A stretch of 64,000 bases of DNA from Planktothrix agardhii NIES-204 (GTDB lineage: Bacteria > Cyanobacteriota > Cyanobacteriia > Cyanobacteriales > Microcoleaceae), in the NCBI GenBank assembly GCA_003609755.1, contig AP017991.1:2001501-2065500 (forward strand). The letters are read 5' to 3'. Positions 1 to 64,000 of this stretch are shown here, piece after piece. The position numbers and the translations under genes were made by a program. Each line of letters begins with the position of its first letter. The stretch's first letter is position 1. The notes beneath the pieces are model-generated. The model was not told where the DNA came from. It made no database searches and worked only from the letters and a program-made list of their open reading frames with translations.

Positions 1-150
1 GTCAACCATGTTAATGATTTATTAGATCTGGACAAATTTGCCTTAGATGGAACCCAATTAAAAGTAGATAGATTGCGAATTCAAAACAATTCCCTCATCT
101 TTTATGGGTCAGCCCAAATCAACCAATTTCCCAAGGGTAAGAAAAACTAA
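1..150 (+). CDS. DUF2993/LmeA-like protein, C-terminal fragment
   Basis: The frame is open from the window edge and closes with TAA after 49 codons. The last residues include IFYGSAQINQFPKGKKN, which resembles the conserved end of cyanobacterial DUF2993 (LmeA-like, lipid-binding) proteins. Only the tail is visible, so the family call rests on this motif alone. A strong hairpin follows 70 bp downstream and probably ends the transcript. Confidence 0.5.
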   Translation, partial: VNHVNDLLDLDKFALDGTQLKVDRLRIQNNSLIFYGSAQINQFPKGKKN

Positions 151-218
151 ACCCTTGTTGATTTGCCCTTAAATTTGATTGCTGGAGGAGAATTGTTCAA
201 GACCATTGCTTTTAGTTG

Positions 219-252
219 AAAGTCGGGAAAAGCGAGTATTCTTCCCGACTTT
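219..252. terminator. Bidirectional terminator-like hairpin
   Basis: An 11-bp perfect inverted repeat (AAAGTCGGGAA / TTCCCGACTTT) encloses a 12-base loop. It sits between two convergent genes, the DUF2993 gene end and psb35, and a short T/A-rich stretch follows on each side, as expected for a shared intrinsic terminator. Confidence 0.7.
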
Positions 253-338
253 CCTCTTAAAAGCAGATCAATAAGTTCCGAGGATATTGAAAAGCTCTAT
301 GTATTTTTTTGTCTTTATGGTTAAATTAATCTTAACCC

Positions 339-512
339 TTATTTATTCTCATCTTCTTGATTCACTTCAGGAACATAATCCGGTCTTTGTTTATCTTCCC
401 AACCTGGGGGACGCTTGGAGTTATACCAAGCAATTGATCCAATACCCACCGCCGCTACAAATCCGACAATCAGCACTGCAATCGGAATCCATAGAGTATT
501 ACTACTTGCCAT
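339..512 (-). CDS. psb35: Psb35-like photosystem II assembly protein
   Basis: This 57-residue frame starts at ATG (MASSNTLWIPIAVLIVGFVA). It has one transmembrane helix at about residues 7-28, followed by AWYNSKRPPGWEDKQRPD and an acidic tail. The layout of one N-terminal helix followed by YNSKRPPGWE matches small cyanobacterial proteins named Psb35, which in Synechocystis stabilise the CP47 assembly module and associated Hlip proteins in the thylakoid membrane. The family assignment is from memory of that motif. A TATAAT-like hexamer lies about 20 bp upstream on the minus strand. Other small single-helix thylakoid proteins remain possible. Confidence 0.65.
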   Translation of the reverse strand: MASSNTLWIPIAVLIVGFVAAVGIGSIAWYNSKRPPGWEDKQRPDYVPEVNQEDENK

Positions 513-663
513 AATGTTGATTTTTCCTTAATTATAATGATACCTTGACTATTATCTCATTTTTGGTTAATTAAATGTTAAAGATTCTATTGATGACATC
601 CTACCCCAATTAACCCTAGGATCTGATGCTGAAGGTCTTACTGATTACCGGAGAATATTTCTG

Positions 664-3516
664 ATGTCTTTTTGGGTGATTGTATTACTATTAGCAGGTA
701 GCTTTAGTTTGGGGACATTACCCCTAACGGGTTGGGTTGTCCGACTCCTATCTGGCAAAAAATTATCAGAATTAGGCACAGGAAATATTAGCGTTTCCGC
801 CGCTTTTTATCAAGGAGGAAAACAAGCGGGAATTATTGCTGTTATCCTAGAAATAGCACGAGGAATTATTCCAGTTATTACTGCTAAGATTTTATTCCCA
901 AATGCTCCAGTTTGGCAACTGGTGAGTTTAATTTTATTAGTCGCAGGACGATATTTTGTTGCTAAAGGAGGCGGAGTTACCAATGCAACCTGGGGAATAT
1001 TAGTTTATTCTCCAATTATTGCGATTAGTAGCGGAATCACCGGATTATTCATCTGGAGATTCAGTTATTTATTATTGCCAATTTCTAAATATTCCTCCCG
1101 ACTTTGGGCTTCCCGTTTAGGGTGTTTAAGTGGGCCATTTTGGGTCTGGTTTTGGCATCAAACCCCTGAATCTCCTCCTTTGTCTCCTGGGGAATTGGTG
1201 GCAGTTATGGGGTTATCTATTGAATTAGTGATGATTAATTTAGCTCAAAAAGATGATTTAGGATTGTATATGAAACAACAGTTTTTTGCTTTAGAAAATA
1301 AACTAAATATTAAACAATGTGGCGAAAAAGCCACCCGATTAAGTGAATTAAAACGGGCAGGATTTAAAGTTACTTTAGGATGGATTTTGCCAGCAATTAA
1401 CCGTTTAGAAGATGTAAATATTTCTTGTAAAAAAGAAATTGATCCGATTAATTTTCCCTTAATTGTCCGTTCATCTGCGGTGGGAGAAGATAGTAACTAT
1501 GCTTCAGCCGCGGGACAATATCAAACCATTGGCCCTGTTTATTCCGCTTCAGAATTACACGAGGCAATTATTCAATGTCGTCAATCCTATTGGACTCCAG
1601 AAGCCATTTCCTATCGTCAAAATCAACAACTTCCTGATATGGGAATAGCCGTATTAATTCAACCCTATTTAGTCAGTGAAGTCGCCGGGGTAATATTTAC
1701 TCGTAACCCCTTAGATGGCGGTTCACAAATTATTATTGAAGCCTTACCAGGAGGGGCAGAATCCGTTGTTGGCGGGCAATTTACTCCGATTCATTTAGAA
1801 ATAGAAATTAATACCTCTATTGATGATTTAGAACTACCTGATATTTTACCAAAAACAGTTATTTTGGAATTAGTCAAACTCGCCCAAGAAATAGAAACCT
1901 TTTATCATGGTTTACCCCAAGATATTGAGTGGTGTTGGGATGGGGTAAAAGTCTGGATTTTGCAAACTCGTCCCATTACCAATTTACACCCCATTTGGAC
2001 GCGAACCATTGCCGCAGAAGTGATTCCTGGGGTAATTCCCCCCCTAACTTGGTCAATTAATCGCCCCTTAACCTGCGGGGTTTGGGGAGAAATATTTACC
2101 TTAGTTTTAGGGAAAAAAGTAGCAAAATTAGACTTTAATCAAACCGCTACATTATTCGGTTCTCACGCCTATTTTAACGCTACTTTATTAGGGGAAATCT
2201 TTACCTTAATGGGACTACCAGAACAGGGGTTAGAGTTTTTAGTCCGAGGACAAAAAATGGGAAAACCTCCAATTGGTAAACTCTTACCTTCCTTAGCAGG
2301 TTTATGGCGATTAATTCAACGAGAACGACATTTAGATCAGGATTTTCAAGAGGATTTAGAACAGCTATTTTTACCAATATTGCAACAATTAGAGGCGGAA
2401 TTGTCCCTAGAATCCCTAACTTTAACCCAACTTTTAGAACGGTGTGAAACCATTCAAACTATATTAAAATCAGCCACTTTTTATAATATAATAGCCCCGA
2501 TTGGGTTAGCAATTCGACGAACATTATTTAAAGTATCTGATAGCTGGATACCAACCCAAACCGCCCCAGAAATTGCCTCAATAGAAGCATTACAAACGAT
2601 TGCCAATAACATCAGAGAAACCTTCAAAGAACCCGAACAAATAACCCATGAATCCTTTAATCAAATTTTAGCTAAAAATCAACAATTTGAAACTTGGTTA
2701 CAAACCTACGGCTATTTAAGTGAAGTCGGAACCGATATTTCTGTTCCTAATTGGTTAGAACAACCAGAGATATTAAAAGAAATGCTCTTTAAAATCGTTA
2801 AAAATCCTAACTACCGCATAGAAAATTTAACGGTTTCCAACTTAACCCGATGGGAAAGATGGCGGCAAAAACAATGTTATCAACGCACCCTAACAAAAAG
2901 CCAAATCGCTGAAATTTACGGTAAACTTTTAGCTCATTTACGATGGACAATATTAGCCATAGAATCCCAAGCAATAACCCAGGGAGTATTAGAAAATGCT
3001 GGAGATATTTTCTATTTAGAATGGGATGAAATTAAAGATTGGATAAAATCAGATATTGCCACGGATTTTGTCTCTAAAATTAGTCAACGGAGGCAAATTT
3101 TCCTAGAAGATAGCGATCGCACTGTTCCGGCTATTATCTATGGTAATATATTACCGAAACCTCGATCAAAAACCATACAAAATCCGGCTTTTTTACAAGG
3201 TATTCCTGCTAGTATTGGCTGTGTAGAAGGAACCGTTAAAATCTGCCGGAGTCTAACCAATATTATTGATCAAACTGAGAATATGATTCTCGTAGTTCCC
3301 TATACCGATGCGGGATGGTCGCCAATTCTCTTAACAGCAAAAGCGATTATTTCTGAAGTCGGTGGACAACTTTCTCACGGCGCAATTATCGCCAGGGAAT
3401 ATGGCATCCCGGCGGTGATGAATATTCAATGCGCTACTACCTATTTAAAAGACGGTCAACGGGTGCGGGTTGATGGTTATCAAGGGACTGTTGAGATTTT
3501 GGAGAGTAAAGAATAG
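664..3516 (+). CDS. PlsY-like acyltransferase fused to PEP-synthase-like domains
   Basis: Residues 1 to about 205 are a multi-helix membrane domain with a PlsY-type first motif (ELGTGNISVSAAFYQGG). The usual second PlsY motif, GGKGVAT, is degraded to KGGGVTNATWG. From about residue 215 to 445 is a PPDK/PEP-synthase ATP-binding domain (IVRSSAVGEDS; closing ILQTRPI). A long middle region follows, and the C-terminus is a swivelling phosphohistidine domain (GGQLSHGAIIAREYGIPAV, His about 905). The soluble part has the order of PEP synthase N-terminus or rifampicin phosphotransferase: ATP domain, middle domain, His domain, with no PEP TIM barrel. A GGAG ribosome site precedes the ATG. The substrate of the phosphotransfer part is unknown. 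Start and end are secure; the acyltransferase activity is doubtful. Confidence 0.8.
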   Translation: MSFWVIVLLLAGSFSLGTLPLTGWVVRLLSGKKLSELGTGNISVSAAFYQGGKQAGIIAVILEIARGIIPVITAKILFPNAPVWQLVSLILLVAGRYFVAKGGGVTNATWGILVYSPIIAISSGITGLFIWRFSYLLLPISKYSSRLWASRLGCLSGPFWVWFWHQTPESPPLSPGELVAVMGLSIELVMINLAQKDDLGLYMKQQFFALENKLNIKQCGEKATRLSELKRAGFKVTLGWILPAINRLEDVNISCKKEIDPINFPLIVRSSAVGEDSNYASAAGQYQTIGPVYSASELHEAIIQCRQSYWTPEAISYRQNQQLPDMGIAVLIQPYLVSEVAGVIFTRNPLDGGSQIIIEALPGGAESVVGGQFTPIHLEIEINTSIDDLELPDILPKTVILELVKLAQEIETFYHGLPQDIEWCWDGVKVWILQTRPITNLHPIWTRTIAAEVIPGVIPPLTWSINRPLTCGVWGEIFTLVLGKKVAKLDFNQTATLFGSHAYFNATLLGEIFTLMGLPEQGLEFLVRGQKMGKPPIGKLLPSLAGLWRLIQRERHLDQDFQEDLEQLFLPILQQLEAELSLESLTLTQLLERCETIQTILKSATFYNIIAPIGLAIRRTLFKVSDSWIPTQTAPEIASIEALQTIANNIRETFKEPEQITHESFNQILAKNQQFETWLQTYGYLSEVGTDISVPNWLEQPEILKEMLFKIVKNPNYRIENLTVSNLTRWERWRQKQCYQRTLTKSQIAEIYGKLLAHLRWTILAIESQAITQGVLENAGDIFYLEWDEIKDWIKSDIATDFVSKISQRRQIFLEDSDRTVPAIIYGNILPKPRSKTIQNPAFLQGIPASIGCVEGTVKICRSLTNIIDQTENMILVVPYTDAGWSPILLTAKAIISEVGGQLSHGAIIAREYGIPAVMNIQCATTYLKDGQRVRVDGYQGTVEILESKE

Positions 3517-3647
3517 GGAATAATGAATCGAGAATCTAGTATTAAATATATTGACATGATGAAGAACTTAAAGCTATAATCAAACTATTCCATCATAATG
3601 TTAATTAAATATAACTTATACTTGTCTATAAAAATATTATTTAATTT

Positions 3648-4134
3648 ATGGCATCTATCACGAATTCAAGTTTGGAAGAAAAAATCCATAATTTAGCACA
3701 AAAATCTTCCGAAGCTCTACTAAAACAAATCAACTTTCGTTTAGAAGAAATGAAAGTTGATGACACCTCTCATTTTCTAATCTATAGAGTTTTGGGCATC
3801 ACTGAGCAAGAAGGAAGATTAATAGATATTTATCAAAACAAAGGTCGTTTTTTATATAAATATGCAGGTTCATTTTTAGAGAAGGCTACTCAATTATCTT
3901 TCCTAGAAAAATACCCTGATTCAAAATCAGTCAAAATTACTAATACTCTGGGTTCAAGACCGAAAACATTTGAAATTGATTGTTTAGAAGGAAATAGAGA
4001 CACTTTATAAGGGTATTGGCGGTGAATATTACTATGGAGAGAGTGCATGGAACTATGTAACTGAAAGAACAGGCATAGATTTAAAAGCAATTTTACAAAG
4101 AATTGCGGATCAAAATACAGCTTCTGATGAATAA
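3648..4134 (+). pseudogene. ApaLI-like restriction endonuclease, internally deleted and frameshifted
   Basis: The first frame gives 120 residues (MASITNSSLEEKIHNLAQKS...GSRPKTFEIDCLEGN) and stops at 4010. The next frame, read through the same DNA, continues EIETLYKGIGGEYYYGESA...RIADQNTASDE to a stop at 4134. Both halves resemble the two ends of ApaLI-family (PF09499) endonucleases. The central part, expected to carry the catalytic acidic-Lys motif after EIDCL, is missing. The picture is an internal deletion that also shifted the frame, leaving a dead nuclease. A DNA methyltransferase begins 24 bp downstream, as in a restriction-modification pair. The family name is from memory of the motifs. 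The two-frame structure is seen directly. Confidence 0.65.
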
Positions 4135-4158
4135 TAATTGATTAACCTATTAAAAACT

Positions 4159-5352
4159 ATGAACAATACTTACAATATTATTCAAGGAGACTGTCTTGAT
4201 ATTGTCCAAGGAATGCAGCAAAATTCCGTTAATCTGATTTATTTAGATCCTCCTTTTTTTACTCAAAAACAGCATTCTTTGAAAACAAGAGATAGACAAT
4301 CTGAATTTAGCTATGATGATTTATGGGAAAGTCATCAAGACTATGCAAAATTTATTCATGATAGGTTAGCTGTTCTACATCAGGTTTTAAAGGAAGATGG
4401 GTCAATTTTTGTACATTGTGATACCCATGCTAATTATATTATTAGATCAATTTTAGATCATATTTTTGGTCAAGAAAATTTTAGATCAGAAATTATTTGG
4501 AGTTACAAACGATGGTCAAATTCTAAAAAGGGATTATTACCCGCCCATCAAACTATCTTCTTTTATTCTAAGACAAATCAATTTATTTTTAATCCAATTT
4601 ATTGTGATTATTCAGAGTCTACGAATATTGATCAAATCTTACAGAAACGTACCAGAGATGAGCATGGTAAAGCCGTTTATGCTAGGGATGATCATGGGGA
4701 AATCATTCCTGCTGATCCCAAAAAGGGAGTGCCATTAAGTGATGTTTGGGAGATTCCCTATTTAAACCCTAAAGCTAAAGAGCGTGTGGGTTATCCCAGT
4801 CAAAAACCAATTTTACTCCTAGAACAAATTATTGAATTAGCCTCTAATCCGGGGGATATTATATTAGACCCTTTTTGTGGAAGTGGGACAACAATTATTG
4901 CAGCTAAATTATTAAATCGTTCAGCCTGGGGAATTGATATTTCCCCCGATGCTGTTCAAATCTGTAAAGATAGATTAAAAACTCCAATTAAATCCGAATC
5001 TTTGCTCCTTCAAAAAGGTCGAAAAGCCTATCTTAATGCCAATGAAGATGCACTCAATATTATTGCTAGTTTAGATGTTATTCCAGTTCAAAGAAATCAA
5101 GGAATAGATGCTATTTTAAAACAGAATTATCAAGGAAAGCCCGTTCCTATTCGGGTACAGCGTCGGGGAGAAAGTTTACACAAAGCACTCGCTTTACTGC
5201 ATAAAGCATCTCAAATTAAAGGGGCTGTAAAATCTATTTTAGTCAAAACATCTGATGATCTTTTTGAGCTTGAAATGACAGATATTCCCGACCATATCAT
5301 GATTATAGAAGCTCCGGCTTATGCTGTTCAAAAAGGGTTTTACTTAAATTAA
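4159..5352 (+). CDS. Beta-class DNA (probably N6-adenine) methyltransferase
   Basis: Starting at the ATG of MNNTYNIIQGDCLDIV, catalytic motif IV (DPPF, about residue 32) comes first and the SAM-binding motif I (DPFCGSGTT, about residue 240) comes near the end. This order defines beta-class amino-methyltransferases of type II restriction-modification systems. A C-terminal extension of about 120 residues (from KGRKAYLNANEDALNII) is probably target-associated or accessory. An in-frame TTG seven codons upstream is a less likely start. The partner endonuclease just upstream is broken, so this now acts as an orphan methylase. The 3' end overlaps the convergent membrane-protein gene by 4 bp. Confidence 0.85.
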   Translation: MNNTYNIIQGDCLDIVQGMQQNSVNLIYLDPPFFTQKQHSLKTRDRQSEFSYDDLWESHQDYAKFIHDRLAVLHQVLKEDGSIFVHCDTHANYIIRSILDHIFGQENFRSEIIWSYKRWSNSKKGLLPAHQTIFFYSKTNQFIFNPIYCDYSESTNIDQILQKRTRDEHGKAVYARDDHGEIIPADPKKGVPLSDVWEIPYLNPKAKERVGYPSQKPILLLEQIIELASNPGDIILDPFCGSGTTIIAAKLLNRSAWGIDISPDAVQICKDRLKTPIKSESLLLQKGRKAYLNANEDALNIIASLDVIPVQRNQGIDAILKQNYQGKPVPIRVQRRGESLHKALALLHKASQIKGAVKSILVKTSDDLFELEMTDIPDHIMIIEAPAYAVQKGFYLN

Positions 5353-5636
5353 ATTGTCGCTTCAGTTATCCCCAAAAATTGTTGTGTTTGTTCAGTTATA
5401 CCAAATAAGCGATCGGCATGACAAAAGATTTCCCAAGAGCGAATTCCCATAAAACCAATCCCGACAACCGCTAAGGGTATGGCAGCGGCACCTAAAAGCG
5501 TGGCAATGGGGGGAAATATCATACAAACTGTTAACAGAATGGCGGTGATTACACCCCCCACTATAGCCGCTTTTGCCGTGGCGGTGGCGACGTTTTTAAC
5601 TAACTCTGATTTGGTAATTTTGCCTTCAACGTACAA
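5349..5636 (-). CDS. Small membrane protein, probably 5'-truncated by a MITE
   Basis: The product is 95 residues if a TTG start is used. It has two hydrophobic segments (AAIVGGVITAILLTVCMIF and LLGAAAIPLAVVGIGFMGI) and a short polar tail. The frame stays open upstream of the TTG through VFSILENSLLYVEGKI until it runs into the inverted-repeat element at 5672-5765, where it meets a stop. No ATG start is visible. I infer that the original N-terminus was removed or separated by insertion of that element. The function is not recognised. Whether a shortened product is still made is unknown. Confidence 0.5.
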   Translation of the reverse strand: MYVEGKITKSELVKNVATATAKAAIVGGVITAILLTVCMIFPPIATLLGAAAIPLAVVGIGFMGIRSWEIFCHADRLFGITEQTQQFLGITEATI

Positions 5637-5671
5637 TAAAGAGTTTTCTAAAATAGAAAATACTAACTCAA

Positions 5672-5765
5672 TCAGGACTTACGCAAATTTGGGGATGTAA
5701 CCCTAGATGTAGGGGTAATTCATGAATTACCCCTACTATTGATAGCGGTGATGCGTAAGTCCTGA
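5672..5765. mobile_element. 94-bp MITE-like element
   Basis: Two 14-bp perfect terminal inverted repeats (TCAGGACTTACGCA / TGCGTAAGTCCTGA) bound a segment with no coding capacity. It contains a second, internal perfect palindrome centred on AATTCATGAATT (5709-5736). The structure is that of a non-autonomous miniature inverted-repeat element. The CAGGACTTACGCA end is of the kind seen on cyanobacterial insertion sequences. No clear target duplication was seen. It abuts the open 5' side of the neighbouring minus-strand gene. Confidence 0.75.
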
Positions 5766-5902
5766 GAATATCAGAAGGGCAATAAGACCTTGCTCCTACC
5801 ATTAATCATTTTAAAATTTGCCTTTTTAAAAGGAATTGAGGGATACCTGATCAACAGTTAGCCAATTTCAGGTACAATTAGTCAGGATATCTGAGGTTAA
5901 GT

Positions 5903-8152
5903 ATGAATTGGATGCGCTACATTGCTGTTGCTTTAATTAATGCTTTTGGTGTAGTTGTTGGAATTATCCTAGTTCCCGCCCCGTCAACTTTAGCCCAATC
6001 TTCACCAACGGATCTCAATTTAGAGTATCGGATTAATGACTCCGGGGTGCAATTTCAAGGATTTGAAGCAGGCACTAATGGCAATTCTAACACAGAAACC
6101 ACAGAAGTTACACCCAAATCCTTAGAGGAATTATATCAATTACAGGATTTGATCAAAGCTGAATTGAAGAAAGTTTCTAGTCCTCCTGATATTAATAGTA
6201 ATTTAGAAGTTTGGCAATATCAACTACAACTGAAACAATATGAAACTTTAGTTAAAGCTAATCGCCAAGTTGAAGCTCAAATTAAATTTGAAGAAAAAAC
6301 CCTGGAAACTTGGAATCAGGTGATTAAAATAGCCACTAAAGCAGCAAATTTTGGCAAACAATCTGAAACTAATACAATAGAAGATTGGGAAACCGCACAA
6401 CAATTATGGATTCAAGCGATTGATACCCTACGGAAAATTCCTAAAGAGTCTTTTCTGAGTTCTAAAGCTATTGATAAAACCGTAGAATATCAAGGTTATT
6501 TAGCGATCGCCACCTATCAACGCGCCTTAATCCAACAATCCCAACAACAACAACCAGAAAAACCTCAAACAATTTCCCCCGTTTCCGTTGCTAATCCTCA
6601 ATTTCCGGGTTTTAAACTTTATGGAGATACCAACCGAGATGGTATTGTGAATGAACAAGATCAACAACGCCCGGAACAATGGTCTTTATCCCTAGGGCCG
6701 TTAATATTATTTAATAATGATGATGATGATGTTAATGGATTACCCGATTGGCGAGATAAAATAGTTAATGGGGCTGAAGATGAAAAGGATTTGGCTTTAG
6801 TTCATTTTAAAGTTAATCCAGAGTACAAAGGTTCGGAATTATTTCTCACCGTTGACGAAGCAGCACAACCCTATATTAATATTTTCCAGCAAACTTCAAC
6901 CGGGTGGAAAGCTATTGATTTGTCGGGCGCAACGCCTTTAGAATTTGGTTCAGATATTGTTTTAGGAGTAGAAGCAAAACAATTTGCTAATAGCAATTGG
7001 TCGGGTTTAGTTAATTTAAAAGCCATCGCTCGGAAACAAGGAATTGTGACGGCAACGGATACAATTTCTATGGGAGTTGCTCCTTGGATTATGTCTGATA
7101 ATACTGAATCTGTTTCTGAGGTTCATATTAGCGATCGCGGTGATAATCAAACTATCATTAAAGATGTAAAAACCATTGTTGAAAAAACTGGAGCAAAGGT
7201 TAAAGTCACACCTGGAGAGACTTTGTGGATGCAGGGAACTCAAGAAATCGGCTATGTTCAGTTTCCTAAACCTGAAGGATTAGAGCAATATCCGGTGGTT
7301 TTAAAAGGCAATCGGAGTGAGGAGAGTGATGATTATGCTAAATCTTTAATGAATCAAAATTTTGGCTGGTTTGAAGTGGGTAAACCTCGTCAATTAGATG
7401 CTTTTAATCAATGGGCAGATTGGTATAATAATTTAGCCGTAACTCCCGCTTTACCTGATTATCCTTTGGGAAGAATTTATTATGGCACAGCCGATAATGT
7501 TAGTTTAAATCCCGAAGTTGTTGAGTTTTTAAAAGCCCAAAAAGTTCAAGGTGATCCCGTTGCTATTGATACTTCTTGGTTAATGTTGCGTCATGTTGAT
7601 GAAATTATTAATTTTATTCCTAGTGCTTCTGGTGAACCTTTAATGTTAATTGCTAGTCCAGAAGAAGGAGTTAAACTATTAAAAGAACTGGAAAAACAAG
7701 GCTATGAAGGAGCGGCAATTAATCGCGGATTAAGCACACAAACTACTGTGCGAGCCACTTTGAATAATCAATTATTAATCCAACATAATCTGAATTTACA
7801 AAAACAGAAAATCGAACCCTTAATTAATCAACTCAAAACAGAATTTAATCTCAGAAATGATCAAATTATTAGAGTTCCGGCTTTATTTAGTTATAGTGGG
7901 TATGCTTGGTGGCCCAATTTAATTAATTCGGTTTATGTGAATGGGGAATTGTTAGTTTCTAACCCTAAAGGAGCATTAATTGATGGACGAGACTATACCC
8001 AGGAAGACTTTAAACGTCGGGTTGCGGTTGCTGGAATTAATATTAATTTCTTAGATGATGAATATTATCAAGAATTACAGGGAAATATTTACAGTGCTAC
8101 TAACACGACTCATGTAGGAAATGAGCAACCATTCTGGCAAGATATACCCTAG
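5903..8152 (+). CDS. Secreted PAD-like protein lacking catalytic residues
   Basis: The 749-residue product begins with a signal-peptide-like segment ending PSTLAQ. Residues about 65-220 are helical and Gln-rich. A Ca-binding-like segment (DTNRDGIVNEQD, then NNDDDD) precedes a C-terminal region resembling the protein-arginine deiminase catalytic domain. In that region WMQGTQEIGY (W442) matches the PAD segment WxQDExEIGY, LRHVDEIINF keeps the His-x-Asp pair (H564, D566), and GNIYSATN (S731) matches GEVHCGTN. The first catalytic Asp is therefore Gly, the nucleophilic Cys is Ser, and the whole protein contains no cysteine. It is probably not a deiminase and may be a binding or structural derivative. 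menE follows 4 bp downstream. Confidence 0.75.
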   Translation: MNWMRYIAVALINAFGVVVGIILVPAPSTLAQSSPTDLNLEYRINDSGVQFQGFEAGTNGNSNTETTEVTPKSLEELYQLQDLIKAELKKVSSPPDINSNLEVWQYQLQLKQYETLVKANRQVEAQIKFEEKTLETWNQVIKIATKAANFGKQSETNTIEDWETAQQLWIQAIDTLRKIPKESFLSSKAIDKTVEYQGYLAIATYQRALIQQSQQQQPEKPQTISPVSVANPQFPGFKLYGDTNRDGIVNEQDQQRPEQWSLSLGPLILFNNDDDDVNGLPDWRDKIVNGAEDEKDLALVHFKVNPEYKGSELFLTVDEAAQPYINIFQQTSTGWKAIDLSGATPLEFGSDIVLGVEAKQFANSNWSGLVNLKAIARKQGIVTATDTISMGVAPWIMSDNTESVSEVHISDRGDNQTIIKDVKTIVEKTGAKVKVTPGETLWMQGTQEIGYVQFPKPEGLEQYPVVLKGNRSEESDDYAKSLMNQNFGWFEVGKPRQLDAFNQWADWYNNLAVTPALPDYPLGRIYYGTADNVSLNPEVVEFLKAQKVQGDPVAIDTSWLMLRHVDEIINFIPSASGEPLMLIASPEEGVKLLKELEKQGYEGAAINRGLSTQTTVRATLNNQLLIQHNLNLQKQKIEPLINQLKTEFNLRNDQIIRVPALFSYSGYAWWPNLINSVYVNGELLVSNPKGALIDGRDYTQEDFKRRVAVAGININFLDDEYYQELQGNIYSATNTTHVGNEQPFWQDIP

Positions 8153-8156
8153 AATT

Positions 8157-9524
8157 ATGAATATAATTGATAAAATTCAAAATAGATTAGTTTTAAACAA
8201 TCAAGACTCTTTAATTGATCGTTATAAAACTCATTTACAAACTATCAATCAATGGATTAAACTTAATAAAAATTATCCTAAAATTCTAATATCAGAATCC
8301 GACCCTATTTTATTTTTATCGGCTTTTATGACTGCGATAACGGCAAAATGTCCGATTTTTTTATGTAACCCTCAATGGGGACAACAGGAATGGACACAGG
8401 TTTATCAAATAGTTAAACCCAATTTATTAATATCTCAAGGTCAGATCTTAGACTATCAAAACCCCTTAAATTCTAATCATGAAAACCTCAAAAGTTTGAC
8501 TATGATTCCCACGGGAGGAACATCGGGAAATATCAAGTTTACTGTTCATAATTGGGATAGTTTAATGGCTTCAGTTCAAGGATTCAAACAATATTTTAAT
8601 GTATCAGCTATTAATTCTTTTTGTACATTACCTCTTTATCATGTTAGTGGATTAATGCAGTGGATGCGATCGCTTTTAACCGATGGACAATTGATTCTCA
8701 CATCCTTTAAGACTGTAGAAGCAGAAGAATGGATTAATTTTAATCTCACTGACTATTTTATCTCCTTAGTTCCGACTCAATTACATCGTCTATTACAATC
8801 TCCATCCCTAACCCATTGGTTATCTCAATTTCAGATCGTATTATTGGGAGGAGCGCCACCTTGGTTAGAATTATTAGAACAGAGTCGTTTGCATCAAATT
8901 CCCCTAGCTTTAACCTACGGAATGACAGAAACCGCCTCCCAAATTGTGACTTTAAAACCCTCGGATTTCTTACGGGGTAATAATAGCTGTGGACAGGTTT
9001 TACCCCATGCTGAAATTAAAATATATGATAAAAATGGAAAGGAATTAAAAACTAATCAAACAGGAATAATTAAGATTAAAGCTGATTCTTTAATGTTAGG
9101 ATATTATCAAGATAATTTTAATCCAAACTTACGAATTAATACCTTTACACCCGATGATTTAGGCTATTGGGATGAACAGGGATATTTAACCTTGGTAGGG
9201 AGACAAACTAATAAAATTATTACCGGGGGAGAAAATGTATTTCCCACCGAAGTAGAAGCAGTAATTCGTGCTACGGGTTTGGTTAAAGATATTTGTGTGA
9301 TTGGAAAACCCGATCAATATTGGGGTGAAATTGTTGTTGCGGTGTATGTTCCTGATTCTAAAGAGGTTTCACAAGCTCAATTAGAACAAGCAATTTTAGG
9401 AAAATTATCTAAATTTAAACACCCAAAATTATGGATTTCTGTAGAACAATTACCTCGCAATTCTCAAGGAAAAATCAATCAACAACAGATTCAAAAATGG
9501 GTTATGGATTATCAGGATCAGTAA
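8157..9524 (+). CDS. menE: 2-succinylbenzoate-CoA ligase
   Basis: This ANL-family adenylating enzyme activates o-succinylbenzoate with CoA in phylloquinone (vitamin K1) synthesis, the photosystem I quinone pathway. Visible motifs are the phosphate-binding loop TMIPTGGTSGN, the A5 motif YGMTETASQ, a DDLGYWDEQGYL hinge region and the C-terminal KIITGGENVFPTEVE and LPRNSQGKIN with the late catalytic Lys. The length (455 residues) is normal for MenE. I chose the ATG of MNIIDKIQ, 4 bp after the preceding stop; a longer in-frame start would overlap that gene. menA and menF nearby support the pathway call. Confidence 0.9.
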   Translation: MNIIDKIQNRLVLNNQDSLIDRYKTHLQTINQWIKLNKNYPKILISESDPILFLSAFMTAITAKCPIFLCNPQWGQQEWTQVYQIVKPNLLISQGQILDYQNPLNSNHENLKSLTMIPTGGTSGNIKFTVHNWDSLMASVQGFKQYFNVSAINSFCTLPLYHVSGLMQWMRSLLTDGQLILTSFKTVEAEEWINFNLTDYFISLVPTQLHRLLQSPSLTHWLSQFQIVLLGGAPPWLELLEQSRLHQIPLALTYGMTETASQIVTLKPSDFLRGNNSCGQVLPHAEIKIYDKNGKELKTNQTGIIKIKADSLMLGYYQDNFNPNLRINTFTPDDLGYWDEQGYLTLVGRQTNKIITGGENVFPTEVEAVIRATGLVKDICVIGKPDQYWGEIVVAVYVPDSKEVSQAQLEQAILGKLSKFKHPKLWISVEQLPRNSQGKINQQQIQKWVMDYQDQ

Positions 9525-9918
9525 AATCAGTACTACTCATGGTAATATGTTCATCAACACTCACTGGCCCAGCCCCAAAATAGGTAATCATCAGTAACCC
9601 GCCCATGATAGATAAATTCTTGAGAAAATCAATTTTTTCTGAGGGAACTTCCCAAAAATTATGAAAAATCACCGTGGCGGGAATTAAAAATACAATCAGA
9701 AGCCAAGCCCCCCAACGAGTTTTATAACCTAATACTAAAGATAATCCACCTAAAATTTCAACAGCAATTGTTCCAACCAATAATACCCCAGCCAAAGGTA
9801 ATCCTCGTCCCGTCATCATAGTTTGAGTATCGGCAAAATTGAAGATTTTATTAATAGCTGCGTGTATAAAAATTGTTGCTAAAAATGTTCTACCGATTAA
9901 GGGAATAAACTGAATCAT
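9502..9918 (-). CDS. DoxX family membrane protein
   Basis: The product has 138 residues and four hydrophobic helices. It starts IPLIGRTFLATIFIHAAINKIFNF, and the segment GVLLVGTIAVEILGGLSLVLGY is typical of the DoxX/YphA family of inner-membrane proteins with an oxidoreductase-associated but poorly defined role. The 3' end overlaps menE by 23 bp tail to tail. It lies 65 bp downstream of menA on the same strand, so a two-gene transcript is plausible. The specific function is unknown. Confidence 0.85.
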   Translation of the reverse strand: MIQFIPLIGRTFLATIFIHAAINKIFNFADTQTMMTGRGLPLAGVLLVGTIAVEILGGLSLVLGYKTRWGAWLLIVFLIPATVIFHNFWEVPSEKIDFLKNLSIMGGLLMITYFGAGPVSVDEHITMSSTDFTDPDNP

Positions 9919-9983
9919 TATTTAACCTCTAGTTGCTTTGTTTTCTTCTGGGTGGAATTAACCCACCCTAATAATAGATTCAA

Positions 9984-10883
9984 TTAACCTAAAATCAAAC
10001 CAATTCCTAAGAATAAGCCACTCCAAAACTGTAGAGCAATAGCGATAAACTTGCAATTGCTGACTAAGTTAGGTTGATTATGGTATTGACTGACATGGCG
10101 ACAAAGTTTAATCCCAGAGGGAATTGCAACAAAACTAAGTAGAGTCCAAATCGGGAATATTCCCCATAGGACAAATCCACCCGTCAGAATAAAAATACTA
10201 CCACAAAACCAAGGTAAAAGTTTTGCTCCCCGTTCGGTTCCTAAACGAACAATCGGCGACTTTTTCCCCGCATTAATATCATCTTCAACTTGATGAAAAT
10301 GGGAACAAAAGAGAACTAAAGTAATCGGAATTGCCACAATAATTGAGGTGGCTAAACAGACCCAAGACCAGTTTTGAGTTTGGCTATAATAGGCGGCGGA
10401 AACTCCCAAGGGCCCAAAGGCAAAGAAACATAAAAATTCCCCTAAACCTTGATAACCCAAACGAAATGGCGGCCCCTGATATAAATAACCTAAGCCACAG
10501 CAAAGCAGAATTAAGCCTAGAACCGTTAAATCCTGTTGCCACCAACAAATCCCTAATAAACCTAAAATTGCTAAGGCTAAACAGCTATTTCCCATGGCTA
10601 TAACTAATGATTTATTTTCGGTCAAATTGACTAAAGAATGATGTTTATTTTTGTCAATTCCCGTTTCTGAGTCAAAGACATCATTGAGAATATTTTCCCA
10701 AGCTAAAATTAAAATAGCTGCCGTAATAAAAGTGGTAAAAATTTTCCAATTAATCGTAGAAGTTTCAAAAACAGCAACAGCAGTTCCCACCCAAATTGGC
10801 ATAATTGCCACACTATACATCGGGGGTTTAATCGCTGCTAACCATAATTTATTTTTTGAGGCTGCAATTAATTCTGTGGTCAT
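9984..10883 (-). CDS. menA: 1,4-dihydroxy-2-naphthoate phytyltransferase
   Basis: This UbiA-superfamily prenyltransferase attaches a phytyl chain to the naphthoate ring in the last membrane step of phylloquinone synthesis. The first Asp-rich motif, NDVFDSETGIDK (about residue 66), and the second, DDINAGKKSPIVRLG (about residue 200), are the polyprenyl-diphosphate/Mg sites. Eight or nine hydrophobic helices fit the family, and 299 residues is the normal length. It diverges from menF across a 345-bp gap and is convergent with menE, forming a compact phylloquinone locus. Confidence 0.92.
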   Translation of the reverse strand: MTTELIAASKNKLWLAAIKPPMYSVAIMPIWVGTAVAVFETSTINWKIFTTFITAAILILAWENILNDVFDSETGIDKNKHHSLVNLTENKSLVIAMGNSCLALAILGLLGICWWQQDLTVLGLILLCCGLGYLYQGPPFRLGYQGLGEFLCFFAFGPLGVSAAYYSQTQNWSWVCLATSIIVAIPITLVLFCSHFHQVEDDINAGKKSPIVRLGTERGAKLLPWFCGSIFILTGGFVLWGIFPIWTLLSFVAIPSGIKLCRHVSQYHNQPNLVSNCKFIAIALQFWSGLFLGIGLILG

Positions 10884-11228
10884 AGAAACAGGATTTTAAA
10901 CTTTGACTGGCTTATTGTCCCATAAGACTATCTGATCATGCTAGAGGACTTGAAAAAGGTTGAATCTGATACTGACAGGACTAATACCCGCAAGGAGGGT
11001 AGAGGAAAGGTGATGTGGGTGTCCGGTGTCTGTCACAGTTGGGAAGTAGGGGAAGGAGGGAAGAATTATGAACTTTTTTTACAGACTGAGGGCAATATTT
11101 TTACAGGGTAGATTATGAATAAGGGGTAAATGACTCTGAAAGTCGTTAACATAGATTAAAATAACATGAGTTAACGATTTTTCGGTGACAGTTTTCCCTG
11201 TTTTAACCTTTTTTTGTTCATTTTTTAT
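10884..11228. other. Divergent intergenic region between menA and menF
   Basis: This 345-bp non-coding stretch must hold the divergent promoters of menA and menF. It contains a purine-rich run near 11040-11065 (GGGAAGTAGGGGAAGGAGGG). I see no RNA gene, clear operator or mobile element in it. Confidence 0.4.
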
Positions 11229-12710
11229 ATGCCAGTTTTTCCTTCTGCAACCCCGTTATTGCAAGATCGCCAAGAACTGCATCGTTTTTTGTTAGAGTTT
11301 CAAAATTATGGATTACAGGACTATCAGACTAAAATTCTGAGTATTGCCCATGAAATTCAATGGATTGATCCTTTAGCAATTTTACAGCAATTTTATCATC
11401 CAAATTTAATTCATTTTTATTTTGAAAAACCTCAATTTGAGGAGTCCTTTGTGGCGGTTGATACGGCTATTAAATTCATAACGGCGGGAAAAAATAGGTT
11501 TATTGAAGCGCAAAAATTTATTCAATCTTGTTTAGATAAAACCGTTATTATTGGTTCTAAAAATAGCCATTTACCTAAGCCTTATTTTTGCTGTAGTTTT
11601 ACTTTTTTTGATCAATATTTTAATCCTAATTTATCCTTAAATTGCGGACAAAATCTTGCGGTTGAACCGGAAAATGTTTATTTCCCGCCCGCTACCATAT
11701 TTTTACCTAAATGGCAAGTGATTAGAAAAAAAAATCGCTGTATTTTGATTGTTAATATTGTTTTGAAGAAAAACTCTAAAATTGAAAATATTTTGAGTGA
11801 TGTCTGGTATAAAAGTCAACAAATTAATGGGTTAGAAACCACCTCAATTCCTTCTGTCACCAGTAAAACCCCTAGTTTATTATTAACCCAACAAGTCGAA
11901 ACTGACCCCAAACCCTATTTACAATTTAAACAGTCTGTCCATTCTGCTTTGGATTTAATTAACTCTAAATCCTTGAAAAAATTAGTTCTTTCTCAACCGA
12001 TTGATGTGGTGTCTAAAACCCCATTTAATTTAATTCATTCTTTAAATAATTTAAGACTTTTGTATCCTGATTGTTATATTTTTTCCACGGGTAATGGCAA
12101 GGGTCAACAGTTTATTGGGGCGAGTCCAGAAAGATTAATTAGTCTGAAAAATAATCAATTAATTACTGATGCCTTGGCGGGTTCAGCCCCTCGCGGAAAA
12201 ACACCGATAGAAGATATTAATTTAGGTCAAGAATTACTCAATAGTGAAAAAAATCTGCGGGAACATCAAGTGGTAATAGATTTTATTATCGAACGTTTAT
12301 TAAGTTTGGGTTTAACCCCAGATTTAACGGATTTACCTTGTTTAAGACAACTCACAAATATTCAACACCTTTGGACACCGATTAAATGTCAAGTTTCAAC
12401 CAATATTCATCTCTTGGAAATATTATCACAATTACATCCAACTCCCGCCGTTGCGGGAACTCCCAGAGATATTGCCCAACAATATATCCATAATTATGAA
12501 AGTTTTGATCGCTCTCTTTATGCAGCACCAATTGGTTGGATTGATCATCAAGGAAATGGAGAATTTGTGGTGGGGATTCGTTCGGCTTTATTAGACGGAA
12601 ATCGTGCTAGACTCTATGCAGGAGCCGGAATTGTTGCGGGTTCAGAACCGGAAAAAGAAGTAGCTGAAATTCAGTTAAAGTTACAGGCTTTATTAAGAGC
12701 ATTAGTGTAA
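11229..12710 (+). CDS. menF: Isochorismate synthase
   Basis: The enzyme converts chorismate to isochorismate, the first committed step of phylloquinone synthesis. The C-terminal two thirds is a chorismate-binding fold with the signatures FIGASPERLISL, AGSAPRGKTP, HPTPAVAGTPRD, GWIDHQGNGEFVVGIRSAL and AGAGIVAGSEPEKEVAE. The length of 493 residues from the chosen ATG (MPVFPSATPLLQD) is normal. An in-frame TTG five codons upstream is less likely. With menE and menA it supplies three phylloquinone steps from one locus. Confidence 0.9.
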   Translation: MPVFPSATPLLQDRQELHRFLLEFQNYGLQDYQTKILSIAHEIQWIDPLAILQQFYHPNLIHFYFEKPQFEESFVAVDTAIKFITAGKNRFIEAQKFIQSCLDKTVIIGSKNSHLPKPYFCCSFTFFDQYFNPNLSLNCGQNLAVEPENVYFPPATIFLPKWQVIRKKNRCILIVNIVLKKNSKIENILSDVWYKSQQINGLETTSIPSVTSKTPSLLLTQQVETDPKPYLQFKQSVHSALDLINSKSLKKLVLSQPIDVVSKTPFNLIHSLNNLRLLYPDCYIFSTGNGKGQQFIGASPERLISLKNNQLITDALAGSAPRGKTPIEDINLGQELLNSEKNLREHQVVIDFIIERLLSLGLTPDLTDLPCLRQLTNIQHLWTPIKCQVSTNIHLLEILSQLHPTPAVAGTPRDIAQQYIHNYESFDRSLYAAPIGWIDHQGNGEFVVGIRSALLDGNRARLYAGAGIVAGSEPEKEVAEIQLKLQALLRALV

Positions 12711-12812
12711 TTACGAATTACGAATTACGAATGGGTAATAAACTGGTAACTGATGACTAATAACTCATAACTGATAACTCATGACTGATGACTGATAACT
12801 GATGACTGATTT
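12711..12812 (+). repeat. Short tandem repeats (AATTACG and ACTGATR units)
   Basis: The spacer begins with AATTACG copies (AATTACGAATTACGAAT) and then runs through about ten degenerate heptamers of the form TAACTGA/TGACTGA up to just before thiL. Heptanucleotide arrays of this kind are a known cyanobacterial intergenic repeat type (STRR). Related arrays recur elsewhere in this window. Confidence 0.8.
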
Positions 12813-12815
12813 ACG

Positions 12816-13829
12816 ATGCTAATTAAAGATATTGGAGAACAGGGTTTACTGGAAATTGTTAAGGGTTTTTGTCCCTCGGAAATTGTGGGGGATGATGCGG
12901 CAATTTTGGCGGTTTCTGGGGATGAATCCTTAGTAATTACTACGGATATGTTAGTAGATGAAGTTCATTTTAGCGATCGCACTACATCACCTTTTGATGT
13001 GGGTTGGCGTGGCGCTGCGGTGAATTTATCCGACCTGGCGGCTATGGGTGCTTTTCCCATCGGAATTACCGTCGCATTAGGAATAACAGATAATAAAACC
13101 GTTAGCTGGGTAGAACAACTTTATCAAGGATTAACCACCTGTTTAAATCAGTATCAGACGCCGATTGTGGGTGGCGATATTTGTCGGTCGGCGGTAACTT
13201 GTATTTCTATTACTGCTTTTGGAAGGGTTAACCCAAAATTAGCAATTCGGCGTTCCGTTGCCCGTCCTGGCGATAAAATTATAGTTACTGGAGATCATGG
13301 GGACTCCAGGGCTGGATTAGAATTACTCCTACATCCCGAATTAGGAGCCGAATTAACAGCTAATCAACGTTTATCCCTAATTCAAGCCCATCAACGGCCC
13401 CAACCCCGCTTGGATATTGTCCCGAAATTGCAAAATTTTTTAGCCTCCCATCCCCAGACAACAATTGCGGGAATGGATAGTAGCGATGGACTGGCCGATG
13501 CGATTGTCCAAATCTGTCGAGGAAGTCAAGTTGGGGCTAAAATCCAACGTCCTCAAATTCCGATATCTCAAGCCTTAAAAACCTTTGTTTCCCCGCAACA
13601 GGCTGTTCATTGGGCCTTGTATGGGGGAGAAGACTTTCAACTGGTATTGTCTGCGGCTGCGGATATAGCTGAAATAGTTGTTGAATACCTAGGAAAAACC
13701 GCCACTATTATTGGTGAAATTACTGCTAATCCAGATATTTTATTAATAGATGATGCTGAACCCTCAACCATCGAAAAACTATCCTTGAGTCGAGGATTTC
13801 AGCACTTCGCACCGATAACAGGGAGTTAA
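12816..13829 (+). CDS. thiL: Thiamine-monophosphate kinase
   Basis: ThiL phosphorylates thiamine monophosphate with ATP to give the cofactor thiamine diphosphate. The PurM-like fold motifs are visible: EIVGDDAAIL near residue 25, DMLVDEVHF, AAVNLSDLAAMGAFP, VGGDICRS near residue 117, VTGDHGDSRAGLELL and MDSSDGLADAIVQIC near residue 220. The length of 337 residues is normal. The ATG immediately follows a repeat array, so its ribosome site is poorly defined. The downstream neighbour gap2 is convergent. Confidence 0.93.
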   Translation: MLIKDIGEQGLLEIVKGFCPSEIVGDDAAILAVSGDESLVITTDMLVDEVHFSDRTTSPFDVGWRGAAVNLSDLAAMGAFPIGITVALGITDNKTVSWVEQLYQGLTTCLNQYQTPIVGGDICRSAVTCISITAFGRVNPKLAIRRSVARPGDKIIVTGDHGDSRAGLELLLHPELGAELTANQRLSLIQAHQRPQPRLDIVPKLQNFLASHPQTTIAGMDSSDGLADAIVQICRGSQVGAKIQRPQIPISQALKTFVSPQQAVHWALYGGEDFQLVLSAAADIAEIVVEYLGKTATIIGEITANPDILLIDDAEPSTIEKLSLSRGFQHFAPITGS

Positions 13830-13855
13830 AACCCTGCCTGGTGTCCCAATTAAAT

Positions 13856-14875
13856 CTAGGCTTTCCAGTTGGAAGCTACCAATTCGGCTAAATCAACCAC
13901 CCGTTGACTATAACCCCATTCGTTATCATACCAGGCGACTACTTTCACCATGTCGCCACCCATCACCATTGTTAAGCTGGCATCCACAATTGAAGAAGCA
14001 TCATGTCCTTTATAGTCAGAAGACACCAAAGGCAGATCGCTGTATTCCAGAATCCCTTTCATTGCGCCGTCAGCAGCTTCTTTCAGAGCTAAATTGACTT
14101 CTTCAACAAAGGTTGCCTTCTCCACCTGTACCACTAAATCCACAATCGAGACATTAGGGGTAGGAACTCGAAAAGCAATCCCGTTGAGTTTTCCTTTCAG
14201 TTCAGGAATCACTAAAGAAACGGCCTTTGCAGCACCCGTAGAAGTAGGAACAATATTCACCGCCGCGGCTCTAGCCCGACGCACATCGCGGTGACTGGAA
14301 TCTAAAAGACGCTGATCTCCAGTATAGCTGTGGGTTGTGGTCATTGTGCCTTTAACAATGCCGAATTTCTCATGCAGGACTTTGGCAAAAGGAGCTAAAC
14401 AGTTGGTAGTACAACTGGCGTTACTCAGAATTCGGTGTTGATCATGATTGTAGTCATGGTGATTCACACCCACCACAAAAGTATCCACGCCTTCACCCTT
14501 TCCAGGAGCCGTAATCAGGACTTTTTGGGCTCCGGCGGTAATATGCCTAGAAGCACCTTCCTCGGTAATAAATACCCCGGTGGATTCAATAATTAAATCC
14601 ACACCCCATTCTTTCCAAGGCAAATTTAATGGGTTACGATCAGAAACACATTTAATGGTTTTGCCATTGACTGTAATGGAATTCTCATTGGCTTTGATAT
14701 CAACGCCTTTGAGTGTGCCGAGCATGGAATCGTATTTGAGCAAATGGGCATTGGTACTGGGATCGGAAGTATCATTGATGCCCACAAACTCTAAATTGCT
14801 ATTTTGCCGGGTTAACCAGCAGCGTAAAACGTTACGTCCAATCCGTCCAAAACCGTTGATTGCGACCTTAATCAC
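13856..14875 (-). CDS. gap2: Glyceraldehyde-3-phosphate dehydrogenase, Calvin-cycle type
   Basis: The Rossmann start [17 protein letters not shown], the catalytic Cys motif [15 protein letters not shown] and the His segment [14 protein letters not shown] are all present, as is the closing [15 protein letters not shown]. The 339-residue sequence resembles cyanobacterial Gap2, including [15 protein letters not shown] and [19 protein letters not shown], rather than glycolytic Gap1. Gap2 uses NADPH or NADH and works in photosynthetic carbon fixation and gluconeogenesis. It is a monocistronic unit, convergent with thiL. Confidence 0.93.
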
Positions 14876-15059
14876 TTACTTTGTTCCTCCTAACAATGGC
14901 ATCGCCCAAACCAGGCTAAAGTTTGACTAGATAGATGTTTCTATTGACCCCAATCATACCGTAAAGGCTGTCGCAATTTTCCAGACTATTTTTTGGCTGG
15001 GGTCGATGATCACAGGCGCGAGACCGCTAGAATAAAATAAACGGAGTCAAAGACATCTC

Positions 15060-15385
15060 ATGCAAGCAGGTTGGCGGATTGGATCGTTATTTGGAATTCC
15101 CTTCTTTGTTGATTCTTCTTGGTTTGTGATTGTTTTGCTGTTCACAGTCGCCAATCGCCAGAGTTATGCGGAGTGGGGGCAAACTTTATCTTGGGTTACT
15201 GGGTTTGCTATTGCACTCTTATTGTTTGCTTCGGTATTATTACATGAACTGGGCCATAGTTTGGTGGCCCAATCCCAGGGAATTCGAGTCAACTCGATTA
15301 CTCTGTTTTTGTTTGGGGGAGTGGCTGCTAAGGAATTTATCCTCCGGGTTTACAGTTAGCAGCTTTAGCAAAAAGTATGGTTTAA
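15060..15385 (+). pseudogene. Site-2 protease (M50) gene remnant
   Basis: The N-terminus reads MQAGWRIGSLFGIPFFVDSS, continues through two helices to the metalloprotease motif HELGHSLVAQ (the HExxH zinc site) and NSITLFLFGGVA. It then loses similarity and stops after 99 residues. Intact cyanobacterial enzymes of this type are several times longer and add the NPDG-like third metal ligand and CBS domains. A second frame over the last 50 bp reads GIYPPGLQLAALAKSMV before a stop, which could be the tail of the same or another gene. I infer a large internal deletion. Confidence 0.65.
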
Positions 15386-15410
15386 CCACAAAGACACAAA
15401 GTTTAATAAT

Positions 15411-16433
15411 ATGATTCCTGCTATTGTGATCCAAAATCTGAAAAAATCCTATGGTGCTTGTCCCGCCATTAAAGATGTGTCTCTTGATGTCCAACCGGGG
15501 GAAATCTTTGGTTTACTAGGGCCCAATGGAGCCGGAAAAACCACAATTTTAAGGGCGTTGTGTACCTTAATTACTCCCGATGCTGGGCGTTTAGAGGTTT
15601 CTGGTATTTCTGTGGTTGATCAACCCAGACTTGTTCGTCAACGCCTCGGTTATGTAGCCCAGGAGGTCGCCTTAGATAAGGTCTTAACCGGGCGAGAGTT
15701 ATTGCAATTACAGGCTGCTCTCTATCATATTCCTCGGCCTAATATTGCCGAACGAATTAATCAAGTTACAAATTTATTAGGATTACAAGATTGGATTGAT
15801 CAAAAAACTGGAACCTATTCCGGGGGTATTCGCAAACGTTTAGATTTAGCTTTGGGTTTACTCCATCAACCGGATTTATTAGTATTAGATGAACCTACCG
15901 TGGGATTAGATATTGAAAGTCGGGTCGTGGTCTGGGATTTTCTGCGTCAATTAAGAGAAAATGGCACAACGGTTTTAATTACAAGCCACTATCTAGAGGA
16001 AGTGGATGCTTTAGCCGACCGGGTGGCAATTATTGACCAAGGATTAGTGATTGCTTTGGGTACACCTTCTGCTTTAAAAAATCAACTCGGAGGCGATCGC
16101 ATTACCCTCAGAATTAGAGAATTTTCCCCGGTTGAAGAAGCAGAAACAGCCAAGTTCCTATTACAATCTTTGCCTTTTGTACAGGAAATTATTATTAATT
16201 CGGCTCAAGGTAATTCTTTAAATTTAGTAGTTAAAACTCAAAGTGATGCCTTATTTACGATTCAACAGGCGTTAAAAGATGCGGGTTTACCCACCTTTGG
16301 GATTGCCCAATCTCGCCCAAGTTTAGATGATGTTTATTTAGCAGCCACGGGTCGAACCTTACTTGATGCTGAAATTGCGGCTTCTAGTAATCGAGATTTG
16401 AAAGCTGAGAAAAAGAAAAGTATGCGCTCTTAG
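15411..16433 (+). CDS. ABC exporter ATP-binding protein (DrrA type)
   Basis: Walker A (GLLGPNGAGKTT, about residue 36), the Q-loop, signature TYSGGIRKR, Walker B (LLVLDEPTVGLD) and the switch His (ITSHYLEEVDALADR) are all in order. The C-terminal extension of about 100 residues, including PSLDDVYLAATGR, is typical of the DrrA/CcmA exporter ATPase group. It energises the permease encoded 78 bp downstream. The substrate (drug, lipid or polysaccharide) cannot be told from sequence. It starts 25 bp after the M50 remnant. Confidence 0.9.
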   Translation: MIPAIVIQNLKKSYGACPAIKDVSLDVQPGEIFGLLGPNGAGKTTILRALCTLITPDAGRLEVSGISVVDQPRLVRQRLGYVAQEVALDKVLTGRELLQLQAALYHIPRPNIAERINQVTNLLGLQDWIDQKTGTYSGGIRKRLDLALGLLHQPDLLVLDEPTVGLDIESRVVVWDFLRQLRENGTTVLITSHYLEEVDALADRVAIIDQGLVIALGTPSALKNQLGGDRITLRIREFSPVEEAETAKFLLQSLPFVQEIIINSAQGNSLNLVVKTQSDALFTIQQALKDAGLPTFGIAQSRPSLDDVYLAATGRTLLDAEIAASSNRDLKAEKKKSMRS

Positions 16434-16511
16434 CCAGATTTCCTAATTTTTTGTACAATCTAATCAAACAAACTGTTACCGATATCGTTAATTGTCAAAA
16501 CCTTAATAATC

Positions 16512-17387
16512 ATGAGTAGTTCAACAACCTCTGTTAAAATTTTAACCCCTAATCAAACGGCTGATCAGCAACCAAATTTAGTCGGGGAATTTATCCAAGA
16601 AACAATGGCCTTAACCCGGAGATTGTTTATTCAATTAAAACGTCGTCCTTCCACCTTAATTGCTGGGATTATTCAACCCTTAATGTGGTTAATTTTATTT
16701 GGAGCATTATTTCAAAATGCCCCCAAAGGATTGTTTGGCGGAACTCTAAATTATGCTCAGTTTTTAGCTGCGGGAATTATTGTTTTCACAGCATTTGCCG
16801 GAGCCTTAAATGCCGGATTGCCAATCATGTTTGATCGAGAATTTGGCTTTCTAAATCGGTTATTAGTCGCTCCTTTAGTCTCTCGATTTTCGATTGTTTT
16901 AGCCTCGGCAATTTATATAGTTACTCTGAGTTTAATTCAAACCTCTGTTATTATTACCGCCGGAGCATTTTTAGGGGCAGGATTACCCGGAATTACCGGA
17001 TTAAGTATCATTACCCTGATTGTGTTTCTATTGGTTTTGGGAGTAACAGGTTTAAGTCTAGGATTAGCTTTTGCCTTACCCGGTCATATTGAATTAATTG
17101 CGGTAATTTTTGTCACCAATTTACCGCTTTTATTTGCCAGTACCGCCCTCGCTCCTTTATCTTTTATGCCAAATTGGTTACAGGTGGTGGTTTGTCTGAA
17201 TCCCCTAAGTTATGCGATTGAACCCATTCGTTATTTATACCTCAATCAAGATTGGGCATTCAATAGTGTGGTCATGGAAGCCCCCTTTGCTACGATTACT
17301 TTCGGCGGTGCGTTGTTAGTATTAATAGGGTTTGCAACCTTGGCTTTATTATCGATTCAGCCTTTATTAAAGCGTCGTTTTGCTTAA
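16512..17387 (+). CDS. ABC-2 type exporter permease
   Basis: The product has 291 residues with six hydrophobic helices, a cytoplasmic N-terminus (FIQETMALTRRLFIQLKRRP) and the ABC-2 signature region APLSFMPNWLQVVVCLNPLS followed by YAIEPIRY. This matches DrrB-type permeases that pair with the ATPase encoded just upstream. Together the two genes make a half-and-half exporter in the plasma membrane. A GC-rich hairpin follows the stop codon. Confidence 0.9.
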   Translation: MSSSTTSVKILTPNQTADQQPNLVGEFIQETMALTRRLFIQLKRRPSTLIAGIIQPLMWLILFGALFQNAPKGLFGGTLNYAQFLAAGIIVFTAFAGALNAGLPIMFDREFGFLNRLLVAPLVSRFSIVLASAIYIVTLSLIQTSVIITAGAFLGAGLPGITGLSIITLIVFLLVLGVTGLSLGLAFALPGHIELIAVIFVTNLPLLFASTALAPLSFMPNWLQVVVCLNPLSYAIEPIRYLYLNQDWAFNSVVMEAPFATITFGGALLVLIGFATLALLSIQPLLKRRFA

Positions 17388-17427
17388 ACAAACCCATCAA
17401 CTTTAGAAAAACTTTATGCCTATTAAT

Positions 17428-17457
17428 CCCCCCAACTGTTCACCAATGTTAGGGGGG
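17428..17457 (+). terminator. Intrinsic-terminator-like hairpin after the ABC genes
   Basis: CCCCCCAAC pairs with GTTAGGGGGG (one bulged A) around an 11-base loop, followed by AT-rich DNA (AATATTTATG). It lies 40 bp downstream of the permease stop and probably ends the two-gene transcript. Confidence 0.6.
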
Positions 17458-17545
17458 AATATTTATGTTGAATTTTCAGAAAATGTAGCTATAATATGGG
17501 AATCTAAGTTTTTATAGTTATTTTTGAAATCGTGAGGTTGTGATC

Positions 17546-17911
17546 ATGCAATTTAAGCAATTAAAATCGGCTCTGGGCATCTTCTCTTGTACTTTTTTAG
17601 CTGCTGGGATGGGAGTTTTTGGGTTCACTTCAGCCAGTCTAGCTCAATCCACTTCCGCTACCCCTTTACAACAATTTCAACGTTCTGATAACCCAGACCC
17701 CCTGAGTGGTGAAAATAGTGGGAGAACAATGTTAGATATTATTCATAATTCTCGGTTAGGGAGATTTAATGTTGATTATGAAGCGGTAGGAAATAAACAA
17801 CGTCAAAATATTCAAGATGCGGCGACTCAATTTCGGGAAAAACAACGCTTACTTCTCCAAGAACCTGAAGTTACTGAAACCTCAACTGACCCTGTAGAGG
17901 TTAAACCTTAA
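17546..17911 (+). CDS. Small secreted protein of unknown function
   Basis: The start is set by a GTGAGG ribosome-site-like sequence 8 bp before the ATG. The product of 121 residues begins with a signal peptide (LGIFSCTFLAAGMGVFGFTS, probable cleavage near SLAQS). The mature part is hydrophilic and contains LDIIHNSRLGRFNVDYEAVG and a Gln/Arg-rich helix (NKQRQNIQDAATQFREKQR). I do not recognise the family. It is probably exported to the periplasm or lumen. The next gene is convergent. Confidence 0.7.
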   Translation: MQFKQLKSALGIFSCTFLAAGMGVFGFTSASLAQSTSATPLQQFQRSDNPDPLSGENSGRTMLDIIHNSRLGRFNVDYEAVGNKQRQNIQDAATQFREKQRLLLQEPEVTETSTDPVEVKP

Positions 17912-18028
17912 GCTGTTAAGAATTTTCTGATAAAACAGGACTTAAGCAAGTACGATATACATAGGATGCTTGCTTAATTCCCATAAAGATTAGGTGAGTT
18001 AGGGATTTGTACCCACCCAACGTAGAAA

Positions 18029-18616
18029 TTACCAGCCAAAAGCTGAATAAAACTGACTATCCTCTGGGGTAGATTCCAAAACCGTTTCCGCATCAGGATT
18101 AACCCGAATTTCCGTACAAAAGGTGGAGGTATTGAACCCACCAAACCGTTTAACCGCACTGGTTCGCATCCGAATATCCGAACCCATAAACCAGAAACGC
18201 TCAATCGCACTCATGGTTTCATATTCAGTAATTAAAATTAAAGCATCGTTCTCATCCATCTCAAATTGACCCGCCACGGGCATAATTTCTGCATAACCCC
18301 GTTCTCGCAACATTTGACCTTTACGGGGATTTTCCGGGTCGGGAACAATGGCAAATACCGTTTCTCCCTTATGGTTTTCATCGTCCTTATCCCAGGCCAT
18401 TTCCCCGGCCCAGGTGACATAGGCTCCCCCGGCGGATAAACTAGGGTCAACATTGTGCATCTGACAAATTTCGATCACTCTAGGGTCGTCTGCATCCAAG
18501 CTGGTGACTTGAATATCTGAAAAGCCTTTCTCAGCTTGTCTGAAGGCTAAATGGTGGGTTGTCCGTTGCGATCGCCAAGTTCCAGCACTTTTGCGAAAAA
18601 ATTCTATTGCATCCAT
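18029..18616 (-). CDS. cpcS: CpcS/CpeS-family phycobiliprotein lyase
   Basis: These lipocalin-like chaperones attach bilin chromophores to a Cys of phycobiliproteins in phycobilisomes. Seen here are the N-terminal FFRKSAGTWRSQRTTHHL and MRTSAVKRFGGFNTSTFCTEIR near the C-terminus, both characteristic of CpcS-type lyases. The 195-residue length is normal. I used the ATG; a GTG lies one codon upstream. Which phycobiliprotein it serves cannot be decided here. It is divergent from nblA, so an assembly factor and a degradation factor for the same antenna sit head to head. Confidence 0.88.
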   Translation of the reverse strand: MDAIEFFRKSAGTWRSQRTTHHLAFRQAEKGFSDIQVTSLDADDPRVIEICQMHNVDPSLSAGGAYVTWAGEMAWDKDDENHKGETVFAIVPDPENPRKGQMLRERGYAEIMPVAGQFEMDENDALILITEYETMSAIERFWFMGSDIRMRTSAVKRFGGFNTSTFCTEIRVNPDAETVLESTPEDSQFYSAFGW

Positions 18617-18838
18617 CACGCTTAAAATTCCTTGACTGACTATGATTTATGGGTTTGACCTCTATCATAAGTCGATTCTGAGTCCATTTTTAATTTCTGT
18701 AACAGAGATTAGTTTAAAAATGTGCATTGTGGACAGATTGTCAAGGACTTGTTACGATACTTTACATTCAGTGTGATATAGATAAACTTAGTCAGTCCCA
18801 ATCTTCGTGATTTGTACAACTCAGTTAGAGGAGTGAAC

Positions 18839-19006
18839 ATGAAAACGCCTGCAAACCTCAGTCTTGAACAACAATTCAAATTACAAATTCTCCGAGAACA
18901 AGTCAAAAACCTAAATTTAGAAGAAGCCCAAGATTACCTACTCGAAGTATTATGCCAGAGTATGGTTAAAGATAATATCCTGCGTCAATGGATAAAAAAC
19001 CCATAA
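18839..19006 (+). CDS. nblA: NblA phycobilisome degradation protein
   Basis: The product is 55 residues: NLSLEQQFKLQILREQVKNL followed by EEAQDYLLEVLCQSMVKDN. The LSLEQQFxL start and the helix-turn-helix hairpin EEAQDYLLE are the NblA/Ycf18 signature. NblA binds phycobiliproteins and delivers them to ClpC protease during nitrogen or sulphur starvation. The chosen ATG follows a ribosome-like AGAGGAG; a longer in-frame start would overlap this signal. Transcription control by NtcA is usual in the family, but I did not find a convincing GTA-N8-TAC site. Confidence 0.88.
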   Translation: MKTPANLSLEQQFKLQILREQVKNLNLEEAQDYLLEVLCQSMVKDNILRQWIKNP

Positions 19007-19202
19007 ATCAGTTATCAGTCATCAGTTATCAGTTAACAGTTGAGAGTTGAGAGTTAACAGTCATTATTTCCCGATGATCTATTTGGATGCGTTACTAGCT
19101 TAGTGATTAGTGTGGAGTTATCTCCCAACTGATGACTATAAACTATAAACTGTTAACTGATGACTGTTAACTGATGACTGTTAACTGATGACTGTTAACT
19201 GA
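19007..19202. repeat. Heptanucleotide repeat arrays between nblA and pstB
   Basis: Two arrays are present: degenerate ATCAGTT/CAGTTATC units at about 19010-19062, and an exact 15-bp unit, ACTGATGACTGTTAA, repeated about four times up to the end of pstB. Between them are some 60 bp of unique DNA. No hairpin of terminator type was seen between these convergent genes. Confidence 0.8.
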
Positions 19203-20021
19203 TTAACCAAAGCGACCACTCACATATTGTTGAGTGGATTCTTCTTTGGGGTTTTGAAAAATACTTTGGGTATCGTTATACTCCACCAAATAGCCAAAGC
19301 GTTTCCCACCTTCAATGGCTTTAGCATTAAAAAATGCTGTCATATCGGCAACCCTTGTGGCTTGCTGCATATTGTGGGTGACAATAATAATCGTGTATTT
19401 TTGTTTGAGTTCGTGGAGTAAATCCTCTACCGATAAAGTAGAAATCGGGTCAAGGGAAGCACAGGGTTCATCCATTAATACTACATCAGGATTAATCGCG
19501 ATCGCCCGGGCAATACAAAGCCGTTGTTGTTGACCTCCAGATAGGGCAAAACCACTTTGACCCAGTTTATCTTTTACCTCATCCCATAACACCGCTTGAC
19601 GTAGGGATTTTTCGACAATTTCATCTAATTCGGCTTTATTTTTAGCTAACTTATTGACTCGGACTCCATAGGCAATATTATCATAAATTGACTTAGGAAA
19701 AGGGTTAGGTTTTTGGAATACCATCCCAATGCGGCGACGAACTTCTACGGGATCAACATTAGGTGCATACAGATTTTGATTATGATAGAAAATATTACCT
19801 TTCAGTTTGAATCCTTGAACTAAATCATTGAGACGATTAAAACAGCGCAGAATTGTACTTTTCCCGCAGCCTGACGGCCCAATAAAAGCCGTAACTCTGT
19901 TTTTTGGAATATCCAAACAAACACCCCTAACGGCCTTAAAATCCCCGTAATATATATCAATATTTTCCGTTTTGATTACCGTTTCCATCTGGGTAGAAGG
20001 ATAGTCATGGGCATCAGACAT
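19203..20021 (-). CDS. pstB: Phosphate ABC transporter ATP-binding protein
   Basis: Walker A is [19 protein letters not shown], the signature is [16 protein letters not shown] and Walker B is [13 protein letters not shown]. The N-terminal [14 protein letters not shown] and the [18 protein letters not shown] motif are specific to PstB. The start at MSDAHDY is supported by AGGAG about 8 bp upstream; a TTG three codons earlier is less likely. It is the last gene of the minus-strand pstS-pstC-pstA-pstB operon for high-affinity phosphate import. Confidence 0.95.
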
Positions 20022-20181
20022 AAAAATCAACTCCTGAAGGTATAAAACATCAAAAAAATCAACATCAAAATAGAGTATTTTATTTAATTAATACTAAATT
20101 ATGATGATCGTTAGATACAGATTCAAGTTAAACAGAACCAACTAACCCAGGAATAAAAATTCCCAGGTGGAAAGCTCAGAC

Positions 20182-21081
20182 TTAAAACTGTTTTTGCCGA
20201 GTTGCCCAACGAGCAATTATGCTAGTTAATAAAACTAAAACCACAATTACCAAAGACGCAGCCCAGGCAAATTCCTGTAAAACTTGATCAAATCCTCTAG
20301 CAAATTCAAAAACCAAATAGGCTAGGGATGGGAGAGTTTGAGAAAATATTGCTCCCGGCCAGTTATTAGTATAAACAACTGTAAATAATAAGGGTGCAGT
20401 TTCTCCAGCGGCTCTGGCGACGGCTAAGGTAACTCCGGTTAAAATCGCAGGTAAGCAGGCAGGAAGCACTACTTGTAAAACCGTTTGATAATTAGAAGCA
20501 CCTACCCCCACCGAAGCCCAGCGAATTTCCTGGGGAACAATTTGTAAGGCTTCATCGGTGGTGCGAATAATCGTGGGTAACATCAAAACCGAGAGGGCAA
20601 TTGCCCCCGCCAGAACTGAAAAAGACCCCATTTTTAAGACAATAAAACTGTAAGCAAATACCCCCGCAATAATAGAAGGAACACCACTTAAAACATTAGT
20701 GGTAAATCGAATCCACCGCACAACTTGACCATTTCCCCCAAATTCAGAGAGGAAAATAGCTGCTAGAATCCCAAAGGGAACTGCAATCAAAGTGGCAATA
20801 GAAACGACTTGAATTGTTCCTAAAATCGCGCTGGCAATGCCTCCAGTTGTTTGTCCCGCAGATGGGGGCAGTTTGGTGAATAAATCTAAATTTAAACGGG
20901 CAGACCCCTTGATAAAAATATAAGACAAAACCGCCACAAGCGGTATCAAGGTAATCACAATACAAGCCGATGCAATCCCCGTCATTAACAATTCAAAAAT
21001 ATCCCTGGAACTTCTAGGATTACGAATTAAACTAAAGTTATTGCCTTCAGAATAATTCGGATCTTTTGTTAGATTTGACAT
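20182..21081 (-). CDS. pstA: Phosphate ABC transporter permease PstA
   Basis: The product has 299 residues and six transmembrane helices. It carries the EAA-type cytoplasmic loop (ALQIVPQEIRWASVGVGASN) and the PstA segment VLSGVPSIIAGVFAYSFIVL. It forms the membrane channel with PstC. The gene lies 160 bp upstream of pstB and about 70 bp downstream of pstC, all on the minus strand. Nothing unusual was seen. Confidence 0.94.
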   Translation of the reverse strand: MSNLTKDPNYSEGNNFSLIRNPRSSRDIFELLMTGIASACIVITLIPLVAVLSYIFIKGSARLNLDLFTKLPPSAGQTTGGIASAILGTIQVVSIATLIAVPFGILAAIFLSEFGGNGQVVRWIRFTTNVLSGVPSIIAGVFAYSFIVLKMGSFSVLAGAIALSVLMLPTIIRTTDEALQIVPQEIRWASVGVGASNYQTVLQVVLPACLPAILTGVTLAVARAAGETAPLLFTVVYTNNWPGAIFSQTLPSLAYLVFEFARGFDQVLQEFAWAASLVIVVLVLLTSIIARWATRQKQF

Positions 21082-21150
21082 ACAGAAAAAATACTAAATT
21101 TTTCAAGCTGATCAGATTCTTCTAACAGGATTAATTACTCCTGATGCAGA

Positions 21151-22107
21151 TTATTGATATTTAGCTTTAACTTGATTAACAATCCACTCCGCCGCAATAT
21201 TGACTAATAGGGTGAGGGCAAACAAAACTAAGCCCGCATACATCAAAGCCGAAACCTGTAAACCCGAAGCTTCTGGAAATTGATTTGCCATCAAAGAAGC
21301 AATAGTATTCGCCGGTGCAAATATGGAAGGTCTGAGATTATTAGAGTTACCAATAATCATTGTAGCTGCCATAGTTTCTCCCATAGCCCGCCCCAGTCCT
21401 AACATAATTCCGCCCACAATTCCAGAAAAAGCGGCCGGAATTAAAACTCTAAAAATCGTCACCCACCGAGTCGCCCCTAAACCTAAAGAAGCTTGACGTA
21501 AATCAGGAGGTAAACTGGCTAAGGAATCCCTAGAAATTGCCGTAATAATTGGCAGAGTCATAATCGCTAAAATCACCCCGGCAGGAAATAATCCCGGCCC
21601 CCCAGGAGGGGTACTAAATAAAGGAATCCAGCCGAAATTTTTATACATGAACATCCCAAAAGGTCTTAAAAAAGGAATTAATACAAAAATTCCCCAAAGA
21701 CCATAAACCACACTGGGAATGGCGGCTAACAATTCTACCAGAAAGGTTAAGGCGGTGCGAATCGAGGGAGGAATAAAATCTTCACTGAGGAAAATTGCGG
21801 TTCCCACACCTAAAGGTACTGCAAATAATAGGGCAATTAATGAACTCATCAACGTCCCAGCAATCATGGGAAACACGCCATATTGATTAGCAACCGGGTT
21901 CCAATCACTACCGAATAAAAACCCCAATCCAAACTGTTGAATGGCGGGAATTGCTTGTTGAGCGATGGGAAAACCCAGTAATAATAAGACGACAACAATC
22001 CCCCAGGCAAAAATTTGGGTTAACCAAACAAAACCTTGATCAAGTTTTTTTTCGATCGGGGAACGAGATTGCGGAATTGCTGTTACATTCTGATTGGGTA
22101 CAACCAT
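21151..22107 (-). CDS. pstC: Phosphate ABC transporter permease PstC
   Basis: The second permease of the Pst system. The helices and the loop ISRDSLASLPPDLRQASLGL, then GATRWVTIFRVLIPAAF, match the binding-protein-dependent permease motif. LAAIPSVVYGLWGIFVLIPF is typical of PstC. I set the start at MVVPNQNVTAIPQ (318 residues). A 57-codon upstream extension is open but is unlike PstC and is probably untranslated. Confidence 0.92.
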   Translation of the reverse strand: MVVPNQNVTAIPQSRSPIEKKLDQGFVWLTQIFAWGIVVVLLLLGFPIAQQAIPAIQQFGLGFLFGSDWNPVANQYGVFPMIAGTLMSSLIALLFAVPLGVGTAIFLSEDFIPPSIRTALTFLVELLAAIPSVVYGLWGIFVLIPFLRPFGMFMYKNFGWIPLFSTPPGGPGLFPAGVILAIMTLPIITAISRDSLASLPPDLRQASLGLGATRWVTIFRVLIPAAFSGIVGGIMLGLGRAMGETMAATMIIGNSNNLRPSIFAPANTIASLMANQFPEASGLQVSALMYAGLVLFALTLLVNIAAEWIVNQVKAKYQ

Positions 22108-22326
22108 ACATTGAAAATTATACAGGATTAATGGAAATAAATAACCTTGATTATCATTTTTGAAAAGATAACAACCCCAAACTGAATAGGGCAAGGAGGC
22201 AATTTCAAGTTTAACCTCAACAGGTTTAAATACTTCAAATGCCATCCTGCCCGTCTGTTTACAACTTACAAATGTCAAGTTGAGTATTAACTAAGCCTGG
22301 TTCATCCTGTGCAGGAATTTACCCGA

Positions 22327-23493
22327 TTACTCAACTTTAATTGTAAAGTCTGGGCTGATTTGATCCGCTTTTGCTGCTACTTTTTTGACTACCGCAGCAG
22401 GTAGGGGAATATAACCCAGTTGGGGACTGACTTTTTGACCTTCAGTGAGTCCATATTGAATCATGGCTTCAACGGATTTAGCTGTTTCTGGTTTATCGTA
22501 CTTTTGATAGGCCATAATCCAAGAGTAGCTAACAATTGGATAGGATTCGGCTCCTTCAGGATTAGTAATAAAAGCGCGTAAATTTTCGGGTAATTCTACG
22601 AATTCGAGGGTTTTTGCGGCTGACTCATCATTGGGTTGAATAAAATTTCCCGCTTTATTTTGTAAAGAGGCCATTTTTAAGTTAGCACTTTTGGCAAACC
22701 CATATTCAATATAACCAATAGAACCGGGCGTTTGACTGATTTGAGCCGTAACCCCCTCGTTACCCTTACCGCCAATACCTACGGGCCATTGAACGGTTTT
22801 ACCTTCTCCCACGGTACTGTTCCAATCTTCACTCATCGCGGCTAAATTTTTTGTGAAAACTCCCGTCGTACCGCTACCATCGGAACGATAGATAACTTGA
22901 ATCGGTAAATCAGGGAAGGTGACACCCTGATTATCTGTGGCTAGGGCTGGATCATTCCAATTAGTAATTTTACCTAAAAAGATATCAATTAGGTTTTGTT
23001 GAGATAATTTAACTTCTCCTACATCGGGGATATTGTATGCTAAAACAATACTTCCGGCGGTCATGGGTAGGAGTAAAACGCCGTTGGGGACTTTAGCAAT
23101 TTCTTCATCGGTCATGGCGACATCACTTGCACCAAATTGAACTAACCCTTGTACAAAACGTTCTACCCCAGCACCACTACCCACGGATTGATAATCAATT
23201 TGTAGATTTTTGGTGCCGCTACTAATATCACTAGCCCAGCGTTGATATAAAGGAGCCGGGAATGAAGCCCCCGCACCGATTAATGCCACAGGTTGTTCTA
23301 ACGCAACGAGTTGGGCTGGACTGGGGGCGGGGGTATTATTAGCCGCTCCTTCTGTCCCTGGTGTTGCATTTGGAGCCGTGCTAGTTGTAGTATTACTGCC
23401 ACCGCAGGCGGCTAAACTCAAACTCAAGGCTAAGACGGAAAATCTAGCTACAAATCGACTGGAAGAACGAATAGAATTCAAAGAAAACGGCAT
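22327..23493 (-). CDS. pstS: Phosphate-binding lipoprotein PstS
   Basis: The N-terminus carries a lipoprotein signal (VLALSLSLAACGGS) with the acylated Cys at about residue 30, then a Thr/Asn/Pro-rich linker. The binding-protein fold starts at ALIGAGASFPAPLYQRW and has the PstS motifs YQSVGSGAGVERF, FGASDVAMTDEE and YRSDGSGTTGVFTKNL, which surround the bound phosphate. It is the first gene of the pst operon. A Pho-box-like repeat lies about 60 bp upstream, so induction under phosphate starvation through the SphS-SphR system is likely. Confidence 0.95.
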   Translation of the reverse strand: MPFSLNSIRSSSRFVARFSVLALSLSLAACGGSNTTTSTAPNATPGTEGAANNTPAPSPAQLVALEQPVALIGAGASFPAPLYQRWASDISSGTKNLQIDYQSVGSGAGVERFVQGLVQFGASDVAMTDEEIAKVPNGVLLLPMTAGSIVLAYNIPDVGEVKLSQQNLIDIFLGKITNWNDPALATDNQGVTFPDLPIQVIYRSDGSGTTGVFTKNLAAMSEDWNSTVGEGKTVQWPVGIGGKGNEGVTAQISQTPGSIGYIEYGFAKSANLKMASLQNKAGNFIQPNDESAAKTLEFVELPENLRAFITNPEGAESYPIVSYSWIMAYQKYDKPETAKSVEAMIQYGLTEGQKVSPQLGYIPLPAAVVKKVAAKADQISPDFTIKVE

Positions 23494-23550
23494 AACTAAA
23501 AAAATCAGTATTTTGTTAGGGTCAATACGGTAAAGAATATCGTCTCCATA

Positions 23551-23578
23551 ACAAGTTAGGGTTAAGGGAGGGTTAAGG
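23551..23578 (-). promoter_or_regulatory. Pho-box-like direct repeats upstream of pstS
   Basis: On the minus strand the sequence reads CTTAACCCTCC, CTTAACCCTAA, CTTGTT: three repeats with exact 11-bp phasing. Cyanobacterial Pho boxes are tandem CTTAACCT-type octamers separated by 3 bp and bound by the response regulator SphR/PhoB. The position about 60-85 bp upstream of the pstS start fits an activator site. Confidence 0.8.
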
Positions 23579-23651
23579 ATTGCCCCGATGCCATTGATGG
23601 TAAAATAACCCAGGAATAGGGGAAGCAGGGGGAGTAGGGGAAATCAAATAT

Positions 23652-23735
23652 TACCCATTACCGATTACCCATTACCCATTCGTAATTCGTAATTCATAAC
23701 TCCCCGCTATAACTCTTAACCGTCAACAATCATTT
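23652..23735. repeat. ATTACCC and TCGTAAT repeat arrays before bioB
   Basis: The sequence holds four ATTACC(C/G) units followed by CGTAATTCGTAATTC, the complement of the AATTACG repeats seen elsewhere. It lies in the divergent spacer between pstS and bioB. Confidence 0.7.
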
Positions 23736-23755
23736 TAATAACTGGCAATTCTGGC

Positions 23756-24874
23756 ATGATCAATGTAGTTCCAGCACGACCCGCTCTTAATAGTTTGTCT
23801 TCGTTGAGTGATTCCCCATTGGAAGTTCCTCAAAATTGGGAAACCCTAGAAGACCTACAAATCTGGCTAAATAAATTAGTTGAAAGAATTATATCTGGCG
23901 ATCGCATTAGTCGAGAAGCAGCCTTAGCTCTAACAAAGATTGAAGATCAAGAACAAATTTTATTACTCTGTCAAGCCGCCGATCAAGTTCGTCAAGCCTG
24001 CTGTGGTAATACCGTTGATCTCTGTAGTATTGTTAATATTAAATCGGGAAATTGTTCAGAAAACTGCGGTTTTTGTTCTCAATCTGTCCATCATCCAGGG
24101 GAAGCTTCTCCGATTTATGGATTAAAGTCCAGTGATGAAATTTTAGACAATGCTAAAGCCGCAGAAGCCGCCGGAGCCGCCAGATTTTGTTTAGTTTCTC
24201 AAGGACGAGGAATTAAATATAATAGTCCAAAATCCTCGGAATTTGAACAGGTTTTAGCCACGGTTAAACGAATTATTCAAGAAACTAATGTTAAACCCTG
24301 TTGTGCTTTAGGGGAATTAACCTTAGAACAAGCTCAGGCTTTAGCTGAGGCGGGAGTTACTCGCTATAACCATAATTTAGAAGCCTCAAAAGCCTTTTAT
24401 CCCCAAGTAGTAACTACCCATACCTGGGAAGATCGGGTACAAACCGTTAAAAACCTGAAAGCGGCAGGAATTCAAGCCTGTACCGGGGGAATTTTAGGAA
24501 TGGGAGAAACTTGGGAAGATCGGATAGATTTGGCCTTCTCGTTACAGGAATTAGAGGTGGAGTCTGTGCCAATTAATTTATTAAACCCACGCTCGGGAAC
24601 TCCTCTATCCGAACAATCTAAACTAGATCCCTATGAAGCCTTAAAAGCGATCGCAATTTTTCGTTTAATTCTTCCAACTCAAATTCTCCGCTATGCGGGA
24701 GGACGGGAGGCGATCATGGGAGAATTGCAAGGAAAGGGGTTAAGATCGGGAATTAATGCCATGTTAATTGGTAATTATTTAACCACTTTAGGTCAAGCTC
24801 CCGAACAGGATCAGGCGATGTTAAAATCCTTGGGACTTGAAGGGGGTGAAGCTACTATTCCTAATTTTTCCTAA
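23756..24874 (+). CDS. bioB: Biotin synthase
   Basis: BioB is a radical-SAM enzyme that inserts sulphur into dethiobiotin. The SAM-cluster motif CSENCGFCSQS lies near residue 100. Downstream are YNHNLEAS, GGILGMGETWEDR and LNPRSGTPL, all conserved in BioB. The product has 372 residues; the N-terminus is about 40 residues longer than in many bacterial BioB. bioY follows 19 bp later, so biotin synthesis and uptake appear to be co-transcribed. Confidence 0.94.
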   Translation: MINVVPARPALNSLSSLSDSPLEVPQNWETLEDLQIWLNKLVERIISGDRISREAALALTKIEDQEQILLLCQAADQVRQACCGNTVDLCSIVNIKSGNCSENCGFCSQSVHHPGEASPIYGLKSSDEILDNAKAAEAAGAARFCLVSQGRGIKYNSPKSSEFEQVLATVKRIIQETNVKPCCALGELTLEQAQALAEAGVTRYNHNLEASKAFYPQVVTTHTWEDRVQTVKNLKAAGIQACTGGILGMGETWEDRIDLAFSLQELEVESVPINLLNPRSGTPLSEQSKLDPYEALKAIAIFRLILPTQILRYAGGREAIMGELQGKGLRSGINAMLIGNYLTTLGQAPEQDQAMLKSLGLEGGEATIPNFS

Positions 24875-24893
24875 TGGTTAATATTTCCCTATT

Positions 24894-25478
24894 GTGACAA
24901 CGACCTCTGATTTTTTCTGGGCAATTATTGGTGTTTTATTAACGATTGGTGGTACTTTTTTAGAAGCCTTTGTCACCAGTCCCTCTTGGCTTTGGCAACA
25001 AGAAAATGTTGCAGTTCACTCTTTGGGTGTTACCTATCAAATTGGGGCAGTTTTGTTAGTGGGTTGTTTAGGAGGGAAAAATGCCGCCGCCATGTCCCAA
25101 ATTGCTTATCTGGCTTTGGGATTAACTCTATTACCCATTTTTTCAGAAGGCGGAGGAATAGATTATTTAAAACAGCCCACCTTTGGATATTTATTAGGGT
25201 TTATTCCCGGCGGATGGCTCTGTGGTTTTTTAGCTTTTAAAGCCTTACCTAAATTAGAATTATTAGCCTTTAGTTGTTTATGTGGATTACTTACGGTTCA
25301 CAGTGTAGGGTTAATTTATTTAAGTTTAAGTCACGTTTTTAATGGCGTTGCTACCCAAGGAATTATTCTAGGAGATGCGGTGGAAAAATATTCTATCCAA
25401 CCTTTCCCCGGACAATTAGCGGTCAGTTGTGCAGTAGCTGTTTTATCTTATCTTTTAAGAGGATTACTATTTTATTAA
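24894..25478 (+). CDS. bioY: BioY biotin transporter S component
   Basis: The product has 194 residues and six hydrophobic segments. It contains LTIGGTFLEAFVTSP, GGGIDYLKQPTFGYLLGFIP near residue 85 and a conserved C-terminal FPGQLAVSCAVAVL. The segment TFGYLLGFIPGGWLCG corresponds to the BioY GYLLGF core. The likely start is GTG, 19 bp after bioB. BioY can act alone or with an ECF energising module, which is not encoded nearby. Gene order bioB-bioY supports a biotin role. Confidence 0.88.
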   Translation: MTTTSDFFWAIIGVLLTIGGTFLEAFVTSPSWLWQQENVAVHSLGVTYQIGAVLLVGCLGGKNAAAMSQIAYLALGLTLLPIFSEGGGIDYLKQPTFGYLLGFIPGGWLCGFLAFKALPKLELLAFSCLCGLLTVHSVGLIYLSLSHVFNGVATQGIILGDAVEKYSIQPFPGQLAVSCAVAVLSYLLRGLLFY

Positions 25479-25484
25479 AGTAGT

Positions 25485-25533
25485 TTGTTGACCCAAAACC
25501 CAAAACCCATTACCCATTACCTATTCCCCATTC
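25485..25533. repeat. CCCAAAA/CCCATTA heptamer repeats
   Basis: The spacer between bioY and lspA is made of ACCCAAAACCCAAAACCC followed by ATTACCC, ATTACCT and ATTCCCC heptamers. The same CCAAAACCCAAAACC string recurs near 43911. Confidence 0.7.
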
Positions 25534-25541
25534 CCTGATTT

Positions 25542-26012
25542 ATGCGATTTAAGAAAAATTCTAATTTTTGGATAGTGGCTCTGGTGAGTTTAATTATGGA
25601 TCACCTAACTAAATTGTGGGTGGTGCAAAATTTTGAACCAGGAGAAACTTTACCCCTTTGGCATAGTGTATTTCACCTGACCTATGTTACAAATACAGGA
25701 GCAGCCTTTAGTTTATTTAGTAATGGGGGCATCTTGTGGTTGCGTTGGTTATCTTTGTTAGTGAGTCTAGGACTAATGGCAATGGCTTGGTTTGGCCCCC
25801 GTCAGCACCGTTGGGAACAGATCGGATATGGTTTAATTCTAGGAGGTGCCCTAGGGAATGGAATTGATCGGTTTATTTCCGGTCATGTTGTAGATTTCCT
25901 AGATTTTCGCCTAATTAATTTTCCCATATTCAATTTGGCAGATATTTCGATTAATATTGGAATCTGGTTTTTAATTATTGCAACATTCACACAATTAAAA
26001 CCTGAGTCCTGA
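25542..26012 (+). CDS. lspA: Lipoprotein signal peptidase (signal peptidase II)
   Basis: This aspartic protease in the plasma membrane removes signal peptides from diacylglyceryl-modified prolipoproteins such as PstS. The four-helix layout is visible. Catalytic segments are GGALGNGIDRFISGHVVDFL (first Asp) and FPIFNLADISINIG (second Asp). VTNTGAAFSLF is the third conserved block. Length (156 residues) is normal. The next gene starts about 50 bp downstream on the same strand. Confidence 0.95.
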   Translation: MRFKKNSNFWIVALVSLIMDHLTKLWVVQNFEPGETLPLWHSVFHLTYVTNTGAAFSLFSNGGILWLRWLSLLVSLGLMAMAWFGPRQHRWEQIGYGLILGGALGNGIDRFISGHVVDFLDFRLINFPIFNLADISINIGIWFLIIATFTQLKPES

Positions 26013-26061
26013 AACAAGACGGTACAATAAATACATACTAATGCAAGTCTGAGTGCTGAAA

Positions 26062-28332
26062 ATGTCCACCCCCTTGCCCCCTCAGAAACCCCAAACTCTC
26101 CTGAACACAATCACACAGGTTGTCCAGACGCTTCACGCTAAAGTTAATTTTTCCCGGCTGATCTTGAAACCTAATGCTAAAGTCCCAGAACTGATAGTAC
26201 ATCAGGCCGATACTAACAAAGCCGAAGTTTATCCCCTATTAGGCGATCGCTATGTTGTTGGACGTTCATCCCGAACCTGCGATATCGTAGTCCGAAACCC
26301 CCTAGTTAGCACAATTCATGTCAGTGTTGTCCGAGATCCCAAACGGATGGGATTATTTTCGGCTCGTACCGGGTTTATGATTCAGGATGAAGACTCCACA
26401 AATGGCTTATATTGGGGACGGCGACGGATTAAGGTACTTCCGTTGCGACATGGAGATAGTTTCACCTTGGGGCCACCCGAATTAGCCTCCGTTGCCCGGG
26501 TAGAATATCGTGATCCGCCGCCTTGGTATCTTCAAACCCTGCGTTATGGATTTTATGGAATTTGTGGTTTAACGGCCGCCGTGGGCATGGTGGTGCTGTT
26601 TCAGTGGCAAAAATTTGAAGTTGATCCCCTGCCAAAAACCGTAACCGGGCCAGTGATTATTCACGCCGCCGATGGCCGTCCCCTGCGAGAAGCTAATACG
26701 ATCGCCCATTTAGAAGCAGATCAGTTATCGGATTTTGGCCCCTATTTACCCAAAGCCGTTGTCGCCTCTGAGGATGCTCGGTTTTATTGGCATTTGGGAA
26801 TTGATCCCTTTGGCACATTACGCGCCCTATTAACCAATGTTAGGGATGGGGAAATTCGAGAAGGGGGAAGTACCCTTTCTCAACAGTTAGCCCGGAGTTT
26901 ATATCGGGATTATGTCGGTACGGAGGATTCTGCTGGGCGTAAATTTAGGGAAGCGGTTGTTGCCCTAAAATTAGAAGCAGTTTATGGAAAAAATAAACTT
27001 CTAAAAACCTATTTGAATCGGGTTTATTTAGGAATTAATTTATATGGTTTTGAGGATGCGGCTAAATTCTATTTTAATAAATCTGCCAAGGATTTAAACC
27101 TTTCAGAAGCAGCAACATTAGTAGGAATTTTACCCGCACCCAATAGTTTTAATCCGATTCAAAATTATCAATTAGCGGTGCAGTATCGCGATCGGGTGAT
27201 TAGTCGGATGTTAGAACTGGGTATGGTGAGTGAAGATGAAGCCGATCGCGCTCGTCGTTCTCGGATTGAAATTAATCCTAAAGCTCAGGAGTTTTTAGAA
27301 AGTACCATTGCTCCCTATTTTTATGATTATATTTTTGCTGAATTGCAGCAATTATTAGGGGAACAATTAGCCAGAGAAGGAAATTTTATCGTAGAAACGG
27401 CATTAACTCCTTCGATGCAAACCATTGCAGAATCTTCCCTAAAAAGTTCGATTCAGACCACAGGAGCAACTAATGGATTTTCTCAGGGAGGTCTGGTGAC
27501 ATTAGATTCTAATACCGGGGAAATTTTAGCAATGGCGGGGGGTGCAGATTATAAAGAAAGTCAGTTTAACCGTGTTACCCAAGCTCAACGTCAACCGGGA
27601 TCAACGTTTAAATTATTTACCTATTTAGCCGCACTAGCTCAGGGTATTCCTCCGGGTCAAATCTATTCCTGTGAACCCTTAAATTGGAAAGGACAAAGTT
27701 ATCAAGGGTGTGAACGCAGTGGGGGTGATCTGGATATGTATAGAGGGTTAGCGTTATCAGAAAATGTGATCGCCCTGAGAATTGCTCAAGATATTGGATT
27801 AGATCGAATTATTGACATGGCAAAACGCTTAGGAATTAAGTCAAAACTTGATCCAGTTCCAGGTTTAGTCCTAGGTCAAAGTGAGGTGAATCTATTAGAA
27901 ATTACGGGAGCTTATAGCACCGTTGCTAATAATGGTTTGCGTCATTCTCCCCATGCAATTAGACGGATTTTAGATAGTAGTGATTGTACGGATTTTAATG
28001 ATATTAATACCTGTCGGGTGATCTATGCTTATGATCGAGAAAATCCAACAATTCCTTCAGTTTTATCGGATTCTGTTGTGGAAACCATGACAACTTTATT
28101 GCAAGGAGCAGTTCGTCGGGGTACGGCTAAAAGCGCCTATATCGGGTTAGGAGAAGCGGGTAAAACCGGAACGACAAATGATAATGTTGATTTGTGGTTT
28201 ATTGGTTATCTTCCTGATTCTAAATTAACCACGGGAATTTGGTTAGGTAATGATGATAATTCTCCCACCAATGGAAGTAGCGCAAATGCGGCTCAATTAT
28301 GGCGAGATTATATGAGTCAAATTGCTAGATAA
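26062..28332 (+). CDS. Class A penicillin-binding protein with N-terminal FHA domain
   Basis: Residues about 40-150 form an FHA phosphopeptide-binding domain (YVVGRSSRTCDIVVRNPLVS, then DEDSTNGLYWG). A transmembrane helix follows near residue 175. The GT51 transglycosylase domain has the catalytic ASEDARFYWHLGID and GGSTLSQQLARSLYRD motifs. The transpeptidase domain carries the SxxK serine (RQPGSTFKLFTYLAAL), SEN (ALSENVIALR) and KTGT (AGKTGTTND). The enzyme polymerises and cross-links peptidoglycan. The FHA domain suggests control by Ser/Thr phosphorylation; a kinase gene lies 0.9 kb downstream but a link is only inference. A GTG three codons upstream is an alternative start. Confidence 0.93.
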   Translation: MSTPLPPQKPQTLLNTITQVVQTLHAKVNFSRLILKPNAKVPELIVHQADTNKAEVYPLLGDRYVVGRSSRTCDIVVRNPLVSTIHVSVVRDPKRMGLFSARTGFMIQDEDSTNGLYWGRRRIKVLPLRHGDSFTLGPPELASVARVEYRDPPPWYLQTLRYGFYGICGLTAAVGMVVLFQWQKFEVDPLPKTVTGPVIIHAADGRPLREANTIAHLEADQLSDFGPYLPKAVVASEDARFYWHLGIDPFGTLRALLTNVRDGEIREGGSTLSQQLARSLYRDYVGTEDSAGRKFREAVVALKLEAVYGKNKLLKTYLNRVYLGINLYGFEDAAKFYFNKSAKDLNLSEAATLVGILPAPNSFNPIQNYQLAVQYRDRVISRMLELGMVSEDEADRARRSRIEINPKAQEFLESTIAPYFYDYIFAELQQLLGEQLAREGNFIVETALTPSMQTIAESSLKSSIQTTGATNGFSQGGLVTLDSNTGEILAMAGGADYKESQFNRVTQAQRQPGSTFKLFTYLAALAQGIPPGQIYSCEPLNWKGQSYQGCERSGGDLDMYRGLALSENVIALRIAQDIGLDRIIDMAKRLGIKSKLDPVPGLVLGQSEVNLLEITGAYSTVANNGLRHSPHAIRRILDSSDCTDFNDINTCRVIYAYDRENPTIPSVLSDSVVETMTTLLQGAVRRGTAKSAYIGLGEAGKTGTTNDNVDLWFIGYLPDSKLTTGIWLGNDDNSPTNGSSANAAQLWRDYMSQIAR

Positions 28333-28360
28333 TTACGAATTACGAATTACGAATTGGGGA
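28333..28360. repeat. AATTACG tandem repeat
   Basis: Three AATTACG heptamers directly follow the PBP stop codon, matching the arrays at 12711 and near 53930. Confidence 0.7.
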
Positions 28361-28370
28361 CTTTTTAAAA

Positions 28371-29003
28371 TTATAATTCGCCCCTTTGAAAAATTTGTGT
28401 TGGGGTTAAATTTAATTCGGGGAATATAGCCGATTCTATTCTATCATTTTCTCTAAATAAATTTACCATATATTCACCATCGATCATTTGATAAACAGAA
28501 ATAGTTGGTTGTTTGGGATTTCCAATATATCGCCGACCTCCTAACCCCAAATAATCAATAATCCAATATTCTTTAATTCCTAATTTTTCATATTCTGATA
28601 ATTTCATTAAATAATCATCTTGCCAATTTGTACTCACAACTTCTACAACCAAAGGTAAACTTTCACCTTGAGTAATAGTTGAACGTTTTTTCCACATTGG
28701 TTCATTTTCTAGGGCATTTTTATCAATAATAGTCACATCTGGATTAAAACCAGATTTATCAGAATCAATCGCTTTGATAATACACTGTCTAGCAATAAAA
28801 TAGTTCATTCCCAGGGATTCTATCTGAATACCTAATTTAAGGGTAAGAAAACTAGCGACTTGTTCATGAGTTCCTGTGGGCTGCATTTCTTTAACGACTC
28901 CTTGATGTAATTCATACTTTCCATGACCATCGGGAACCCAGTCCAGAAATTCCTCTAGGGTGATTAATTTAGGTTCCGATTCTGATTCTAAGTAGATAGT
29001 CAT
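28371..29003 (-). CDS. Uma2 family (DUF820) putative endonuclease
   Basis: The 210-residue product shows the PD-(D/E)xK-like Uma2 core: GKYELHQGVVKEMQPTGTHE, FNPDVTIID, LPLVVEVVSTNWQDDYLMK and YEKLGIKEYWIIDY. Uma2 genes are very numerous in filamentous cyanobacteria, and their biological role is unknown; nuclease activity is inferred from fold similarity. It is convergent with the PBP gene. The spacer behind it carries a large inverted repeat. Confidence 0.9.
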   Translation of the reverse strand: MTIYLESESEPKLITLEEFLDWVPDGHGKYELHQGVVKEMQPTGTHEQVASFLTLKLGIQIESLGMNYFIARQCIIKAIDSDKSGFNPDVTIIDKNALENEPMWKKRSTITQGESLPLVVEVVSTNWQDDYLMKLSEYEKLGIKEYWIIDYLGLGGRRYIGNPKQPTISVYQMIDGEYMVNLFRENDRIESAIFPELNLTPTQIFQRGEL

Positions 29004-29030
29004 AAATAAAGTAACAATAAGAAGACAGCC

Positions 29031-29102
29031 CGTTGTTGCGCTTCAGCGCATTCTGTTGTCGCGCTTCAGCGCCAAGAGTAGGAGCGCTAAAGCGCAACAA
29101 CG
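29031..29102. repeat. Inverted repeat of CGTTGTTGCGCTTCAGCGC type
   Basis: Left arm CGTTGTTGCGCTTCAGCGC (29031-29049) and right arm GCGCTAAAGCGCAACAACG (29084-29102) pair with a single mismatch. A further partial copy of the left arm lies inside the loop. A related half-copy (CGTTGTTGCGCTTAAGCGC) occurs just after 50557, so this is a dispersed element. Confidence 0.75.
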
Positions 29103-29199
29103 AAATTAATTTTTTATAGTATAACAATTTATAGAAAAACGGTTTCTTCAGGTTATCTTAGGGTAAAATAAACTTAGGCTGGCTTGAGTTATATCACCT

Positions 29200-31224
29200 A
29201 TGAGTTATTGCTTAAATCCCCAATGTCCGCAACCTCAGAACACCCCAGAGGCTAAATTCTGTTTAACCTGTGGGGCAAAATTGTTATTAAGAGAACGGTA
29301 TCGCGCCGTTAAAGTGATTGGTCATGGGGGGTTTGGTAAAACATTTTTAGCCGTGGACGAAGATAAACCCTCCCGTCCCGCTTGTGTGATTAAACAATTT
29401 CATCCCCAAATGCAGGGAAATTCTCAAAAAGCAATTGAGTTATTTCATCGAGAAGCAGAACGTTTAGATGAGTTAGGAAAACACCCTCAAATTCCCGAAT
29501 TATTAGCCCATTTTGAACAAGAAAATCATCAATATTTAGTCCAAGAATTTATTAATGGGCCGAACCTAGAAGCGGAAATTTTGGATCACGGGATTTTTAA
29601 TGAAGCCCAAATTCGTCAGGTATTAGATGACTTATTACCAGTTTTACAATTTATTCATCATCATCGGGTGATTCACCGAGATATTAAACCCGCAAATATT
29701 ATTCTGAGAGAGGGATCTTTATCGGCACAATTGCCCTTAGTTCGTCCTGACTTTTTACAACAATTGCGGGGAGAATCTTCGCCTCAAAATACTCCTGCGG
29801 GTTCTCAACCTCAAGGTCAGTTAGTATTAGTAGATTTTGGAGCGGCAAAGGTCGTTACTGATACTGAAGTTCCAATCATGGGAACAGTAATTGGTAGTCC
29901 CGAATATGTCGCCCCGGAACAAACCAGAGGACAGGCAATTTATAGCAGTGATATCTATAGTTTAGGGGTAACTTGTATTTATTTAATGACGCAAATTTCC
30001 CCCTTTGATTTATATGATATTCATGAAGATCGGTGGATTTGGCGAGATTATTTAAAACAAAATTATGTGAGTTCGGAATTAGGAAAAATATTAGATAAAA
30101 TGTTAGCAGTATTACCCAGTCAACGTTATGATTCTGCCTTAAAAGTCCTAAAAGATCTGCATCCGAGTGGCATACCTGTCGCGATCGCCCGCCATTTACA
30201 AACCCCATCCCCCCCAACTCCCCCGCTACAAACCGTTAGAACTCCCGCCCCATCGCCCTCCCAGACCTTACCCCCCCGCACGACCCAACAACTCACACCC
30301 GCACAACAGCAGCGTGTTCAACCTTTACAAGCGCCCTCTTGGAAGTGTGTGCATACCCTCAGTGGTCATCGCAACGCTATTACCGGAGTGGCTTTCAGTC
30401 CCGATGGCCAGACGTTAGCGAGTGGAAGTCAGGATCAGACCATTGAAATTTGGCGGCTGGACTCGGGGAAACGGTGGTATACCTTGGTGGGTCATAGTAA
30501 TTGGATCACGACCATTGCTTTTAGTCCTGATAGCAAGACTTTGGCGAGTGGGAGTCGGGATCAAACCATTGAAATTTGGGATATGACCAAGGGTAAAAGG
30601 TGGTATACCCTCACGGGTCATCAAGACGGGGTGGAAGCGGTGGCGTTTAGTCCCAATGGTCAATTTTTAGCGAGTGGAAGTCGAGATAAAAGTATTGAAA
30701 TTTGGAATATGAATAAGGGAAAACGGGGGTTTACCTTAACAGGTCATCAGGATCGAGTTTATAGTGTGGCATTTAGTTTGGATAGTCAAAAGTTGGCAAG
30801 TGGGAGTCGAGATCAAACGGTAAAAATTTGGGATTTGAACACAGCAAAGGAAGTCCAAAGTTTAACAGGTCATGGGGACTGGGTGCGAAGTGTGGCGTTT
30901 AGTTTAAATGGTCAATTATTGGCTTCGGCGTCTAAAAATGGCATGATTAAAATATGGCACAATCAACAGGAAAAATGGGTATTATTAAAAACATTAAGAG
31001 CCGATGATCAAGAGATATTTAATATTATTTTTAGTCCAGATAATCGGTTTTTAGTGAGTGGAGGAGGACAGGGAATAATTGATATTTGGGATGTCCAAAA
31101 AGGGATATTATTAGAAACCATTAAAGCCCATGAAAGTGATGTTTTTACGCTGGCGTTTAGTGGGGATGGTCAATGGTTAGCAACGGGAAGTTATGACCGG
31201 ACGGTGAAGTTGTGGAAACAATAA
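29200..31224 (+). CDS. Ser/Thr protein kinase with zinc ribbon and seven WD40 repeats
   Basis: The N-terminus is a CxxC zinc-ribbon-like segment (CLNPQCPQPQ...FCLTCGAK). The kinase domain spans residues about 33-320, with glycine loop GHGGFGKTF, Lys in CVIKQF, catalytic VIHRDIKPANIIL and DFGAAK. A Pro/Thr-rich linker (residues about 335-380) leads to seven WD40 repeats, each starting with TLxGH-like motifs, enough to close one beta-propeller. No transmembrane helix is evident. Such WD40 kinases are common signalling proteins in filamentous cyanobacteria; ligands and substrates are unknown. Confidence 0.93.
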   Translation: MSYCLNPQCPQPQNTPEAKFCLTCGAKLLLRERYRAVKVIGHGGFGKTFLAVDEDKPSRPACVIKQFHPQMQGNSQKAIELFHREAERLDELGKHPQIPELLAHFEQENHQYLVQEFINGPNLEAEILDHGIFNEAQIRQVLDDLLPVLQFIHHHRVIHRDIKPANIILREGSLSAQLPLVRPDFLQQLRGESSPQNTPAGSQPQGQLVLVDFGAAKVVTDTEVPIMGTVIGSPEYVAPEQTRGQAIYSSDIYSLGVTCIYLMTQISPFDLYDIHEDRWIWRDYLKQNYVSSELGKILDKMLAVLPSQRYDSALKVLKDLHPSGIPVAIARHLQTPSPPTPPLQTVRTPAPSPSQTLPPRTTQQLTPAQQQRVQPLQAPSWKCVHTLSGHRNAITGVAFSPDGQTLASGSQDQTIEIWRLDSGKRWYTLVGHSNWITTIAFSPDSKTLASGSRDQTIEIWDMTKGKRWYTLTGHQDGVEAVAFSPNGQFLASGSRDKSIEIWNMNKGKRGFTLTGHQDRVYSVAFSLDSQKLASGSRDQTVKIWDLNTAKEVQSLTGHGDWVRSVAFSLNGQLLASASKNGMIKIWHNQQEKWVLLKTLRADDQEIFNIIFSPDNRFLVSGGGQGIIDIWDVQKGILLETIKAHESDVFTLAFSGDGQWLATGSYDRTVKLWKQ

Positions 31225-31272
31225 CATTGATTCTTAGAGGTGAGCTTAAAATCTATATTTCGGAATCACTTC

Positions 31273-31563
31273 TCATAAGGAAATTGCCTCTTTTAATACT
31301 TGTTGACGAATGCGTTTTTTTAAACCTTTTTCTGTAACAACATCAACTGGACACCCTAATAAATTTTGTAAGTCCATCAGGAGTCCACCTAAATCAAAAA
31401 GACTTCTTCCGAGTTCAAGCTCAACTAAAAAATCTACATCACTATTGGAATCTGCTTCATTTCTAGCCACAGATCCAAAGATTCGGATATTATAGGCTCC
31501 ATATTGAGCCGCAATCCTTAAAATTTCTTGACGATAACTTTTCAGCAGGTCATCAAGGTTCAT
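31273..31563 (-). CDS. MNT-type minimal nucleotidyltransferase, possibly orphan antitoxin
   Basis: The product of 96 residues has the nucleotidyltransferase signature [20 protein letters not shown] (GS-x10-DxD) near residue 28. Small proteins of this kind (MntA) neutralise a HEPN ribonuclease (HepT) by AMPylation. No HEPN gene lies next to it, so it is an orphan or acts on a distant partner. It starts the first of several minus-strand toxin-antitoxin-like genes here. Confidence 0.85.
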
Positions 31564-31674
31564 GAGTTTATTAGGGATTAATGAGTTAAAAACGGTATAG
31601 ATTATTATATCTTAAATTCGATCCATTTTCAAATAATTAAACTTTTTTAAAGAATAGCAATAATCACCATTGAT

Positions 31675-32046
31675 TTACAATAAATAACTATAAGGTAGAT
31701 GAATAATTTGATCCTGGTATTCATCTCTAAAAGAAACCTCTGCTAGAAAAATCAGTTCCTCAATATTTGCACCTATACTTAACTTGGGGTTAAGGATAAA
31801 AATACCAAGAATATGACCCCCTACATTGATATGATCAACCAAGTGAACAGGCATAGAAGCCCGGTTATTTGTTACTAAGATAAAACCTAATTTCTCACAC
31901 CAAGTTAGAATATCTGGATCTAGTGTCCCCATTTTTGGACTATTCGGATCACCAACTCTCCAAACAATTAAATCCCGATTCTGTTTAGCAAGTTGAACTT
32001 TATAGATAGGAGCAATATTTTCATCTAATAGATATTTCAGTTCCAT
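31675..32046 (-). CDS. DUF5615 PIN-like protein (toxin candidate)
   Basis: The sequence opens KYLLDENIAPIYKVQL with the first acidic PIN position. LDPDILTWCEKLGFILVTNN then gives the second acidic residue and conserved TNN of DUF5615 PIN-like proteins. It overlaps the upstream DUF433 gene by 26 bp. DUF433-DUF5615 pairs are a frequent bacterial two-gene unit regarded as toxin-antitoxin-like. Ribonuclease action is inferred from the fold. Confidence 0.85.
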   Translation of the reverse strand: MELKYLLDENIAPIYKVQLAKQNRDLIVWRVGDPNSPKMGTLDPDILTWCEKLGFILVTNNRASMPVHLVDHINVGGHILGIFILNPKLSIGANIEELIFLAEVSFRDEYQDQIIHLPYSYLL

Positions 32047-32374
32047 TATTTTTTCCTGCTCTTTTCATTTCTGCTCGAATTTCGCGTAATCGCAGCAGGG
32101 TTGGTGTTGGATTTAATTGCTGATTTTGCCATTTTTCATGACTCCACTCTAACCAATTGGCAATATATTGATTGATGGTTTCTGTGTTGTGTAAGTAATA
32201 CAAAATTGTGGCATAAACCTGTTCTAAGGTTAAAGATGGGTAGGTTTGAGCAATTTCTTCAGGGGTACGGGCGCGATGAATGAAATCATAAAGAACTGTT
32301 TCGATCCCGATCCGAGTTCCTTTGATCCGAATATCATCAGGACGTAAAAAGTCGAAATAGTCTTCGAGTTGCAT
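32021..32374 (-). CDS. DUF433 protein (antitoxin candidate)
   Basis: The product of 117 residues has the core IRIKGTRIGIETVLYDFIHR, then ARTPEEIAQTYPSLTLEQVY and ATILYYL, the DUF433 winged-helix motif found in the antitoxin partner of PIN-like proteins. The gene precedes and overlaps its probable toxin gene, implying translational coupling. Confidence 0.87.
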   Translation of the reverse strand: MQLEDYFDFLRPDDIRIKGTRIGIETVLYDFIHRARTPEEIAQTYPSLTLEQVYATILYYLHNTETINQYIANWLEWSHEKWQNQQLNPTPTLLRLREIRAEMKRAGKNNGTEISIR

Positions 32375-32455
32375 CGGTTTATCACCCTAGTTAGGATTAA
32401 TTAATTATATCTAAAATTTGATAAATTTTCAAGTATTACACTGTTTTAAATAGGA

Positions 32456-32488
32456 GCGATCGCAAATACAATAATATTAAAACAATAA
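32456..32488. repeat. Copy 1 of a HIP1-headed dispersed repeat
   Basis: GCGATCGC followed by AAATACAATAATATTAAAACAA. The same string occurs twice more within 550 bp, in tandem at 32912-32981. Confidence 0.85.
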
Positions 32489-32496
32489 TTTTAGGG

Positions 32497-32814
32497 TCAT
32501 TTAATGAGTCCCTGGGTGCGAAGTTTTTTAACTAAAGCAGATTCACCTGCTTGTTGACGTAACGTTTCAACATTCTCAAATCGTCGCTGTATATCAGCAT
32601 CTAGTTCTTCTTTATTATCCCAGTAGTAAGCTAAGGTAGAATAAATTTGACTCATGCTTAAATAAGGATGTTGAAATTTAATTTCTTCGGGACTCCAACC
32701 AAAAGACAGATGACCGGAAACTAATTCAATTACTTTCATGGTTGTTCCGGCAATGTAGGGAACGTTGTTTTCATTCAGTTCTATATACTTGTGTTGTGTC
32801 GTAGTCAAGTTCAT
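32497..32814 (-). CDS. Second DUF433 protein, partner missing
   Basis: The product of 105 residues has VPYIAGTTMKVIELVSGHL, SPEEIKFQHPYLSMSQIYST and LAYYWDNKEELD, a DUF433 pattern distinct from its neighbour. The expected downstream PIN-like gene is absent; only an AT-rich spacer with repeats follows. It is therefore an orphan antitoxin-like gene, possibly after loss of its toxin. Confidence 0.83.
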   Translation of the reverse strand: MNLTTTQHKYIELNENNVPYIAGTTMKVIELVSGHLSFGWSPEEIKFQHPYLSMSQIYSTLAYYWDNKEELDADIQRRFENVETLRQQAGESALVKKLRTQGLIK

Positions 32815-32911
32815 AGAGTTTGCCTCGTTACTGAATTTAATTATAGTATATTTTTGGCAATTTCTTCTGGAGTGCGATCGCGATCAATAATTGATATTAA
32901 TATAAGAATGG

Positions 32912-32981
32912 GCGATCGCAAATACAATAATATTAAAACAATTAAGGCGATCGCAAATACAATAATATTAAAACAATTAAT
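32912..32981. repeat. Tandem copies 2 and 3 of the HIP1-headed repeat
   Basis: Two direct copies of GCGATCGC-AAATACAATAATATTAAAACAA with a 35-bp period. The last copy runs up to and over the stop codon of the large fusion gene (32977). Matching copy 1 lies 420 bp away on the far side of the DUF433 gene. Confidence 0.85.
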
Positions 32982-35900
32982 TGGTGGATTTAGAGGCTCG
33001 TTCTTGAGGCAATGTAATCCCTAAGCGTTTTTGTAACGCCTCGATAACTTCTTCCGCATTTTTCTGACCAAAGTTTTTAATTTCTAATAGGTCTTCTTGA
33101 GTATAATCTCGTAAGTCTGCTACTGAGTTAATTTGAGCGCGTTTGAGACAGTTGTAAGCCCGAACTGATAACTGTAATTCTTCAATCGGGATTTGACTCA
33201 TTGGATCGATATCATCATTCTGATCGCTTTTAATCGATTCCGGGGTGATATCTTCTGACTTAGAGGCTCGTTCTTGAGACAATGTAATCCCTAAGCGTTT
33301 TTGTAACGCCTCGATGACTTCTTCAGTAGACTTATGACCGAAGTTTTTAATTTCTAATAGGTCTTCTTGAGTATAATCTAGTAAGTCTCCTACTAAGTTG
33401 ATTTGAGCGCGTTTAAGACAGGTGTAAGCCCGAACTGATAACTGTAATTCTTCAATCGGGATTTGACTCATTGGATCGATATCATCATTCTGATCGCTTT
33501 TAATCGATTCCAGGGTGATATCTTCTGACTTAGAGGCTCGTTCTTGAGGCAATATAATCCCTAAGCGTTTTTGTAACGCCTCGATGACTTCTTCAGCAGA
33601 CTTCTGACCAAAGTTTTTAATTTTTAAGAGGTCTTCTTGAGTATAACCTCGTAAGTCTGCTACTGATTTGATTTGAGCGCGTTTGAGACAGTTATAAGCC
33701 CGAACCGATAACTGTAGTTCTTCAATCGGGATTTGACTGGTTGGATCAATATTCTGATCGCTTTTAATCGATTCCAGGGTGATATCTTGTAACGGTGTAA
33801 ACAAATCTACTAAAATTGTCGCGGCGACAGCGATGGCTTCTTGGGGGGTGTAACTCCCATTTGTCCAAATTTCCATAATCAGTCGGTCTTTTTCTAAAGT
33901 TCCACCAACCCGCGCTTCCTCAACGGTATAATTGACTTTTCGCACAGGCATAAACACGGCATCAATTTGCAGAAAATCTACAGCCGTTGCATCATCATGA
34001 CTGCGTTCAACCGCGCGATATCCGGTTCCCTTCTCAACTTGGAATTCCATTTCCAAGGTTGCCCCAGGAGCCAGGGTAGCGATATATTGATTTTTGTCTA
34101 CGACCTCAACTTCTGAAGGCAACTTAAAATGACCCGCCGTTACCGTCGCTGGGCCTTGAACTTCTAAGCGACCAATTTGCTTTTGGTGGTGGTGGGTATA
34201 GCTTTTGAGTACAACTTCTTTTAGGTTCAGCAGAATCTCTAAAACATCTTCTCTAACCCCTTGAATCGTTGCAAACTCATGATTAACATTGGCAAACCGT
34301 GCTGATGTAATCGCCGTTCCTTCTAAGTTCGAGAGTAAAACCCGTCTCAGAGCATTACCAACTGTCCTCCCTTGACCCCATTCTAAAGGCTCTAAGACGA
34401 ATTTTCCGTACTGGCTCCGGTCTGTATCAGTGTTCGATTGAGTCACCCGAACAATTTTTGGTGTTGGACTTGGGGTAGGAGTTGGTGTTGGACTTGGGGT
34501 AGGAGTTGGTGTTGGACTTGGGGTAGGAGTTGGTGTTGGACTTGGAGTCGGAGTTGGTGTTGGACTTGGAGTCGGAGTTGGTGTTGGACTTGGAGTCGGA
34601 GTTGGTGTTGGACTTGGAGTCGGAGTTGGTGTTGGACTTGGGGTAGGAGTTGGTGTTGGACTTGGGGTTGGACTTGGAGTAGGACTTGGACTTTGAGTCA
34701 CCCGAACAATTTTAAACTCAGCTAAATCGATAATATTCTCTGGGATAGCTTTAGCAGAAACTTCATAACTTCCTTCAGCATCCTCTGATGGAACAAAATA
34801 ACCATTCTGATTAATTGTTCCCCCTGTTGCCTCCCATGCAATATAATTAGTTTTGATAAAATCTCCCTGTTGATCAAATCCAGTAACGTGAAATTGAAAG
34901 TCTTGATCAGAATTAATTTCAACTGGTTCAGGATTAATTTTTATTTTTAACGTTCTTAAAACAGGAATAACCTGGATATGAACAGAATGACTAATTTGAG
35001 CAAAATTAATACAAGAGTCACCCACCCAATCTAATAAACGAATAGTTATTTTAATCGCTTGTTTGATCACCCAGGCTTGCAAATCGATTTCAAAATTAGA
35101 TAGTTCTGAAGACGAATTTTGCTCAGAAGCGGTGGAAATATTATTAGTTGTTTCAGATTGATCTTGAATCTCTGTTTCCGCAGAATTAGGAAATAATACA
35201 CTCCGAATTTTATCACTCAGAGAAGATAACCGTTCTGTCCAGTAAATACTCCGAGATATTAATTTTGTATAAATGCCCAATGCTAATATTTTTGAGCGCA
35301 TATCATAGGGAGATAATGGAGAAACTTTAGCCGTTACTTTATATAACCCTTTATCATTATCGTTAGCTGTAAATTCCCCATTCTGATCAATTTTTCCTCC
35401 TGTTGCTTCCCAGACAATATTTCCTGTTTCAAATTTATTTCCATATTGATCAAACCCAACGACATTAAAAGTTCTACTTTTATTGGGTTCAACAAAAATA
35501 TGCTGATAAGGATTAATGCGAATCTGTCTTAAAACAGGTAATATATTAACAGTTGCACTAACTTGAAGTGAGCCAACTTTAGCCGTCACAGTAACTTGCT
35601 CTTTTTCATAACCTCCTTTGAAAATTCCCTCTTGGTTAATTCGACCTCCGGCGGTACATTTCCATTCAATATTATTCACCCACATCCAATTTCCAATCTG
35701 ATCTAAACCCATAACTTGAAACGTGATAGGTTCATTAGGTTCAGCAAAAATAGTCTGCGGTGAAATGATCAGATCAGTTAAAGTAGAAGGAACAATAATT
35801 TCAGCCGTTGCGCTAATTGTTTGACCCGGAATTGAAGCGGTGACGGTGAATTGTCCTTCACTATTATCCCCAACGGTATAATTTCCCTTGTCGTAAATTG

Positions 35901-38094
35901 TGCCCCCGGTTGCAGTCCAATTAACATTTTTAATTGCAATAGAATTTCCTCTTTGGTCTAAACCCTGAACTGTAAATTTATGGCTTTGACCAGGACACAT
36001 TTCTATCAATGATGGAGAAATGCTCAAAGACGTTAATCTTGAACGTTCAATAACTTCAACTTGGACAGATTGACTAATGGTTTCAACTTTTGCGGTAATA
36101 GTAACTGTTTGTTCAAAGTGACCCGCAACAAATTTTCCATTATTAAGAAGTTCTATATTGTCAGCCGTCCAACGGACTTGTCCGATGGAAATAGGTTGAT
36201 TATATTGATCAAAACCTTTAGCACTAAATTGTTGAGAGTCACCACAATATAAAGTTGTGATTGAAGGATTAATTTTTAACGCTGTTAGTTTGGGTTGTTC
36301 AAGAATTGTAATTGAAATTTGACAATTAACAGAGTTAACTTGTGCTTGAATCGTAAAGTTAGAACCTGATATATTTCCGGCTTTAAATAGTCCCTTGTTA
36401 ATGGTTCCACCTGTAGCTGTCCAACTCACTTGTCCTATGGGAATAGGTTGATTGTATTGATCAACACCTTCAGCACTAAATCGTTCAGAATAACCACAAT
36501 ATAAAGTTTTTCCTGGGGGATTAATTTTTAACGATCTTAGTTTAGGTTTTTCAAGAATTGTAACTGACGCTTGACAACTAACCGTGTTAACTTTAGCGTG
36601 AACTGTAAAGTTAGAATTTGATATATTTCCAGCCGTAAATAATCCGTTGTTAATAGTTCCACCTGTAGATGTCCAATTAATTTGATCAATTTTAATGGGC
36701 TGATTATATTGATCAAAGCCTTCAACCTTAAATCGTTCAGAATAACCACCATATAAAGTTGTTTTTGAAGGATTAATTATTAACGATCTTAGTTTAGGAG
36801 ACTCACCTTCTAAAACCTCTAAAATTTCTCCTTTTTGCAAATCCCAAAGTTTAATCCAATCCCGACTACCGCTTACAAATCGCTTACCATTAGAACTAAC
36901 AGCAATAGAACTAATAAATCCAGAATGACCTGTAATTATATGAGGTTGATTAAGGTCTTGAATATAAATACTGCCATTATTGGTTCCTATTACTTTAATA
37001 TTACCCTGAGAAGTAATATCAAAATCACTCATTGTTTGAAATGTTACGGTGGTAGTCTTAACACATTTTAAAGTATTGACTGGGAATTGAAATTGAGATT
37101 CATTATTACTCTTTCCAAAAAAGAAAGCCTGGGTTAAAAAAGGAATAGTTAAAGTTGTTCCTGCTGTGAATTTCGCTAAAATCGCCGATATAATCCAGAC
37201 AATGATATAACCCAAAGGAATATTAAATTTTTCAGTTTTGGCTGGAGTATTGGGATCTTTTTGCCAAATTTTAAGAGTTCCATCTCGACTACCTGTAACT
37301 AAAGATTGATTATCAGAACTAATGGCGACATTTTGAATCCAATCTGAATGTCCTTCAAGAGTTCTTAATAATTGTTTTTTTGTCAAACCCCATAATTTTA
37401 TGGTTTTATCTGTACTTCCACTCACTAAAAATTTACTATCTGAACTTATTGCTAAACAAGAAATCCATCCGGTATGACCATTAAAAGTATGGACAAGTTC
37501 TTTCTTTTCTAAATTCCAGACTTTAATCGTTTTATCTGCACTTCCACTAATTAAGGTTTGATTATCTGGGGTAATTTTAACCACATTAACCCAACTTGTA
37601 TGACCTGTAAAAGTATGCAAAAGAGTTTTAGTTTTTAAATTCCATAACTTAACAGTTTTGTCAATACTACTACTAACTAAATATTGACCATTGGAACTAA
37701 TCGCAACGGATAAAACCCAATGGGAATGAGCATCAAGGGTATTAATTAATTTTCCTGTCTCTAAATTCCAAATTCTGATGGTTTTCCAACCGCCACCGAC
37801 GATAATTTTATATTCTGAACTAATTGCTACACAGGAAATAGTATCTTGAGGTATAATATTAGGCGATCGCAAATTAACATTTTCAGTTAAATAAGGATTA
37901 TTACCATACAACACCCAATACGCAGATTGTTTAACCTGTTCTGAAGGGTCGGTTAATGCTTGCTGCGCTAGTAAATCTAAACCTTGCTCAAATTTTAGAC
38001 AGTCTGAAAGTGCTTTAAGTCGTTGTTGAAGGTCTGGACTGGTGAATTGACCCCGAAGATTCTGGATAGCTGGCCGTTCAGAGGGTTCGGTCAT
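32977..38094 (-). CDS. WD40/Ig-like repeat protein fused to RNA polymerase alpha with three alpha-CTDs
   Basis: One uninterrupted frame of 1705 codons. Residues 1-80 are helical, HEAT-like. About 85-285 hold five WD40 repeats, about 295-330 a hydrophobic segment ([17 protein letters not shown]), and about 340-432 two more WD40 repeats. Residues 436-1130 contain seven Ig-like repeats of about 83 residues ([15 protein letters not shown]) with a helical insert at 932-1040. A Ser/Pro/Thr linker spans 1133-1213. From S1220 the sequence is a full alpha N-terminal domain ([58 protein letters not shown]). Three alpha-CTDs follow, at about 1453-1515, 1542-1607 and 1632-1697. No rplQ or rpsK flanks it, so it is not the housekeeping rpoA. 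Function is unknown; incorporation into RNA polymerase is inference. Confidence 0.9.
32985..33790 (-). repeat. Three 270-bp tandem repeats encoding alpha-CTDs
   Basis: The string TAGAGGCTCGTTCTTGAG starts at 32991, 33261 and 33531, an exact 270-bp (90-codon) period. The unit nearest the linker is 6 bp shorter in the segment before SQIPIEEL. The copies are highly similar, indicating fairly recent in-gene duplication. The protein copies differ at several DNA-contact positions. Confidence 0.9.
34440..34713 (-). repeat. Ser-Pro-Thr-Pro linker array bounded by 19-bp direct repeats
   Basis: A 24-bp unit encoding SPTPTPTP is repeated eight times, plus shorter variants. The array is flanked by GAGTCACCCGAACAATTTT at 34440-34458 and again at 34695-34713. 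Each flank encodes KIVRVTQ, so the peptide before the linker is repeated right at the junction with the alpha domain. Confidence 0.9.
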
Positions 38095-38259
38095 TGTCTT
38101 AACTATTACAGGTTATCTATTCATTGTAAACCTATAAACACATTAAACAACAAAGGTTTGATTAAGAAAAATGATCACACTTTATAAAAGCCTTTGCTTC
38201 TGATATAGTGAGAATAATTAAGTAATTAACCAGGCAAAACTGAACGATTCGCTTATATC

Positions 38260-38568
38260 TCAGGACTCAAGTGACTGATCTTTAGGCTTACCTGGTATTC
38301 CCGTAAACCATAATAATCGAATTCCTAATACCGCAAAACCGATGGCGGCTGCTATTTTAACTAGACGAGCGGGTAGAACTTCCGCAAATCCTTGTCCAAC
38401 TATCACACCGAGGAAACTGGCTAATAATAAGGCGGTGGCTGTACCAAAAAAGACCGCGCGGGGGGATTTGCTAGTACCACTGAGAGCGATCGCAGCCACT
38501 TGACTTTTATCTCCTAATTCTGATAGAAAAACCGTGATAAAAGTCAATCCTAATAGTTGAAAATCCAT
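38260..38568 (-). CDS. UPF0016/TMEM165-type half-size transporter, probable Mn exporter subunit
   Basis: The product has 102 residues, three helices and a single ELGDKSQ copy of the E-x-G-D-(K/R)-(S/T) ion-binding motif (FLSELGDKSQVAAIALSG). Full-size family members carry two such motifs. The gene lies 19 bp downstream of a second half-size homologue, and cyanobacterial pairs of this type work as a heteromeric manganese exporter. The frame is complete. Confidence 0.87.
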   Translation of the reverse strand: MDFQLLGLTFITVFLSELGDKSQVAAIALSGTSKSPRAVFFGTATALLLASFLGVIVGQGFAEVLPARLVKIAAAIGFAVLGIRLLWFTGIPGKPKDQSLES

Positions 38569-38587
38569 AGACTTAATTATAACTAAT

Positions 38588-38947
38588 TTAGTGTAAAACT
38601 TCCCAAAACAATAGCACCGAAATCAATAATAAACTGCTACCCGCAGCCAGTTCCAAGGTTCTGGGTGAAATCCGAGAAGCTAACCATTGTCCGACTAAAA
38701 CCCCTAAAAAACTGGTTAAAACTAATGCGCTTCCCGCCCCAGCAAAAACTATCCAAGGATTATGGGATTCTGCTGTCATTAATAAAGTTGTAAGTTGGGT
38801 TTTATCTCCAATTTCAGCTAAAAAAATAGTAATGAATGTGGAAACAAAAATTTTCCCCGTATTGGGTTTTGCTGAATCTTGCTGTTGATCCGCGATCGCA
38901 GATAGGTTACTAGCGGGGTCTTTAAACACTGATTTCACAGATTTCAC
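38588..38947 (-). CDS. UPF0016/TMEM165-type half-size transporter, partner subunit
   Basis: The product of 119 residues has a polar N-terminal extension of about 30 residues, then IFLAEIGDKTQLTTLLM with the EIGDKT motif and three helices. Together with the adjacent downstream gene it provides the two motifs of a complete UPF0016 transporter. The expected role is Mn2+ export or homeostasis, relevant to photosystem II. Order and spacing imply one transcript. Confidence 0.87.
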   Translation of the reverse strand: MKSVKSVFKDPASNLSAIADQQQDSAKPNTGKIFVSTFITIFLAEIGDKTQLTTLLMTAESHNPWIVFAGAGSALVLTSFLGVLVGQWLASRISPRTLELAAGSSLLLISVLLFWEVLH

Positions 38948-39186
38948 GGATTACGTTTTTTGCATTTGTTTGACACTGATTAATACGGATTAATATGATT
39001 GTGCGGATTATCCTAAGAGCTTCGCACTAAATAAATCTTGAGCGAAGCAAGGAACGTAATCGGTGAAATCCTCTTAATCCTCTTGAATCTGTGTTCATCA
39101 TTGGTTGACGGTTGGGGTAATATCAAAACTATATCATAATCTTTTCATATTTTACCCCATCCGGCAATAAAAAACTGAGAAAGTCC

Positions 39187-39543
39187 CTAGGATTCATACC
39201 CGACCGCTTGATTAAAACGCTCTATTTCCGGGGAAGAATCCCCATAGACTCCTTCAATTTGTTGTTGACAACAATCAATGGCAAAATCATTTAATTCTGA
39301 TGCTTCAATTCCATATAATTCTTGAAAAATATCGGATTCTACCCGACAAAATCGAGGGCGCTGATCATAAATTTTGCATTCTTTAGTTTCAGAATCAAAA
39401 TTAATACACCATCCATCTTCCCCGACTAAACTCAAATATAATTGTAAGTCTTTCGGGGCTAAATATTGATCTAATTCAGGACGTTCACTGGGGTCAAGAT
39501 GACAGCAAGCCCCACATTGTTTGATACAAAGCCAAGTGGTCAT
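39187..39543 (-). CDS. YkgJ family cysteine cluster protein
   Basis: The product of 118 residues starts WLCIKQCGACCHLD, with later conserved Cys residues in GWCINFDSETKECKIYDQRP, FCRVE and DCCQQ. This Cys spacing is the YkgJ/UPF0153 zinc or iron-cluster family, whose function is unknown. It lies 21 bp downstream of ycf66 on the same strand and may share its transcript. Confidence 0.88.
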   Translation of the reverse strand: MTTWLCIKQCGACCHLDPSERPELDQYLAPKDLQLYLSLVGEDGWCINFDSETKECKIYDQRPRFCRVESDIFQELYGIEASELNDFAIDCCQQQIEGVYGDSSPEIERFNQAVGYES

Positions 39544-39564
39544 GATTCTGGTTTAGATTCGCGC

Positions 39565-40731
39565 TTATTTTTGTTCAGACGGTTCAGGTGTAACCGATGG
39601 GGACGGATTAATTTCCTCGGATTCCGTTATTTCTGAAGCTGTTTCAATTTCAGAAATTGTAATAACTTCCACAACGGTTTCTGGTTCTAAATTATTAGTT
39701 TCTGAGGATATTTCTTCTGTCACAGATTCCTGTATTTCCTCAACTATAGGATTCACCTGTTCTGTGATTATCTCCACCACTCCTTCAATCTGGGAAGTAA
39801 CAATTTTTTCAAAGGGTGAAGGGGCAGGTTTTTCAACTTCTTCTACGATTTCGGGAACACTAACCGCAGTTTTTGGAGTAGAGTTCTCCTCAACAATTTT
39901 TGTTTCTAAATCCTCAAATTCAGCAAATTCATCCTTCGCCACCTTCTGATTATCTTCTACAACCGTAACGGGGGGAACAGGGGTGGGTTCCGGGGATTTC
40001 GGTTTGCTGGGGGTTTTGGGTTTTTTATTAAATAAACCCGTTAAATTACCAATAAAACTAGATAAAGTTCCAGCGAGCGCCGGGATAGATTTTTGGGTTT
40101 TAGACGTCGTTTTTGCAGTCTTGACCTTGGGAGTAACTGGGGGTTTGTCAGCTTTAACCTTGGGTGTTTTTACCGGGGTATCCGAAGTTAAGGGAGTTAC
40201 TGATGGTGTTTCTTCGACTTCAGGAAGATTCTGTCCTTCGGTTATAGGGGGAAGCGGAGGTTCCTCTACAATTTCTGAGGATGGGGAAATAACTTCTGGT
40301 TCGGGTTGTTCCTGTGTTTCTACTGGGGTTTGAGCAACCACTGGGTTATTCTCAAAGACGGGTTCGGGAGTAGTAACAATATCCCGTACAGGTTCAGGAA
40401 AAATTACCGGAGACTGAACACCAATCAAACCGTTAACTCGTTTTTTCACCTTCGCCGGAATCGGGGTTTTTTCTGTGGCGGGGGTTGCTGTTCGTCGTAG
40501 GGTCAGAACTTCCCATCCAAACCAAATCAACAGGGACACACTCGCCACCTGACCTAATAGTACGGCTCCGGTAATTCGTCCCGCACAGGCCCACAGAATC
40601 AAGCCATAGAACAATCCAACTCCACTCCAGACGAAATCACTTTTCCGGTGAACTTCTGGAAAGAAGAAGGCGGCTAGATAAAGGCCAAAACTTGCTAAAC
40701 CCACTGCAATCGCTAGAATATATGCCAGCAT
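39565..40731 (-). CDS. ycf66: Ycf66 family protein
   Basis: The N-terminal 80 residues hold four hydrophobic segments (LAYILAIAVGLASFGLYLAA, GVGLFYGLILWACAGRITGA, LGQVASVSLLIWFGWEVL), which match the conserved Ycf66 domain. The remaining 300 residues are a low-complexity tail rich in Pro, Glu, Thr, Val and Lys, variable in this family. The function is unknown but the gene is confined to cyanobacteria and plastids. Monocistronic or paired with the YkgJ gene. Confidence 0.88.
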   Translation of the reverse strand: MLAYILAIAVGLASFGLYLAAFFFPEVHRKSDFVWSGVGLFYGLILWACAGRITGAVLLGQVASVSLLIWFGWEVLTLRRTATPATEKTPIPAKVKKRVNGLIGVQSPVIFPEPVRDIVTTPEPVFENNPVVAQTPVETQEQPEPEVISPSSEIVEEPPLPPITEGQNLPEVEETPSVTPLTSDTPVKTPKVKADKPPVTPKVKTAKTTSKTQKSIPALAGTLSSFIGNLTGLFNKKPKTPSKPKSPEPTPVPPVTVVEDNQKVAKDEFAEFEDLETKIVEENSTPKTAVSVPEIVEEVEKPAPSPFEKIVTSQIEGVVEIITEQVNPIVEEIQESVTEEISSETNNLEPETVVEVITISEIETASEITESEEINPSPSVTPEPSEQK

Positions 40732-40961
40732 TTTTCCTTCTCACTCTATCAAAAAACCTCTATTGCGTTATTTTACCGTTAACGGTTGACGGTTAGCCGT
40801 TGAGGTGTTGACGATTTGTGATTCAGATCAGAATTTGATGTGAATTTTATCACCTATCAACATTGTAGGGAATCATACGGAAAAGAAACATCGTCTTATT
40901 AATATAGATATATCTACCATAGAAGGGTGCGGCTAGAAGTTTTTTGATTGGGGAGTTGATT

Positions 40962-41117
40962 ATGTTAGAAAAATTATTGTTGGCTGCTTTTATTACGTTG
41001 TCTCTGCATTTGCAAGTCAGTCTTAACTGGTTCGGCTATAAACCATTATTCTCAATGGGAGTAGCCTCTCAAATGCAAATGGAAAAAATTGTTTTGTCTC
41101 AAGACGTGATCAAATAA
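40962..41117 (+). CDS. Small membrane or secreted peptide, hypothetical
   Basis: A 51-codon frame, MLEKLLLAAFITLSLHLQVS, continues through NWFGYKPLFSMGVASQMQ to TAA. The N-terminus looks like a signal or membrane segment. GGGGAG lies 10 bp before the ATG, a good ribosome site. It stands alone in the 760-bp gap between ycf66 and gun4. I do not recognise the family. Confidence 0.5.
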   Translation: MLEKLLLAAFITLSLHLQVSLNWFGYKPLFSMGVASQMQMEKIVLSQDVIK

Positions 41118-41275
41118 ATTCGATTAACTCAGGCTATTTTGGGAAACCAATCATCCTTCTATCCCGTAGATGGAGGTTCCCTAAAAATTGATTTCTCTTT
41201 GATGAAACTTTTCTCATCAAGATTTAATTTATAATTTATCCTAAATTGTCATAATAAAAGTGCCTGCGTCGCGTT

Positions 41276-41494
41276 TCATCCCACGGCTGAAGCCAGTGGG
41301 CTTTCACGCTCCCACCCTGGCTTTGTAAAATTAAAACGGGGGTTTAATCCAGTAAATCCGCCTAATAATCGAGGCGCAATACCATTTTTTATAATTTGAT
41401 CCACAATAATTGCTGTAATTAAAACTTTTACCCCTAACCAAATACTATTTAAAGCAACTAAAAAACGGAAGAAATTCTCTTGGTTTTGATTAAT
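41276..41494 (-). pseudogene. Possible gene remnant ending in a hairpin repeat
   Basis: Directly after the gun4 stop, and in the same frame, 73 codons remain open and include NFFRFLVALNSIWLGVKVLI, VDQIIKNGIAPRLLGGFTGL and NPRFNF, which read like a real membrane-protein fragment. There is no ATG. The last 15 codons come from a hairpin sequence (CCCACGGCTGAAGCCAGTGGG, 41279-41299) of the type found at ends of cyanobacterial IS200/IS605 elements. I infer a decayed fragment. The upstream 41118-41275 shows only AT-rich DNA. Confidence 0.35.
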
Positions 41495-42247
41495 TTATCT
41501 GATTGTCACTGAGGGTTGAGACTGCGACCAAGCTGGATGGGAGAGTAGGGCTTCGATGACTCTAACGCCCCGTAACTGATTAGATAGGGGAAGATGACCC
41601 TTTGGGGCGGTTAAATCCCAGGTAAATCCTTGGGGGTAGCGTGTCCAATTGCGACCCGTGCGCCAGCCAATTTTAGGCCATAATTTATCCCAATTTTTAT
41701 TCACACCCAGCCAAAGTTCTCGCTGGACAGAATAGCCGAATTTACCCTCGGAATGGATACACCAAAGGCTATCAATGGTTTGTAAATCCGTAATCGGGAA
41801 TCGTTCAATTTCGGAAAAATAAAGCCACTTTCTTTGTACCGCAGAACTTCCAGCTAATTCACAAAGTTTTTGTACGCTTAATTTATCCGCTTCTAAAAAG
41901 TCTTGTTGGGCGAGTAAGGTTTGTAGGGGAATATAATCAATTCCGGTATCGGATTTTAAGGGAACAATTCCCGTAGGAAAATGAAGTTTTAAAAAATGAC
42001 TCACTTTTTCGGAAGTGGGAATAGCGGTATATAAAATTTGATAAACTTTACCGTTAATTAAACTAAAGGGATTAGATTGTTGTTTTAATAAAAATTCCAT
42101 TAACACTTCCCAAACCGTTTCCCCACCTTGGGTTAATGTTTCTAATAGTTGGAATTGAGCCTTTGCTGAGGCACTAAAAAGCCCAGAGCGCAATTCATCT
42201 GCACTCATGGCATAGTTCTCTTGGGGGGAAGTGGTCAGGTCAGTCAT
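41495..42247 (-). CDS. gun4: GUN4-type tetrapyrrole-binding protein
   Basis: GUN4 binds protoporphyrin IX and Mg-protoporphyrin and stimulates Mg-chelatase at the start of chlorophyll synthesis. The core domain is clear: LCELAGSSAVQRKWLYFSEI, LWPKIGWRTGRNWTRYPQGF, TWDLTAPKGHLPLSNQLRGV. It is preceded by the helical N-terminal domain of Synechocystis GUN4. I set the start at MTDLTTSPQENYAM, where similarity begins; an upstream TTG or ATG would add 24 or 11 codons. It lies 75 bp downstream of rfaE2. Confidence 0.92.
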   Translation of the reverse strand: MTDLTTSPQENYAMSADELRSGLFSASAKAQFQLLETLTQGGETVWEVLMEFLLKQQSNPFSLINGKVYQILYTAIPTSEKVSHFLKLHFPTGIVPLKSDTGIDYIPLQTLLAQQDFLEADKLSVQKLCELAGSSAVQRKWLYFSEIERFPITDLQTIDSLWCIHSEGKFGYSVQRELWLGVNKNWDKLWPKIGWRTGRNWTRYPQGFTWDLTAPKGHLPLSNQLRGVRVIEALLSHPAWSQSQPSVTIR

Positions 42248-42322
42248 GGGGCGTGGCATTAGGTAATTGGGGTTGAGCATGGCATTCTTCACCTTGACTA
42301 TTGTACAAGGATCGGTCAATAG

Positions 42323-42811
42323 TTAACCGTTGAGAATCCTTTGAATTAGGGCGCTGGTGGAGGAGGGGACTTCAATATTAATGAAGGCAACTTGACCCCC
42401 ATAGGCTTGTACAATCGGGGCTTCTGGCAAGGTTTCTAAGGTATAGTCTCCACCTTTAACATAAATATCGGGTTTCAGGGTTTGGATGAGATAATCGGCG
42501 GTGGTTTCGGAAAAAATTACTACCCCATCAATGGGCTTCAGACTAGCTAAGACTTCAGCCCGTTGTGCTTCTGGGACGATGGGGCGGGGAGGATGTCCGG
42601 GTTTTTGAGGTTTCAGGGTTTGGACAGATGAATCGCTATTTAATCCGACCACCAGTGATCGTCCTAATGCCTTAGCTGCCTGTAAATAGCGAACATGACC
42701 CGCATGAATTAAATCAAAACAACCATTGGTAAAAACCAGGGGACGCCATCGTTGAGGATTCAAGGTGATGTCTTCTTGTAATTCGGTTAAGGTGTAAAGA
42801 TAAGCAGTCAT
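42323..42811 (-). CDS. rfaE2: Heptose 1-phosphate adenylyltransferase
   Basis: The product of 162 residues has the nucleotidyltransferase HxGH motif in FTNGCFDLIHAGHVRYLQ, and VVGLNSDSSVQTLK, IYVKGGDYTLETLPE and FINIEVPSSTSALIQRI. This is the C-terminal (RfaE2/HldE) enzyme that makes ADP-heptose for LPS core; the kinase half is not fused here. It is upstream of gun4 on the same strand. Confidence 0.9.
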   Translation of the reverse strand: MTAYLYTLTELQEDITLNPQRWRPLVFTNGCFDLIHAGHVRYLQAAKALGRSLVVGLNSDSSVQTLKPQKPGHPPRPIVPEAQRAEVLASLKPIDGVVIFSETTADYLIQTLKPDIYVKGGDYTLETLPEAPIVQAYGGQVAFINIEVPSSTSALIQRILNG

Positions 42812-42995
42812 TCCAGTTAATTGGGGAGGAAGAAATTTATTTAAGTCAGTCTATCCAGAGGTCTGAACCGATTAGAATTGTAACGTTTGTTGATCTTTAA
42901 TCTCGAATATTTCCGAACCAGCCCTACAAACTTAGGGTTAGGGAATATATCAACAAGCCCAAATCGAGATCATAACTTAGTTTACGGATCATTTA

Positions 42996-43829
42996 ATGAA
43001 AGCTACTTCTAGCCGTCAATTTTCTTCTACAACCTCTCTCATCTTGAAACTGGTTGGAGTAATTTTAATTTTCTCGTCCCTAGTGGATTTTCTGGTAATT
43101 TTGATTCCGCCCAATTTTCTTAACCGAGGCTGGCAAATTAGCGTTACCAGTGATTTAGTAGATCGAGGTATTGTCCCGATGGTGGGAATGACCTTAGTCT
43201 TTATTGCTTTTTGGATGGATGCCGCCACCGAAGGGAATATCAAGCCAGCTAAACCCTTTGCGAGTTTAAGATTTTGGATAGCATTGCTGGCGAGTTTATT
43301 CGGGTTATTGTATCTTTTACTATTTCCTTTGCATCTCAATAATACCCGTTTAGCCAGAGCCGAGGCCCTCGCAGAAATTAATCAACAAGCTACTCAAGCT
43401 CAAACTCAACTGGAAAGTCAACTCGGAAGTCCCGAATTTCAGCAGCAAATTCAACAGAAAAAAACCCAGCTTAAAGATCAATTTGCCGGGTTAGCACAAA
43501 ATCCCGAAGCTCTGAATCAAGCCCTTGCCAACCCGAATCTTCCTAACGAAGTTAGACAAATCTTAGAACAGTCTAAATCGAATCCCAAGGCTGTTGAGGA
43601 GTTTTTGAATCAACAGGCGGATAATTTACCTACACAATTGTTAGGTCAAATTCGCGATCGCAAACAAGAACTGGAAAAACAAGCTAAAACTCAGTCCTTA
43701 AAATCGAGTTTGAGAACAGGAATTAGTAGTTTATTATTAGCGATTGGCTATATTACTCTAGGTTGGACAGGGCTCAAAGGTTTAGGAATTTTACGCGGTG
43801 CAAATCGTCGTAAAACACCAACCGCTTAA
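42996..43829 (+). CDS. HpsJ-like membrane protein
   Basis: The product has 277 residues with two N-terminal helix groups (LILKLVGVILIFSSLVDFLV and ASLFGLLYLLLFPLHL), a long Gln/Ala-rich coiled-coil (residues about 120-230) and a C-terminal helix (GISSLLLAIGYITLGWTGLK). This plan matches HpsJ proteins linked to hormogonium polysaccharide and motility in filamentous cyanobacteria. I leave the symbol blank because homology rests on layout. A glycosyltransferase follows. Confidence 0.7.
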   Translation: MKATSSRQFSSTTSLILKLVGVILIFSSLVDFLVILIPPNFLNRGWQISVTSDLVDRGIVPMVGMTLVFIAFWMDAATEGNIKPAKPFASLRFWIALLASLFGLLYLLLFPLHLNNTRLARAEALAEINQQATQAQTQLESQLGSPEFQQQIQQKKTQLKDQFAGLAQNPEALNQALANPNLPNEVRQILEQSKSNPKAVEEFLNQQADNLPTQLLGQIRDRKQELEKQAKTQSLKSSLRTGISSLLLAIGYITLGWTGLKGLGILRGANRRKTPTA

Positions 43830-43830
43830 C

Positions 43831-43970
43831 AGTTATCAGTTATCAGTTATCAGTTATCAGTTATCAGTTATCAGTGGAAGAAATAAAATCTTGATTTTAT
43901 TGATTCTATAACCCAAAACCCAAAACCCATTACCTATTACCCATTACCTATTCCTCCTTCCCTGTTATAA
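43831..43970. repeat. CAGTTAT tandem array and ACCCATT/ACCTATT heptamers
   Basis: Six exact CAGTTAT units (43831-43874) are followed by unique DNA, then CCCAAAACCCAAAACCC and five heptamers of the ATTACCY type. The second part duplicates the array at 25485. It occupies the spacer between the HpsJ-like gene and the glycosyltransferase gene. Confidence 0.85.
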
Positions 43971-43985
43971 CTTTAATTATCCTTC

Positions 43986-44882
43986 ATGTTTTCAATTTAT
44001 ATTCTCACCGCAAACGAAGAAATTGATATTGCGGATTGTATTGAGTCTGCATTATTATCAGATGATGTGATTGTGGTGGATTCTTTGAGCCAAGATCGCA
44101 CCGTTGAAATTGCCCAACAATATCCAGTTAGGGTGTTACAACATCGTTTTGAAAGTCACGGAAAACAGCGCACATGGATGTTACAGGAAATTCCGACCAA
44201 ACACGATTGGGTCTACATTTTAGAAGCCGATGAACGGATGACTCCTGAATTGTTTACAGAATGTTTACAGGCGATTCAAAGTGATGATTATATTGGATAT
44301 TATGTTGCCGAAAGAGTGATATTTTTGGGAAATTGGATTCGACGCAGTACCCAATATCCTCGGTATCAAATGCGTCTATTTCACAAGGATAAAGTTTGGT
44401 TTACCGATTATGGTCATACGGAACGGGAAGTTTGTGATGGCTCGACGGGATTTATTCGAGAAACCTATCCCCATTATACCTGTAGTAAAGGGTTATCCCG
44501 TTGGATTGATAAACATAATCGTTACTCAACGGATGAAGCAGTAGAAACCCTGCGACAGTTACAGACGGGAACTGTGAATTGGAAGGATTTATTATTAGGA
44601 AGTTCGGAAGTTGAACGACGACGAGCCTTAAAAGATTTATCCTTACGTTTACCGTTTAGACCTCTGATTCGCTTTGTTTATATGTACTTTTTATTGGGAG
44701 GATTTTTAGACGGTCGTTCTGGGTTTTCTTGGTGTATTTTACAAGCCTTCTATGAATATTTGATTCTACTTAAAGTTTGGGAAGTTGAAAATTCTCCTCA
44801 ACTGTATGATCTGGGTTTAGAGACTTCAAAAAAAGTCGAGTCCCAGAACGTTATCTCCAATCTGGGAACATCAGACTCTTAG
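43986..44882 (+). CDS. Family 2 glycosyltransferase
   Basis: The GT-A start FSIYILTANEEIDIADCIES is followed by VIVVDSLSQDRTVEIAQQY with the nucleotide-sugar Asp, and WVYILEADERMTPEL supplies the DxD-like metal site. Length is 298 residues. It resembles the WaaE/KdtX group of lipopolysaccharide core transferases (DWVYILEADE, then QMRLFHKDKVWFTDYGHTER). The sugar is unknown. The neighbouring HpsJ-like gene suggests envelope or exopolysaccharide synthesis. Confidence 0.88.
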   Translation: MFSIYILTANEEIDIADCIESALLSDDVIVVDSLSQDRTVEIAQQYPVRVLQHRFESHGKQRTWMLQEIPTKHDWVYILEADERMTPELFTECLQAIQSDDYIGYYVAERVIFLGNWIRRSTQYPRYQMRLFHKDKVWFTDYGHTEREVCDGSTGFIRETYPHYTCSKGLSRWIDKHNRYSTDEAVETLRQLQTGTVNWKDLLLGSSEVERRRALKDLSLRLPFRPLIRFVYMYFLLGGFLDGRSGFSWCILQAFYEYLILLKVWEVENSPQLYDLGLETSKKVESQNVISNLGTSDS

Positions 44883-45044
44883 TTTTTATTTCATGCTTCA
44901 GGGCGCTTTTATCGGTTGATATTTCTTTTCTGTATCATCAAAAATTAAAGAATTAATGTGGGTTTTAACATAAGATTTATTTGTAATTATTGATTAGGCT
45001 GAATTGCTATTTAGCAAATTATCATATATCGGTTTTTATTCCTA

Positions 45045-45078
45045 TAAAAAGCCCCACCTGACGAATCAGGCAGGGTGT
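45045..45078 (-). terminator. Intrinsic terminator of psbD-psbC
   Basis: On the minus strand the sequence GCCTGATTCGTCAGGTGGGGC forms a CCTGA/TCAGG stem and is followed by CTTTTTATAGG. It lies about 45 bp after the psbC stop. Confidence 0.75.
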
Positions 45079-45121
45079 TTAATTAACAATCTAAGCAGTG
45101 ATTAGACATCTAGGTGAAACC

Positions 45122-46504
45122 CTAGTCTAAATCAGGCATAGAAAGTACAGCTTCCGATTTCCGGTCAATGCCTTTCTCGAAGCCAGCCACCGCAGCCCGG
45201 GCGCGACCGGCGTGCCAGAGGTGACCAATCAAGAAGAAGAAACCCACGATGAAGTGGAAACCAGCCAACCAAGCCCGGGGGTTAACATAGTTAAACCCTT
45301 GAGCTTCGGTAATAATCCCACCCACGGAGTTAATCGAACCGTTAGGGGCGTGGGTCATGTACTCAGAAGCCCGACGAATTTGCCAAGGTTGGATATCGTT
45401 TTTCAGCTTGTTGAGGTCAAGACCATTAGGCCCACGCAGAGGCTCTAACCAAGGGCCACGGAAATCCCAGAAGCGCATGGTTTCACCACCAAAGATGATT
45501 TCCCCAGTCGGAGAACGCATCAGGTATTTACCCAGACCTGTCGGGCCTTGGGCCGAACCAATATTCGCACCCAGTTTTTGGTCACGGACTAAGAACACAA
45601 AGGACTGAGACTGAGAAGATTCAGCGTTTGTGGGGCCGTAGAACTCACTGGGATAAGCGGTATTATTAAACCAAACATAGGAAGCAGCGATAAAGCCCAT
45701 CAAAGACAGAGCGCCTAAACTGTAAGACAGATAAGCCTCTCCAGACCAGATGAAAGCCCGACGCGCCCAGCCAAAGGGTTTGGTTAGGATGTGCCAGATA
45801 CCACCGGAAATGCAGATCAGACCAATCCAGATGTGACCGCCGATGATGTCTTCCATGTTGTCAACACCGATGATCCAGCCTTCTCCCCCAAACGGAGCTT
45901 TAACTAAATAGCCAAAGATCGCGGCCGGGTTCAAAGTCGGATTGGCAATCACACGGACATCGCCACCACCTGGGGCCCAAGTGTCATAGACACCCCCAAA
46001 GAACATGGCTTTGAACACTAACAGGAAAGCCCCCAGACCCAATATAATCAGGTGATACCCGATAATATTGGTCATTTGGTTTTTGTCTTTCCAGTCATAA
46101 CCAAAGAAAGAAGAATATTCTTCTAAAATTTCAGGGCCACGGACGGCATGATAAATACCGCCTAAACCCAAAACCGCAGAGGAAATTAAGTGCAGAACCC
46201 CAATCACGAAGTAGGGGAAGATATCAATCACTTCACCACCAGGGCCCACACCCCAACCGAGGGTAGCCATGTGGGGGATCAGGATCAAACCCTGTTCATA
46301 CATGGGCTTTTCGGGAACGAAGTGAGCCACTTCAAACAGTGTCATCGCCCCAGCCCAGAACACGATCAAACCAGCGTGAGCAACGTGAGCGCCCAGCAAC
46401 TTACCAGACAAATTAATCAAACGGGCATTACCTGACCACCAGGCGAATCCAGTGGATTCTAGGTCACGGCCGCCGACATAAGAAGTATTAGAGAGCGTTA
46501 CCAC
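45122..46504 (-). CDS. psbC: Photosystem II CP43 chlorophyll-binding protein
   Basis: The product is 460 residues from the GTG start of [14 protein letters not shown], the usual psbC start, overlapping psbD by 17 bp. A 26-codon upstream extension is unlike CP43. Six helices carry His ligands for chlorophyll. The large lumenal loop has [13 protein letters not shown] and the Mn-cluster segment [14 protein letters not shown] with its conserved Arg and Glu. CP43 is an inner antenna and contributes to the oxygen-evolving site. It is translated in tandem with D2. Confidence 0.98.
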
Positions 46505-47546
46505 GCGGTAATACCTCCTCAGGGAAAATAAAGTTTTCGTGGGGTTGATCCGCAGGAGCCATCCAAGCCCGCAGACCTTCATTTAACAGAATGTTCTTAG
46601 TATAGAACGTTTCAAATTCAGGATCTTCGGCCGCCCGTAACTCTTGGGAAACGAAATCATAAGCCCGTAGGTTCAGAGCTAAACCAACAATGCCGATAGA
46701 ACTCATCCACAGACCCGTGACCGGCACGAATAACATGAAAAAGTGTAACCAACGTTTGTTAGAAAAAGCAATCCCGAAAATTTGTGACCAAAAACGGTTG
46801 GCGGTCACCATCGAATAGGTTTCTTCAGCTTGAGTCGGTTCAAAAGCCCGGAAAGTATTGGCTGTATCTCCATCTTCAAACAGAGTATTTTCCACCGTCG
46901 CTCCGTGAATAGCGCACAATAGCGCACCACCCAAAATTCCCGCCACTCCCATCATGTGGAAGGGGTTCAGCGTCCAGTTATGGAAGCCTTGTAGGAACAG
47001 AATAAACCGGAAGATTCCGGCTACCCCAAAGCTAGGGCCAAAAAACCAACTGGACTGACCCAAGGGGTACATCAGAAATACACTGACAAATACCGCAATT
47101 GGGCCAGTAAAGGCGATCGCATTATAGGGACGAATGCCGACTAAACGAGCAATTTCCAACTGACGCAGACAAAAGCCGATCAGCGCGAAAGCACCGTGCA
47201 GAGCCACAAAAGCCCATAAACCGCCCAGTTGACACCAACGGGTGAAGTCCCACTGAGCTTCCGGCCCCCAGAGGAACAGTAAGGAATGTCCTAAACTGTT
47301 AGCGGGACTACTGACGGCGGCTGTTATAAAGTTGCAGCCTTCTAAATAAGAGCTTGCTAAACCGTGGGTGTACCAGGAAGTTACAAAGGTTGTTCCGGTT
47401 AACCAGCCACCGAGGGCTAGATAAGCGCAGGGGAACAATAGAACTCCTGACCAACCCACGAAGACAAAGCGATCGCGTTTGAGCCAGTCGTCGAGGACGT
47501 CAAAGACGCCTCTTTCAACCTGCGGCCTTTCGACTGCTATAGTCAT
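46488..47546 (-). CDS. psbD: Photosystem II D2 reaction-centre protein
   Basis: The 352-residue product from [20 protein letters not shown] has the D2 landmarks: [57 protein letters not shown] (His ligand for chlorophyll and iron) and the C-terminal [12 protein letters not shown]. An open 21-codon extension upstream is not part of D2. It is the first gene of psbD-psbC, encoding the quinone QA-binding half of the photosystem II core. Confidence 0.98.
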
Positions 47547-47890
47547 TTGGTGAACGATCCTCTTGGGTTTATCAAAAACATTATCCTTTGTGAAGTACCC
47601 AGCAATCAATCGGAATCTCGATTTTTGTTTGGGCTAACCTTCTCAGTTGCTTAACCTTTTGTGGGAATACTTCCGAACGGAGTTCGGAGGAAGGTCTGAC
47701 AAAGCAGTTTCTATCCCTTGCGGTATAAACTGTTCAGCAATTGGTCGGATGCTTATAGCTTACCACTTTTTCCCTCGTCTAATCGGGGGGACATTTAGCG
47801 GTAGACTCTTAAGCAAGTTAACATAACTATATATTACAGTTAACAATTTTTGCAAAGGTGTTGACTGTAAAAATTCACATTCTTACTTTC
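47547..47890. other. Divergent spacer between psbD and ycf4
   Basis: A 344-bp non-coding stretch carrying the divergent psbD and ycf4 promoters. A strong hairpin (CCGAAC-GGA-GTTCGG, 47673-47687) lies about 130 bp before psbD and would fall in its leader or promoter. No known riboswitch or RNA gene was recognised. Confidence 0.5.
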
Positions 47891-48457
47891 ATGAGTACCC
47901 AAACAAAGACTACAACGAATCAAATTCTTTCTAAGAAAGTTACGGGCTCCCGTCGCTTCAGCAACTACTGGTGGGCCAGTGTGATCACTATTGGGGGTAC
48001 GGGTTTCCTTTTATCCGGTATTTCTAGCTATTTGAAAATTAATCTTTTACCCTTCGCCGATCCAACTCAACTGATCTTTATCCCCCAAGGCATTGTCATG
48101 GGTTTATATGGAGCCGCTGCTTTATTACTGGCTTTGTATTTATGGTTAGTGATTTTCTGGGATTTAGGCGGGGGATACAATGAATTTAACCGGGATACGG
48201 GAAAAGTAAGTATTTTCCGATGGGGGTTTCCTGGAAAAAACCGCAAGGTGGAGTTCAGTAGCAACCTGAATGATATTCAATCCATTCGTGTTGATATCAA
48301 GGATGGAATTAACCCCCGTCGAGCTTTGTACCTAAAACTCAAAGACCGTCGGCAAATTCCCTTAACCCGTGTGGGCCAACCCCTACCTCTGTCTGATGTG
48401 GAAAACCAAGGGGCAGAATTAGCTAAGTTTTTACAAGTCCCCTTAGAAGGACTTTAG
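47891..48457 (+). CDS. ycf4: Photosystem I assembly protein Ycf4
   Basis: The product of 188 residues has [20 protein letters not shown], two helices and the closing block [20 protein letters not shown], the Ycf4 signature. It assists assembly of photosystem I in the thylakoid membrane. The start is the ATG of MSTQTKTT; 11 upstream codons remain open but lack similarity. The following gene starts about 30 bp downstream. Confidence 0.93.
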
Positions 48458-48489
48458 AACCTCCGACCGCAAAAACATTGAAACCTAAG

Positions 48490-49248
48490 ATGAAGAAACT
48501 CAACACACAGCAATGGTTTTTACCTTTTTTGCTGATTTGTGTATTAATTGTTGGGGGCTGTGCTTCTAATACAACCTCCACCGAAATCCAGAATAACAAT
48601 TCTGCTGATAGTCAATCTGCTACACCTATTTCCCAAAATCCGACTCAACCGATGACAAATTTACCTCAATTAAACGGAAAAGCTACGGTAGTAATGACGG
48701 TCAACGGATCGCCGATTACGATTGAAGTGGATGGAACTAATGCCCCGGTTACGGCTGGAAACTTTGTTGATCTGGTCAATAAAGGAGTTTATGACGGTCT
48801 AGCTTTTCATCGGGTTGTCCGTGAGCCTGATCCCTTCGTGGTTCAAGGGGGGGATCCTCAAAGTAAAGATCCTAACTTTCCCAGCGCTAGATTAGGTACT
48901 GGGGGATTTATTGATCCGGCTACTTCTAAAGAACGCATGATCCCCTTAGAAATTAAGCCCAAAGGTGCGGAACAGCCGATTTATAGTAAAACCTTAGAAA
49001 TTGCTCGGATCACCGCAGCACCCGTTTTATCCCACCATCGCGGCGCGGTAGCTATGGCCCGTTCTCAATTTCCCGATTCGGCTTCTTCTCAGTTCTATTT
49101 TTCTTTAGCGGAATTGCCTTTTCTGGATGGGAGTTATGCGGTTTTTGGGAATGTTACCGATGGGATGAATGTTGTGGATAAGATTCAACAAGGCGATCGC
49201 ATTGACTCGGCAAAAGTCACCCAAGGGTTAGAAAATCTGAAAAATTAA
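48490..49248 (+). CDS. Cyclophilin-type peptidyl-prolyl isomerase, lipoprotein
   Basis: The N-terminus LPFLLICVLIVGGCASNT is a lipoprotein signal with the acylated Cys at about residue 24. A low-complexity linker leads to a cyclophilin domain: APVTAGNFVDLVNKGVYDGL, AFHRVV, FVVQGGDPQ, and SSQFYFSLAELPFLDGSYAV. The enzyme catalyses proline isomerisation in protein folding and is predicted on the periplasmic or lumenal side of a membrane. It may be co-transcribed with ycf4. Confidence 0.92.
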   Translation: MKKLNTQQWFLPFLLICVLIVGGCASNTTSTEIQNNNSADSQSATPISQNPTQPMTNLPQLNGKATVVMTVNGSPITIEVDGTNAPVTAGNFVDLVNKGVYDGLAFHRVVREPDPFVVQGGDPQSKDPNFPSARLGTGGFIDPATSKERMIPLEIKPKGAEQPIYSKTLEIARITAAPVLSHHRGAVAMARSQFPDSASSQFYFSLAELPFLDGSYAVFGNVTDGMNVVDKIQQGDRIDSAKVTQGLENLKN

Positions 49249-49398
49249 TCAACTCTTAAAAAATGTCAACACGAATCCCCGATTTATGGCATAGAGATTA
49301 AGTCCCTGTAGGGGTGGGTTCACCGAGATTAATCGGATTTGACAGATCATCTTGATCAACCCGCCCTGACCGCTATCCTGGCTGAGTCTTAACAAAGA

Positions 49399-50556
49399 AT
49401 GCAAGTTGTTGTTACTGGTATTGGTTTAATCTCGGCATTAGGAAATTTGGAAATAACCTGGAAACAATTGTTATCGGGTCAGTCAGGAATATTACCCCAT
49501 CAACCTTTCGGTGAACTTCCTACAAAACCCCTGGCTTTAATTCATAGTATCCCGTCTGATCCTACGGAATTATTAGAAACTGCGATCGCCGATGCCTTAA
49601 TTATGGCTAATTTAACTCCACCTTTATTAGATTGTGGTGTTGTAATTGGTTCTAGTCGGGGATATCAAGGAAAATTAGAACAATTAGCAAGATTTTACCC
49701 CCCCTACCCCTCCTTACTGCGGGGGGGAGAAGATACGGGAATTAGTTTAAGCAAATTTGTAGAATATTTACCTTTTAATATTGCTTTAAATGCAGCTAAA
49801 AAAATAGGTTCTACGGGAATTATTTTATCACCGATGGCGGCTTGTTCTACAGGAATTTGGGCGATCGCTCAAGGATTTGAACTGATTAAAACCCAACAGT
49901 GTCAGCGTGTAATAGTGGGAGCAGTGGAAGCACCCATTACTCCTTTAACCTTAGCAGGATTTGAACAAATGGGAGCCTTAGCCAACACAGGTTGCTATCC
50001 CTTTGATCGAGATCGAGAAGGGTTTGTTTTAGGGGAAGGGGCGACTATTTTAATCTTAGAATCAGAAGATCTAGCGCAACAGCGAAATGCTCAAATTTAT
50101 GGGAAAATATTAGGATTTGGATTGACAGCAGATGCTTGTTATGGTAATAAACCTGATAGAGTTGGAAAAAGTGCGATCGCCGCGATTCAAACCTGTTTAA
50201 AAAATAGTAATTTATCATCTGATGAAATTGATTATATTCATACCCATGGAACCGCTACAAAATTAAATGATGACCATGAAGTTCAATTAATTAAACAATT
50301 ATTTCCCCAAGGTGTTTCTGTTAGTTCAACAAAAGGCGCAACCGGACACACATTAGGGGCGTCAGGAGCATTAGGAGTGGCGTTTTGTTTAATGGCATTA
50401 AAGGATCAACTTCTACCCCCCTGTGTGGGTTTAAAAACACCAGAATTTGATTTTGATTTTGTTACCTCTGTTCGTTCTATGGTTATCAAAAATACTTTGT
50501 GTTTTAGTTTTGGATTTGGAGGACAAAATGCTATTATTGCAATTGGTAAAGCCTAA
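49399..50556 (+). CDS. Beta-ketoacyl-ACP synthase (KAS II-like paralogue)
   Basis: A thiolase-fold condensing enzyme with the nucleophile in MAACSTGIWAIA, FDRDREGFVLGEGA, first His in IDYIHTHGTATKLND and second His in SVSSTKGATGHTLGASG; the catalytic triad is intact. At 385 residues it is shorter than housekeeping FabF. A Pro-rich insert RFYPPYPSLLRGGED (about residue 98) is encoded by a C-run/G-run hairpin resembling the intergenic C/G palindromes. It is probably a secondary KAS; substrate unknown. Confidence 0.87.
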   Translation: MQVVVTGIGLISALGNLEITWKQLLSGQSGILPHQPFGELPTKPLALIHSIPSDPTELLETAIADALIMANLTPPLLDCGVVIGSSRGYQGKLEQLARFYPPYPSLLRGGEDTGISLSKFVEYLPFNIALNAAKKIGSTGIILSPMAACSTGIWAIAQGFELIKTQQCQRVIVGAVEAPITPLTLAGFEQMGALANTGCYPFDRDREGFVLGEGATILILESEDLAQQRNAQIYGKILGFGLTADACYGNKPDRVGKSAIAAIQTCLKNSNLSSDEIDYIHTHGTATKLNDDHEVQLIKQLFPQGVSVSSTKGATGHTLGASGALGVAFCLMALKDQLLPPCVGLKTPEFDFDFVTSVRSMVIKNTLCFSFGFGGQNAIIAIGKA

Positions 50557-50557
50557 T

Positions 50558-50579
50558 CGTTGTTGCGCTTAAGCGCAAT
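50558..50579. repeat. Half-copy of the GTTGTTGCGCTT repeat
   Basis: CGTTGTTGCGCTTAAGCGCAA immediately after the KAS stop matches one arm of the inverted repeat at 29031-29102 and is itself partly palindromic (TTGCGCTTAAGCGCAA). Confidence 0.7.
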
Positions 50580-50642
50580 CTTTACAAAGGCTCTCATCCC
50601 AACAACATAATAGTAATTACTCAATACTAATCAAAATAAATA

Positions 50643-51776
50643 ATGCCATTAACTGAACGTTTATCTAAAATTAAATGGGAGCATATTCCCTCAACTCTGT
50701 CTTTATTTTCGGGATGTGGAGGGATGGATTTACCTTTGCATAAAGCTGGATTTAAAGTGGTTTGGGCGATTGATGCTAATAGAGATGCTTGTCAAACTTT
50801 TCGCCGAAATATTGGGGATGTAATTGTTAATAATCAAATTGAAAATATTAATATTGCTGAAGTTCCTGATGCGGATTTAATTACGGGCGGTTTTCCTTGT
50901 CAAGATTTTTCAATGATTTGGAAACGTCCAGGGTTAGAAGGAGAACGGGGAAATTTATATACTTATTTTCTTAAATTTGTTCAAGATAAAAAACCGAAAG
51001 CGTTTATTGCTGAAAATGTTAAAGGGTTATTAAGTGCTAATAATTATCAAGCAATTGAACAGATTATTTCTGATTTTGAGAATATTGAAACCGGATATTT
51101 AGTTAAACCCAAACTCTATAATTTTGCCGATTATGGGGTTCCTCAATTTCGAGAACGGGTATTATTAGTAGGAATTAGAAAAGATACGGGATTTAATTTT
51201 ATTCATCCTGAACCGGAATATGGGTTAAATCGAAAATATCCCTATCGGACTGCATCGGACGCATTAGCAGGAGTCGAAAATATTTCCAATAATAATGAAC
51301 ATCAAAAAATCCAACCGAGAACTATTGAAATTTTAAAACGGATTAAACCCGGTGGCAATTTTACCGATATTCCTAAAGATAGCGAATATTATGTTAAAGG
51401 CATGATTAGTCATGTTTATCGGCGTTTACACCCTAACCAACCTTCAACTACTATTATCGCAGGAGGCGGTGGGGGAACTTGGGGATATCATTACGATGAA
51501 CCCAGAGCATTAACCAATCGGGAACGCGCTCGGTTACAATCTTTTCCAGATGATTTTATCTTTGAAGGATCATTTACAGAAATTCGTCGCCAAATTGGAA
51601 ATGCAGTTCCTCCTGATGGGATTGTAGCGTTAATTGAAGGGTTAATTCCTTTATTTACAGGGAAATATCAGAGTGTTGATTTATATGAGTTAAGTGAAAA
51701 TTTACAAAAATTATCAATTAAAGAACGATTGAAATTAGCGAATCAAGAAAACCGTGAATTAGTATCACTCCGGTAG
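50643..51776 (+). CDS. C5-cytosine DNA methyltransferase, orphan
   Basis: Motif I is LSLFSGCGGMDLPL, motif IV carries the catalytic Cys in GGFPCQDFS, motif VI is ENVKGL, motif VIII is RERVLLVGIR, motif IX is RALTNRERARLQSFP and motif X is IGNAVPPDG. The target-recognition region (residues about 195-290) is compact. The product of 377 residues is full length. No restriction endonuclease is next to it; a DUF29 gene is convergent with a 12-bp overlap. The recognised sequence is unknown. Confidence 0.93.
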   Translation: MPLTERLSKIKWEHIPSTLSLFSGCGGMDLPLHKAGFKVVWAIDANRDACQTFRRNIGDVIVNNQIENINIAEVPDADLITGGFPCQDFSMIWKRPGLEGERGNLYTYFLKFVQDKKPKAFIAENVKGLLSANNYQAIEQIISDFENIETGYLVKPKLYNFADYGVPQFRERVLLVGIRKDTGFNFIHPEPEYGLNRKYPYRTASDALAGVENISNNNEHQKIQPRTIEILKRIKPGGNFTDIPKDSEYYVKGMISHVYRRLHPNQPSTTIIAGGGGGTWGYHYDEPRALTNRERARLQSFPDDFIFEGSFTEIRRQIGNAVPPDGIVALIEGLIPLFTGKYQSVDLYELSENLQKLSIKERLKLANQENRELVSLR

Positions 51777-52232
51777 ATAATCAGGGTTTAAGGTGTCCTC
51801 TTGAGAAAACGGTGATTCTACAGGAAAAGTATTAATTGATAATCCCGTTTCATCCGCAGCTAATTCTCTGGCATCCTGATAACATTCTTGAAAAACTTCA
51901 AGAAAATATCGCTTTAAACTCGGACTATTTTTAAAATCATTTCGTAATCTTTTTCGATGTTCTCGAATAGTAAATAGCCAACTGTTGGTTCGTTTCTCAG
52001 ATTGATACTTATATTTTAATAGGTGCATTAATAAAATTCTGAGATTACTCTCAATTGCTGATTTTTCACTTCTTCCCATAGCTTCTAATTCTTCAATTAA
52101 ATTAACCATATCAACTTCAGGTAACTTTCCATGTTGTAACTGATGAATAGTATTCATTAACCACAAATGATAATCTTCTTCATATAAATCAGAAGTTTGT
52201 TTAGATTCTGTGATAGAAAGTTGGGTTGTCAT
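51765..52232 (-). CDS. DUF29 domain protein
   Basis: The product of 155 residues has LYEEDYHLWLMNTIHQLQHG, then VNLIEELEAMGRSEKSAIES and LHLLKYKYQ, the DUF29 pattern of small helical proteins that are abundant in cyanobacteria. The function is unknown. It starts with ATG and is monocistronic. The downstream part is well conserved in layout. Confidence 0.9.
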   Translation of the reverse strand: MTTQLSITESKQTSDLYEEDYHLWLMNTIHQLQHGKLPEVDMVNLIEELEAMGRSEKSAIESNLRILLMHLLKYKYQSEKRTNSWLFTIREHRKRLRNDFKNSPSLKRYFLEVFQECYQDARELAADETGLSINTFPVESPFSQEDTLNPDYLPE

Positions 52233-52400
52233 GGGATATCCTACACTCAGTTAATTTTAATTATATAATAGGGAACAGGCAACAGGCAACAGGGAACAGA
52301 AAGAATATACCAGTCTATGTTCTAACCTTGGAATTCATATATAAAAAATAGGTTAGATTTTGTTTTCTTAACCCAACCTACCTTAATTTTGATGATCAAT

Positions 52401-52922
52401 TTAGAATGTGAGATCGAGTTTACTGTGGTTACGATAACACCAGCCTAAAATAATCCCTAAAACGGATAATTTAATCATTTCTAGGGTAAAATAACTTAAG
52501 TGCAGTTGGTTCATGCCCTCGGGAATTGTATTGAATCCATTAAATAGATTTAAGTTAATTCCTAATGCACTCATTTGAGGGGTAAGAATATAGGTATAAA
52601 CCATGGCAATGGCAAACAGAAATAGCGATAATCCAGTGATTGTCCGTAGGCGACTACTGAATTTTTCAGGAAGGTTCATCGCTAAAGCAATTAAACCCGT
52701 TAAACCAACCGCCGCACAAACTAATTCAATCCGGTTAAAGACTGAAAAAATTAGAGTTCCCGCCGAAGTAAATCCGGTTTCTTCCATCATGCCAGAAATA
52801 TACATCGTCGGCATAATTACAAAGTCAAGAATCAAACTTCCCGCCATCCATAATCCGAGAGTGGCTAACACCAGTGTCAGCCAGCGTGTGGGATGATATT
52901 CTGCTTTAGAGATAGTAGCCAT
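52401..52922 (-). CDS. Membrane protein with four helices (DUF4149-like)
   Basis: From ATG (MATISKAEYHPTRWLTLVL) the product has 173 residues and four helices: TLVLATLGLWMAGSLILDFV, FNRIELVCAAVGLTGLIALA, ITGLSLFLFAIAMVYTYIL and the C-terminal YFTLEMIKLSVLGIILGWCY. The layout is DUF4149-like but the family call is tentative. An extra 22 upstream codons are open without similarity. The function is unknown. Confidence 0.75.
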   Translation of the reverse strand: MATISKAEYHPTRWLTLVLATLGLWMAGSLILDFVIMPTMYISGMMEETGFTSAGTLIFSVFNRIELVCAAVGLTGLIALAMNLPEKFSSRLRTITGLSLFLFAIAMVYTYILTPQMSALGINLNLFNGFNTIPEGMNQLHLSYFTLEMIKLSVLGIILGWCYRNHSKLDLTF

Positions 52923-53234
52923 AGTAATGATTACCTTGTATGAATAATAATTGCTGTCTTCACTTTTTATAATAGCGAATATTTTCACAATAGAATGTGA
53001 AGTATTTTGTATAACAAAACTTTACAAAAAAATATAAATCTTTAAGTCTTGGTTCTTAAACAGGATAAAAGCTGAGTTTTGAAATCTTTTTTTAGACAGC
53101 CTAAATTTTCCGATAAAATACGGTTTCTTAATTGTAAAAATTGTTACTTGCGGAGGGGATAGTAATATGGTATGAATTTTTGCTAAAATTAACCCAGATA
53201 TAATCAACACTAAGAAAAAGGATAAATAATTAAA
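52923..53234. other. AT-rich spacer before queC
   Basis: A 312-bp AT-rich stretch between divergent genes. It must hold the queC promoter. I looked for a preQ1-type leader before queC and saw no convincing one, and no other structured element. Confidence 0.4.
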
Positions 53235-53921
53235 GTGAAAGCAGTTATTTTATTGTCCGGTGGCTTAGATTCTTCGACGGTTTTATACCAAGCAAAAGCA
53301 GATGGTTGTGAATGTTATGCCATTTCTTTTGATTATCAACAGCGACACAGTAAGGAACTCGAATCAGCGCGAAAAATTGCCGAATTTGCCGGAGTTGTCG
53401 AACATCAAGTCGTAACTTTTGATTTGAGTCTATGGGGGGGGTCTGCCTTAACCGATAATCGCCTCGATTTACCCCAGGATAGATCTACAGAAATAATGGC
53501 TGGAAGTATTCCAATTACTTATGTTCCGGCTCGGAATACTATCTTTTTAAGTTTTGCTTTAGCCTATGCAGAAGCGATCGCCGCCCGGAAAGTTTATATT
53601 GGTGTTAATGCGTTAGATTATTCGGGTTATCCCGATTGTCGTCCCGATTATATTCAAGCCATAGAAGAAGTCTTTAGATTAGGAACAAAACAAGGTCGAG
53701 AAGGTGATCCGATTACGATTGAATCTCCACTGATTCATTTAGCAAAAACAGAAATTATCAAATTAGGAAATCGCTTAGGGGTTCCCTGGGAATTTACTTG
53801 GTCTTGTTATGCCGGAGAGGAAAAAGCCTGTGGTGTTTGTGATTCCTGTCGTTTACGATTAGCCGCCTTTGCTGAACTAGAATTAATAGATCCGATTGCT
53901 TATATAGCAGGGAATAGGTAA
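53235..53921 (+). CDS. queC: 7-cyano-7-deazaguanine synthase
   Basis: QueC makes preQ0, the precursor of queuosine and archaeosine-type modified bases. The PP-loop ATP site is AVILLSGGLDSSTVLYQA. The C-terminal zinc Cys residues are in CYAGEEKACGVCDSCRLR. The product has 228 residues. The likely start is GTG. The stop is followed by repeats and a large palindrome. Confidence 0.95.
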   Translation: MKAVILLSGGLDSSTVLYQAKADGCECYAISFDYQQRHSKELESARKIAEFAGVVEHQVVTFDLSLWGGSALTDNRLDLPQDRSTEIMAGSIPITYVPARNTIFLSFALAYAEAIAARKVYIGVNALDYSGYPDCRPDYIQAIEEVFRLGTKQGREGDPITIESPLIHLAKTEIIKLGNRLGVPWEFTWSCYAGEEKACGVCDSCRLRLAAFAELELIDPIAYIAGNR

Positions 53922-53986
53922 TGGGTAATAGGTAATTACGAATTACGACTGATATCAAATAACGAGAAGTATTACTCCTGTTCCCT

Positions 53987-54024
53987 CCCCCCCTAGCCCC
54001 CCGTGCACGGGGGGCTAGGGGGGG
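53987..54024. repeat. 38-bp perfect C/G palindrome
   Basis: Seven C, TAG, six C, GTGCAC, six G, CTA, seven G: a perfect palindrome between convergent queC and the asparaginase gene. It could act as a bidirectional transcription stop, or be a mobile palindromic repeat. The centre is an ApaLI-type site (GTGCAC). Confidence 0.9.
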
Positions 54025-54071
54025 CTGTTCCGGTGTTCCCTGCTATACTTTCTTCCTTATGGTTGGTGCAG

Positions 54072-55004
54072 TTAAATGTGATCTGAAAAGACCTGAGTTC
54101 CTTTATCAGCTTCTAAACTATCTCCTTTATTTTGGCCGTCGTGGAAGGCGCAAAGAATCACATCACAGGTTTTTCCCCAGGCGAGTGCCCCAGTTCGATC
54201 AATTCCAATTGCTCCAAAATCCCGTTGATGTTCGTGGGCTTCGGTGAAGGATTTTTTAAAGGCGGTCTGTAAAGACTGACCATCGGTGACTCGGATCACA
54301 ATTTTAGCCGCCAAACACTCATCGAGAATATCTTCCCCAATGCCCGTACAACTGACTCCAGCTTGATCTGTAGCATAATTTCCGGCTGGTGTGGCGGAGT
54401 CACTCACCCGGCCAATGCGCTCAAATCCCTTACCCCCGGTGGATGTCCCGGCGACTAATTGACCCTTTTGATCTAAGGCCACAACCCCGATGGTTCCGGT
54501 GCCTGCGGGTTCAGAAACCACATTCGCCATGCTGCGTCTAAAATTGTCCTTACGGTCTTCGAGCCATTCCTGTAAACGTTGGTCGGTGAGGGGATTATAT
54601 GGGGGTAATTGCAGTTCCCGGGCTAATTCGGCGGCCCCATAATCGGATAAAACGTGATCGGAGGCGTCTTGTAAAACCACAGCTAAATCTATAGGATTTT
54701 TCACCCGTGAAACGTTAATCACTCCACTAAAACGCTGTAAAGTTCCATCCATTAAGGCGGCACTCATGCGGATTTGGCCATCGGATTGCAGTACCGAACC
54801 TGTACCCGCATTAAACCGAGGATCGTTTTCTAGGAGTTGACAGCCAAGCACTACGGCTTCTTTAGCGCTCGCTCCCCGGAGGAGTAGGGGGTAAACTTGA
54901 TCAATGACTCGATAAAGGGATTTGCGTACAGTTTCTAATCCTCCTTTGCTTTGGAGAGAACTACCAGCACCGCCATGAATAATTAGTTTGGGTTGAACGG
55001 CCAT
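54072..55004 (-). CDS. Isoaspartyl peptidase/L-asparaginase (plant type)
   Basis: This Ntn-hydrolase is made as a precursor that cleaves itself before the Thr in EPAGTGTIGVVALD; that Thr (about residue 173) becomes the nucleophile of the beta chain. Other motifs are LIIHGGAGS, RFNAGTGSVLQSDG, AALMDGTLQRFSGV and AGTSTGGKGFERIGRVSDSA. It hydrolyses asparagine and isoaspartyl dipeptides. The length of 310 residues fits. A small DUF2256 gene lies just upstream on the same strand. Confidence 0.92.
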   Translation of the reverse strand: MAVQPKLIIHGGAGSSLQSKGGLETVRKSLYRVIDQVYPLLLRGASAKEAVVLGCQLLENDPRFNAGTGSVLQSDGQIRMSAALMDGTLQRFSGVINVSRVKNPIDLAVVLQDASDHVLSDYGAAELARELQLPPYNPLTDQRLQEWLEDRKDNFRRSMANVVSEPAGTGTIGVVALDQKGQLVAGTSTGGKGFERIGRVSDSATPAGNYATDQAGVSCTGIGEDILDECLAAKIVIRVTDGQSLQTAFKKSFTEAHEHQRDFGAIGIDRTGALAWGKTCDVILCAFHDGQNKGDSLEADKGTQVFSDHI

Positions 55005-55028
55005 GAATGTATTGATAAGGGATAATTT

Positions 55029-55175
55029 TTAAGCAGAACGGCGACGACGACAACGTTCGGAACAATATTTGACTTCTTCCCAACAGTCGGCCCATTTTTT
55101 TCGCCAGGTGAAGGGGCGATCGCAAACGGGACAAGTCTTCGTCGGTAAGTCGGACTTAGATCGCTGGCGTGCCAT
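55029..55175 (-). CDS. DUF2256 small zinc-ribbon-like protein
   Basis: A 48-residue frame, [46 protein letters not shown]. The two CxxC pairs (CPVC and CSERC) and the PFxWRKKW-W core are the DUF2256 signature. It lies 24 bp upstream of the asparaginase start. A nucleic-acid or metal role is likely from the basic, Cys-rich content; function is unknown. Confidence 0.85.
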
Positions 55176-55222
55176 GCTAAGTTATTGAAGTCGCTTTAAT
55201 CAGGGATGATTATATCATTTCC

Positions 55223-55987
55223 ATGTCACAGACCTTACCCTATACCCCCTTAACGCCGATTCGGATTGTGTTAGTGGAACCCGCAGGGCCTTTAAATGTG
55301 GGTTCTGTTGCCCGGGTGATGAAAAATATGGGGCTTGGGCAGTTGGTGTTAGTTAATCCTCAATGCGATCCCCTGGGGGATGAAGCGAAACGAATGGCGG
55401 TTCATGCTGGGGATATTTTAGCAGGGGCGATCACGGTTTCCTCGTTACCAGAGGCTTTAATTGGATGTCAACGGGCGATCGCCACTACCGCCAGATCCCG
55501 ATCAGGTGCTTTACCTACGGATTTAGAAGATCCCAGAACGGTTTTACCTTGGTTATTAAACTGTCCCTCTGCTTTGATTTTTGGGCCAGAAGATCGGGGT
55601 TTAAATAATGATGAATTGAGTTATGCTCAAAGGTTTCTCCGAATTCGGTCTAGTTCTGTTTATCCGTCTTTAAATTTGGCTCAGTCGGTGGGGGTGTGTT
55701 GTTATGAATTACGATATTGTGTGTTAGAACCTCAAGAGAGGGTAAGCAACTCTATAGAAATTCCTCCGGCTTCTACGGTTCCCTTGGAGGTGTTAGAGGG
55801 TTATTATCAACAGTTGGAAGCAATTTTACTCAAGATTGGATATGTCTATCCCCATACCGCCAGTAGTCGAATGAAAAAGTTTCGGCGTCTGTATAATCGA
55901 GCTAATTTAACCTCTGAAGAAGTGGCGATGTTACGCGGTATCCTGAGTCAAGTAGAATGGGCATTATCAGTAATCAGTCATCAGTAA
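55223..55987 (+). CDS. trmJ: TrmJ-like SPOUT tRNA 2'-O-methyltransferase
   Basis: The SPOUT-fold motifs are VEPAGPLNVGSVARVMKN, LIFGPEDRGLNNDEL and RSSSVYPSLNLAQSVGVCCY, which form the deep-knot SAM site; TrmJ-type enzymes methylate tRNA position 32. The C-terminus ends in VISHQ, encoded by the first units of a repeat array, so the stop lies inside that array. The product is 254 residues. A wider TrmH/SpoU family assignment would also fit. Confidence 0.85.
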   Translation: MSQTLPYTPLTPIRIVLVEPAGPLNVGSVARVMKNMGLGQLVLVNPQCDPLGDEAKRMAVHAGDILAGAITVSSLPEALIGCQRAIATTARSRSGALPTDLEDPRTVLPWLLNCPSALIFGPEDRGLNNDELSYAQRFLRIRSSSVYPSLNLAQSVGVCCYELRYCVLEPQERVSNSIEIPPASTVPLEVLEGYYQQLEAILLKIGYVYPHTASSRMKKFRRLYNRANLTSEEVAMLRGILSQVEWALSVISHQ

Positions 55988-56180
55988 TCAGTTATCAGTT
56001 CAGAAGTGAACAGTCAAGAAGTGATCAGTCGTGGGGGCTGAGTCTCCTTGTCGTTACCAGTAATCAGTAATGAGTTTAGAAGTGAACCAATTTACCCTTA
56101 ACTCCTAACTGTTAACTCTTACACTGATAACTGTTAACTGGTGACTGATGACTGATGACTGATGACTGATAACTGAAAAG
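55965..56180. repeat. Large heptanucleotide repeat array
   Basis: Many degenerate units of ATCAGTA/ATCAGTT, then TTAACTG/TGACTGA types fill about 200 bp, including four near-exact TGATGAC copies at 56143-56172. It overlaps the 3' end of the TrmJ-like gene and precedes the beta-lactamase-like gene. Confidence 0.85.
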
Positions 56181-56205
56181 TAAAATTCTAGTTAGGTGTT
56201 TAGGT

Positions 56206-57672
56206 GTGGCTCAACGATCTCCTCGTCAGTCGTTATTCTCGATCTTTTCCTTTAATAAGTCTGGCTCTAACTCCTCTGAGCCAAAATCTTGCAATGGAAA
56301 AGCGTCTCAACCGCAACCGAGGCGTCGATCTCGTCATGATCCGGTAAAAACGGCTCCCCGTCGCTCTCGGTCAACAGAACCACGACAGAATAATGATTTA
56401 GGCCGTTCGGAGTCTTTTGAGCCTCTACTTTCTCAACTGCGACAAAAACCCGTTCCGCCTAAATCTCGTAAACGCCGCCCGACCCCAGGTAAACGCCCCC
56501 CTAATGCGGCTACTGGTGCTTCTGTTTTGCCCTTTGGTAAGCCTGCTGATCCTTCTCCCCGTCGCAGACCGGAGGGGGACATGATTCCGGCTCCGACCTC
56601 TCCCCTCGCCCCTAGGGATAAATTAGTAAAACGGGTGAGAAAAAAACGTCGAGTCTCTCCGATAATTTATGTCGCCCGCTTGGTGATTTTAGGACTGGGA
56701 ATTGGTGTGATTTCGGGGACGATTCTTTCGGTTTTAAATGCTTTGGGTCGTTCTAGTGCCGCCGCCGATCAAACTGTAAATTTAAGCCTGGAACAACAAC
56801 AAAATTCTACGTCTTCTAATGCTTTAGTTTCATCCCTACAATTAACTCAAGAATCTTCGGATTTAAAAACAGCAATTCTGGGTTTAGCGAAGGATTTACC
56901 TAAGTTAAAACCTGGGGTGTTTTTAGTGGATTTAGATACGGGAAATTATGTGGATATTCAAGGGCAAGAAGCAGTTCCGGCTGCAAGTACCATTAAACTT
57001 CCTATTTTAGTCTCATTTTTCCAAGCGGTTGATGAGGGCAGGATACGTTTAGATGAAGTCTTAACCATGGAAGAAAAACACGTTGCTAAGGGGTCTGGAG
57101 AACTGCAAGATAAACCAGTCGGGAGTAAATTTACAGCCCTAGAAACAGCAGATTTAATGATTACAAATAGTGATAATACCGCTACAAATATGTTAATTGA
57201 TCGCTTGGGTGGGATTGAATCCTTGAATCAACAGTTTGCTTCTTGGCAATTAAAACAAACTCAAATGCAAAATATTCTTCCTGATTTGGAAGGAACAAAT
57301 AAAACCAGTGCTAGGGATTTAGTTAATTTAATGGCGGACATCAATCAAGGAAAGTTAGTTTCTTTGAAATCCCGCGATTTTATGTTAAGAATTATGCAGC
57401 AAACTCGCAATCGTTCTTTGTTACCTCGTGGTTTAGGAGATGGGGCGTTTATTGCTCATAAAACGGGAAATATTGACTCGGTTTCTGGGGATGTTGGTTT
57501 AATTGATATGCCTAATGGTAAACGCTATTTAGTCGGGGTTTTGGTGCAACGAGAAGCGGATGATCCCCAAGCTAATGAACTAATTCGTCAAATTTCTTCT
57601 ACTATTTATCAGTATTTTGATACTTCCACCTATGTTGAACCTAATTCTAATTCGCAGCCTGCATCCAACTAA
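56206..57672 (+). CDS. Membrane-anchored class A beta-lactamase-like serine hydrolase
   Basis: Residues 1-145 are basic, Ser/Pro/Arg-rich and presumably cytoplasmic. A helix follows (YVARLVILGLGIGVISGTIL). The extracytoplasmic domain has SxxK (ASTIKLPIL), SDN (TNSDNTATN) and KTG (AHKTGNID), the full class A motif set. The likely start is GTG. It could be a beta-lactamase or a cell-wall-linked DD-peptidase relative. The long basic N-terminus is unusual for a secreted beta-lactamase. Confidence 0.87.
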   Translation: MAQRSPRQSLFSIFSFNKSGSNSSEPKSCNGKASQPQPRRRSRHDPVKTAPRRSRSTEPRQNNDLGRSESFEPLLSQLRQKPVPPKSRKRRPTPGKRPPNAATGASVLPFGKPADPSPRRRPEGDMIPAPTSPLAPRDKLVKRVRKKRRVSPIIYVARLVILGLGIGVISGTILSVLNALGRSSAAADQTVNLSLEQQQNSTSSNALVSSLQLTQESSDLKTAILGLAKDLPKLKPGVFLVDLDTGNYVDIQGQEAVPAASTIKLPILVSFFQAVDEGRIRLDEVLTMEEKHVAKGSGELQDKPVGSKFTALETADLMITNSDNTATNMLIDRLGGIESLNQQFASWQLKQTQMQNILPDLEGTNKTSARDLVNLMADINQGKLVSLKSRDFMLRIMQQTRNRSLLPRGLGDGAFIAHKTGNIDSVSGDVGLIDMPNGKRYLVGVLVQREADDPQANELIRQISSTIYQYFDTSTYVEPNSNSQPASN

Positions 57673-57730
57673 TAACCATATTTTTAGTTTTAGATTGCGA
57701 TCGCTCTTTGTAATTATACTATAGCAATAT

Positions 57731-58303
57731 TTATCGTAACTTTTGCGTTAGATTCCAGCAGCCATTTCGATGCTCAAAAATATAAGCGCCTGGTTTTCCA
57801 TAGGTATAATCTAAATATTCTTCTCCTTCCCCCTTCGGATCATAAGCATAGTGAGCTTTGATATAATTGACTCGAAAAGTATTATTATTCATGCGAATCA
57901 AGTCTATGTTTAAGCGAGTATAGGGGCTATTATCAATAGTAGAAGGGACAAGTTGTACCCAACGATAATCTCTGAGATTAATGCTAAATTCATCATCTTT
58001 TTTGTTGAGAGTTCCTATCAGATAACTGGGATTTTCATAATCTCGGACTTCAATGATATCGGCTGTATAGGTTAAGCGTATTTCGTTTCGTTGGTAATCT
58101 TGACCCCGCACAAAATTCTCAAAAAAGGCTTTGTATTCATCGGGTGCACAATACTGCGGTAAAGTCGAAGCAGTTTTAGGTTGAACTTGAGCGTTAGCAG
58201 GCGGTAATAAATTGGAGGTGATAATAGGTTTAACAGTGCTTGCTAAAATAGTAAGGATTATAACCGTAGTGGAAGTTAAAATCTTCTTAAATTTGATAGA
58301 CAT
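57731..58303 (-). CDS. Secreted protein of unknown function
   Basis: The product of 190 residues has a signal peptide (ILTSTTVIILTILASTVKP, cleavage likely near ANAQ). The mature domain includes RLTYTADIIEVRDYENPSYL and YGKPGAYIFEHRNGCWNLTQ. Its two Cys residues could form a disulphide. I do not recognise the family. It lies 67 bp downstream of another unknown secreted-protein gene on the same strand. Confidence 0.75.
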   Translation of the reverse strand: MSIKFKKILTSTTVIILTILASTVKPIITSNLLPPANAQVQPKTASTLPQYCAPDEYKAFFENFVRGQDYQRNEIRLTYTADIIEVRDYENPSYLIGTLNKKDDEFSINLRDYRWVQLVPSTIDNSPYTRLNIDLIRMNNNTFRVNYIKAHYAYDPKGEGEEYLDYTYGKPGAYIFEHRNGCWNLTQKLR

Positions 58304-58370
58304 GGCAAGATCAATAAAATAGGGATGTATTTGAGATCAGGAGTTAGGAAAAATACAATTGAATACCATT

Positions 58371-58868
58371 TCAAATCCCACAGGTAGATACAAAAAGCCT
58401 CTCTCTAATAACTGACCATTCTTTGGCTTCAGAAGTCCCCGGACTAAGTTTTTTTCCGATGAGTTGAGGATAGCGATTATAAAAAATTATATCTGCTAAA
58501 TAATCGAAGACACTAGAGTAAGAGTTAGGCATACCATCCAGATCGAAGTCCCAGCCAACATCATATTTTTCCAAAGGACAAACTTCCTGAGAAGGTCTGA
58601 TCATGGGTACAATAACAGCGCGTAAATTCTCCCATTCCCGAATATATTCTCGATCTGTACTTGTTAGTTTGCGACCCTGCAATTCAGGATTAACTTGATA
58701 GAAAAAATGATCGGTATACTGCTCAATTAATTGGGACGGGGCTGGGCGGGAAACTTGGGTTAACTCAGTATTAACAGGGTGGGGAATTGCATTTGCTATG
58801 GTGGTATAAGTCAAACATACAATCCCAGACAAAAAAGAGAATGCAGAAAATTTTGAGAGAGTCAGCAT
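58371..58868 (-). CDS. Secreted protein of unknown function
   Basis: The product of 165 residues starts with a signal peptide (FSFLSGIVCLTYTTIANA, cleaved near NAIPHP). The mature part repeats a pattern of helices: YQVNPELQGRKLTSTDREYI and later YNRYPQLIGKKLSPGTSEAK, which look like two copies of one motif. The family is not recognised. Its neighbour downstream is also secreted, and an NB-ARC gene lies 25 bp upstream. Confidence 0.75.
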   Translation of the reverse strand: MLTLSKFSAFSFLSGIVCLTYTTIANAIPHPVNTELTQVSRPAPSQLIEQYTDHFFYQVNPELQGRKLTSTDREYIREWENLRAVIVPMIRPSQEVCPLEKYDVGWDFDLDGMPNSYSSVFDYLADIIFYNRYPQLIGKKLSPGTSEAKEWSVIRERLFVSTCGI

Positions 58869-58893
58869 AGAAAACTAGATGGGGTTTATACAG

Positions 58894-60228
58894 TTAATAA
58901 CACCTTTTGTAATTAGCTTTGCCAATCACTACAACAATCAGATAGCCTAATTCCTGTTGCTGAATTAAACAGTCTGTAACATATTCCATAACCACGGGCT
59001 GTAGGGTATACTCACCTGAGCGCTTTTCAATTAAGCTGCGCCACGTTAAGGATTCTAGGGATTCTAATAGGGTTGCCCGTGAAATCGGAGGTACAATATC
59101 ATCTTGTAGTTCTGCAATGGTTGTCCATTCTCGATTAATTGCCAACCAATACATGATAGTTTTTTCTACAGGTGACAACCGCTCAAATTGCCGATTTAAT
59201 AAGCGATGAATTCCATTAAATACTAATATATTTTCTTGAAAAAAAGAGTTAATATTTCCTTCAAACAAACTCTGAATCGAGGCAGCAACAATTTTTAGGG
59301 CGAGGGGATTGCAACAATATAACTCACACAGGCGACGTTTTTCTGCATCGGTTCCACGGAGTTGTTTGGAGTCCATTAAGGCAAGGGAGGTTTCCCAGGA
59401 ACCGTTTAAAGAGAGCGATCGCACTGCTCCGTTTAAGTCTTCTAATATGGCAACTTGTGCGGATTTTTCACGACTGGTGAGTAAAATACAACTCTGATGA
59501 CAGGCTTCTCCCAGTAATTGCAATAATTCATCATAGTCTGTGAAATCTGGCTGGTAGTATCCTGCACAGTTGCCAGCTTGTAAAATCGTTTCTTGATTAT
59601 CCAAAATTACCAAACAGCGATGGGTTTGCAGCCAGTACAGGAGTCGTTCGGGTTTAGATTGGAGATCTTGCTGGTTAGAAAGAAAAGGCACCAGTTCGGA
59701 CAACAATGTCTCTAAGCGTGGGGCATTGCGGAGACTTCGCCAAATCACAAATTCAAATTGTTCTTGTAAGAGTTGAGCGACTTTAGCGGCTAAGGTACTT
59801 TTACCAATTCCCCCCATTCCCACCAAAGTAATGAGTCGGCAGCGATCTTGTATTATCCATTGGGTCAGGGTTTCAATCTCTTCAACTCGACCTTGAAAGC
59901 TGGAAACATCGATCGCCTCACCCCAATAAATTGACCGTTGGACTTGAGGTTGGGGAATAGCCGTCGGGGTATCAAAGTGAGTAATAATGCCGCGCAGATT
60001 GGTTTTGTTGACTTTGCGGCCCAAAGCATCACTGATAAGTTTCCAAAGTTTGGGGCCTATGTCCCGTTGGAGATAGTTGATGGAATAGCCCGATCGCTCG
60101 GCGATGCGATCATAAGTGAGGTTATTCCAAGCACCGAACAAAAGAGCAATTTCAACCTCAGTGAGCGTTCTAGCAATTTTGGGAGCGATCGCACCTTTGA
60201 CAATCTCCAATGCCTGCTCAAATTCCAT
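58894..60228 (-). CDS. NB-ARC (STAND) ATPase without sensor repeats
   Basis: Residues about 1-95 are a helical helix-turn-helix-like region (LTYDRIAERSGYSINYLQRD) of the vMAP N-terminal type. The NB-ARC domain follows: FQGRVEEIETLTQWI, P-loop LVGMGGIGKSTLAAKVAQ, Walker B LVILDNQE, ILLTSREKS and the NPLALKIVAASIQSL helix. A winged-helix segment ends at residue about 425. Cyanobacterial relatives usually go on into WD40 or TPR repeats. This one stops after IVVVIGKANYKRCY, so the sensor part is missing or on another chain. Confidence 0.88.
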   Translation of the reverse strand: MEFEQALEIVKGAIAPKIARTLTEVEIALLFGAWNNLTYDRIAERSGYSINYLQRDIGPKLWKLISDALGRKVNKTNLRGIITHFDTPTAIPQPQVQRSIYWGEAIDVSSFQGRVEEIETLTQWIIQDRCRLITLVGMGGIGKSTLAAKVAQLLQEQFEFVIWRSLRNAPRLETLLSELVPFLSNQQDLQSKPERLLYWLQTHRCLVILDNQETILQAGNCAGYYQPDFTDYDELLQLLGEACHQSCILLTSREKSAQVAILEDLNGAVRSLSLNGSWETSLALMDSKQLRGTDAEKRRLCELYCCNPLALKIVAASIQSLFEGNINSFFQENILVFNGIHRLLNRQFERLSPVEKTIMYWLAINREWTTIAELQDDIVPPISRATLLESLESLTWRSLIEKRSGEYTLQPVVMEYVTDCLIQQQELGYLIVVVIGKANYKRCY

Positions 60229-60532
60229 CTATTTTCTCGCTCTGTATAAAACTGCCTCTACCTTAAATCATACTTTCCATACTTGACAACTCCATACTTT
60301 CCTGTAAAGACAGCATCGGGGAGTTGGGATAGATTATTAACAACCAGGGGTTCCAAGGCTTGAAAGCTTAATCATCGACAACAACTCTCTATAGATAACC
60401 GCTCGGAAGACAACGGATCAAAACGTTGACAACACTGATAATCGGCTATAGTACCGTAGCTTTGCTATGCAAAACTACTCTCAATGAATCGATGTGCTAA
60501 GGACAAATCTGAAGGAAATAGGTCTAGATATT
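60229..60532. other. Spacer between NB-ARC gene and accessory genes
   Basis: This 304-bp gap separates divergent units and marks the start of an unusual gene set. It is less AT-biased than most spacers here. I see no repeat array, RNA gene or element end in it. Confidence 0.4.
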
Positions 60533-60979
60533 ATGACAGCAAGTGTAAATTTCGGTATCATCCTTGAAATTAATGGAGAGGATGTTCCCATTGAACCAGC
60601 AAAAGCTATTACAGATGCTAAAAGGAATGGCGTGGAGTATTCACTACCGCGCCGGGTGGAAGTTGGGACAGCAGCAGAACTTGGAGCCTTTTTAGAGACT
60701 CTGGCTGATGGTGTCCCGCCCCTTCCATCAGGAGATAACTTCCCGAGTCCCTTGAACACGGTATACCAGAAAATGATCTCGCTCAATCTTGCAGTAGAAG
60801 AGCTAAACCTCAAAGTTCCACCTTCGGTACAAGCAGATGGCGTTACTGCAATTAACCCACCTCTACCAACAACATTTACTCTTGGGCTATCGGCGACTTG
60901 GAGGGACAACGAAAAAGTTGAGTTGATTACAGGCAAACTAGCCATCAAAGGATTATATGTGAAGCTAGTAAAAACTTAG
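60533..60979 (+). CDS. Unrecognised small protein of the accessory region
   Basis: From the ATG of MTASVNFGIILEINGEDVPI the product is 148 residues, with no signal peptide or helix. Notable segments are EPAKAITDAKRNGVEYSLPR, AFLETLADGVPPLPSGDNFP and FTLGLSATWRDNEKVELI. An in-frame GTG 13 codons upstream is possible. The gene lies 154 bp upstream of a large unknown gene, in the same direction, so a joint transcript is plausible. Function unknown. Confidence 0.65.
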   Translation: MTASVNFGIILEINGEDVPIEPAKAITDAKRNGVEYSLPRRVEVGTAAELGAFLETLADGVPPLPSGDNFPSPLNTVYQKMISLNLAVEELNLKVPPSVQADGVTAINPPLPTTFTLGLSATWRDNEKVELITGKLAIKGLYVKLVKT

Positions 60980-61133
60980 ATTCTTGTCTTTCAAGTAGGT
61001 GGGCTGAATCAACAACAAAAATGCTGTATCTCGAAGCTTTGGCAATTTGTAGAGATTTTTATTAATTTAACTACGCCTACCTACTTGTAATCCTTGATAA
61101 ATGTATAAAAAATTAGCTTAATTGTGATTATCA

Positions 61134-63350
61134 ATGGCAACAAAAGTTGAAATTTATTTTCCTTATACTTTAAATTTTGATGTTAGCCGTCAACCTGTCA
61201 CATTATATGGGGCGATTCTAGCATCAGATCAGGAACTGAGTTTTGCTCTTTCTAATAACATTGTTTTTAATCCTTACCTCTTTCCTGCTGATGAAGCCAC
61301 AAAATCAATTAGAGAACCTTTTGGTATGACAGGCATTGTTCTCGAAAATTTAGGAATCGAAGGACGTATATATAAAGATCAAGGAAACAATGGTAAAGCA
61401 GCAACCGATATTACTCTAACAGCTGCTGCACGTTTTCCAAATCTTGAGAATTTCTCCTTAGCGGGAGCAATCGTTTTTCAACAGACATTACCTCGTTTGG
61501 TTTTGGTTAGTCTATCGGCGGATGAACCTTTGACGCTTACAAGATTTATAACATCTGTAATTGGTGGGGCTTGGGATTGGGCAGATGATATTACTAATGA
61601 ATTTGCTTTTCAAAATGGAGAGATGTATTATCTCAAACCCCCTGATGGCTCCCTAGATAATTATACTTTTCCCTACCGAAATCCAAACGAAAAACAATAC
61701 TATCCTGGGTATCATCTGGAGGCAAATTTACTAATCTTCCAGAAATATAATTTTTTGATTAGCTTAGATGTCGAAGGTAAGTCAATTGTTCTACGCACAA
61801 CAATCTTAGAAAAGATTGATTTTGATTTTATTACTCTGGATAATCCTAACCTTGAAATATCAACTAAATTACCAAATAAATATTTACAAATTAGTACAAA
61901 AGTTACGATACTAAATACGTCAATTCAGTCCTCTATTTCAGCAGTATATGACCTTACTAAGAAAGCTTTCCTTGGTGCAGTATCAGTCAATCTAGGTTCT
62001 TTGAGTCTTCCAACAGATAGTGGAAGTACATCCCAAAATGTTCAACTTTTCATTGAATTTACTTGGACAAAAGGTTCAGGGTCAAATAGTGGTTTTAAAA
62101 TCACAAAAATTGATGGTTTACCAACTAATAGTCTAAATTTAATTGATAAGTACCTCAAAGTTTTCAACGAACTTCGGAGCCAAGGCTGTGAGAAAATTCT
62201 TTCAGATTGGCTTAATGGATTAACTAATACGAGTTTGACTCCAGGGCTAAATGGCAGTCCAAGTAAAACCGAGGACGGCAAAATGAAGCTTCCTCTTAAG
62301 CTCACTTATAAAATTGAAGGACTTGGTCTGAGTGAGAGTAGTGAGATTGATTTCGAGGCAGTATTTGCAATTCCACGAAGCCTTGATGATCTGCCTCGTG
62401 CAATGTGGCAGTCCATTGTAGATAGCTCTGGAAAAATTGCTGAAGATATTCTTGCAGATCCCGATACTTATGAAGTCGTTTTTATTGAAATAGGAATACG
62501 TGGGGGAGCTAAAGCATTCGCTCGTGTAATATGTCGTGCATTGGAAGAAGGACTTGAAGCTATGGCTAAGGCTCTTGCTAGTGCTGCTGCTGGAGTTGTA
62601 GCCAAGACACTAGCAGATGCTGCCGCACTAGCAGGGATGCTGATGGCTGTATCTCTTTTAGGGGTAAAAGCTGTCAGCCTTTTGGAAGCAATTTGGGATC
62701 AAATAAAAAGCGGGTTTAGTGGTGATGATTCCGAAAAAGAAAAAGCGGAAAAAAAAATTCGCGACATTCGATCTCAAGTAGAATCTACTATCAGTGAAGT
62801 AGATAATCATATTAATGATATTAGAGAGAAAATAAACATTAAGAGCCTGAACATTACTCTCAATACTCAGAAACAATTTTTAGCGGTAGTAATTTGGAAT
62901 TTAGGCGATGACAAAGAACTGGAATCTGGAAGTAAATTGTCTTGTAAATTTCGACTGCTTTCAGGTGAGGCAGGAGACACTCAAGGGCGAATATTGTCCG
63001 AAGCTGAAAAGCCGCTTTTCCCAGTTGTTAAAAATTGGGCGGAAATTCCTAATAATTCGGAATATCGGATGAATGCCTCTGTTAAATCTATTTTAAGCGG
63101 TTTTACTTTTATGAATCAACAAACAGAAGACTCTATGACTTCCGCCATTGGTCAATTGCAAGGGATTGATAATAGTGTAGCCAGAGATTTCGCTAATTAC
63201 TTGCAAGGTAAATTAGATGAATTTAGGTCTTATAACACACATGGCATCCAATCTGACTGGGTTTATGCTTATTCTGATATTCCCAGTTATACCACTGTAG
63301 GGAAAAGCTACATTGGCATGAATACCCGAATATTCATAAAACGCGACTAA
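61134..63350 (+). CDS. Large unrecognised protein with beta-rich ends and a helical middle
   Basis: The product has 738 residues. The N-terminal 400 are rich in beta-type sequence (YFPYTLNFDVSRQPVTLYGA, FSLAGAIVFQQTLPRLVLVS). Residues about 455-530 are Ala-rich helical (MAKALASAAAGVVAKTLADA) with a possible membrane segment (AALAGMLMAVSLLGVKAVSL). About 540-580 is a charged coiled coil. The C-terminal 160 contain FLAVVIWNLGDDKELESGSK and end in YIGMNTRIFIKRD. No signal peptide. I do not recognise the family. It lies 34 bp upstream of a tail-like gene and probably shares its transcript. Confidence 0.75.
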   Translation: MATKVEIYFPYTLNFDVSRQPVTLYGAILASDQELSFALSNNIVFNPYLFPADEATKSIREPFGMTGIVLENLGIEGRIYKDQGNNGKAATDITLTAAARFPNLENFSLAGAIVFQQTLPRLVLVSLSADEPLTLTRFITSVIGGAWDWADDITNEFAFQNGEMYYLKPPDGSLDNYTFPYRNPNEKQYYPGYHLEANLLIFQKYNFLISLDVEGKSIVLRTTILEKIDFDFITLDNPNLEISTKLPNKYLQISTKVTILNTSIQSSISAVYDLTKKAFLGAVSVNLGSLSLPTDSGSTSQNVQLFIEFTWTKGSGSNSGFKITKIDGLPTNSLNLIDKYLKVFNELRSQGCEKILSDWLNGLTNTSLTPGLNGSPSKTEDGKMKLPLKLTYKIEGLGLSESSEIDFEAVFAIPRSLDDLPRAMWQSIVDSSGKIAEDILADPDTYEVVFIEIGIRGGAKAFARVICRALEEGLEAMAKALASAAAGVVAKTLADAAALAGMLMAVSLLGVKAVSLLEAIWDQIKSGFSGDDSEKEKAEKKIRDIRSQVESTISEVDNHINDIREKINIKSLNITLNTQKQFLAVVIWNLGDDKELESGSKLSCKFRLLSGEAGDTQGRILSEAEKPLFPVVKNWAEIPNNSEYRMNASVKSILSGFTFMNQQTEDSMTSAIGQLQGIDNSVARDFANYLQGKLDEFRSYNTHGIQSDWVYAYSDIPSYTTVGKSYIGMNTRIFIKRD

Positions 63351-63384
63351 CTCTAAATTCATTCAAACAATCGTAGTAAATATT

Positions 63385-64000
63385 ATGAACACTGAAAACT
63401 TAAAATCCATTCCCAAACAGCGATATTACGATCAACAGCTTTTAACAGTGGAAGACTTCCAGCGAGAGCAGAATTTTCATATTGCTTATCGTCAACTACA
63501 AAATCAATTGCTCCTGAAAGCGGGTATTTTAACAGGTCTGACTGTTCAATCCGGTGTAACACAGGGACAGGTGCAGATTATGTCTGGTGTTGCCATTGAT
63601 AACTCAGGTCATCTCATTAATCTAACTGATAGTGCCAAATTCAACGATGCTAATATCCTGGTGCAATCCAGTCAATTTCTACTCGATTTGAGCGATCAGC
63701 AGTATCACAACAAAACCTGGCTATTAATCCTTGAATACAATCAAGAAGAAGACCCCAATGCTCCCAATCAATGGAAAGAGATTCCGAAATTTGTGTTACT
63801 TTCCGGCACTAGCGGAGTTAACTACGATCAGATAGCATTGGCTACTCTTAACGTAACGACATCTCAAATGAGTGCAACTCTCTCAATTAGTATTGAGATC
63901 GATTTAAGCATTCGTGTTAAGGCTGTTATAGATTCTGAACGCATACCTGCATTAAATGTTGAACAGATTCCTGCTCTTCCAGTTTCTAAAATTTCAGGAC
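63385..64000 (+). CDS. Phage-tail/eCIS-associated-like protein, 3' end beyond window
   Basis: The visible 205 codons begin MNTENLKSIPKQRYYDQQLL and read TVEDFQREQNFHIAYRQLQN, then GILTGLTVQSG and VAIDNSGHLI. The R-Y-Y-D-Q-Q-L-L-T-V-E-D-F opening and G(L/V)xVxxG...GxAID layout resemble a protein type that I recall from contractile-injection or phage-tail-like gene clusters. Near the window end, RIPALNVEQIPALPVSKISG has an IPAL repeat like tail-fibre proteins. The gene is cut by the window. Confidence 0.6.
   Translation, partial: MNTENLKSIPKQRYYDQQLLTVEDFQREQNFHIAYRQLQNQLLLKAGILTGLTVQSGVTQGQVQIMSGVAIDNSGHLINLTDSAKFNDANILVQSSQFLLDLSDQQYHNKTWLLILEYNQEEDPNAPNQWKEIPKFVLLSGTSGVNYDQIALATLNVTTSQMSATLSISIEIDLSIRVKAVIDSERIPALNVEQIPALPVSKISG

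Follow-up and report, generated by a model that had tools for sequence, protein, structure and literature searches.

An RNA polymerase alpha subunit on a WD40 and Ig-like repeat scaffold in Planktothrix agardhii, and related scaffolds ending in other polymerase parts

Bacterial RNA polymerase is pictured as a single core that exchanges its sigma factors. What, then, is a complete alpha subunit doing at the C-terminus of a large repeat protein? The question is raised by an ORF in the window, a 64,000-nucleotide stretch of the genome of Planktothrix agardhii NIES-204 (genome G000 in what follows; other genomes are numbered likewise).

Architecture of the fusion gene

The ORF starts with ATG and has no internal stops; from its length, the product would have a mass near 187 kDa. 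An earlier note had read it as a single frame in which a WD40 propeller and seven Ig-like repeats are followed, after a Pro-rich linker, by the entire N-terminal domain (NTD) of alpha and three alpha C-terminal domains (CTDs). This is borne out by the intact frame and by Pfam, which reports WD40 (five stretches), RNA_pol_L, RNA_pol_A_bac and three RNA_pol_A_CTD matches, as well as Big_1 on the middle part (Table 1). The number of Ig-like repeats was counted by eye, and a helical insert sits between repeats six and seven. A structure model of the Ig-like and helical part reached a mean pLDDT of 53 and was left unused. In NIES-204 the WD40 region is interrupted by a hydrophobic insert (about residues 289-325), and the triplication of the CTD corresponds to a 270-bp tandem repeat (32990-33788).

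Table 1. Features of the fusion gene and its neighbours (positions in the window)
Feature	Positions	Strand	Basis or remark
Ser/Thr kinase with WD40 repeats	29200..31224	plus	Syntenic neighbour in G001, G003, G004, G008
DUF433 protein, 105 aa, adjoining the fusion	32497..32814	minus	Similar protein nearby in G001, G003, G009, G004
Whole fusion ORF, 1705 aa	32977..38094	minus	Joins scaffold and linker to an alpha subunit bearing three CTDs
N-terminal segment, about residues 1-75	37870..38094	minus	No Pfam family; resembles HEAT repeats by eye
WD40 repeats, about residues 84-426	36817..37845	minus	Pfam
Seven Ig-like (Big_1-type) repeats	34693..36798	minus	Pfam Big_1 and counted by eye
Helical insert, about residues 925-1035, within family profile A3	34990..35322	minus	Profile A3; low-confidence model
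Pro-Thr linker, a 24-bp tandem repeat	34458..34692	minus	Repeat itself at 34458-34689
Complete alpha NTD (dimerisation and insert domain)	33784..34458	minus	Pfam, sequence comparison
Alpha CTD 1	33568..33753	minus	Pfam
Alpha CTD 2	33298..33483	minus	Pfam, comparison; E. coli N268 position is T
Alpha CTD 3	33028..33213	minus	Pfam, comparison; E. coli S299 position is N

The fused alpha subunit and the ordinary rpoA

The ordinary rpoA of NIES-204 (G000:C1:2167169) lies in the ribosomal operon, its neighbours being rpsM, rpsK and rplQ as named by eye from their sequences. Since it exists in the same genome, the fused alpha is an additional copy, as the earlier note had supposed. The fusion gene lies outside the operon, and relocation of the ribosomal-operon rpoA is ruled out, the ordinary gene still being in its place.

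The fused NTD (RNA_pol_L 74.8 bits, RNA_pol_A_bac 117.1 bits) is identical to the RpoA of the same genome at 196 of 216 compared residues. Residues 8-231 of the 231-residue alpha query align to the alpha chain 8h3v_C, the structures 8h3v, 8gzg and 8syi being cyanobacterial. The positions of E. coli alpha that contact beta and beta-prime are given as 45, 48, 86, 173 and 200 in PMC3294249. R45, L48 and K86 are kept in the fused alpha, and positions 173 and 200, which differ from E. coli, equal the organism's own RpoA. The earlier note had described the dimer/beta-contact motif as kept, and R45 and L48 are required for beta contact in E. coli.

Elsewhere the fused copy departs from RpoA. Instead of the single CTD of RpoA there are three in G000 and G001, two in G009 and one in G003, and CTDs 2 and 3 are altered at DNA-contact positions, which counts against assembly of the protein into polymerase. 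The first alpha strand reads KIVRVTQS in G000, as against VAGFKIECIES, near true rpoA, in the three other fusions. The GTG start codon of rpoA is kept at the joint in three fusions and lost in the G000 copy, and the purine-rich stretch ahead of the rpoA start is missing ahead of the fused alpha. In patches the fusion appears identical to rpoA.

Purifying selection acts on the fused alpha part: its NTD has dN/dS of 0.10-0.20 against rpoA and 0.13-0.41 among fusions. It is under weaker constraint than rpoA, which also counts against assembly: between fusions of different species dN/dS is 0.30-0.41, as compared with 0.02-0.15 for rpoA, a single pair excepted.

Recurrence of the fusion and the C-terminal slot of its scaffold family

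The alpha fusion is present in four of the ten Planktothrix genomes searched, namely G000, G001 (P. rubescens PCC 7821), G003 and G009. The second alpha is absent from the other six, one of which is 73% complete. In G001 the fusion sits within a 5.46-Mb contig. In G003 it is split over two contigs, with the Pro-Thr repeat bordering the assembly gap, and it ends shortly after the first CTD. A misassembly at the joint is ruled out because the same fusion occurs in G001, G009 and (on two contigs) G003, and because fused and normal copies show many synonymous differences. The Ser/Thr kinase with WD40 repeats was not seen in the 15 kb covered around the G009 fusion. For the pair G000-G009, dS is 0.22 for the fusion as against 0.57 for rpoA.

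The scaffold belongs to a family that a five-row profile, A3, detected in 32 genomes out of the 388 sampled from the order, and a purely Planktothrix oddity is therefore ruled out. The G000 fusion, itself one of the profile rows, scores 466.5 bits against A3, its Ig-like repeats carrying the conserved A3 region. Family scaffolds are built from WD40 repeats, Ig-like repeats or both, and some contain hydrophobic segments; a simple hydropathy scan found hydrophobic stretches in G000, G004, G018, G171 and others, and none in the fusions of G001, G003, G008 and G009. One copy of the family is plasmid-borne.

Thirty family members were read to their C-termini (26 by Pfam, the alpha of G001, G003 and G009 by Pfam profile, and G267 by eye). 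Ten end in an RNA polymerase part, these being alpha (four), a lone alpha CTD (one), sigma-70 (three, in two lineages), beta (one) and an omega-like tail (one), with none recognisable in the remaining 20. Neither beta-prime nor any other housekeeping protein was recognised in this slot among the 30. The motif WFYRSQLFYDGYS was found in the tail of members lacking a polymerase part. At least four separate captures can be distinguished by subunit, namely two in Planktothrix (alpha and SigA), one in G018 (beta) and one in the Geminocystis family (another sigma), and the four tail classes require at least eight changes on the scaffold tree. The position of G018 on this tree, beside the sigma proteins of the Geminocystis family, joins long branches and is uncertain.

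Like rpoA, normal sigA and sigma copies are present elsewhere in the genomes. The captured SigA of G008 matches its own SigA at 310 of 315 residues, with 69 synonymous and 6 non-synonymous changes (dN/dS 0.02). The other captured sigma parts match their own sigma at 248 and 263 of 303 residues, with dN/dS of 0.09 and 0.12. The captured sigma parts are thus under purifying selection, at dN/dS 0.02-0.12 and dS 0.43-1.03 against the own copy overall. The record of Geminocystis NIES-3708 annotates the sigma part alone as a gene, which counts against assembly of a scaffold-bearing enzyme. In G018 the two beta copies are 99.3% alike over 3284 nucleotides and the assembly shows the ordinary rpoB split between two frames; if this is real, the fused beta would be the sole unbroken copy. 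The omega-like tail of G011 scored 24.2 and 26.0 bits against the Rpb6/omega family, where the Pfam cut-off is 26, and was not copied recently from the rpoZ of that genome. The G004 tail is a lone alpha CTD with no full alpha, and so cannot assemble in the way that alpha does; it may be what is left of a full alpha, or it may have been captured separately. In the scaffold itself, a 153-codon Ig segment has dN/dS of 0.16-0.64 (15 pairs from six Planktothrix copies, G008 being left out).

Proposed function and rival explanations

We propose, at about even chances, that the fusion is a scaffold whose slot repeatedly takes polymerase subunits and that the captured subunit assembles into part of the polymerase pool. 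Here the slot is occupied by a full-length alpha, tethered by a flexible Pro-Thr linker, with the scaffold attached upstream and the alpha dimer and beta-contact positions left intact. Some of the RNA polymerase in the cell would contain the captured subunit in place of the normal one, and the enzyme so marked would carry a large interaction surface by which it may be brought to a partner, be it a protein complex, the membrane or a promoter-specific factor. Members with other tails may, by the fused-partner argument, reach the polymerase through the tail itself. Tethering of the scaffold to polymerase gains weight because related scaffolds bear sigma or beta instead. Counting against the proposal are also the 20 members lacking a recognisable polymerase part, the lone CTD of G004 and the six Planktothrix genomes devoid of a second alpha. 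The adhesive role also raised in the earlier note finds no support.

The main rival, which we hold to be unlikely, is an integrated decoy, in which the captured subunit baits polymerase-attacking proteins of phages or plasmids and the scaffold or a partner is set off once the bait has been bound or modified. Sigma is a known phage target. So is alpha, for which one report describes Rac-dependent cleavage between its domains (PMC7552054), and conflict systems targeting polymerase have already been proposed (PMC8195603). Different baits in one slot would fit such a system, as would the low dS of the G000-G009 fusions relative to rpoA, a sign of exchange between species, the plasmid copy, the toxin-antitoxin-like genes and kinase with a PD-T4-6 match that adjoin the fusion, and the close likeness of bait to host protein for the alpha NTD, SigA and beta. 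That likeness is, however, lower for the other sigma; a match to the PD-T4-6 models is probably common among ordinary kinases, and purifying selection over the whole length of sigma is equally expected of a working sigma. No effector or signalling domain was found in the fusion by PADLOC, whose matches fall on the WD40 part and the CTDs, or by Pfam among the best 25 of 51 families.

Less probable still is that the cell uses the captured part chiefly as one more ordinary subunit (alpha, sigma or beta), released through an internal translation start or by proteolysis of the linker, the scaffold being incidental. The GTG at the joint of three fusions, the Geminocystis sigma annotated alone and the unbroken fused beta of G018, if real, can be read in this way, but an internal start as the source of the main product was set aside with the purine-rich stretch missing and the GTG lost in G000, and the scaffold is in frame in the fusions read, with its Ig segment at the dN/dS given above. 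Chance fusion of repeat-rich genes with duplicated housekeeping genes, leaving a functionless polymerase part, appears quite improbable: the tandem repeats of linker and CTDs and the patches of identity with rpoA do point to active recombination, and the early end of the G003 fusion and the relaxed constraint on alpha agree with it, but the captures, at least four, all concern RNA polymerase when thousands of other genes could have been taken, and the captured sigma parts have low dN/dS at the dS given above. Least credible is an assembly artefact at repeats. The gap in G003 and the near-identical beta copies of G018 would allow it, but the same fusion is found in separate genomes, including that of P. 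rubescens PCC 7821, and fused and normal copies of alpha and sigma differ at many synonymous sites.

The tethered polymerase proposed here can be set beside several known systems. Like the laboratory two-hybrid, in which polymerase is recruited to the partner of whatever protein one of its subunits has been fused to, the fusion would link polymerase to whatever the scaffold binds, although the laboratory system is man-made. The two-hybrid partner is usually fused behind the alpha NTD or omega, not in front. In Francisella a second, diverged rpoA enters RNA polymerase as a heterodimer, so that a mixed alpha dimer already has a precedent; there, however, two rpoA genes are involved, and the extracts of the report mention no scaffold and no sigma or beta versions (PMC3294249). 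The CAAD domain has been repeatedly acquired by cyanobacterial aminoacyl-tRNA synthetases, so that one accessory module is independently joined to several members of one housekeeping machinery and gives a new location, but those are translation enzymes with a membrane-targeting domain, as opposed to polymerase with a large repeat scaffold and, unlike with CAAD as described in the extracts, the captured subunit here is an extra copy and the normal gene is retained (PMC4893482). Accessory WD40, NB-ARC, Ank or TPR domains are reported for cyanobacterial sigma-70 proteins, WD40 being among those at the ends of some; that survey concerns sigma only, and its available portion mentions neither an Ig-like scaffold nor one shared with alpha or beta (PMC11119718). 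Systems with a GreA/B-C domain, predicted to act on RNA polymerase, are likewise modular bacterial proteins thought to reach it through a borrowed transcription-factor domain, but they join effector domains to a polymerase-binding factor domain and not to copies of the enzyme's own subunits (PMC8195603).

Among the matches listed, no published description of such proteins was found in the openly licensed literature, and the presence of other subunits at the same place in related scaffolds suggests a so far undescribed means of attaching something to RNA polymerase. More tentatively, and with somewhat less confidence than for the single fusion, one order of cyanobacteria may hold horizontally exchanged scaffolds with an exchangeable slot (alpha, alpha CTD, sigma, beta and perhaps omega) which build minority, scaffold-bearing polymerases, natural counterparts of the two-hybrid that would tie transcription to a place, a complex or a signal, and members with other tails would be binding partners of polymerase and not components. 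If this is true, repeated domain capture aimed at one molecular machine, its core subunits included, would be demonstrated, and some bacteria would run a second, physically tethered polymerase population or keep polymerase decoys.

The fused alpha subunit and the ordinary rpoA

The fusion gene is one uninterrupted ORF of 1705 aa in which Pfam recognises WD40 repeats, a central Big_1 Ig-like match, RNA_pol_L, RNA_pol_A_bac and three copies of RNA_pol_A_CTD, while a by-eye count gives seven Ig-like repeats. This bears out the earlier note, which had described a single frame with WD40, seven Ig-like repeats, a Pro-rich linker, an alpha N-terminal domain (NTD) and three C-terminal domains (CTDs). 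Residues 8-231 of the 231-residue NTD query align to solved alpha chains, the best being 8h3v_C, 8gzg_A and 8syi_A, which we take to be from cyanobacterial structures. The same note had proposed that this alpha is additional, and it is indeed an extra copy in its genome (G000; 5.08 Mb, 5 contigs, 99.99% complete). RNA_pol_A_bac has two matches there, the fusion and an ordinary 336-aa rpoA flanked by rpsM, rpsK and rplQ (neighbour names by eye), and of four CTD matches three lie in the fusion and one in rpoA.

Contact positions were numbered against E. coli K-12 RpoA and compared in four fusions. The first CTD keeps R265, N268, C269, G296, K298, S299 and E302, presumably the DNA-contact positions of E. 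coli alpha, save K298 in G009; in the window fusion CTD2 has T at 268 and CTD3 has N at 299. In the NTD, R45 and L48 are conserved in all four fusions, in line with the claimed retention of beta-contact positions, as is K86, and positions 173 and 200 are I and R in the fusion, as in the RpoA of G000 itself. One study reports that E. coli alpha binds beta less well when residues 45 and 48 are substituted, and beta-prime less well when residues 86, 173 and 200 are changed (PMC3294249).

Near the scaffold gene the gene set varies among Planktothrix genomes, including a nucleotidyltransferase/HEPN-like pair and an HNH-like gene (by eye), and the WD40 Ser/Thr kinase also adjoins it in G001 (Planktothrix rubescens PCC 7821), G003, G004 and G008. 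The window also holds a match to IsrR, the RNA antisense to isiA, so that isiA itself would be expected on the opposite strand there.

Features of the window and C-terminal parts (tails) of scaffold family members
Feature	Window position, carrier or locus	Strand	Detail
Fusion gene	32977-38094	-
Pro-Thr linker, precedes alpha part	34458-34689	-	24-bp tandem repeat
Three alpha CTDs	32990-33788	-	270-bp tandem repeat
Duplication at fusion gene end	32911-32980		exact 35-bp tandem duplication, running from the stop codon towards the DUF433 gene
Toxin-antitoxin-like cluster	31273-32814	-	nucleotidyltransferase (PADLOC PDC-S09), DUF5615-like (below cut-off), two DUF433
Ser/Thr kinase	29200-31224	+	seven WD40 stretches; PADLOC PD-T4-6, 438 bits
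IsrR	45907-46093	+	Rfam match, 170 bits
Alpha tail	G000, G001, G003 (over two contigs), G009
Lone alpha CTD tail	G004		84.1 bits
SigA tail	G008		regions 1.2 to 4
Other sigma-70 tail	G171, G233
Beta tail	G018		Rpb2 domains 1, 2, 3, 45, 6, 7 across 1093 aa
Omega-like tail	G011		match at Pfam cut-off
Motif tail	L034 (G009:C59), L038, L045, L052; partly L058, L064

Recurrence, origin and exchange of the fused alpha

A second alpha is present in four of the ten Planktothrix genomes (G000, G001, G003 and G009), with frames of 1711 aa in G001 and 1728 aa in G009; the six genomes lacking it include G005 (73% complete), where no alpha at all matched. In G003 a large contig is interrupted by a run of N that separates the linker from the first half of the adjacent kinase gene, and a separate 4192-bp contig runs from the kinase back half to the linker and carries the alpha part; these were read as one fusion gene, the contigs being left unjoined. 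The domain order, looked for in other genomes as the earlier note had advised, is thus found again in G001, G009 and G003, and the fusion is not an accident, since it recurs in several Planktothrix genomes. Beyond these four, no intact second alpha was found among 61 sampled genomes of the taxonomic family, in which G029 and G055 have two partial alpha matches apiece.

At the joint, three fusions read TCCATCG-GTG-GC, a short difference and then TTTAAGATTGAGTGTATTGAATCG, the same as the end of the rpoA leader and the gene start, and this resemblance suggests that the copied piece started just 5' of the rpoA start codon. The purine-rich stretch preceding the rpoA start is absent at the fusion joint, and in the G000 fusion the first alpha strand is replaced by KIVRVTQS, which is also found after the last Ig repeat. 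Patches of the fusion alpha are 92-100% identical to rpoA, suggesting that the rpoA and fusion copies may undergo conversion. A 14-residue stretch is common to the fusions of G000, G001 and G003 and, bar its last residues, to RpoA of G000, G001, G002, G004 and G007; RpoA of G003, G006, G008 and G009 has SVRVAGVNHEFAT in its place. Gene conversion from or into the fusion is possible for the five RpoA.

Selection was estimated by pairwise Nei-Gojobori counts with our own script, without model choice. For the alpha NTD, any fusion against any rpoA gives dN/dS 0.10-0.20 at dS 0.41-0.58, the G000 and G001 fusions give 0.13 and fusions from different species 0.30-0.41, and rpoA pairs give 0.02-0.15 except G000-G001 (0.31), a pair with almost no differences. 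By these ratios the constraint on the fused alpha is weaker than that on rpoA, yet real. The G000 and G009 fusions (dS 0.22; 0.25 in a 153-codon Ig segment, consistent with it) differ less than their rpoA genes (dS 0.57), a sign that the fusion has passed from one species to another.

The scaffold family and its polymerase tails

Profile A2 of the Ig region matches in 19 of 61 genomes of the taxonomic family, and the broader profile A3 in 32 of the 388 genomes sampled from the order, in 2 of 15 of the taxonomic family of G171 and in 10 of 386 of the phylum sample, all ten in the same order (the outside-order share of the 386 was not listed). The ORFs of 30 members were read, covering 29 genomes (all of the 32 except G007, G104 and G206), and ten end in an RNA polymerase part. 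The other 20 comprise 11 with further WD40 repeats as tail (ten by Pfam, G267 by eye), three with an unrecognised tail (G106, G232 and G387, the last with a DUF5907 match below threshold) and six in which no Pfam family was found in the tail. These six carry WFYR..LFY(Y)DGYS (G009 paralogue, G043, G047, G383) or LFYDGYS only (G095, G130), possibly a binding motif.

The frames of G018 (L063/L070), G171 (L053) and G080 (L046, beginning near a contig end) open with strongly hydrophobic stretches ahead of the Ig repeats and have no clear N-terminal WD40, which would fit membrane anchoring. Stretches distantly like the scaffold Ig part are present in DUF499 proteins on the Planktothrix plasmids NZ_LR882968.1, NZ_LR882937.1 and NZ_LR882956.1 and on NZ_AP014817.1 of Geminocystis.

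Told apart by subunit, the captures number at least four: alpha, SigA, a second sigma and beta. In a tree of the A3 region (29 proteins; G130 excluded, below score limit), four tail classes need at least eight changes. The Planktothrix polymerase carriers are grouped (95/98) beside the G009 paralogue with the motif tail; elsewhere in the tree the G018 beta protein joins the Geminocystis-family sigma proteins on long branches, which may mislead. An ordinary counterpart is present in every case tested, namely rpoA in all four alpha carriers, SigA in G008, a near sigma in G171 and G233, rpoZ in G011 and rpoB in G018. In the one-contig assembly of G018 this rpoB (L069 2017-5474, G018:C1 near 5.08 Mb, upstream of rpoC1) reads over two frames, perhaps through a sequencing error, and its scaffold-fused counterpart, 99.3% identical to it across 3284 nt, has an open frame.

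The captured SigA of G008 and the ordinary SigA of that genome are separated by 69 synonymous and 6 non-synonymous changes; the resulting dN/dS of 0.02 matches the constraint among true SigA genes (0.01-0.03). By dS the captured copy lies closer to SigA of G000 (0.27) than to the ordinary SigA of G008 (0.43), which suggests that it came by transfer. The second sigma tail is 85-86% identical to a sigma of 323-326 aa from the carrier's own genome, with dN/dS 0.09 at dS 1.03 in G171 and 0.12 at dS 0.93 in G233. The G233 contig matches plasmid pGM01 (60,790 bp) of Geminocystis sp. NIES-3708, so one fusion is plasmid-borne; the gene table of pGM01, known to be incomplete, enters the sigma part alone as a gene, with first codon ATT.

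Possible role of the captured subunits

By our estimate, chance can hardly explain why at least four captures, among several thousand genes, are all of polymerase parts. Neutral accretion of such parts is less likely than a decoy role or a role in placing the scaffold on polymerase, as is a free or cleaved subunit as the actual product. Constraint along all of the sigma is what would be expected if it still binds polymerase and promoters, or if it is a bait that has to remain recognisable. The captured subunits as bait would account for their variety as well as placement of the scaffold on polymerase does, and the signs of exchange and a conflict-like neighbourhood, with nucleotidyltransferase and kinase assigned by PADLOC to PDC-S09 and PD-T4-6, speak for such a decoy; against it, no effector domain was found in the fusion by PADLOC or by Pfam (best 25 of 51 families in one listing). 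Excerpts of two papers describe a predicted action of GreA/B-C conflict systems on polymerase (PMC8195603) and alpha cleavage through phage Rac (PMC7552054).

No description of the scaffold family with polymerase subunits was found in the openly licensed literature searched. As far as the excerpted sources go, a second alpha able to enter the enzyme in Francisella is a precedent for a second alpha inside RNA polymerase (PMC3294249), and the CAAD module, gained many times by different aminoacyl-tRNA synthetases, for repeated acquisition of one module by several cyanobacterial enzymes (PMC4893482). WD40 is one of the accessory domains recorded in a survey covering 4193 cyanobacterial sigma-70 proteins (PMC11119718), and the combination of sigma and WD40 is therefore known in part. 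The scaffold lies upstream of the captured part in all captures, and any of the subunits would put it onto RNA polymerase, the simplest common denominator. That the captured subunits serve to place the scaffold on RNA polymerase is a reading to which we give about half of our confidence.
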